This document shows positions 1 to 28,033 of a DNA stretch of 28,033 bases, in pieces. The first letter of the stretch is position 1, and the number at the start of each line of letters is the position of its first letter. The notes under the pieces are model-generated. The model made no database searches and had not been told where the DNA came from. It worked only from the letters and a program-made list of their open reading frames with translations. The position numbers were made by a program, and so were the translations under genes. This DNA is from a virus: positions 1-28,033 of the IMG/VR virus record IMGVR_UViG_3300029922_000256. One strand, given 5' to 3'.

Positions 1-1
1 C

Positions 2-3000
2 CCTTTTCAGGGAAGTTTTTACACTTCTAATGATGGAAACAGTCAAAGTTGGAATTTAGCATTAACAACACTTGTTGCCAATTCATCTTTTTGGAATTCT
101 TTCACATATTTTACAATGGCTAGTGGAAGTACTACTGTATTAGTTTTTAATAATAGTGCGTTTTGGAATAATGCGTCTACTTTTACTGGTGCAAATAGTG
201 CAAATTATCTAGCATTATACACAGCAGTTTCTGCTAATTCTTCAGTTTGGGGCCTTGCTACAAATCCTGGTACTAATCAAGTAGTAACATTTGTACAATT
301 ACAGAGTGCATTTTGGAATAATTCTTGTACATTTACTGATGCAAATTCTGCCAACTACCTAGCACTTTATACTACCGTTTCCGCTAATTCTTCTGTATGG
401 GGAAGTGGTGGTGGTGGTTCAGGAAATGCTTATGTCAATGCATTAGTTAATGCTAATTCTGCATTTTGGAATAATTCTGATACTTTTTCCAACTCAACAT
501 CTGCTAATTATCTGGCTTTATATACAACAGTTTCGGGAAATAGTGCTACATGGGGTGCTGGTGCTAATCCTGCATTACCTGCAGTCATTACGTTTGTAGA
601 AAACAATTCGGCTAATTACTACAGTTTATATACCGTTGTAAGTTCGAATTCTTCAGTTTGGGGTTCTGGGAGTAACCCAGCATTACCAGCGGTTATTACC
701 TTTGTAGAAAACAATTCGGCTAATTATTATTCACTTTATACAGCGGTTAGTGCCAATTCCTCTGTTTGGAGTTCAGGAAGCAATCCCGCTCTTCCTTCAG
801 TAATCACTTTTGTACAAACAAATTCAGCTTATATTTTAAATGAAGTTAATTTAGTAGCATCTAATTCTGCATTCTGGAACAATTCTGATACTTTTAGTAA
901 TTCAACTTCTGCTAATTATTTGGCTTTATATACCGCCGTAAGTTCAAATAGTTCTACTTGGGGTGGTGGAGGTTCAGGAAACTCTTATGTTAATGCACTG
1001 GTTAATGCTAATTCCGCCTTTTGGAACAATGCATCCACATTTACTGACAATAATTCCGCTAATTACTTAGCTTTATATACTACAGTTTCTGGGAACTCTT
1101 CAATATGGGGATTAGCAAGTAACCCTGGTACAAATGCTGTAGTGACCTTTGTAGAGTCGAATTCGGCCTATATATTGAACGAGGTTAACTTAGTAGCATC
1201 TAATTCTGCATTTTGGAATAATTCTGATACTTTTTCCAACTCAACATCTGCTAATTATCTCGCTTTGTATACAACAGTTTCGGGAAATAGTGCTACATGG
1301 GGTGCTGGTGCTAATCCTGCATTACCTGCAGTCATCACGTTTGTAGAAAATAATAGTGCAAATTATTATGCACTTTATACTGCTGTTTCCGCAAATAGTT
1401 CAACATGGGGAGCAGGAGGTGGTTCAGGAAATGCTTATGTTAATGCATTAGTTAATTCTAATTCAGCCTTTTGGAATAATGCATCCACATTTACTGACAA
1501 TAATTCGGCTAATTATCTAGCTTTATATACCACAGTTTCTGGAAACTCCTCAATATGGGGATTAGCAAGTAACCCTGGTACTAATTCAGTAGTTACTTTC
1601 GTACAATCAAATTCCGCATATATTTTAAATGAAATTAATTTAGTTGCAGGAAATTCTGCATTTTGGAATAATGCTTCTACTTTCACTGATAATAATTCGG
1701 CTAATTATCTAGCCTTATATACTGCAGTTAGTGCTAATTCTGCTACATGGAATTCAGGAAGCAATCCCGCCTTACCAAATATAATCACATTAGTTGAAAA
1801 TAACTCCGCTTTTTGGAACAATTCCGATACTTTTAGCAATTCAACTTCTGCTAATTATTTGGCACTTTATACTGCAGTTAGTGCAAATTCTTCCACATGG
1901 GGTTCAGGAAGTAATCCTGCGTTACCTGCGGTCATTACGTTTGTTGAAAATAACAGTGCAAATTATTATAGTTTATATACTGCTGTTAGTGCTAATTCAA
2001 GTACTTGGGGTTCTGGAAGTAACCCCGCATTACCTGCAGTCATTACGTTTGTTGAAAATAATAGTGCGAATTACTACAGTTTATATACATCCGTAAGCAC
2101 AAATTCTGCGTTTTGGAATAATGCATCCACATTTACTGATAATAATTCGGCTAATTATCTAGCTCTTTATACAACAGTTAGTGCTAATTCTTCAGTTTGG
2201 GGACTTGCTAACAATCCTGGTACGAATGGTGTCGTAACATTAGTGCAACAAAATAGTTCTTATTGGAATAATTCTGATACATTTTCTAATTCAACTTCTG
2301 CTAATTACTTGGCATCTTATTCTGTTGTTTCGGCCAATTCTTCTTTCTGGATCAATGCTTCAACTTTTACCGATAATAATTCAGCTAATTATCTAGCTTT
2401 ATATACTGCAGTTTCTGCTAATTCATCTATATGGAATCTTGCAGGGAATTACATAGTAAATGCATTAGTTAATGGAAACTCTGCTCTTTGGAATAGTGCA
2501 AGCACTTTCACGGTACAAAATAGTTCTTTTATATTAAACGAAATTAATTTAGTTGCGGGAAATTCCGCTTTTTGGAATAATTCTGATACATTTTCCAATT
2601 CAATTAGCGCAAATTATCTTGCTCTTTATACTACCGTTTCCGCTAATTCTTCCACATGGGGAAGTGGCGGAGGTTCGGGAAATGCTTATGTTAATGCATT
2701 AGTTAATTCTAATTCAGCCTTTTGGAACAATTCTGATACTTTTAGTAATTCGACTTCTGCCAATTATCTAGCTTTATACACTGCAGTTAGTGCTAATTCT
2801 TCCACATGGGGTGGTGGATCTATTACGATAACAATTTCTTCTGGTAATGGTTTTGCAGGGACATCTTCAGGTGGTTCCAATCCTATATTAACAATTGCTA
2901 CTACTATTACGGGTATAGCTTATGGTAATGGTAGTGCTTTTTCAGCAGCTACACCAAGTCAGGTTGCTACGGGATTAATTGGAAGTCCAGTTACCATAAC

Positions 3001-3373
3001 TGGTACTCCTGGAAGTTCTACTTACTTAAACGGTGCAGGCGCATGGTCTACCGTATCATCATCAACACCTAGATTAACTAACATTTATAATTCAAGTCAA
3101 GTATTATCTGCTATTGATTCCTTGAATATTTTTACCGCTTTAACTGGAGCAACTGCATATCTATTACCAGCATCATCTTATCTTTCTGCTAGTGTAAATT
3201 CTGTAACAGTAAAATTAGGAACACCATCTATGACATTAGTGATAGCACCTTGTGCGACAAATGGTGATACGCTAGAAGGCACAACAAGTACATTTACCTT
3301 CCAAAATAACCCATCCCCTCCATACAATTCACTAACTATTGCAGCAGTATCTGGTGGTTTTTGGTTTACCTAA
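2..3373 (+). CDS. Repeat-rich tail fibre protein (5' end outside window)
   Basis: The frame is open from base 2, so the ATG at 116 is internal and the gene begins upstream; 1123 residues are visible. Most of the visible protein is a repeat with a 14-residue base period: N-S-A/S, an aromatic pair (FW or NY), then TF or LYT and V-S-A. Some units carry an eight-residue Gly/Asn/Pro-containing insert (SNPALP or TNPGTN type) or a GGGSGNAYVNALVN linker. Lys and Arg are almost absent, while Asn, Ser, Ala, Thr, Trp and Tyr dominate. The repeats stop near base 2815, followed by a Gly/Ser/Thr-rich beta region with a phage-fibre-like YLNGAGAWST stretch and a compact C-terminal domain ending in GGFWFT. 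I infer a long, probably trimeric host-binding fibre. Related repeats occur at 10965, 24325 and 26689. The stop overlaps the stop of the convergent gene at 3370. A structural fibre is confident; its position on the virion is not known. Confidence 0.85.
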   Translation, partial: PFQGSFYTSNDGNSQSWNLALTTLVANSSFWNSFTYFTMASGSTTVLVFNNSAFWNNASTFTGANSANYLALYTAVSANSSVWGLATNPGTNQVVTFVQLQSAFWNNSCTFTDANSANYLALYTTVSANSSVWGSGGGGSGNAYVNALVNANSAFWNNSDTFSNSTSANYLALYTTVSGNSATWGAGANPALPAVITFVENNSANYYSLYTVVSSNSSVWGSGSNPALPAVITFVENNSANYYSLYTAVSANSSVWSSGSNPALPSVITFVQTNSAYILNEVNLVASNSAFWNNSDTFSNSTSANYLALYTAVSSNSSTWGGGGSGNSYVNALVNANSAFWNNASTFTDNNSANYLALYTTVSGNSSIWGLASNPGTNAVVTFVESNSAYILNEVNLVASNSAFWNNSDTFSNSTSANYLALYTTVSGNSATWGAGANPALPAVITFVENNSANYYALYTAVSANSSTWGAGGGSGNAYVNALVNSNSAFWNNASTFTDNNSANYLALYTTVSGNSSIWGLASNPGTNSVVTFVQSNSAYILNEINLVAGNSAFWNNASTFTDNNSANYLALYTAVSANSATWNSGSNPALPNIITLVENNSAFWNNSDTFSNSTSANYLALYTAVSANSSTWGSGSNPALPAVITFVENNSANYYSLYTAVSANSSTWGSGSNPALPAVITFVENNSANYYSLYTSVSTNSAFWNNASTFTDNNSANYLALYTTVSANSSVWGLANNPGTNGVVTLVQQNSSYWNNSDTFSNSTSANYLASYSVVSANSSFWINASTFTDNNSANYLALYTAVSANSSIWNLAGNYIVNALVNGNSALWNSASTFTVQNSSFILNEINLVAGNSAFWNNSDTFSNSISANYLALYTTVSANSSTWGSGGGSGNAYVNALVNSNSAFWNNSDTFSNSTSANYLALYTAVSANSSTWGGGSITITISSGNGFAGTSSGGSNPILTIATTITGIAYGNGSAFSAATPSQVATGLIGSPVTITGTPGSSTYLNGAGAWSTVSSSTPRLTNIYNSSQVLSAIDSLNIFTALTGATAYLLPASSYLSASVNSVTVKLGTPSMTLVIAPCATNGDTLEGTTSTFTFQNNPSPPYNSLTIAAVSGGFWFT

Positions 3374-3615
3374 TTGATATAATCTTTAAAAGATTTATAT
3401 TTATTTTTCAATTCCCCCAATTGTTTATTCATATTTTTGGGGTAATTAAATGGCGAATTTTTAATTTTTTCGTCCTTTTTTAATTGTTCCTCAAAAAAAT
3501 TATCTAGTTCTGTTTCATTTTCAAAACCAGATGCGACAATTCGATTGTTTTTGGTGACGTTAAACGTGCCATCATAACGATCTTTTGCGACACTATAACC
3601 TTCAGGTATTTTCAT
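3370..3615 (-). CDS. Small hypothetical protein (81 aa)
   Basis: I do not recognise this family. The protein begins MKIPEGYSVAKDRYDGTFNV and reads as a short beta-strand segment (residues 4-30, with a 'variable NNRIVASGF' turn) followed by an acidic then lysine-rich helical tail. It has no signal peptide or membrane segment. Its ATG lies inside the end of the gene upstream at 3602 (14-base overlap), so the two are probably co-translated. Its TAG overlaps the TAA of the convergent fibre gene, leaving no room for a terminator. Length and operon position suggest a small accessory phage protein. Confidence 0.65.
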   Translation of the reverse strand: MKIPEGYSVAKDRYDGTFNVTKNNRIVASGFENETELDNFFEEQLKKDEKIKNSPFNYPKNMNKQLGELKNKYKSFKDYIN

Positions 3616-3856
3616 TCGGGGAATCTTCTAGAATGAAACCATATTTTTGTGAATACACTTGCGTATTATCCTTATCAAAAATAGCAATAATCTCTGTAGT
3701 TCTAGGGCTAATTGTTTTCAGTGCTAGATAATGTGCTTCCATAGGATCTGTCGCCTCTATATTAGAAAAATAACTTTCCGGTTCATCTTCATCAGTTGCA
3801 GAATAATAATTTCTTTTTTCAATTAGATAACGATTCAGGGGCAGCTTTTTTTTCAT
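3602..3856 (-). CDS. Small hypothetical protein (84 aa)
   Basis: Not recognised. It starts with a basic MKKKLPLNRYLIEKR stretch, then an acidic Asp/Glu patch (DEDEPES). Residues 28-60 look like an alpha/beta segment (SNIEATDPMEAHYLALKTI) that recalls short single-domain phage proteins; no catalytic motif is visible. The ATG overlaps, as ATGA, with a stop codon in the +1 frame of the upstream gene's tail (see findings), which suggests these genes were once exactly coupled. It overlaps the downstream gene by 14 bases. Confidence 0.65.
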   Translation of the reverse strand: MKKKLPLNRYLIEKRNYYSATDEDEPESYFSNIEATDPMEAHYLALKTISPRTTEIIAIFDKDNTQVYSQKYGFILEDSPNENT

Positions 3857-3907
3857 TTGGTTTTCTTAACAGGTTCTTTTACTATCTTAACATATTTAGC
3901 TAAAAAT

Positions 3908-4282
3908 TCAAGTGCCTTTCTTTCCTAAGAATTCAAAAAATGGCAGTAAATCTTTAAATAAAAACTCCTTTTCTAGTTTTTTAACTTTGATTATCTGTTG
4001 TTTTGAATCTTTTTCTGATTTATTTTGATATCTAGCAGTTACTTTAAATCGATCTTCAACATCAATTGCCGCAAGTTTATCCTTGGAACTTTGATAACTT
4101 AGAGTAACACCACCTTCATCCAAAGGTGTTAACATTTCAGGAACTAATTTATAGTGAATTTCCAGGAGTTTCATGAAAATCAGTGCATCGTCAAATACCC
4201 CCAAATAACATTTTTTGTTCCTAGGCCAACCATCAATGATACTTTTCAAATTCAATTCTTTTTGTTTCGTCTCCACAATCAT
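3908..4282 (-). CDS. Hypothetical protein, C-terminus possibly frameshifted (124 aa)
   Basis: Not recognised. A soluble, Lys/Glu-rich protein with a central beta-like portion (GGVTLSYQSS to FKVTARYQ) and a Lys-rich helical end. An AGGA Shine-Dalgarno core lies seven bases before the ATG. The gene is divergent from the nucleotidyltransferase at 4375, so promoters for both must sit in the ~90 bases between them. The annotated frame ends at 3908, but the +1 frame from about 3924 encodes a plausible Lys/Val-rich extension ending in a TGA that overlaps the next ATG. A one-base indel near 3912-3925 is likely. Confidence 0.6.
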   Translation of the reverse strand: MIVETKQKELNLKSIIDGWPRNKKCYLGVFDDALIFMKLLEIHYKLVPEMLTPLDEGGVTLSYQSSKDKLAAIDVEDRFKVTARYQNKSEKDSKQQIIKVKKLEKEFLFKDLLPFFEFLGKKGT

Positions 4283-4374
4283 AAAATTATCCTACCAAAA
4301 TCTTTTACATATGCAAGAGGTTTTTGAAAATATTTTTCTTGCTATATTTGAGGCGAGATGATAGAGTTTTGTTT

Positions 4375-5415
4375 ATGGGTGGAAAACTTGTAACACATTA
4401 CGGATTTTCTGAGAAGAGGATTGCGAAAGAAGAATACCTGAAATTGGTGGAAAAGGTTAAGAATGTATTTGATTCTAAACTCGTTCCTCCCAGGAGACAC
4501 CAAGCCATTCCCCATATTAGAAATAAGATTTCTTTTGGAGATTTAGATTATCTTGTTGAAAATTTTGGAGATATTAATTATTATTATTTCCTCAAAGATA
4601 ATTTCAATTCATCTTTTATTCATCACAATGCTGGGGTTTATTCCATCGAGGATTCCGGTTTCCAAATTGATATAATCTTAACTGAACCCAGTTATTACGA
4701 TTTTTCCTTAATGTACCTTTCAAACAACGATATTTCGAATTTGGTTGGTAGATGCTTTCACAAAATGGGGATGTCCTTGGGTCATAGGGGGTTATCCTAT
4801 AGAGTTAGAGAAAGTCTATTCTCAGGTATAGAGAAACAAAAAGATAATCAAATTGATGAAATAATTCTTACTTATAATCCCTATGAAGCCTGGGGGATGT
4901 TGGAATATGATTTGAAAAAATTTAAAGAGGGTTTTAATACATTGGAAGATGCCTTTAAATGGGTTATTGATAACAAATACTTTAATTCAGAAATTTTTGC
5001 TTTTCCGAATCTTAATCATACTAATAGAGTTCGTAATAAAAAAAGAGAAAATTATTGTAAATTCCTAAAATATTTAGAAGGAAAGACTTTTAAGGATTAT
5101 CCTTATGAAGAAGATAAAACTAAATATCTTCCATTTATTTCCGAACACTTTCCAAATTTTCCCATTGAATTAGAAAAATCCAAACTAAAATATTTTCACA
5201 ATAAGGAATTACAATCTAAGTTTAATGGTAATTTAGTAATGGAATGGTTAAATTTAACTGTTGGTGAAGAATTGGGAATGATTATCGGAAGTTTCAAGAA
5301 AAAATTCGGAAGTAAATCGGAAGATTTTGGGAAGTTTCTGGAGATTAATTCTCCAGAAGAAATTAAAAAAGGATTCTTGACGTGGTATAATTTTGAATAT
5401 AAACTGAAAAAATGA
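4375..5415 (+). CDS. Pol X-like nucleotidyltransferase (putative RNA 3'-end repair)
   Basis: A 346-residue protein with the hallmarks of the DNA polymerase beta-type nucleotidyltransferase fold: FGDLDYLV at about residues 54-61 supplies two carboxylates (D56, D58), FQIDIIL at 96-102 supplies the third (D99), and NDISNLVGR...MG...GHRGLSYRVR at 118-145 corresponds to the conserved segment after the catalytic strand. I recall similar proteins annotated simply as nucleotidyltransferases in large phages and giant viruses; the substrate is not established. The stop overlaps the PseT start as ATGA, so translation is probably coupled, and RNA ligases follow, which suggests RNA (perhaps tRNA 3'-end) repair. 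I chose the ATG at 4375. A TTG at 4324, four bases from an AGAGG, would add 17 residues and cannot be excluded. Family assignment is reasonably firm, function is inferred. Confidence 0.7.
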   Translation: MGGKLVTHYGFSEKRIAKEEYLKLVEKVKNVFDSKLVPPRRHQAIPHIRNKISFGDLDYLVENFGDINYYYFLKDNFNSSFIHHNAGVYSIEDSGFQIDIILTEPSYYDFSLMYLSNNDISNLVGRCFHKMGMSLGHRGLSYRVRESLFSGIEKQKDNQIDEIILTYNPYEAWGMLEYDLKKFKEGFNTLEDAFKWVIDNKYFNSEIFAFPNLNHTNRVRNKKRENYCKFLKYLEGKTFKDYPYEEDKTKYLPFISEHFPNFPIELEKSKLKYFHNKELQSKFNGNLVMEWLNLTVGEELGMIIGSFKKKFGSKSEDFGKFLEINSPEEIKKGFLTWYNFEYKLKK

Positions 5416-6320
5416 ACAACAAAAACAAAATTGTTAAGGTATTGCGAGGACTTCCCGCAAGTGGGAAAAGTACTATTGCGAAGAATTTGATTCAAGATCC
5501 ATCATGGATAAGGGTGAATAATGATGATTTTCGAAGCATGATGGGGAATGATAGAAAATGGAATAAGAAAGATGAAGAATTAATTACTAAAGTTAGAGAA
5601 TCAATTATTCACGAAGCATTATTGGCAGGATATAATATTGTTCTGGATAATTTAAATTTGCATCCAAAACACATTGAATGGATTGAAAATAAATTGAAAC
5701 AATTTCCAGAATATTCTTTAGAAGTTATAGATGTTCTGTGTGAACCAGAAATCTGCTCAATTCGAGATTCCCAACGTGAAAAACCAGTTGGTGATAAGGT
5801 CATTTTTGATTGGTATCATAAGTATCTGGAGACGAAGGTTCCTAAGAGAGTACAATCACTGGAACTTCAAAAATGCTTAGTATTTGACATAGACGGAACT
5901 TTAGCAAACCACGAAGGAGTACGATCATGTTATGATTATACAAAAGTATTGGAAGATAAGCCTATTCAATGGGTATTGGATATTCTTAATAAATTCAGGG
6001 ATACTCATAAAATCATATTCGCCAGCGGAAGAAAGAATGTTTGCGAATCTGATACCAGAAAATGGATTGATAAGTATATTTGGAATCCTAATGATGAAGT
6101 TTGCGTTTCTATCTATACTCCTCTCACTGATTACGAATTATATATGCGTAAAGCAGATGATGAAAGGAAGGATTATATCATTAAAAAGGAAATTTATGAA
6201 GAGTTTATCCTGCCACGCTACCACGTCGATTTTGTAGTAGATGATAGGTTGCAAGTTGTTAGAATGTTGCGAAATTCTTTATCTTTAAATGTTCTACAGG
6301 TCGATGACGGATTGTTCTAA
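5412..6320 (+). CDS. pseT: Polynucleotide 5'-kinase / 3'-phosphatase (T4 PseT-like)
   Basis: Bifunctional RNA/DNA end-healing enzyme: the N-terminal kinase phosphorylates 5'-OH ends and the C-terminal HAD phosphatase removes 3'-phosphate or 2',3'-cyclic phosphate. At 302 residues it matches T4 PseT (301). The P-loop GLPASGKST is at 13-21 (K19, S20), NNDDFR at 36-41 matches the kinase acid/base region, and R118 and R122 lie in a lid-like RDSQREKP segment. The phosphatase motif VFDIDGTLA at 158-166 gives D159 and D161; FASGRKN and VDDR later complete the HAD set. It overlaps the nucleotidyltransferase by four bases and precedes an Rnl1-type ligase, the T4 pairing that repairs tRNA cleaved by anticodon nucleases such as PrrC. 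All key residues appear intact. Confidence 0.95.
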   Translation: MNNKNKIVKVLRGLPASGKSTIAKNLIQDPSWIRVNNDDFRSMMGNDRKWNKKDEELITKVRESIIHEALLAGYNIVLDNLNLHPKHIEWIENKLKQFPEYSLEVIDVLCEPEICSIRDSQREKPVGDKVIFDWYHKYLETKVPKRVQSLELQKCLVFDIDGTLANHEGVRSCYDYTKVLEDKPIQWVLDILNKFRDTHKIIFASGRKNVCESDTRKWIDKYIWNPNDEVCVSIYTPLTDYELYMRKADDERKDYIIKKEIYEEFILPRYHVDFVVDDRLQVVRMLRNSLSLNVLQVDDGLF

Positions 6321-6337
6321 ATTAATTCGATGTGATT

Positions 6338-6628
6338 ATGATTAATGGTGAAGCTAAAGTTTTAGGAATATCTCCCTATGGAAATTATTCGTGGGGATGT
6401 GTCACAATAAAAGAAAAACCTTTAGAATATTTAATCGGGACAGTATACGGTAAAAAATCAAGTTCTATTTTTTCTGATATCACATATTTTTCAACTATTG
6501 TCGGTTTAGAATTGACAAATATTTCTTACAGGCATACATTTTTTAAAACATATATGGATTGGAAAGTTGTAGGTACTAAAAATAAAATTGAAGAGTTTAA
6601 AAGTAGATTGGATGAATATGTTCAATAA
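6338..6628 (+). CDS. Small hypothetical protein between PseT and RNA ligase
   Basis: A 96-residue protein that I do not recognise, beginning MINGEAKVLGISPYGNYSWG. It is rich in aromatic residues, predicted mostly beta in the first 60 residues, with a Lys/Glu-rich helical C-terminus. A GTG six bases upstream (6332) is an alternative start; no clear Shine-Dalgarno sequence lies before either. It overlaps the downstream ligase start by about 11 bases, so it is likely translated with the RNA-repair enzymes and might be an accessory factor, but that rests only on position. Confidence 0.6.
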   Translation: MINGEAKVLGISPYGNYSWGCVTIKEKPLEYLIGTVYGKKSSSIFSDITYFSTIVGLELTNISYRHTFFKTYMDWKVVGTKNKIEEFKSRLDEYVQ

Positions 6629-7715
6629 AGAATTAGTATTTTCAGAAAAATTCCAAGAAGATTTTACAGTTAAACCTGTTAATATTCATGGGGAAGATTG
6701 TGTCTTGGTATATCCGAAAGCATTTCCAAAATGGAACGAAGAGAATAAGATTTATAGATCTTCTATTTGGAGATTATCGGATGGTAAACCTATCAGCTTA
6801 TCCTATAAAAAATTCTGTAATTGGGGGGAAGCTCCAGAATTTGAAACACCAGATTTCAAGAATAAAATAGAATTTATTCAAAAAATAGACGGGTCATGTT
6901 TGATCTCAAGCAAATTTAATGGTAATGTCATACATAGAACCCGTCAAACTACCAATGCATTCGATATGGCTAATGGTTCAGAATTACCACAACTATTACA
7001 ACAATATTCAAAAGTATTTGATAATGATTTAATCAATTCTGGAAATTTTACTATTTTAACAGAATGGTATTCTCCCCAGAATGTTATTGTTTTAAGAGAA
7101 GCTACTGAACCTAAACTGTGGTTAACTGGTATCGTCGTTCATTCCGACTATTCATATCTATCCCAAGACAAACTGGATGAATTAGCATTAGAATGGGGAA
7201 TTGAACGTCCCAAAAGATACAATTTCAATACATTCGAAGAAATGGAACAAGCAGTTTCTCAATTTCAAACTTGTGAAGGAATTGTAGCATACTTTAATAA
7301 TAATCAAATACTTAAGAAAATTAAAGCGATTCGATATTTGTACTTACATAAGATTAAATCGAATCTAAACACACAAGAAGCAATATTAGATCTTTTTCTA
7401 AGTAGTAATTGCGAAACATATTCTGATTTTGAATACAAAATAACTACAGATTTTGATTATGAAGTTTTTGTTCAGATTCGATCTGAAATTTCCAAGATCT
7501 TCGATGCTAAAAAAGAAGTCGAAAATATTATCCAAGGGATGGTAGATTTTGTGAGAGACTTGCAAGGATTAACTAGAAAAGAACAAGCATTAAAAATTGT
7601 AGAAGCATATTCTTCAAATAAACAGACCAGTTTCGTGTTCACGCTTTTGGATAAAAAACCCATTTCAACAGAAATGTTAAAAAAACTCTATTGTCAAATC
7701 ATGAAAATTAATTGA
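6618..7715 (+). CDS. rnlA: RNA ligase 1 family (T4 Rnl1-like)
   Basis: ATP-dependent RNA ligase that seals 5'-phosphate/3'-OH RNA ends through a lysyl-AMP intermediate. About 365 residues from this start, compared with 374 for T4 Rnl1. The nucleotidyl motif I is KIDGS, at K89 counted from this ATG; the preceding YRSSIWRLSDGKPIS segment matches the family's RG-type N-terminal strand and loop. ILTEWYSP fits motif III, CEGIVAYF fits motif IV (EGxVA) and LKKIKAIRYLYLHKIKS fits motif V with its downstream tyrosine/histidine. The C-terminal ~110 residues are helical and may be the tRNA-recognition domain seen in Rnl1. Possible starts are TTG 6588, ATG 6612 and ATG 6618; I prefer 6618 because GGA lies five bases upstream. 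Together with PseT it forms the classical tRNA-repair pair. Confidence 0.88.
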   Translation: MFNKELVFSEKFQEDFTVKPVNIHGEDCVLVYPKAFPKWNEENKIYRSSIWRLSDGKPISLSYKKFCNWGEAPEFETPDFKNKIEFIQKIDGSCLISSKFNGNVIHRTRQTTNAFDMANGSELPQLLQQYSKVFDNDLINSGNFTILTEWYSPQNVIVLREATEPKLWLTGIVVHSDYSYLSQDKLDELALEWGIERPKRYNFNTFEEMEQAVSQFQTCEGIVAYFNNNQILKKIKAIRYLYLHKIKSNLNTQEAILDLFLSSNCETYSDFEYKITTDFDYEVFVQIRSEISKIFDAKKEVENIIQGMVDFVRDLQGLTRKEQALKIVEAYSSNKQTSFVFTLLDKKPISTEMLKKLYCQIMKIN

Positions 7716-7739
7716 CAAAATAGGAAAATATTTTACAAT
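7712..7739 (+). promoter_or_regulatory. Sigma70-type promoter for the Rnl5 ligase
   Basis: TTGACA (7712-7717) and TACAAT (7734-7739) are separated by 16 bases. The -35 overlaps the end of the Rnl1 gene, and only eight bases separate the -10 from the ATG at 7748, so the transcript would have almost no 5' leader. The box quality is high even for an A/T-rich genome, but no expression data exist here. Confidence 0.55.
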
Positions 7740-7747
7740 GTGCTTAT

Positions 7748-8815
7748 ATGGAGAGAAAACTAGCATCAATTCGTAAAGTTACAAAGATTGAATCCATTCC
7801 CGAAGCCGATCTGGTTGAATGTGTTTCACTAGACGGGTGGGATCTGGTATCGAAAAAGGGTGATTTTCAAGATGGAGACTTAGGAGTATATTTTGAAATT
7901 GATTCAATTTTACCTAGAAAACCATGGAATGAATTTCTTTTTAAAACAGTTTCGGAAACTAATTACAGATTAAAAACAAAAAAATTACGGGGAGTTATTT
8001 CACAAGGATTGCTTATCCCCATAAAGAATATTACTGAAATTACAAATCCAATTTTTGAAGGTGATGATTTGACTGAATTTTTAGGTATTACTAAATATGA
8101 ACCACAAATTCCAGCACAATTACAAGGTATTGTTAAAGGTAATTTCCCAGAAGGTATAAGAAAATCAGATGAAGAACGTTGGCAAAATATTCCAAAAATT
8201 TGGGATGAATTATTACTTTGCGAGGAAATTGTTGGTCGTAGAAAGGAAGATGGAAGTTCAGCAACTTTTTATCTGATTGATGATGTATTTGGTGTATGTT
8301 CCAGAAATCTCGATCTAAAAGAATCTGAAAATAATACCTTTTGGAAGGTTGCTAGAAAATTAGATATTGAGAATAAACTCAGAATGTATTTGGAATATAT
8401 TAATAGTATATTAAATCAAACAGAAAATCCAATAATAATTAAAAATATTTATTGTCAGGGGGAATTGTTAGGGCCGGGTATTCAGAAGAATCTTTTGGGT
8501 TTAGCAGAAAATACTGTGCATTTATTTGATTTTGGATATCCCAATACAAATCTCAAAAATACTGATTATGATTTAATTCATTTTTGTGATATGACAAACT
8601 TAGATATTTGTCCAGAAGTCTTCCGAGGAAAAATTGGAGATAAATTTAAATCTTTAGAAGAAATGTCAGAATTTTCAGATACAATTACATATCCAAATGG
8701 AAAAACTGCCGAAGGAATTGTGTGGAGACGATTAGATTGGGGTTATTCACCATATCTAAAATCTAGATTATCTTTCAAAACTATTTCTAACAAATATCTA
8801 TTGAAAAATGAATAA
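7748..8815 (+). CDS. RNA ligase, Rnl5 / DRB0094 family
   Basis: A second, unrelated ATP-dependent RNA ligase. The 355 residues follow the Deinococcus RNA ligase plan (about 342 residues): an N-terminal OB-fold module (ERKLASIRKVTKIESIPEAD, then VISQGLLIPI near 83-92), then the adenylyltransferase domain with motif I GRRKEDGS and nucleophile K166. Later parts are CQGELLGPGIQ (motif III region), AEGIVWRR (motif IV) and LSFKTISNKYLL (motif V). Deinococcus-type Rnl is known to seal 3'-OH RNA to 5'-phosphate ends, with a preference for nicked duplexes bridged by RNA 3'-OH strands. A strong promoter directly upstream suggests partly independent expression from PseT and Rnl1. Two RNA ligases with different substrate preferences in one cluster point to repair of more than one type of RNA damage. 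Confidence 0.9.
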   Translation: MERKLASIRKVTKIESIPEADLVECVSLDGWDLVSKKGDFQDGDLGVYFEIDSILPRKPWNEFLFKTVSETNYRLKTKKLRGVISQGLLIPIKNITEITNPIFEGDDLTEFLGITKYEPQIPAQLQGIVKGNFPEGIRKSDEERWQNIPKIWDELLLCEEIVGRRKEDGSSATFYLIDDVFGVCSRNLDLKESENNTFWKVARKLDIENKLRMYLEYINSILNQTENPIIIKNIYCQGELLGPGIQKNLLGLAENTVHLFDFGYPNTNLKNTDYDLIHFCDMTNLDICPEVFRGKIGDKFKSLEEMSEFSDTITYPNGKTAEGIVWRRLDWGYSPYLKSRLSFKTISNKYLLKNE

Positions 8816-8818
8816 TTT

Positions 8819-8896
8819 ATGACTAAAGAAGAATATGAATGGGATATTACTAAAGAAGGCGATCTTCACGAAAAATGGTACAAATACGTAACATGA
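8819..8896 (+). pseudogene. Short acidic ORF, possibly the broken 5' part of a small gene
   Basis: A 25-codon frame begins MTKEEYEWDITKEGDLHEKW four bases after the Rnl5 stop. It ends at a TGA, but the +1 frame immediately continues with HEEYECYYYNSCYCCVAIK and on to a stop near 8991, giving a Cys/Tyr-rich sequence that looks protein-like. Either the short peptide is real, or a one-base shift near 8889-8894 has split a ~58-residue gene. The evidence is frame quality only. Confidence 0.3.
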
Positions 8897-8926
8897 AGAA
8901 TATGAATGTTATTACTATAACTCATG

Positions 8927-8946
8927 TTATTGCTGCGTAGCAATAA
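8927..8946 (+). other. Inverted repeat before the small gene at 8953
   Basis: TTATTGCT-GCGT-AGCAATAA forms a perfect eight-base-pair stem with a four-base loop, ending six bases before the ATG at 8953. It lacks a following T-run, so it is a poor intrinsic terminator. It might be an operator, an mRNA hairpin near the start codon, or chance in A/T-rich DNA. Confidence 0.3.
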
Positions 8947-8952
8947 AGTACA

Positions 8953-9147
8953 ATGAAAACAATAAACTCACCTTCTCCAGAAGTCTTGAATAAGATTTTT
9001 CAAAATCAATATAAATACGATTCTGATATTTATGATGATATTGATAATTCGAATTATTCTGACCGCGAAGTAATTAAGGATCGTTGCAGAAAATACTTCA
9101 TAAAAGGTGTGTATTTTGCAGAACAGTTACTGAAAAATACGGATTAA
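8953..9147 (+). CDS. Small acidic hypothetical protein (64 aa)
   Basis: Not recognised. A soluble protein beginning MKTINSPSPEVLNKIFQ, with an Asp/Tyr/Asn-rich centre (YDSDIYDDIDNSNYSD) and a helical C-terminus holding one Cys (DRCRKYFIKG). It closes the rightward RNA-repair block. Its TAA and the TAA of the convergent membrane-protein gene are both formed by the palindrome TTAA at 9144-9147, so transcripts from the two strands must overlap unless they end inside genes. Confidence 0.6.
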   Translation: MKTINSPSPEVLNKIFQNQYKYDSDIYDDIDNSNYSDREVIKDRCRKYFIKGVYFAEQLLKNTD

Positions 9148-9473
9148 TGTTTCTTTATAAAATATTTTCGGAAAATAAAGGACAATATTGGATAGGTTAA
9201 CCACGCGGAAATTAAATACAATAAAGTAAATTCCATAGAATATGCTGTTATTGTAGCTATTATTAAAGATAACCAAAAAGAAATACATATTTCACAGGAA
9301 GATAATACTCCTAATTTACCCCAATATATTCCTAAATGAATATCAAATGAAGTATTATCCAAAAATAACTTTCTGAATAGTATTTCCCCAAGAGTTGATT
9401 TTAATGGAGAATCAAACCAAATTAATAGTAAGGTCTGTAATATAAAAAATCCAATTATATAAAGAATTATCAT
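9144..9473 (-). CDS. Small membrane protein with CxxC motif (DUF1360-like)
   Basis: A 109-residue integral membrane protein. Hydrophobic segments lie at about residues 1-19, 54-79 and 83-101, and SSCEICISFWLSL at 58-70 carries C60 and C63 at the start of the second segment. A C-x-x-C-x-x-F/W motif leading into a membrane helix is typical of DUF1360-type phage and bacterial proteins, whose function is unknown. The C-terminus is basic (FRKYFIKKH), suggesting a cytoplasmic end. It overlaps the upstream gene by four bases. No catalytic lysis motif is visible, and a holin role is possible but unsupported. Confidence 0.65.
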   Translation of the reverse strand: MIILYIIGFFILQTLLLIWFDSPLKSTLGEILFRKLFLDNTSFDIHLGIYWGKLGVLSSCEICISFWLSLIIATITAYSMEFTLLYLISAWLTYPILSFIFRKYFIKKH

Positions 9474-9688
9474 TGCACTTTGAGTAAAATTTTAAGGTTT
9501 TGAACAAAAATCTGTCTCAACGAAGATTCAGCACATGCATCACAGGCGGCATTCGCACGGATAATTGATAACCTATTTTGATAATCTTTCCTTAAATGCT
9601 CACAATTGGGAATACTTTCAGGACATTTTTTTTGAAGATCAAAAAATTCTGCGATCTGTTCAAATTGTCTCGCTTTCTGAATGTCCAT
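9470..9688 (-). CDS. Small four-cysteine protein, possibly zinc-binding
   Basis: A 72-residue protein with Cys at 22, 29, 49 and 52 (CPESIPNC and CDAC), which could coordinate one metal ion. The rest is helical, starting MDIQKARQFEQIAEFFDLQ. It overlaps the membrane-protein gene downstream by four bases. Its own promoter-like element lies immediately upstream (9695-9721). I do not recognise the family. Confidence 0.6.
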   Translation of the reverse strand: MDIQKARQFEQIAEFFDLQKKCPESIPNCEHLRKDYQNRLSIIRANAACDACAESSLRQIFVQNLKILLKVQ

Positions 9689-9694
9689 AATTTA

Positions 9695-9721
9695 ATTATA
9701 TCATTGAATTTTTAAAATCAA
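9695..9721 (-). promoter_or_regulatory. Sigma70-type promoter before the four-cysteine gene
   Basis: On the minus strand TTGATT (9716-9721) is followed after 15 bases by a perfect TATAAT (9695-9700). The ATG lies only six bases beyond the -10, again predicting an almost leaderless transcript. The element occupies the gap after the neck-protein gene. Confidence 0.45.
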
Positions 9722-9724
9722 TAG

Positions 9725-10516
9725 TTAAACAGATGCCACTCCATAAGAGCCATACACCGAATCCTCCCCTGAATATTGCCAAGCACTTAATGCAGCAGTA
9801 TTAGCTGTAAATGGATATGCACTTGTTCGCTCATTATCGGTCGTTACAGGCGTTGTATTAGCATTTAGTATGTCACCATAGCCAGAGTCGTCAGAAACTT
9901 GTGCAGAACCCTCTTCTATGCCCTGTAAACCGGATTCGAAACTATAACTAAATCGTTTAGCTTTGATTAACCAGACATAATGCCCCATTAAAGCATTAAT
10001 TTGAGAATTATCTTGGTCAATCCTTTCAGTAATCTGATAGGCATTACCATCTCTTGTTCCTGGTCTTGTAGCACCATATTCAACTAACTTAAAAATATCC
10101 CCAGATTTAGGTTCAGAATTTGGGCCAAAAACTTGGTAAAATGAAGAAATAGCAATAAAAGCAGTAATATAATCATTGCTCATATAACCAAATTGAGTCA
10201 ATCTTAATGCATTCTCATCTAAATGAATTCCAATAATTAATTGTGTGGGAGGATTCCAAGTGGTAAATGTATCCTCCCCATAAATATTATCAGCTAAAGT
10301 GATATCATAAGGATTGATATAATAATTACAAAGTTGGCCATATAAACTGATGCTTTCTTGCCACATGTTTCCAAACATTTCCATTGCACAGGCATTATCA
10401 TTAATATCAGTAAACCTAAATGGTGCAGTAGTTACTTGATTACCAGCACATGGATAAATGTTTATGCAAGCTGGAACAGTATAGAAATAACTATTTGGGT
10501 CTATATTTTGAATCAT
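9725..10516 (-). CDS. 14: Neck protein, T4 gp14-like (head-tail connector)
   Basis: A 263-residue protein, near the 256 of T4 gp14. It shares the family's arrangement rather than strong identity: an YGED motif after an N-terminal beta region (DITLADNIYGEDTF, about residues 73-86), then L..FGYMSND, an F-type strand, EPKSGDIFKL (the EPKEGD element), an IT-x-R-x-D turn, an L-x-G-x-Y-V-W segment and KRFSYSFES. The C-terminal ~60 residues are Ser/Asn/Asp-rich and probably flexible. In T4, gp14 joins gp13 and gp15 at the head-tail junction, and portal and gp15 genes are on this strand nearby. An AGGA core lies five bases before the ATG. The alternative is an unrelated structural protein. Confidence 0.6.
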   Translation of the reverse strand: MIQNIDPNSYFYTVPACINIYPCAGNQVTTAPFRFTDINDNACAMEMFGNMWQESISLYGQLCNYYINPYDITLADNIYGEDTFTTWNPPTQLIIGIHLDENALRLTQFGYMSNDYITAFIAISSFYQVFGPNSEPKSGDIFKLVEYGATRPGTRDGNAYQITERIDQDNSQINALMGHYVWLIKAKRFSYSFESGLQGIEEGSAQVSDDSGYGDILNANTTPVTTDNERTSAYPFTANTAALSAWQYSGEDSVYGSYGVASV

Positions 10517-10518
10517 AA

Positions 10519-10956
10519 TTATATCCTATTGGACAAAATCCATTTGTTTAATTTTTGATCGTAATAAATTGATGGTCCTTTTCTACAAATCATCTTAGTT
10601 TTGCCTTTTTCTGGTTGAACTTTAAAATTTTGGATAATGTATTCATATTCGGAAGGATTCAAAACAATCGCCGATTTAGACTTATTTTCGATAAGGTTTT
10701 CTACACGAGTTTTTTTAGATGCATCAACTGTTTGGGATTTAGCAATTGTTCGAACGTGTTTTCTAAATCCTTTTGAAGTAATTCCGAAGTCTCTTATGAT
10801 AGGTTTTTTATGTCTTGGTCCTCTTAATTTTTTAGTAGAAGTTAGGGGGATATTTAGATCAGCAGCAACATCATTTAAAGGAGGGATATTACTGTAACCA
10901 GTATTCCAAGTAGTTTCCTTTAAAATTAGATTTAAAAGAGTGTTGAACTTATCCAT
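10519..10956 (-). CDS. Hypothetical basic protein in virion gene cluster (145 aa)
   Basis: I start this gene at the ATG at 10954-10956, which gives MDKFNTLLNLILKETTW; the longer frame needs a TTG inside the upstream mini-fibre gene. It begins eight bases after that gene's stop. The middle is strongly basic (KKLRGPRHKKPIIRDFG, then SKGFRKHVRTIAKS), and the C-terminus is a beta-rich segment with SIYYDQKLNKWILS. No family recognised. The location between mini-fibre and neck genes suggests a virion or assembly protein; basic composition could mean DNA contact. Confidence 0.6.
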   Translation of the reverse strand: MDKFNTLLNLILKETTWNTGYSNIPPLNDVAADLNIPLTSTKKLRGPRHKKPIIRDFGITSKGFRKHVRTIAKSQTVDASKKTRVENLIENKSKSAIVLNPSEYEYIIQNFKVQPEKGKTKMICRKGPSIYYDQKLNKWILSNRI

Positions 10957-10964
10957 TGAACTAT

Positions 10965-11693
10965 TTATCTGATACGAACTGCTTCTAAACCACCCCAAGC
11001 ACTAACTGTTCCATTACCAAATGTTGCAGTACAAACCAGATAATACGTTTGAGGAATAGTAATAGAAGTTCTGGCAAAACTCATATCAATTGTATATGGA
11101 ACATTTAGATTGGATATATAAACTGGTGCAGAACTAAATTGAAAGGGGTTATTGGAAGCAAATGCGGAAGTAGTATTATAAAATGTTTGAAAGGAAGATA
11201 CGGAAGCATTAGTAGCTAGATAATGGACAACTGCAGTTAATTTCCAATCACCAGCACCTAATGTAAAACTTGTAATTACTTTAGAAACAGTACTTGCTAA
11301 TGATACGGGAAATGAACTTAAAACTATTGCTAAATTGGTTTCACCAACAAATCCTGTAGAAGCATAACTACCATCTTGCACTCCAATAATACCACTTAAA
11401 GAACTCATTATCAACTGGTTAGTACTTAATATACCAATATTTGTTAAGTTATTAACAATAGGTTGATTGGATGATACTAAATTTGCAGAATTATTGACAA
11501 CAAATGTAGTAGAATTATTCCAATATGAACTATTTTGAGTTAAAATTGTGTACCAATCTACTCCACCAGATGCAGATAATTCATAATTATAACAGGAAGC
11601 AATAAGTTCCGAAAAATCATCCCCAGTTGGAACAGCTCCACCTTTAAAAAGACATGTTAAATCAGGAATATCTAAAGGAGTTGGATAAGACAT
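10965..11693 (-). CDS. Mini-fibre protein with a single NSA/W repeat
   Basis: A 242-residue structural protein. The N-terminus (MSYPTPLDIPDLTCLFKGG, then TGDDFSELI) resembles virion-attachment segments of small fibre proteins. Residues 45-72 carry one fibre-type repeat, with the core NSSYWNNSTTF followed by VVNNSANL, as in the large fibres. From about residue 130 a Ser/Thr-rich beta domain with WKLTAVVHYL and SAPVYISNLNVPY resembles a jelly-roll-type tip. It looks like a short fibre, whisker or decoration protein built from the same module. An AATAAATA box lies five bases before the ATG. The exact virion site is unknown. Confidence 0.65.
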   Translation of the reverse strand: MSYPTPLDIPDLTCLFKGGAVPTGDDFSELIASCYNYELSASGGVDWYTILTQNSSYWNNSTTFVVNNSANLVSSNQPIVNNLTNIGILSTNQLIMSSLSGIIGVQDGSYASTGFVGETNLAIVLSSFPVSLASTVSKVITSFTLGAGDWKLTAVVHYLATNASVSSFQTFYNTTSAFASNNPFQFSSAPVYISNLNVPYTIDMSFARTSITIPQTYYLVCTATFGNGTVSAWGGLEAVRIR

Positions 11694-11698
11694 ATTTT

Positions 11699-11706
11699 TA
11701 TTTATT
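11699..11706 (-). promoter_or_regulatory. Late-type AATAAATA box before the mini-fibre gene
   Basis: On the minus strand AATAAATA differs at one position from the T4 late promoter box TATAAATA and ends five bases before the ATG at 11693. It overlaps the stop of the leucine-rich-repeat gene. The presence of a gp55 gene in this window makes a late-promoter role plausible. Confidence 0.4.
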
Positions 11707-12625
11707 CTGCACCAGTATCTGCAAGTGAAACATTCGTTCCTTCGTAAGGTGTTACTCGTCTAGCATTTGAAATAGCATTGATAATCTGTCCCTTACTAAA
11801 CTTTACAGGATTGTAATTTAGATCAACTGCATAACTCCCTTTACCAATCTTAAATGGAAGACCATCTAAATTAACAATGAAATTATTACTTGCTGAATAT
11901 CCACCACCAACTTCTGTAGGACCACCAAAAAGGCTTCTCAATTGATTGTAAGAAACATTGAAATTACCACCTATCTTCTGTGTTACTCCTGTTAATTTCT
12001 TCAATTTATTATTCTGAACCCAATAATTACCATTCACTGTAGAAGGAGAACCTTCTAATGATTCTAAGGTATTATGATCTGCTTCAAAATTACCCCCAAT
12101 AATCTTAGCAATACCTTGTAAATTAACTAATTTGTTAAAGGAAACAATATAATTACCACCAACAGTACCAGGTCCACCAACTAAACTAATCAAATTATTA
12201 TGCTTAGCTGAAAAACTACCTTTTAAAGTAAAATATGCACCTTCTAAGGAAGTTAATTGATTTTCATCGACATTATAATCCTGATATACTTTTTGAGGAC
12301 CACCTTTGAGAGAAGTTAGCTTATTCTTAGATGCATTAAAACTTCCAGAAACTAATGTGGGACTATTTTCTAAGGTTGTTAATTCATTATTACCAAAGTC
12401 AACATCCCCATTAACTTTAATTCCTTTTAAGAAATCTGGTAATTTTTCTAGTCCAAGACCATTTAGATTAAGTTCCCCTGTGAAAACCCCATTTTCAATT
12501 TTGGCCTGAATGTTCTGTAAATGCCCCCCAAGTTGTTCTAGAAACAAAGTATTCTGTGATTCATTTAGTTTATGAACTCGAATTCTTTGATATTGGTTGG
12601 CAATTTCGTCAAAATAAGCATACAT
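11702..12625 (-). CDS. Leucine-rich-repeat protein in the head gene cluster
   Basis: A 307-residue protein with about nine tandem repeats of 21 residues from roughly residue 80 to 275. The unit reads N-x-L-x-x-L-x-G-x-P-x-x-V-x-G-x-F/Y, with Asn80, Asn101 and Asn122 as successive first positions. Such repeats form a curved solenoid used for protein binding. The N-terminal ~45 residues are helical and rich in Gln. Similar LRR proteins occur in other phage genomes as far as I recall, without a known job. The gene sits between portal and mini-fibre genes, which argues for a virion or assembly role rather than a host-directed effector, but no secretion signal or catalytic domain helps decide. No frameshift is apparent. 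Confidence 0.75.
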   Translation of the reverse strand: MYAYFDEIANQYQRIRVHKLNESQNTLFLEQLGGHLQNIQAKIENGVFTGELNLNGLGLEKLPDFLKGIKVNGDVDFGNNELTTLENSPTLVSGSFNASKNKLTSLKGGPQKVYQDYNVDENQLTSLEGAYFTLKGSFSAKHNNLISLVGGPGTVGGNYIVSFNKLVNLQGIAKIIGGNFEADHNTLESLEGSPSTVNGNYWVQNNKLKKLTGVTQKIGGNFNVSYNQLRSLFGGPTEVGGGYSASNNFIVNLDGLPFKIGKGSYAVDLNYNPVKFSKGQIINAISNARRVTPYEGTNVSLADTGAE

Positions 12626-12633
12626 CGTATACT

Positions 12634-12639
12634 TATTTA
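12634..12639 (-). promoter_or_regulatory. Late-type TAAATA box before the LRR gene
   Basis: TAAATA on the minus strand lies eight bases before the ATG at 12625, in the short gap after the portal gene. It fits the pattern seen before the other structural genes in this window, but is less close to TATAAATA than the portal and mini-fibre boxes. Confidence 0.3.
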
Positions 12640-12643
12640 ATAA

Positions 12644-14458
12644 TTATTTGTTATTTTTACCACCAGTTGGAGCATTTTCTTGGGGAGTATTACCACCTTC
12701 GGGTTGTTCCCCAGTTTCTTCTCCACCTGTAGCAGGAGGTGTAGGTCCGAATGCAGGTGGGGTAGATTCCCCACCACCACCCGACGATGTTCCGCCACCA
12801 CCAGCAGCAGAACCCCCAGCATTTGCGCCAGGAGCACCGGTAGCAGCTTGTTCTCTCCAATTTGGCCCACTGGACTGGATCTGGGCAACTTCCCATTGAT
12901 TTTCGGCATCTTTCTTGAGAAAGGCAATATTGGCAAGAATCTCTTTATCACTCCATCCCAGATACTTTTTCTGGGCATACATTTTACTAATACTCTCATT
13001 ACTGGTAAGATTATTGAAAGATTCTGCTTTAAGACTAATCTTTTGCTGTTCTCTAGCAGCCATAAAGTTACTGGGTGGATTAAACTCTAAGTCAAATTCA
13101 TTCTCTTGAATATCAAACTTATCCCAAAGTTTCTTAAATTTTAAATGTGTGATAAATCCATTTTTAAGTCCTTCCGAAAAATGCATTTGCACACGCATAA
13201 TGAATCTTGCGAATTTCAATTCTTCTCTTAAAATATCCAAACCATCCTTGTATTCACTATCTGGATTAACCCGATTAACAGGAATTTTCAAACTTCTATA
13301 CAATTTCTTGATAAAATACTGCAAATCAGTCAATTCCCCTAAGTTAATATTACTTTCCAGTTTTTCAACTTTAGTACCTTCACTTCCAGATCTTTTAGCA
13401 AACCAAAAACTATCCAGACTACCTTGAGGATTTAATTGTTGAACAGTTGCTCCTTGATCGTTATCAAAAGTCTTTCTGCTCCAATAATCTTCCATTAATC
13501 TTCTCAAATATCCTTCTGCTTTTGGTGTTGGCATATTTCCAACATCAACATTAAAAACAAGCCTTTCAGGACTTCTAACTAACCGATAAATGATAATATT
13601 ATCTTCACAAAGACTTAACTGTCTATATGCTCTACGAGCATTCTCCAAAAATGGTAATCTAAATGTTTTATTTTCATTCCATAATCCACTGGAAATATAG
13701 GTTACTTGGTTCTTATCCAATGGTATAAATTCATACTTTTCAATTTTATTAGGATTAGTTAGATTAAAAACAGGTTTTCTCAATAAAAACCCCTTAATCA
13801 TTAAATTTTGGATATTTCCATAAATGGGATCGATTAATTCATTGGGAATAACTACAACACCCAAAATACCTTCTTCTAAGTGTTTAGAATGGATAATATG
13901 TTCAAAATAAATTTCCCCATCAATTAAAAGTTGACGACAATATTCCCAGCCTTTATGTTCTAAATCGAAATTATTGATATATTGCTTAAATGCCTGTTGG
14001 AATTCTTCTTTGTGTGAAGGTTTTATATCGGGGGTTTTGAAGACAATTTTAATAATTTCACCATCTTCATCTTTGTTAATAAATTCGTCACAAATTTCAT
14101 CCAACGCATCTCCTACTTCTGCAAATGCTGCCATGACTCTGTAATCTCTAATTCTAGCCCCTTTGTCAGAGCTAATATTGCTGTACATGTAGTTCTGAAA
14201 CTTATGATCTCCAACAATTTTACCAATATCTGTATCATTAATTAAAGTAGAACTAGAAATACTTTGTTTAGAAAGTGCTTCAGTTCTTTTACTTCCTGTT
14301 TTTTGGAATTCACTCCATTTAGGATTTAAATTATTAAGAACATCTAATGAGTTAAATGCCTGATAAGGCAAACGAGAACTTACAAATTTTTGTAAAATCT
14401 GTCCAAAAGTACCTTCTCTTCCAGTACCAGCATTTGCACCTTGATAATTTCCAGCCAT
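12644..14458 (-). CDS. 20: Portal vertex protein, T4 gp20-like
   Basis: The dodecameric portal through which DNA enters the head and to which the neck binds. At 604 residues it exceeds T4 gp20 (524). The diagnostic segment is present: an RSPERLVFNVDVGNMP stretch, then KAEGYLRRLMEDY, a DSFWFAKRSGSEGTKVE loop, NLGELTDLQYFIKKLYRSL and IPVNRVNPD. The N-terminal half has the expected EVGDALDEICDEF and GEIYFEHII segments. The last ~70 residues form a Gly/Pro/Ala-rich low-complexity tail that starts after NWREQAA; this probably explains most of the extra length. An AATAAATA box precedes the start by six bases. Terminase, capsid and protease genes are not in the window. Confidence 0.95.
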   Translation of the reverse strand: MAGNYQGANAGTGREGTFGQILQKFVSSRLPYQAFNSLDVLNNLNPKWSEFQKTGSKRTEALSKQSISSSTLINDTDIGKIVGDHKFQNYMYSNISSDKGARIRDYRVMAAFAEVGDALDEICDEFINKDEDGEIIKIVFKTPDIKPSHKEEFQQAFKQYINNFDLEHKGWEYCRQLLIDGEIYFEHIIHSKHLEEGILGVVVIPNELIDPIYGNIQNLMIKGFLLRKPVFNLTNPNKIEKYEFIPLDKNQVTYISSGLWNENKTFRLPFLENARRAYRQLSLCEDNIIIYRLVRSPERLVFNVDVGNMPTPKAEGYLRRLMEDYWSRKTFDNDQGATVQQLNPQGSLDSFWFAKRSGSEGTKVEKLESNINLGELTDLQYFIKKLYRSLKIPVNRVNPDSEYKDGLDILREELKFARFIMRVQMHFSEGLKNGFITHLKFKKLWDKFDIQENEFDLEFNPPSNFMAAREQQKISLKAESFNNLTSNESISKMYAQKKYLGWSDKEILANIAFLKKDAENQWEVAQIQSSGPNWREQAATGAPGANAGGSAAGGGGTSSGGGGESTPPAFGPTPPATGGEETGEQPEGGNTPQENAPTGGKNNK

Positions 14459-14464
14459 TTTAGT

Positions 14465-14472
14465 TATTTATT
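14465..14472 (-). promoter_or_regulatory. Late-type AATAAATA box before portal gene
   Basis: Minus-strand AATAAATA, one mismatch from the T4 late box TATAAATA, ends six bases before the portal ATG. If it works as in T4, transcription would start at or within a few bases of the start codon. Confidence 0.4.
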
Positions 14473-14496
14473 GAAAAAAACATAAATACAATCCCA

Positions 14497-14862
14497 TTAC
14501 GTAAGTTGTATATAGTTAAAATTCGGACTCATGCTGGCAACATTATATCCTGCTTGCGTCACAAAGACAAAATCTACTAAACACTTTACTGGATAAAATG
14601 GTAAATTAAATATCAAAATATCATCCCCAATTAATTGATAATTGGTTATTTGTAAACCATTAAAGGGAGGGAATTTAGCACTCAAATTCCAAACATTACT
14701 AAAGAAATTATAAGTGCTTAATAATGGTGTGCCAACGGATGCACTTAAAAACAACCCGATTGTATTATTTTGATACCCAAAAGCAGTACCTTGAAAATTC
14801 AATACTAAATCGGTATAACCAGCAGAAATAGAAAATGATGGAAATGGTTTCTGATAACTCAC
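14497..14862 (-). CDS. Small putative virion protein (121 aa, GTG start)
   Basis: A neutral, Phe/Tyr/Asn/Ser-rich, beta-strand-dominated protein without Cys clusters or membrane segments, beginning MSYQKPFPSFSISAGYTDLV from a GTG. The composition (few charged residues, many aromatics) resembles the structural proteins of this phage rather than its enzymes. It starts four bases after the sigma-factor stop and ends 38 bases before the portal gene. A TAAATA lies five bases before the GTG. No family was recognised; a small head or tail decoration protein is a reasonable guess. Confidence 0.6.
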   Translation of the reverse strand: MSYQKPFPSFSISAGYTDLVLNFQGTAFGYQNNTIGLFLSASVGTPLLSTYNFFSNVWNLSAKFPPFNGLQITNYQLIGDDILIFNLPFYPVKCLVDFVFVTQAGYNVASMSPNFNYIQLT

Positions 14863-14866
14863 TAAA

Positions 14867-15583
14867 CTATTTAAGCAATAGCGGTAATTCCACTTTTGAT
14901 TTCTTCTTAGATTTTATCTTGGAAATTTTATCTTTAACCTTTTTAGAAACCCGAATCTTTTTAATTTTAACTATAGGAACCTCTACTATAACTTCTTCTA
15001 CCTCAATAATTTCTGAAGATTCTTCGGAAGGTTTATTTGGATCAATTAACAATTTAACAGGGGGTAGACTTTCCAATTCTTCTTCTTTATATTCGGGTTT
15101 AATATAAATGTGTCCACCTTGTTCAGAATAACGAGATAATTCTTCCCCATAACATTTATCTCTATAATCACATAAAGTTTGATGGTGTTTCTTTTCTTTC
15201 TTAATTCTATTAATGAATGCTCTCCAAGCAATTGTAGTAAAATATCCTAGTGAAGAATAATTCTTATCTAAAATGAATTTTTTAGTAATTAATGCGTTAT
15301 ACATTTTAATAATTGCATCTCCAATAAATTCTTCCCTAAAAGTGTAATTTATGAAGTTAGGTTTATAGCTTAAACCAGTAGCAATTTTATTAATAGCATC
15401 ACCCAAAAAGTTAGTGAAAATACCAGTTTCATAGAATTCCCGAATATGTTGTTCAAATTCTTTTTGGTTAAGGTAATGTTCCCTCTCTGCACCACGAGGT
15501 TTTTTAACTCGTTGTTTGGGAAGTTCGTTGATGATGGTTTCTAAATGTTCATCGTGTTCATTATGAATTGCGTCTTTTAACAT
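14867..15583 (-). CDS. 55: Late-transcription sigma factor, T4 gp55-like
   Basis: A divergent sigma70-family factor that redirects host RNA polymerase to phage late promoters. The conserved region is residues 62-135: AINKIATGLSYKPNF, YTFREEFIGDAIIKMYNAL, then GYFTTIAWRAFINRIKKEKK, which aligns with T4 gp55 (IAEGLSKRFNFSGY...EMIADGIEASIKGLHNF...[20 protein letters not shown]). The protein is 238 residues against 185 in T4. The extra length is a C-terminal acidic patch plus a Lys-rich tail ending KVELPLLLK; the T4 clamp-binding end SLDFLYE is not present. The start overlaps the UvsW stop by seven bases. gp33 and the clamp gp45, its T4 partners, are not in this window. Confidence 0.9.
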   Translation of the reverse strand: MLKDAIHNEHDEHLETIINELPKQRVKKPRGAEREHYLNQKEFEQHIREFYETGIFTNFLGDAINKIATGLSYKPNFINYTFREEFIGDAIIKMYNALITKKFILDKNYSSLGYFTTIAWRAFINRIKKEKKHHQTLCDYRDKCYGEELSRYSEQGGHIYIKPEYKEEELESLPPVKLLIDPNKPSEESSEIIEVEEVIVEVPIVKIKKIRVSKKVKDKISKIKSKKKSKVELPLLLK

Positions 15584-17022
15584 AAAATTTTAAATTTTTC
15601 TACAGGAATTTCCTCATTTTCATAGATAGCGAATCGTTTTAGGTAATGTGACATTCCGTATTTTAAATTATCAACAAAATCGAAAATCACCACTTTATCT
15701 TTATCTTTGTGTAAACGTAATCCTCGTCCTATAGTTTGAATTATTTTGATACTACTTTTACCAATATATGCAAAAGCTATATAATGAATATTCTTAATAT
15801 TTATCCCAGTGGAAAATATCTTACTAATAGCAATACAAACAATATCATCATCCTTTTCCATCAATTCTTTAATTTTATCCCTATCTGCCACTTCAACTTC
15901 TCCCTTAATAAAGTAAACCTTCCTCTCAGGCAATTCTACTTTAAGAATATTTTCCAGATTTTCACCATGTATAATCCTTTCCACAATAATTAAAGTGTTT
16001 TTCTTGGTTTTTTTAACCATTTTTGCTATTAAATTATTTCTTTTTTCATTATCAATTAGAAAATCTACTTCCAAATTATAATTTTCACTAGGTCTTACAG
16101 GTTTTCTTACGTAAAGTGGTTTATCAGTATAATCGATTATGAATGACATTACTTTAGCATTGGAAATATACTTATCTTTTCGCAATTCACTGGCTTGTTT
16201 TTTGTAGATAACATCACCAATTTTTCCAATAATGTTCCATTTATCTAGGTTATTTTCCGGTAAAGTACCAGTAAAGCCGAATTTATTAGGTGCAATTAGA
16301 TTTTTAAATTCAGCATTAAATTCACCTGATCTTCTAATTCCATGACATTCATCAATTATAACAATCTTTAATTCCTTGAACCATTTATTATCAGAATTTT
16401 TAGATTGAATAATAGATTTGTTTGAAATAATTAGATTAGTATTTTTGTCTAATTCATGACTTCCGGTCCATTTATTGAACTTAAAAGTTACGCCATATTC
16501 AGTAAAATCAGAAAAACTTTGATTAACAAGTCCAATATCAGGAACAATTAGTATCCCTTTTGCGACAGGATTGGTTTTAAAGAAGTTTTCCAATAGATAA
16601 GCCATGATAAGAGTCTTCCCCCCACCTGTTCCTACCACGATAGTTCCACGGCCATTATCAAGGCATTGTTTTAAACATTCTATTTGATAATCTCTAAGTT
16701 CATGTTTTAAATGTATTTCAGAAATATTTTCCCATTTGGGGGAAAGAATTTTTCTGACTTCTTCTGAAACTGTTAATATTAAATTGGGAAGTTTAGTTTT
16801 GATGAATTCTTCAATTTGGGGGGTTAAACCGATATCAAATCTTCCGGCATCAGTTATTATGTAGTATCTTTTAGGAGTCCATTTATTTTTATGTCTGAGA
16901 ATATGATATTGTTCATTTACTTGAGAAAACCATTCCCTTATAATGGTAAAATTCTCATCATTTTTACACGTAAGAATACCATAGTTAGGATTAGACGGGG
17001 ATAGAGAAATGGAAATATCCAT
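15577..17022 (-). CDS. uvsW: Superfamily 2 DNA/RNA helicase, UvsW-like
   Basis: An ATP-dependent branched-DNA/R-loop helicase used in T4 to move from origin- to recombination-dependent replication. The length, 481, is close to T4 UvsW (~503). ELRDYQ at 108-113 is the Q-type motif, GTGGGKT at 131-137 Walker A, IIDECH at 222-227 Walker B, GFTGTLP at 249-255 motif III, FSTGINIKNI at 403-412 motif V and QTIGRGLRLH at 429-438 motif VI. The N-terminal ~95 residues correspond to the small UvsW-specific DNA-binding domain. The UvsY-like gene ends two bases upstream and gp55 starts within its 3' end, so the three form a tight operon. All helicase motifs look intact. Confidence 0.93.
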   Translation of the reverse strand: MDISISLSPSNPNYGILTCKNDENFTIIREWFSQVNEQYHILRHKNKWTPKRYYIITDAGRFDIGLTPQIEEFIKTKLPNLILTVSEEVRKILSPKWENISEIHLKHELRDYQIECLKQCLDNGRGTIVVGTGGGKTLIMAYLLENFFKTNPVAKGILIVPDIGLVNQSFSDFTEYGVTFKFNKWTGSHELDKNTNLIISNKSIIQSKNSDNKWFKELKIVIIDECHGIRRSGEFNAEFKNLIAPNKFGFTGTLPENNLDKWNIIGKIGDVIYKKQASELRKDKYISNAKVMSFIIDYTDKPLYVRKPVRPSENYNLEVDFLIDNEKRNNLIAKMVKKTKKNTLIIVERIIHGENLENILKVELPERKVYFIKGEVEVADRDKIKELMEKDDDIVCIAISKIFSTGINIKNIHYIAFAYIGKSSIKIIQTIGRGLRLHKDKDKVVIFDFVDNLKYGMSHYLKRFAIYENEEIPVEKFKILC

Positions 17023-17024
17023 TT

Positions 17025-17420
17025 TTAGATCATCTCCATCTTTTTAAGTTCTGCCAAATTCTTGAAATCAAAAGTCATATTTGACAATATCTTTTCAACT
17101 TTATCGCAGAATTTGATAATCATTTCTGAATCTTCAATTTTGTCATCAAAACTTATAATATCTGCATGAGTCAGAGCAATTTCTTCTAATTTAGCATCGG
17201 AAAGCTTTACCGCCGATTTTTCCTCCAGTGTTTTTTTAATATTTCTAAATAATTTTTTTCTTTGTTTGATAAGTTTTTCTAGATTTATTTTTTCACGGAT
17301 ATATATCCCAACAAAACGATGCTTCATAGAAGGAAGCTTCATTTGCTTATCGGTTAAATTAGTTTCATCTAGTTTATAGAATTCCTCTAATTCTTGGACA
17401 TATTTTTCAAGGATCTCCAT
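17025..17420 (-). CDS. uvsY: Recombination mediator, UvsY-like
   Basis: A 131-residue helical protein (T4 UvsY 137). UvsY loads the UvsX recombinase onto single-stranded DNA coated by gp32. Supporting features are the N-terminal LDETNL/DKQMKLPSMKHRFVG segment, a central Lys/Arg-rich coiled-coil-like helix (KINLEKLIKQRKKLFRNIKK), and a C-terminal DKIEDSEMIIKFCDKVEKIL then FDFKNLAELKKMEM segment resembling the FCSGALDAIK...IKHIQDMR.FE end of T4 UvsY. It sits directly before uvsW, as the T4 recombination genes do. Identity is low, so this call rests on architecture and neighbour. Confidence 0.68.
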   Translation of the reverse strand: MEILEKYVQELEEFYKLDETNLTDKQMKLPSMKHRFVGIYIREKINLEKLIKQRKKLFRNIKKTLEEKSAVKLSDAKLEEIALTHADIISFDDKIEDSEMIIKFCDKVEKILSNMTFDFKNLAELKKMEMI

Positions 17421-17421
17421 A

Positions 17422-17988
17422 TTAATCTATGTACTTCTTATAATATCCGGTAATTTTCACAAAACCTTCACCATCGTTTTCATAAATGGGAAGCAATTCT
17501 TCAGTGGTGGTTTCGTAGGAGGAACCTTCAGGAGGTATACCAGCACTTACTTCCGAATCTCCTTCCGAATCTCCTTCCAAATCAATCTTTTTTTCGCAGT
17601 TATCACATCCACAATCTTCAAAAGAAAGCTCTAATGCTTTAACGTAGTCTTCTTTTTCTCTCTTTAATTTCTGGTATTCTGCATATTGTTCCTCGGAAAT
17701 ATTCACATCTAGTACTTCATCTTCCCCACCTTGGAAATCCACATCATATTTTTCGCCTTCCTCTACGGGACCATCTGATGGATATTCTAGATTCTGTACT
17801 CTAGTATCCAAATTACTAATTGAACTTTCCAAATTTTGGATTATTTCGAGAGATTCCTTAATTATTTTTCTAAAATTCTCAATATCACTCTCAATTTTAT
17901 TCTTAAAAGCCTGATAATCTGAGACGACGTGTTCAATTTTCTTATTTTTGTTAATTTCAGAATTAATAAGTTCGTCAATAAATGCCAT
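17422..17988 (-). CDS. Acidic coiled-coil protein with C-x-C-x-x-C cluster
   Basis: A 188-residue protein of unknown family. Residues 12-68 form an evident coiled coil (KIESDIENFRKIIKESLEII, then LESSISNLDTRVQNLE), a second helix lies at 98-122, and C126, C128 and C131 (DCGCDNC) may bind metal. A strongly acidic linker (EGDSEGDSE, from a tandem 12-base repeat at 17551-17574) follows. It ends VKITGYYKKYID one base before the UvsY start, and an AGGA core precedes its own ATG. The position in the recombination operon hints at DNA metabolism, without further support. Confidence 0.65.
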   Translation of the reverse strand: MAFIDELINSEINKNKKIEHVVSDYQAFKNKIESDIENFRKIIKESLEIIQNLESSISNLDTRVQNLEYPSDGPVEEGEKYDVDFQGGEDEVLDVNISEEQYAEYQKLKREKEDYVKALELSFEDCGCDNCEKKIDLEGDSEGDSEVSAGIPPEGSSYETTTEELLPIYENDGEGFVKITGYYKKYID

Positions 17989-17991
17989 AAA

Positions 17992-18585
17992 TTAATCCTT
18001 TAGTACTCGAAGTGGAAATTTGTCATTCATGATTTCTTTGTATTGATCATTTTCTTCATCCAATTGATCCCAAATCAATTCAGGAGTAGCAATATTATCA
18101 ACTAATTTATCACGATAATTTTTTAGGAGAATTTTAATAAAATGTTCGGTTATGGTTTTGTGTTCATATGTATCACCGAATGCAAAAAGAACTGCTAAAA
18201 TATAACTATAAACATTTTTAAGAGTTCTGATAGAAATGGAACCATTCAGAATCGATTTATGATACCTATCAAATAAATATTCAATAACGTGTTCAATACT
18301 CAGGAGATTCTTCATTTCCCAAGAATATAAATCATATGAATAAAAAGAAATTCCATATCTTGTTGCGCGGAACATATCTGGTTCATTCTTAAATGACACA
18401 TCTACTATTCCGTGGTGGAAATTTGTTTCGATTTTTTTCTCTTCTACCGTTGGTTTTGTGGGAACTTTAGATTTCTTAGTATTTTTTTTATTAGAAGAAA
18501 TACTATCAATGCTTACATCTAAATTAACTACTTTTGATTTAGATGATTTCTTTTTCGATTTAGTGGATTTGATTTTTGCTGGCAT
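17992..18585 (-). CDS. Hypothetical protein with lysine-rich N-terminus
   Basis: A 197-residue protein with a Lys/Ser-rich, probably disordered first 50 residues (KSTKSKKKSSKSK) that could bind nucleic acid, followed by a compact domain of mixed helices from about residue 57 (GIVDVSFKNEPDMFRATRYG to PLRVLKD). The helix LLSIEHVIEYLFDRYHKSIL and the IRTLKNVYSYILAVLFAFG segment resemble a small helical bundle. No family recognised. It precedes the coiled-coil gene by three bases. A weak TTGATT-N16-TAATTT element lies seven bases before the ATG. Confidence 0.62.
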   Translation of the reverse strand: MPAKIKSTKSKKKSSKSKVVNLDVSIDSISSNKKNTKKSKVPTKPTVEEKKIETNFHHGIVDVSFKNEPDMFRATRYGISFYSYDLYSWEMKNLLSIEHVIEYLFDRYHKSILNGSISIRTLKNVYSYILAVLFAFGDTYEHKTITEHFIKILLKNYRDKLVDNIATPELIWDQLDEENDQYKEIMNDKFPLRVLKD

Positions 18586-18616
18586 AAATTTTAAATTAAC
18601 ACGACATGATAAAAAA

Positions 18617-18778
18617 TCAAGTGATTATTTGTGATAAAAGTTTAGAAAAAGATATTTCGGAATTTAATTGGAACCAATTGGCAACGTAATATGGTGGCTT
18701 GCCATATTCAATAATTGAATATTGATATGATTTTAAATATTTGGATGATTTTTTCGAATTTTTCTTTTTCATCATCAT
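18617..18778 (-). CDS. Very small protein (53 aa) coupled by ATGA overlap
   Basis: A frame of 53 codons that begins with three consecutive ATG codons; the first overlaps the upstream stop as ATGA, a strong sign of translational coupling. The product is basic at the start (MMMKKKNSKKSSKYLKSYQ) then YSIIEYGKPPYYVANWFQLN and ends LLSQIIT. The DNA carries several short palindromes (see findings). No family recognised. Without this gene 18586-18774 would be the largest gap in the leftward block. Confidence 0.5.
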   Translation of the reverse strand: MMMKKKNSKKSSKYLKSYQYSIIEYGKPPYYVANWFQLNSEISFSKLLSQIIT

Positions 18779-18999
18779 ACTTTATTAAGAATATTATTCG
18801 AAATATAATCTTTCATATTCTGAATTAAAACATTATCAATATCAATAGTTTCTTGGCGAGCATCCCAACCTATTTTTATCAATTGTTTTTCCAAATGTGT
18901 TAATGGAATGGACCCCCATGTGTTTCTGTGCATATCAACCCATTCAATTAGATGGTTCTCATCCTTAAAGTGGATACCTCTCATTTCTTTTGTAATCAT
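18775..18999 (-). CDS. Small hypothetical protein (74 aa)
   Basis: Not recognised. Starts MITKEMRGIHFKDENHLIEW and looks mostly helical, with a conserved-looking LIKIGWDARQETIDIDN segment and a hydrophilic C-terminus. The start overlaps the preceding gene by four bases and the end overlaps the 53-residue gene by four, so it is part of a tightly packed operon. The small size and lack of cysteines or membrane segments give no clue to function. Confidence 0.62.
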   Translation of the reverse strand: MITKEMRGIHFKDENHLIEWVDMHRNTWGSIPLTHLEKQLIKIGWDARQETIDIDNVLIQNMKDYISNNILNKV

Positions 19000-19538
19000 A
19001 AAATTTCAATAACCAATTTAGAAAAATCTTCCTTTGAGAAACTCTTAGATGTATTATTGGTAAGATTTTTAATATTAATTTTTTCAGAATATGAACTTCC
19101 ATAAACCTGTGCTAAAATTTGGAATTGGATTAAATTTTCGTCAATAGAATGGATAATTATTTTGTCGTTATTTTTAATAATAGCTACATTATTTTTTTCG
19201 TTAAGTTTTTCTGTTTCCTCATCTTGTAAATTAATTTTTTCCACATCTTCATTTGACCAATTACTTAGAGGTTGACTTTCTTTGGGGAAATAACCCACTG
19301 GATTATCAGCAAATTTTCCCAGTAATCCAGTACTTAATAGTTCCACATTAGTATAAGCAGCATCAGAAGATTGTGTTTGTACCGGAATATTCCCATTGAT
19401 TACATTTTCTGTAATTGCACTAATTGAAGAAAAAAAATTAGTTTCGAGTTGAGTAATGTATTCGTTCAATAGAAAATCCCTTTCCTTTTGAATTGGTAGC
19501 TTGAGGCTTGAAGTAGTTCCAAGAGGTTGATCGGGCAT
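18996..19538 (-). CDS. Hypothetical protein (180 aa) with own promoter
   Basis: Not recognised. The N-terminus is a Pro/Ser-rich linker (MPDQPLGTTSSLKLPIQKER) followed by a helix, a Gln/Ser/Asn-rich middle (PVQTQSSDAAYTNVELLSTG) and a Lys/Asn/Glu-rich C-terminal half that alternates short strands (IIKNNDKIIIHSID, LIQFQILAQVYG). It could be a virion component, given the gp15 gene just upstream, but nothing is diagnostic. A near-perfect sigma70-type promoter lies directly before the ATG. Confidence 0.6.
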   Translation of the reverse strand: MPDQPLGTTSSLKLPIQKERDFLLNEYITQLETNFFSSISAITENVINGNIPVQTQSSDAAYTNVELLSTGLLGKFADNPVGYFPKESQPLSNWSNEDVEKINLQDEETEKLNEKNNVAIIKNNDKIIIHSIDENLIQFQILAQVYGSSYSEKINIKNLTNNTSKSFSKEDFSKLVIEIL

Positions 19539-19548
19539 AGATAATATA

Positions 19549-19576
19549 ATTATAACATAAATAATTTATTTGTCAA
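19549..19576 (-). promoter_or_regulatory. Consensus sigma70-type promoter, start codon ten bases away
   Basis: Minus strand TTGACA (19571-19576), 16-base spacer, TATAAT (19549-19554): both hexamers match the sigma70 consensus. Only ten bases separate the -10 from the ATG at 19538, giving a leader of a few bases at most. It lies in the 50-base gap after gp15 and would let genes from 19538 leftward (to UvsY, UvsW, gp55) be read before late transcription. Confidence 0.65.
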
Positions 19577-19588
19577 TCAATTATTTTT

Positions 19589-20428
19589 TCACAATGCAGA
19601 TAAACCACCCAAGATAGCATAAAATTGTCCAGTAAATTGAGGAATACCAGAAACCGAAACAACATCTGTATTTGAAAAAGCACTTAAAACTGAAGTTGGA
19701 GTAATAACCTGTTGCTGTAAACTGTAATAATTTCCAGATGTTAAATCTGATGCACTACTTACTGATGTAACATTTGTATAAGCATAAAATATATTGGCAA
19801 TATCATTGTTACCCAAATATGGAAATAACCAAGCTTTAATAGTAAAATTAGTCTCTGCACTAATTAAAAAATCAGTCTGGCCATCAATCTCTTTAGGATA
19901 TTCAAATGTTATATTACCATCCCACAAAACAGGCATTCTAACTTCCGTTACATTAAGCAAATTAGCTTCGGAAGGTATTTGCCAAGAAATAATGATATAA
20001 GGATTGTTATAAGGAACAAAATTACTATAAATCTGGTTAATATCCTCTTGATATCTTGCTAAAATAGACATTTTTATACCAATATCCACTGGTTCAGGAC
20101 TTCTCAATAACTTGGTATCTTGTGCTGATACTGCACCAGTACTGCTATATTGTGGTAAAGGAAATCCATAGATTTTGTTGAATACTCTCTTAGTATCCCT
20201 CTGTAAACCAGTTAATGAAATTGCTACAACTGGTAAAGTAACATTCTGCTGTTTGTTTATTAAATCAAATAATACTCTCTCTTTTGGAGCATAGATATAT
20301 CTAACTTGAATACTATTCTTAATAGGTGTTCTATATTTGTTATATCGATTGATAACTATACTATCAAATGCTTGAATAAAAAGATGAAGTGCATCATCTA
20401 ATTCAAAGTTATAAGTATAGGTCTTCAT
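19589..20428 (-). CDS. 15: Tail sheath stabiliser / tail completion protein, T4 gp15-like
   Basis: gp15 caps the top of the contractile tail and connects it to the neck. The 279 residues match T4 gp15 (272). The N-terminal segment FIQAFDSIVINRYNK and IQVRYIYAPKERVLF mirror the T4 LMGDLFSNIQIKR and IRVPITYASKEHFM elements; LPVVAISLTGLQRD, then SPEPVDIGIKMSILARYQED matches PSPIKMIYELSIFTRYEDD, followed by INQIYSNFVPYNNPYI. ETNFTIKAWLFPYLG corresponds to LTFEVNGWMYP. A TAAATA lies six bases before the ATG. Found on the same strand as portal and neck genes but about 5-9 kb from them, unlike the compact T4 order. Confidence 0.9.
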   Translation of the reverse strand: MKTYTYNFELDDALHLFIQAFDSIVINRYNKYRTPIKNSIQVRYIYAPKERVLFDLINKQQNVTLPVVAISLTGLQRDTKRVFNKIYGFPLPQYSSTGAVSAQDTKLLRSPEPVDIGIKMSILARYQEDINQIYSNFVPYNNPYIIISWQIPSEANLLNVTEVRMPVLWDGNITFEYPKEIDGQTDFLISAETNFTIKAWLFPYLGNNDIANIFYAYTNVTSVSSASDLTSGNYYSLQQQVITPTSVLSAFSNTDVVSVSGIPQFTGQFYAILGGLSAL

Positions 20429-20434
20429 TCTAAG

Positions 20435-20440
20435 TATTTA
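20435..20440 (-). promoter_or_regulatory. Late-type TAAATA box before gp15
   Basis: Minus-strand TAAATA six bases before the gp15 ATG, just after a run of six G bases at 20441-20446 that is too far upstream to act as a normal Shine-Dalgarno. The box fits the spacing seen for the other structural genes. Confidence 0.3.
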
Positions 20441-20791
20441 CCCCCCTGAAAGATAAAGGAAACTATTGAAAAACTTATTCTTCTTATTAACATTGAGAAC
20501 ATTGGCATGCAAAATAATATCTTCAATACCATTACAGAAAGAATCAATTTTATAATCTAGCACAAAACAATCTGGTTGATAATAAATTTTAAATGGATAA
20601 GGGACTTCCCACACTCTTTGTTCATTTTTCTCATTAGTTAATATAAAATTCAAATAAAATTCCTTGACATTGAAAAATAAGAATTTGCCGCTTTTTAATA
20701 CTTTATTGTTATGTACGAATTGAACATTTCTCAATAAATAATTGTTAAAAACATTCTCGATATTTGACTCTTTTTTTCTCTTTTGTAACAT
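20438..20791 (-). CDS. Hypothetical protein upstream of gp15 (117 aa)
   Basis: Not recognised. Begins with a basic MLQKRKKES, then a helical segment (NVFNNYLLRNVQF) and a series of beta strands: KSGKFLFFNVKEFYLNFIL, VWEVPYPFKIYYQPD, then CFVLDYKIDSFC with two Cys, ending SFLYLSGG. This compact, mostly beta domain ends ten bases before the gp15 start, so it may be a tail-terminus or assembly partner of gp15. That is inference from position only. Confidence 0.6.
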   Translation of the reverse strand: MLQKRKKESNIENVFNNYLLRNVQFVHNNKVLKSGKFLFFNVKEFYLNFILTNEKNEQRVWEVPYPFKIYYQPDCFVLDYKIDSFCNGIEDIILHANVLNVNKKNKFFNSFLYLSGG

Positions 20792-20795
20792 AAAT

Positions 20796-21248
20796 TCACC
20801 ATCCTGAGTTGTCCATAAACTCCATTTTTTGTTGAGTAGTCATTTTAGCCAAGACTTCTCTAAAGTATTTCCAAAATTTTTCATCAGCAGGTATTTTAGA
20901 CAATAAAAATATGGAATTACACCAAATATTTCGATAATCCTGCATAAAAATATCCCATACACAGATAACATTAGCAGCACGTCTATTAAACCAAGGCTTT
21001 GGAACACCATCCGTTGGTCTGTAATTCAATGTCATCATGCCCTTAGAACTCATCAGGAATGGCTTAGAAGTCGTGCAAAGTACCTTCCTAATGACATCAT
21101 AGCCCTCCTTATCATGTTTCCTGTAAAACTTAACCTCACAAACATAGGAATTCAATAAACGCATCAATGCATCCCTACCAATAGGACGATAATCCTGATA
21201 CTTAGGATCAAAGGATGCAAATTTGTTTTTATCAACCTTGGGGGGCAT
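20796..21248 (-). CDS. SH3-type beta-barrel protein (DUF2693-like)
   Basis: A 150-residue protein. Residues 29-100 follow the pattern of the small SH3-barrel proteins common in T4-like phages: LLNSYVCEVKFYRKHDKEG, then VIRKVLCTTSKPFL, a long loop with Arg/Asn, and NVICVWDIFMQDYRNIWCNSI, where the VWD strand and the 'R.i' strand after it are typical. The C-terminal helix (EKFWKYFREVLAKMTTQQKM) is additional. Function of the family is unknown. It overlaps nothing; an AGG near the start may be its ribosome site. Confidence 0.6.
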   Translation of the reverse strand: MPPKVDKNKFASFDPKYQDYRPIGRDALMRLLNSYVCEVKFYRKHDKEGYDVIRKVLCTTSKPFLMSSKGMMTLNYRPTDGVPKPWFNRRAANVICVWDIFMQDYRNIWCNSIFLLSKIPADEKFWKYFREVLAKMTTQQKMEFMDNSGW

Positions 21249-21263
21249 AAACCTAATAATTAA

Positions 21264-21743
21264 TTATTTGGATTTTTTTCTTTTAGGAGGAAAAGAAACC
21301 GTTGGTTCATTATCTTCTTGTTTTTTAGGAATATTAGCACATTTTCCGAAGATACGATTTTCTTCTAGAAAAATGGTATTGGAAATAGTACTAACTTTAC
21401 CATCCTTATAAACTTCGATGGAAGAAACTCGAATTCCACGATCATTTGGATAACAAAAAATATCGCCTTCTTTAATAGTTCTACAATTTGGACCAACTAA
21501 AATAGCTTTAGCAATTCTCCATGCTTTAGTTTGATGATCTGGTTTTACCCAAATTCCATTTCGATTAATTTCACCTGTGGAAGATTCATCAATATGTTCC
21601 GCTAAAATAATCTGATCTAAAACCTCTGCAATTGCGTGATCGGTAAAGACTCCATCAAAACTACCACCACGATAATTTGAAAGATCAATAATGGACTTGG
21701 TTGTTGGAACTACATCGATACTAGCTAGTGGTTGTTTGCTCAT
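21264..21743 (-). CDS. GroES/gp31-like co-chaperonin
   Basis: A 159-residue protein with the GroES fold signature. EVLDQIILAEHID at 40-52 fits the first strands, SSTGEINRNGIWV at 53-65 fits the mobile loop whose hydrophobic tip binds GroEL (GIVL or GLII in known proteins), RIAKAILVGPNCRTIKEGD at 76-94 fits the V-x-x-V-G-x....-GD core, and FLEENRIFGKC at 125-135 fits the terminal strand. The N-terminal ~35 residues and the Lys-rich tail are extra (GroES ~97, T4 gp31 111). T4 uses gp31 with host GroEL to fold the capsid protein, so a phage co-chaperonin is expected in this lineage. It overlaps the clamp-loader gene by 23 bases. Match judged by pattern only. Confidence 0.65.
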   Translation of the reverse strand: MSKQPLASIDVVPTTKSIIDLSNYRGGSFDGVFTDHAIAEVLDQIILAEHIDESSTGEINRNGIWVKPDHQTKAWRIAKAILVGPNCRTIKEGDIFCYPNDRGIRVSSIEVYKDGKVSTISNTIFLEENRIFGKCANIPKKQEDNEPTVSFPPKRKKSK

Positions 21744-22218
21744 TCAATGATTTAATATCCACTCCTAAAAATTCAAGCATGTTTTTTAATTCCCTTACAG
21801 ATATTTCTAAATTATTTGCCCAAATTTTCAATTTCTTATCGATTTCCTTATCTTCTTCTGTTTTACTGTGCTTATAAGTAGGATCTTTAATATATTTCAA
21901 TTCAGTATAAAAAAGATAAGGATGTTCTCCATATAAATGATGCATGTATCTAAAAATATCTTCTTTATTTTCAAACAAATGAAACATTTTATTAGTAGTT
22001 TCGTTTATAATAACAGCTAAGGATGGATCATAAAAAGAAATATAACGATTAATTTGATAAGGTTCAAATGATTTCTTAGCATTATCATCTTCTCTTAAAA
22101 GATTTTTATTTTTCTTCCAATTAACACCCAACTTTTCTCTGGCATATTTGGGTGTTTTACCGTTTCCTAAAATACCTTCAATACAAGTAAAAATATTACT
22201 TTTCTTTTCTTCGCTCAT
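21721..22218 (-). CDS. 62: Clamp-loader small subunit, T4 gp62-like
   Basis: The 165-residue protein resembles the small clamp-loader subunit of T4-like phages (187 in T4): NIFTCIEGILGNGK at 8-21, DDNAKKSFEPYQINRYIS at 44-61 (the family's D-D...K-x-F/Y-x-P-F-x-V/I-N-R-x-L/I-S element), then ETTNKMFHLFENKEDIFRYMHHL (the 'N-x-M-N-x-H....Q-Y-x-Y' helix), and a C-terminal KKLKIWANNLEISVRELKN segment like the W-A-K...Y-x-x-S-x-x-x-A-K element. gp62 works with gp44 to load the sliding clamp; gp44 is not here, so the subunits are split in this genome or the other lies outside. The start overlaps the DUF366-like gene as ATGA. Confidence 0.72.
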   Translation of the reverse strand: MSEEKKSNIFTCIEGILGNGKTPKYAREKLGVNWKKNKNLLREDDNAKKSFEPYQINRYISFYDPSLAVIINETTNKMFHLFENKEDIFRYMHHLYGEHPYLFYTELKYIKDPTYKHSKTEEDKEIDKKLKIWANNLEISVRELKNMLEFLGVDIKSLNEQTTTS

Positions 22219-22763
22219 AAGATTAGACTTTTCTCACACAATTCTTCCCCAATTTTGTAGAAGAAATTTATGACATCATCAGCTAATTTTCTAGAAATAT
22301 CAATGGGAAAATTTGTGGAGAATGAATTAGCTTGAGAATATTTCCCCGCCTTAATATTGATCCCCAAGTAACCAACACCAGTAGTCTTAACAACACTGAC
22401 ATTAACAATCCCTTTTGGTTGAATAATACCATGTTCTTGGTGTTCCTTATGTATTATGATATTTTCTTGATCTATTTCAATAGAAGTTTGGAGATATTTG
22501 TTAAGAATTTGTGCAATTCCAGTTATAAAATATCTATGAAAAAGAATCGTGGAATATTCATCTTTTACAAGGGGATTAGTCCATAGAAAACTTAATACTT
22601 GTTCTCTTTTATAATCTTCATCATTATCTTTAATATCAATTGGTCCATTTAGACAAATAATATTTCCGAGTGGAAGTACTTGGTGATTTTTGACGAAATG
22701 TTTGGTAATAAATTTGCGATTCAGATCATCACCATTGAAGGTGTTTCTATAATCAATTATCAT
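22215..22763 (-). CDS. DUF366-like protein
   Basis: A 182-residue protein. From memory its order of elements recalls DUF366, a family of unknown function in archaea and bacteria related in fold to lipoate/biotin ligase-type enzymes: an IDIKDNDED acidic segment (42-50), a FHRYFITGIAQILNKYLQ helix, IEIDQENIIIHK, and KGIVNVSVVKTTGVGYLGIN (117-136), which matches a KLSVSIA....S.IHLGIN pattern. No metal or nucleotide motif is sure. It overlaps both neighbours (11 bases with the coiled-coil gene upstream, ATGA with gp62 downstream), so it is in the replication operon. The assignment is tentative. Confidence 0.45.
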   Translation of the reverse strand: MIIDYRNTFNGDDLNRKFITKHFVKNHQVLPLGNIICLNGPIDIKDNDEDYKREQVLSFLWTNPLVKDEYSTILFHRYFITGIAQILNKYLQTSIEIDQENIIIHKEHQEHGIIQPKGIVNVSVVKTTGVGYLGINIKAGKYSQANSFSTNFPIDISRKLADDVINFFYKIGEELCEKSLIL

Positions 22764-23283
22764 CTTTTTTGCGATTTTTGAATAATTCCCAATGAAGTTG
22801 AAGAAGGTATTCTTTAACTGGACCTTCTACCGATGTTAATAAGCGATTAAATTTATCAAAATCATTTATTGCATAGAGTTTTTCTAAAATATCAGTAAAA
22901 TATGCACGTTTTTCATCTATGTTATGGTATAACCATTGATCCAACTCTTGCATAACAACATCCGAATATGATAATTCACCTGTTTTGTGTAAGTAAGATG
23001 CAACTTTGAAAAGTAATTCTTCTAATTGTTTAATTTTATATTCGTATCTAATCCTAAGTGATTCGATTAATTTATCCTTTTCCTCCGCAAGTGCTTTCTC
23101 TTTTGTTTCATCCTGAGTTTTCATTTTATATTTTTCCGCTGCTTCTAATAATCTTTTATTAACCCTGGCCTCTGCTTCTTGAGAAGCAATTTGCTCAGGT
23201 GTTGGGGGAAGTTTTTCATCTGAAAAAAGTATATCGTATTCGGTGTCCCCATTTCCATAACAAGCATCTCCAATAGCACCCAT
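22753..23283 (-). CDS. Coiled-coil hypothetical protein (176 aa)
   Basis: Not recognised. Begins MGAIGDACYGNGDTEYDILF, then a long Glu/Lys/Ala-rich helix from about residue 32 to 95 that is likely a coiled coil, and a C-terminal part of shorter helices (LYHNIDEKRAYFTDILEKLY). No membrane segment. A neighbouring gene at 23287 has a similar coiled-coil C-terminal section, so the two may be partners or distant relatives. An A/T-rich leader without Shine-Dalgarno precedes the ATG. Confidence 0.6.
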   Translation of the reverse strand: MGAIGDACYGNGDTEYDILFSDEKLPPTPEQIASQEAEARVNKRLLEAAEKYKMKTQDETKEKALAEEKDKLIESLRIRYEYKIKQLEELLFKVASYLHKTGELSYSDVVMQELDQWLYHNIDEKRAYFTDILEKLYAINDFDKFNRLLTSVEGPVKEYLLQLHWELFKNRKKDDN

Positions 23284-23286
23284 AAA

Positions 23287-23661
23287 TTATTTCTTAATTT
23301 GTTCTTGTAATTGTTTAATCAGCAAATGAGCAATTTCTTTTTCGTTAAAATCCAATTTACTCAAATACATTTTCAGAAGATCAAACCGCTTACTGCGAAT
23401 AAGATCTGCAAGTTCCTTTTGTACTTTCGCATAAAGTACATCCAAATTATTAACATACCATTCTTGGAGTTCTTTGGCCTCTTCAATCCATGCATCCCGA
23501 TTGTTGATAATGGAAGCCGCTTGCCCCAATAGCTTAGTCAATTTCTCAATTTCTTGGTCTTTATCAACCTTATCGGAATTAATCCATTCGGAACCATTCC
23601 AAATTAACGTATCATTTGTTTTTTTACTCATATTCTTTTTAATTTCTTTAATACTACTCAT
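23287..23661 (-). CDS. Helical hypothetical protein with duplicated start region
   Basis: I choose the ATG at 23659-23661 (124 residues). A longer frame beginning with a TTG at 23754 would lie inside the upstream gene. Thirty bases downstream a second ATG (23629-23631) is preceded by an almost identical sequence, so both may be used. The product is helical and charged, with a WIEEAKELQEWYVNN segment and LIRSKRFDLLKMYLSKLDF, and no known motif. Early residues DTLIWNGSEWINSD look like a short Trp-containing beta-hairpin. Confidence 0.55.
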   Translation of the reverse strand: MSSIKEIKKNMSKKTNDTLIWNGSEWINSDKVDKDQEIEKLTKLLGQAASIINNRDAWIEEAKELQEWYVNNLDVLYAKVQKELADLIRSKRFDLLKMYLSKLDFNEKEIAHLLIKQLQEQIKK

Positions 23662-23668
23662 ATTCTTT

Positions 23669-23932
23669 TTAATTTCCTTGATAATTCTCTTCTTTTTCAA
23701 TTCTGTCAACCCAATATTTGGGAAGTTCCAATTCCTGCCAATATTCCACTTCAAATCTTTCGGGGTCGGCAGTGTAAAGTAAACCTTCTAATTTATGCCA
23801 ATTAGTGGTGTCCTTGTGTGCATAATGGTCTACCCAATAATAGGCATAACAAACTTCCCCCCATTTATCAATTACTAAATATCCCCCACTCTTTAGGGGA
23901 GTTTCCATAGAAACATTTTTCCAATTATTCAT
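23669..23932 (-). CDS. DUF551-like protein (87 aa)
   Basis: The pattern fits DUF551, small proteins frequent in phages and prophages: N-terminal W-K-N-V-S-M-E-T-P-L-K-S-G-G-Y-L-V with the usual P and G-x-x-V/Y-L-V element, a VCYAYYWVDHY strand with aromatic residues, TTNWHKLEGL, and a further EYWQELELPKYW segment resembling the W-x-x-L-P terminus. The family has no known function. The start overlaps the upstream membrane-anchored gene by eight bases. Confidence 0.6.
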   Translation of the reverse strand: MNNWKNVSMETPLKSGGYLVIDKWGEVCYAYYWVDHYAHKDTTNWHKLEGLLYTADPERFEVEYWQELELPKYWVDRIEKEENYQGN

Positions 23933-24272
23933 ATTTTTTGTTTAATAATTGTTTCAAAGTAAGCAAATCGTCCAAATTATATCCAATCTCTGGAAAAGTT
24001 TCTGAAGAAAGTGCTCTGTTTAAGGTAATGGTATCCTTCAATTGCTGGATTTCTTTATCTAAAATATATTGATGGGATTTTACTAAAAATTTTATATCCA
24101 CCGCATCTGTAATTTCTTGAGTCTGTTTTTCATTAATTATGATTTTCGGTTCTTCTGGTAAATTAGTTTCGGTACTTTCTTTCGCATCAACTATATATTC
24201 TTTTCTATATAAAAATGCAATTAACCCCCCAACAGTAAAAAGAAAACTAAATAAAATTATAATACCATGCAT
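23925..24272 (-). CDS. Membrane-anchored helical protein (115 aa)
   Basis: An N-terminal hydrophobic segment (IIILFSFLFTVGGLIAFLY, residues 4-22) followed by basic RKEY suggests an inner-membrane anchor with the rest cytoplasmic. The remaining ~90 residues are charged and helical (residues 50-115, ending LLTLKQLLNKKYE). It heads the 15 kb leftward block and diverges from the fibre gene at 24325. A TTGACT-N16-TAAAGT element six bases before the ATG is a possible promoter. Function unknown; spanin or holin roles were considered but no lipobox or second segment is present. Confidence 0.58.
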   Translation of the reverse strand: MHGIIILFSFLFTVGGLIAFLYRKEYIVDAKESTETNLPEEPKIIINEKQTQEITDAVDIKFLVKSHQYILDKEIQQLKDTITLNRALSSETFPEIGYNLDDLLTLKQLLNKKYE

Positions 24273-24307
24273 ATAATTACTTTATCATGGTTTTCCTAAG
24301 AGTCAAC

Positions 24308-24315
24308 CGTAAATA
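24308..24315 (+). promoter_or_regulatory. Late-type TAAATA box before fibre gene 24325
   Basis: CGTAAATA, with TAAATA ending nine bases before the ATG. The paralogous fibre gene at 26689 has AATAAATA with the same nine-base spacing, supporting a conserved regulatory element. Confidence 0.35.
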
Positions 24316-24324
24316 ATTGGAAAT

Positions 24325-26664
24325 ATGTCTCTGCCCAGTACATTTAACACATTCTTTTACACAAATGCACTATCTGGGCAAGATTTTTTGATTGGTTATC
24401 GTGGATTAACTGAATTTAGAACTGATGTAAACTCTTTAACATCAAGTCTTACTAATGTTTTTCTCGCAACATCTCAGTTAAGTTCAGTAACTGCTACTTT
24501 ACCGCCCGGTATAGCTCCAGTTAGTTTGGTGGCATCCGTTTCTAGTAGTTTATATTCTCAGTTAAGTGCAGGTGCAAATTCTACATTATTAATTCAAAAC
24601 AGTACATTTTGGGATAATTCTTCTACTTTTACAGGTGTCAATTCCGCAAATTATTTGGCTTTATATACTGCCGTTACCGCAAATTCTGCTGTTTGGAGTG
24701 CGGGAAATAGTCCCACACTTCCTAGCGTAATCACTTTTGTGGAGAATAATTCTTCATTTTTTCTTAATTCTTCTACTTTTACTGATGCTAATTCAGCAAA
24801 TTATTTGGCACTTTATACTGGTGTTTCAGGAAATTCTGCTCTTTGGAATAATGCATTCACTTTTACTGTTCAAAACTCATCATTTTTATTAACCCAATCT
24901 AGTCAAGTAGCCGCTAATTCTGCCGCTTGGAATAATGCCTCAACTTTCACTAACAGTAATTATGGTGCTATTGTAAATGCAATTAATTTTGTTACAGAAT
25001 ATTCATCGTTTTTAGTCAACGAATCTACTCTGGGTTCTGCAAATTCAGCCTTTTGGATTAATTCCGCTACGTTTACTAATGCTAATTCTGCTAATTATCT
25101 AGCACTTTATACTGCTGTTTCTGCTAATAGTGCTACATGGAATACTGTGATTACATTTTTAGAATCGAATTCTGCCTATATTTTAAATGAAATTAATTTA
25201 GTTGCAGCTAACAGTGCTTTTTGGAATAATTCTGATACTTTTTCTAATACAATTAGTGCGGCTTATTTGTCTTTATATACTGCGGTTAGTGCTAATTCAG
25301 GATTATGGGGGTCTGCCAGTAATCCTTCTCTACCTGGAATTATAACTTTTGTACAAACAAATTCTTCATTTTTATTAACCCAATCTAGTCAAGTAGCTGC
25401 TAATTCTGCTGCTTGGAATAATGCTTCAAGTTTTACTAATACTAATTATGCTTACATTTTAAATGTAATTAATTATGTGAATCAATATTCATCATTTTTA
25501 TTAAATGAAAGCAATTTAGTAGCTTCCAATAGTGCTTTTTGGAATAATGCATCTACATTTATTGATTCCAATTCCGGTAATGATTTGGCTGTTTATACTG
25601 CAGTAAGTTCTACTAGTTCTTATTGGAATACTATTAGTACATTTGTAACTCAAAATTCATCTTTTTTACTTAATGCTTCAACTTTTACTGATACCAATAG
25701 TGCTAATTATTTAGCTTTGTATACGGGAGTTAGTTCAAATAGTGCTTTTTGGAATAATGCATCTACATTTACTGATGCTAATTCCTCAAATTACTTAGCT
25801 TTATATACAACAGTAACAGCTAATTCTTCAGTTTGGGGAACTGTTACTACCTTTGTGCAAACGAATTCTGCACATCAATTAAGTGTGTATTCCACAGTTA
25901 ATACAAATTCAGGAACTTGGAATGGTGGAGGAATTGCTTCAACATTTAGTGTAATTTCTGCTCTAGGTACTACCCAAGGAACCGCAAACTTAATTACTAC
26001 AACTACTACTATAGTTAGTTCCTGTTTATCTGGAACACAGGACAGTTTACTTTTACCAGTATTTTCAACTCAAGAAAAATTAACGGTTTCAAATCAAACC
26101 AGTAATTCAATTTATCTTTTTCCACAATATGGATCATTTATTAATACTCTAAGTGCAAATCAACCTTATATAATTGTTCCTCAAGGTTCTTCCGATTTTA
26201 ATTTAATTAATTCCTTTTATACATACACTAGCAATGAAAAAAACACATTAAAAGCGTATTATTATGTTTCCAAAAATTTACTAAATATGCCTGCTGATGG
26301 AAGTACTCAAATTAATTTTGATGGTAGATTGATTGATACCCATAATGCAGTTACTACATTTACATCAGGATCTGCCGGTTTTTGGAAATTTACCGCACCA
26401 TTTCCATGCACAGTGAATGTGGATTGTTATATTCAATCCCAATTTAACGCCGTAACTTTATATTTGTTTAAAAATAATAGTGAATATATATCTGGATGGT
26501 ATAGTAATAATTCCCAAGGTCCAAATGTAATCGGAAATTTCCAAATTACATTGGCTCAAAATGATTGGATTGATCTAAGACCCAACGATAGTAGTACTAT
26601 ATCAATAGGAGGAGGTGTACCTGTTAATGGAACTACTTCAACAATTAGAATCTACACAGTTTAA
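24325..26664 (+). CDS. Repeat-rich tail fibre protein with jelly-roll-like tip
   Basis: A 779-residue fibre. The N-terminal ~85 residues (MSLPSTFNTFFYTNALSGQD, LIGYRGLTEFRTDVNSLTSS) form a likely virion-attachment domain that is repeated almost unchanged in the next gene. From about residue 90 to 535 runs the NSA/W repeat with 14-residue base period, with inserts such as SNPSLPGIITFVQTNSSF. After the repeats a Ser/Thr-rich beta region with TISAL-type strands and a C-terminal domain (FDGRLIDTHNAV, GFWKFTAPFPCTVNVDCYI, LYLFKNNSEYISGWY, ending TIRIYTV) resembles a C1q/TNF-like jelly roll of the sort used for receptor binding. It is complete. Compared with the first gene in the window it has a different tip, as expected for tip exchange. 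Confidence 0.85.
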   Translation: MSLPSTFNTFFYTNALSGQDFLIGYRGLTEFRTDVNSLTSSLTNVFLATSQLSSVTATLPPGIAPVSLVASVSSSLYSQLSAGANSTLLIQNSTFWDNSSTFTGVNSANYLALYTAVTANSAVWSAGNSPTLPSVITFVENNSSFFLNSSTFTDANSANYLALYTGVSGNSALWNNAFTFTVQNSSFLLTQSSQVAANSAAWNNASTFTNSNYGAIVNAINFVTEYSSFLVNESTLGSANSAFWINSATFTNANSANYLALYTAVSANSATWNTVITFLESNSAYILNEINLVAANSAFWNNSDTFSNTISAAYLSLYTAVSANSGLWGSASNPSLPGIITFVQTNSSFLLTQSSQVAANSAAWNNASSFTNTNYAYILNVINYVNQYSSFLLNESNLVASNSAFWNNASTFIDSNSGNDLAVYTAVSSTSSYWNTISTFVTQNSSFLLNASTFTDTNSANYLALYTGVSSNSAFWNNASTFTDANSSNYLALYTTVTANSSVWGTVTTFVQTNSAHQLSVYSTVNTNSGTWNGGGIASTFSVISALGTTQGTANLITTTTTIVSSCLSGTQDSLLLPVFSTQEKLTVSNQTSNSIYLFPQYGSFINTLSANQPYIIVPQGSSDFNLINSFYTYTSNEKNTLKAYYYVSKNLLNMPADGSTQINFDGRLIDTHNAVTTFTSGSAGFWKFTAPFPCTVNVDCYIQSQFNAVTLYLFKNNSEYISGWYSNNSQGPNVIGNFQITLAQNDWIDLRPNDSSTISIGGGVPVNGTTSTIRIYTV

Positions 26665-26671
26665 TTTCGTT

Positions 26672-26679
26672 AATAAATA
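26672..26679 (+). promoter_or_regulatory. Late-type AATAAATA box before fibre gene 26689
   Basis: AATAAATA, one mismatch to the T4 late box TATAAATA, nine bases before the ATG, in the 24-base gap between the fibre genes. Confidence 0.42.
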
Positions 26680-26688
26680 ATAGAAAAT

Positions 26689-28033
26689 ATGTCTCTGCCC
26701 AGTACATTTAACACATTCTTTTACACTAATTCTTTGTCTGGACAAGATTTTTTAATTGGTTATCGTGGTTTAACTGAATTCAGAACTGATGTAAATTCCT
26801 TATCAACAACACTTTCCAATGTTTTTCTTGCAACATCTCAGTTAAGTTCAGTTACAGCTACTCTACCTGGAAATATTGTAACAACTAGTTTGTTGGCACA
26901 AGTATCAAGTAATTTATTAGCAGTTGCTAGTTCTGGATCATCAAATACATTAATTTTATCAAATAGTGCTTTTTGGAACAATGCAAGTACATTTACCACG
27001 ATAAATTCCGCAAATTATTTGTCATTATATACAGTAGTTTCGGGAAATTCTTCTGTTTGGGCATCTGCAAGTAATCCATCACTGCCGGGGATAATTACAT
27101 TTGTACAGGGTAATTCGGCATTTTTAATTAATTCGGATACATTTAGTAATGCGACCAGTGCCAATTATCTTGCGGTTTATTCGGCAGTTAGTGGAAATTC
27201 TGCATTATGGACCAATGGTTCCACATTTACTGTTCAAAATTCTTCATTTCTAGTAAATCAATCCAATCAAGTTGCTGCTAATAGTGCATCTTGGAATACT
27301 GCTTCAACTTTTACTAATTCAAACTATGTTGCAATTTTAAATGCAATTAACTTTGTTACAGAATATTCTGCATTTTTAGTTAATGAATCCACTCTAGGTT
27401 CTGCAAATTCAGCCTTTTGGATTAATTCGGCGACTTTTACTAATGCTAATTCTGCTAATTTTCTAGCACTTTATACTGCTGTTTCTGCTAATAGTTCTGC
27501 TTGGAATACTGCAATTACATTTTTACAATCAAATTCTGCCTATATTTTAAATGAAATTAATTTGGTTGCAGGAAATTCTGCTTTTTGGAATAATTCTGAT
27601 ACTTTTAGTAATTCTACTAGTGCTAATTATCTAGCTTTATATACTGTGGTTAGTGCTAATAGTGGAACATGGGGTTCTGCTAGTAATCCTTCTCTACCAG
27701 GTGTAATTACATTTGTTCAAGTAAATTCGGCAGGAATAGTTGCCACTGATACTGTAGTTATGGCTAATTCTGCTGCTTGGAATAATGCTTCCACATATAC
27801 CAATACCAATTATGCATATATTACAAATGCAACTAATTTCGTTTCGCAATATTCATCATTCATTCTAAACGAAGTCAATTTAGTTGCGGCTAATAGTGCA
27901 TTTTGGAATAATTCATCCACTTTCACTGATTCCATATCGACAAATTATCTGGCTTTGTATAGTACAGTAAGTGCAAATAGCTCACAATGGGCATATGATA
28001 ATCCTTATGTAAACTCATTAGTTAATTCCGATT
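26689..28033 (+). CDS. Repeat-rich tail fibre protein (3' end outside window)
   Basis: Open from the ATG at 26689 to the right edge, 448 codons visible, so the stop is beyond the window. The first ~60 residues closely match the gene at 24325 (MSLPSTFNTFFYTN then LSGQDFLIGYRGLTEFRTDV), and the DNA is identical for 42 bases around the start. Repeats of the NSA/W type begin near residue 90 (NSAFWNNASTFTTINSANYL) and include NPSLPGIITFVQ, NEINLVAGNSAFW and SAYILNE units shared with the other fibres. I infer a paralogue from gene duplication and divergence; its tip cannot be seen. Confidence 0.85.
   Translation, partial: MSLPSTFNTFFYTNSLSGQDFLIGYRGLTEFRTDVNSLSTTLSNVFLATSQLSSVTATLPGNIVTTSLLAQVSSNLLAVASSGSSNTLILSNSAFWNNASTFTTINSANYLSLYTVVSGNSSVWASASNPSLPGIITFVQGNSAFLINSDTFSNATSANYLAVYSAVSGNSALWTNGSTFTVQNSSFLVNQSNQVAANSASWNTASTFTNSNYVAILNAINFVTEYSAFLVNESTLGSANSAFWINSATFTNANSANFLALYTAVSANSSAWNTAITFLQSNSAYILNEINLVAGNSAFWNNSDTFSNSTSANYLALYTVVSANSGTWGSASNPSLPGVITFVQVNSAGIVATDTVVMANSAAWNNASTYTNTNYAYITNATNFVSQYSSFILNEVNLVAANSAFWNNSSTFTDSISTNYLALYSTVSANSSQWAYDNPYVNSLVNSD

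Follow-up and report, generated by a model that had tools for sequence, protein, structure and literature searches.

The question raised by this locus is what a DNA-polymerase-beta-like nucleotidyltransferase (NTase) does next to RNA-repair genes in a virus of bacteria. In the window analyzed here (28,033 nucleotides, IMG/VR record IMGVR_UViG_3300029922_000256), the NTase adjoins a kinase-phosphatase and two RNA ligases. The PNKP, the divergent Rnl1 and the Rnl5 are ordinary phage RNA-repair enzymes, and the NTase is the interesting member. All four genes lie on the plus strand with open and intact frames, at the positions given by the initial annotation. The NTase gene (4375..5415, 346 aa) starts at ATG 4375, since the start MGG is shared by 68 of 74 family members. 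Its stop overlaps the start of the PNKP gene (5412..6320, 302 aa) through an ATGA, and this coupling is directly visible in the sequence.

The PNKP is of the T4 PseT type, a 5'-kinase/3'-phosphatase (phrog_505, 2e-71), and it is complete, with an N-terminal P-loop kinase (GLPASGKST; AAA_33, 5e-16) and a C-terminal HAD phosphatase (DIDGT; HAD_PNKP, PF25109, 8e-39), both intact. Among proteins of known structure it matches Pnkp1 (4xrp, 1e-28) and T4 Pnk (1ltq, 3e-20). Downstream are an open frame of 96-98 aa (6332..6628, plus strand), with no match in Pfam or PHROG and no relative among the fetched loci, and the Rnl1-family ligase gene (6612/6618..7715). The ligase matches PF09511 (8e-15; 55.7 bits against a cut-off of 28.3) and phrog_562 (7e-30), and its nucleotidyl lysine motif KIDGS is intact. 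It is not the T4 RnlA equivalog, as TIGR02308 gives 50.2 bits, far under the cut-off of 242. Adjacency of PNKP and Rnl1 on one strand with intact active sites is shared with the tRNA repair system of T4, but T4 has no such NTase, and the window combines a divergent Rnl1 with a second, Rnl5-type ligase.

This second ligase (7748..8815) is of the DRB0094/Naegleria type. It passes the TIGR02306 equivalog cut-off (162.4 bits against 151), carries the N-terminal OB module PF21189 (98 bits, 4e-28) and an intact KEDGS motif, and is related to the Naegleria RNA ligase NgrRnl (5cot, 1e-46). It had been credited with its own promoter. The promoter-like sequence TTGACA-16-TACAAT (7712..7739, plus strand) is the top match of 39 such sites in a motif scan of the region, but shuffled sequences contain 33.7 +/- 5.7, and the predicted start site falls at about the Rnl5 start codon. 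The evidence is therefore weak and the promoter is unproven.

The NTase belongs to an uncharacterized family without a Pfam model, related to phrog_24943 (8e-40). A scan of IMG/VR with the single NTase sequence gave no matches, and an alignment query was needed. The relatives comprise 150 in IMG/VR, 27 phage records and 23 bacterial loci; Stenotrophomonas phage Mendera carries one. The catalytic carboxylates D56, D58 and D99 noticed at first reading are present and conserved across the family; in the 74-member alignment, D56, Q97 and D99 are invariant and D58 is found in 73, giving the motif K..FGDxD...QxD. The AlphaFold model (pLDDT 95) consists of a palm-thumb unit (residues 4-194) and a helical C-terminal domain (about 195-346), for which Foldseek returned nothing significant. 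The top fold matches are all pol X (pol lambda, pol beta and PolX), with Z 12.4 and rmsd 2.8 over 174 residues for pol lambda, which also gives an HMM match of 1e-4. The pol X-like nature that had been proposed is thus upheld by structure prediction, which, together with the conserved residues, identifies the NTase as a divergent pol X-fold enzyme with palm, thumb and three catalytic Asp. Y114, aligned with the ribose steric gate of pol beta/lambda, is kept in 68 of 74 members, and N122, aligned with the pol X Asn contacting the incoming nucleotide, is also kept. A further motif is RxRxxKRxxY. Unlike family X DNA polymerases, the NTase has its own C-terminal helical domain, stands among RNA-repair genes, has lost the GS triphosphate-binding motif (the aligned positions are variable in the family), and has neither the fingers nor the 8-kDa lyase domain in its model, because the palm-thumb match begins at residue 4 and leaves no room for them. 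The fingers and lyase domain are also missing from some viral pol X.

The fold and profiles rule out several other identities. An antibiotic-type, small-molecule NTase does not agree with top fold matches that are all pol X. The predicted structure is that of pol X and not of a CCA-adding enzyme; the PolyA_pol head domain PF01743 has no match in the window, and hhalign with phage CCA enzymes gives less than 1%. RlaP, taken here as described in the papers citing its original proposal and in Pfam, is the closest precedent. Like the NTase, RlaP (PF10127) is a pol-beta superfamily NTase of large phages, with genes for RNA ligases, Thg1 and CCA enzymes in its vicinity (PMC7824862). However, PF10127 is unmatched in the window, hhalign with phage RlaPs gives a probability of 0.1%, and the RlaP active-site motif, GSxAYGT...SD(T/S)D or more loosely GS-x-(A)-YG-T ... 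SDxD, is replaced in the NTase family by K..FGDxD, with no GS, on a pol X palm-thumb. Association with RNA ligases, a trait of RlaP, is seen in the window but is at chance level across the NTase family. The NTase is distinct both from RlaP and from CCA-adding enzymes. Another non-RlaP pol-beta NTase with a proposed RNA-repair role is tied to the RtcB/RFH system (PMC6514570).

The neighborhoods of the relatives bear on the claim that the NTase acts in the same RNA-repair response as the PNKP. They support it in part. Of 25 records, 8 have Thg1 or CCA genes within 6 kb of the NTase, where 1.9 would be expected (p about 0.001), and 22 of 42 have a repair gene of any kind within 10 kb (9.6 expected), under a null of uniform placement that takes no account of early-gene clustering; ThyA, used as a placebo gene, showed no comparable clustering. 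In contrast, conserved adjacency with PseT or Rnl genes was not found, as only 5 of the 37 other NTase records that carry such genes have one within 6 kb (4.4 expected), and adjacency with Rnl5 is likewise not above chance across relatives. A Pfam comparison of neighbors within 8 kb, near against far, was uninformative since the far set also contained ligases and Thg1. Direct contacts are seen in individual genomes. CCA and Thg1 genes flank the NTase in L009 (CCA-NTase-Thg1), and a CCA gene follows it in L001 (NTase-CCA). L079 has the order Rnl1-PNKP-NTase, with a terminator-like hairpin between PNKP and NTase. Hen1 and Pnkp, in the order NTase-Hen1-Pnkp, follow directly downstream in L056, L058 and L077, resembling bacterial Pnkp/Hen1 RNA repair, although the window has no Hen1. 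A cyanobacterium (L104) has the order RlaP-NTase-kinase-Thg1-Rnl5, with RlaP and the NTase as separate genes side by side; this operon is a single example, since the NTase was found in just 4 of 386 cyanobacterial genomes.

The block probably represents a phage cassette for the repair of RNA, mainly tRNA, in which the NTase restores lost nucleotides before sealing, to which a probability of roughly 55% is assigned. The conserved catalytic residues, the pol X fold, the ATGA coupling, the clustering with Thg1/CCA and the repair-gene neighbors support this reading, and a resemblance of the C-terminal tail to CCA-enzyme tails, below significance, is a weak lead. Against it count the chance-level PNKP and ligase adjacency, the hairpin in L079 and the many lone bacterial homologs, and the retained steric-gate Tyr calls for caution about a role on RNA. 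By homology, the PNKP heals broken RNA ends, and Rnl1 and Rnl5 seal them. The NTase would add one or a few nucleotides to the healed 3'-OH, so that residues lost where host nucleases excise nucleotides instead of simply cutting the RNA could be replaced and ligation could yield full-length RNA. RloC excises tRNA nucleotides, a lesion thought to be beyond phage healing-and-sealing repair (PMC2610378), and other nucleases possibly do so too. Restoration of nucleotides before ligation in phages, covering the RloC lesion, was already proposed for RlaP by Iyer et al. 2021 (PMC7824862) with reference to Burroughs & Aravind 2016. The novelty suggested at the outset is therefore narrower: the general idea is published (2016/2021), the new element is a non-RlaP NTase, and the family and its gene context appear previously undescribed. 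The NTase is best read as a putative second, RlaP-independent nucleotide-restoring RNA-repair enzyme. If true, nucleotide restoration would have evolved on two or more separate branches of pol-beta, phage repair of nucleotide-loss lesions would become directly testable through a distinct, widespread but rare family, and the NTase might serve as an RNA-end tool.

A more specific version is offered tentatively. Because pol X thumbs grip duplex primer-template, templated filling of stem gaps is favored: a pol X-derived RNA polymerase might fill broken tRNA stems 5'-to-3' on the intact strand and leave nicks for Rnl5, and Rnl1 might serve loop breaks. Such an enzyme would mirror Thg1, whose nucleotide addition runs 3'-to-5', and phages could reverse excision-type tRNA damage beyond the reach of ordinary PNKP-Rnl1 repair.

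The strongest rival, though doubtful, sees the NTase as a minimal DNA polymerase of family X, closing short gaps in phage DNA during base-excision repair or end-joining, with the ligases as separate RNA-repair genes that lie nearby by chance. The best structural and HMM matches agree with it, as do Y114 and N122; the steric-gate Tyr of pol X favors dNTPs. Database records label the NTase a DNA polymerase, and PNKP heals DNA ends as well. However, a DNA ligase, an AP endonuclease and a lyase domain are all missing from the block, the GS motif is lost, and the neighbors elsewhere are tRNA/RNA enzymes (Thg1, CCA, Hen1-Pnkp and RlaP).

Maintenance of the tRNA 3' end (CCA or discriminator region), apart from break sealing and directed against tail-clipping nucleases such as Cas12a3, is unlikely. 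Cleavage of tRNA tails is a genuine defense (PMC12851939), and the NTase adjoins a CCA-adding gene in three loci: L001, L009 and L047. Its tail is weakly similar to the tails of class II CCA enzymes (50 aligned residues, Z 5.2, below significance, and detected by neither Pfam nor hhalign), with the similar motif NG..V...TGL.GKELG. On the other hand, the window NTase is coupled with the PNKP and ligases, not CCA, and the role would be redundant in 18 records that also encode a CCA enzyme. Chance co-location of a functionally unrelated NTase in a dense early region, suggested by the chance-level PNKP/ligase proximity across phages and by many bacterial homologs (Massilia, Achromobacter) standing alone on the chromosome, is least probable, given the clustering with Thg1/CCA and the repeated direct repair-gene contacts in unrelated lineages, including the cellular operon with RlaP.

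The window, a 28-kb fragment from IMG/VR, comes from a phage with a contractile tail, as shown by its portal, T4-like late sigma and sheath stabiliser; a comparison with 50,697 phage records gave no near relative. The four genes grouped by the initial annotation as an RNA-repair block are intact and lie on the (+) strand as described: the pol X-like nucleotidyltransferase (NTase, 4375-5415), PNKP (5412-6320), Rnl1 (6612-7715) and Rnl5 (7748-8815). The NTase starts with ATG at 4375, and its stop overlaps the PNKP start by ATGA. PNKP is a T4 PseT-type kinase-phosphatase, as had been proposed. Of the two ligases, the upstream one carries the KIDGS motif and is a divergent member of Rnl1, above the PF09511 cut-off and far under the T4 RnlA equivalog cut-off. 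The downstream one, with an N-terminal OB module and KEDGS, is a true Rnl5 by TIGR02306. A small ORF of no known family (6332-6628) is located between PNKP and Rnl1. The separate promoter suggested for Rnl5 fits the consensus better than any other site in the region, but shuffled sequence contains sites of this kind just as often. The block is thus a real gene cluster, made up of ordinary enzymes as far as its known parts go; PNKP was found in 2005 of the phage records, Rnl5 in 332, and NTase in 27, and NTase is thus the rare member of the block.

An initial alignment from ten phage records retrieved 150 IMG/VR relatives of NTase, of which 74 were left after dereplication. K51, G55, D56, Q97, D99, R220, K223, and R224 are invariant in these proteins, and D58 is retained in 73. 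No Pfam model covers the family, with a weak contact to DNA_pol_B_palm in seven members, and the PDB profile search matched pol lambda and beta (E ~1e-4). The AlphaFold model (pLDDT 95) bears out the pol X-like fold: its residues 4-194 match the family X palm and thumb with a Foldseek E-value of 2e-6, a Z of 12.4 and an rmsd of 2.8 across 174 residues. D56, D58, and D99 align by HMM with the catalytic residues of pol beta/lambda, Y114 with their ribose steric gate, and N122 with the Asn contacting the incoming nucleotide; what these positions do in pol beta/lambda is well known. The GS triphosphate motif of pol X is lost. Despite this loss, a Met-Gly-Gly N-terminus (residues 1-3, window 4375-4383) is conserved in 68 of the 74. 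The C-terminal domain (~195-346) is predicted with confidence and shows no significant match. CCA-adding enzymes give the best of the weak ones: their tail resembles the domain and has a comparable NG...G..GKE(L/I)G motif, which serves as a lead only.

Among 50 NTase records, RNA ligase (PF09414) co-occurs in 34, Rnl1 in 28, CCA enzyme in 18, Thg1 in 16, and PNKP in 12. The window was excluded when distances from NTase were set against a uniform-placement null, which takes no account of functional zoning in phage genomes. Adjacency to PNKP or ligases is not conserved, their distances being at chance level (5/37 within 6 kb vs 4.4 expected). Thg1 or CCA enzyme was within 6 kb in 8/25 records vs 1.9 expected (p ~0.001). 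Any repair gene was within 10 kb in 22/42 records vs 9.6 expected, and thymidylate synthase, the placebo gene, showed no nearness beyond chance. Direct contacts occur in several lineages: NTase and CCA genes are 21 bp apart in locus L001, the CCA-NTase-Thg1 gaps are 28 and 26 bp in L009, and CCA is ~0.4 kb upstream of NTase in L047. NTase is followed by Hen1 and then Pnkp in L056, L058, and L077. The order is Rnl1-PNKP-NTase in L079, where a terminator-like hairpin between PNKP and NTase makes co-transcription doubtful.

Two other neighbours were observed. An uncharacterised family of ~300 aa (L022:8887-9876 and relatives in ~9 loci), with no Pfam match above cut-off, supplies the next gene downstream (+1) of NTase in 7 loci, lies near NTase in 9, and is a candidate functional partner. 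Within 3 genes of the NTase relatives, no protein type recurs more often than calcineurin-like phosphoesterases (10/149 proteins), which are also common farther away (7/138); they are perhaps a source of 3'-phosphatase activity.

Judged by homology and by what is known of these families, PNKP strips the phosphate from 3' ends and phosphorylates 5' ends, breaks in loops are joined by Rnl1, and those kept together by a duplex are joined by Rnl5-type ligases. In the proposed pathway, ends would be healed by PNKP in this manner, the healed 3'-OH would be extended by NTase, and loop or duplex-held breaks would then be sealed by Rnl1 or Rnl5, respectively. The extension before sealing is probable from the fold, the intact active site, and the gene context. 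The pol X thumb grips duplex primer-template, and therefore the favoured form of the predicted activity is gap filling in RNA stems, guided by the template. The clustering with Thg1 is in keeping with this reading, since Thg1 adds nucleotides the other way round. The host nuclease RloC removes nucleotides (PMC2610378), and Cas12a3 cuts tRNA tails (PMC12851939).

The main rival is that NTase fills gaps in DNA, and the retained steric gate Y114 is a feature expected of a DNA polymerase. The gene context is good evidence for a putative RNA-end repair enzyme. The idea of a nucleotide-restoring NTase is already published in general form: Iyer et al. 2021 (PMC7824862) predicted that RlaP, a pol-beta NTase, puts back nucleotides that RNA has lost, those of the RloC lesion among them, ahead of ligation, and a separate RFH/RtcB-associated pol-beta NTase was also proposed (PMC6514570). 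NTase is not RlaP, as PF10127 does not match the protein, the motifs differ, and profile comparison gave 0.1% probability; RlaP is present in 1/50 NTase records. What is new here is apparently the pol X-fold family itself, undescribed in the open-access papers covered by the literature search, and not the known parts of the block.

Scanning of bacterial genomes revealed 23 homologues. A cyanobacterial MAG (L104) carries a RlaP-NTase-AAA_33 kinase-Thg1-Rnl5 run with a second RlaP-like gene upstream, the whole row spanning 4431-10302; only 4/386 genomes of its phylum carry NTase. A HAD-like ORF is on the opposite strand at 10551-10892. Stand-alone homologues occur elsewhere, such as in Massilia, where the chromosomal NTase (L109, L110, L112, L114, L115) has no repair genes nearby and is in several cases beside a cytidylyltransferase-like gene (PF01467), which suggests a cellular role of its own.

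Shine-Dalgarno sequences are not clear at most inspected window genes, e.g., those starting at 4375, 5412, 7748, 12625, and 14458, and translation in the host may begin at leaderless or A-rich starts, in the manner of Bacteroidota. The gene at 116-3373 (+) encodes a 1085-aa protein, likely tail-fibre or adhesin-like, with diverged repeats rich in 'NNSAFWNNASTFTDNNSANYLALYTxVSANSS', whose units are in tandem, 108-nt and longer.
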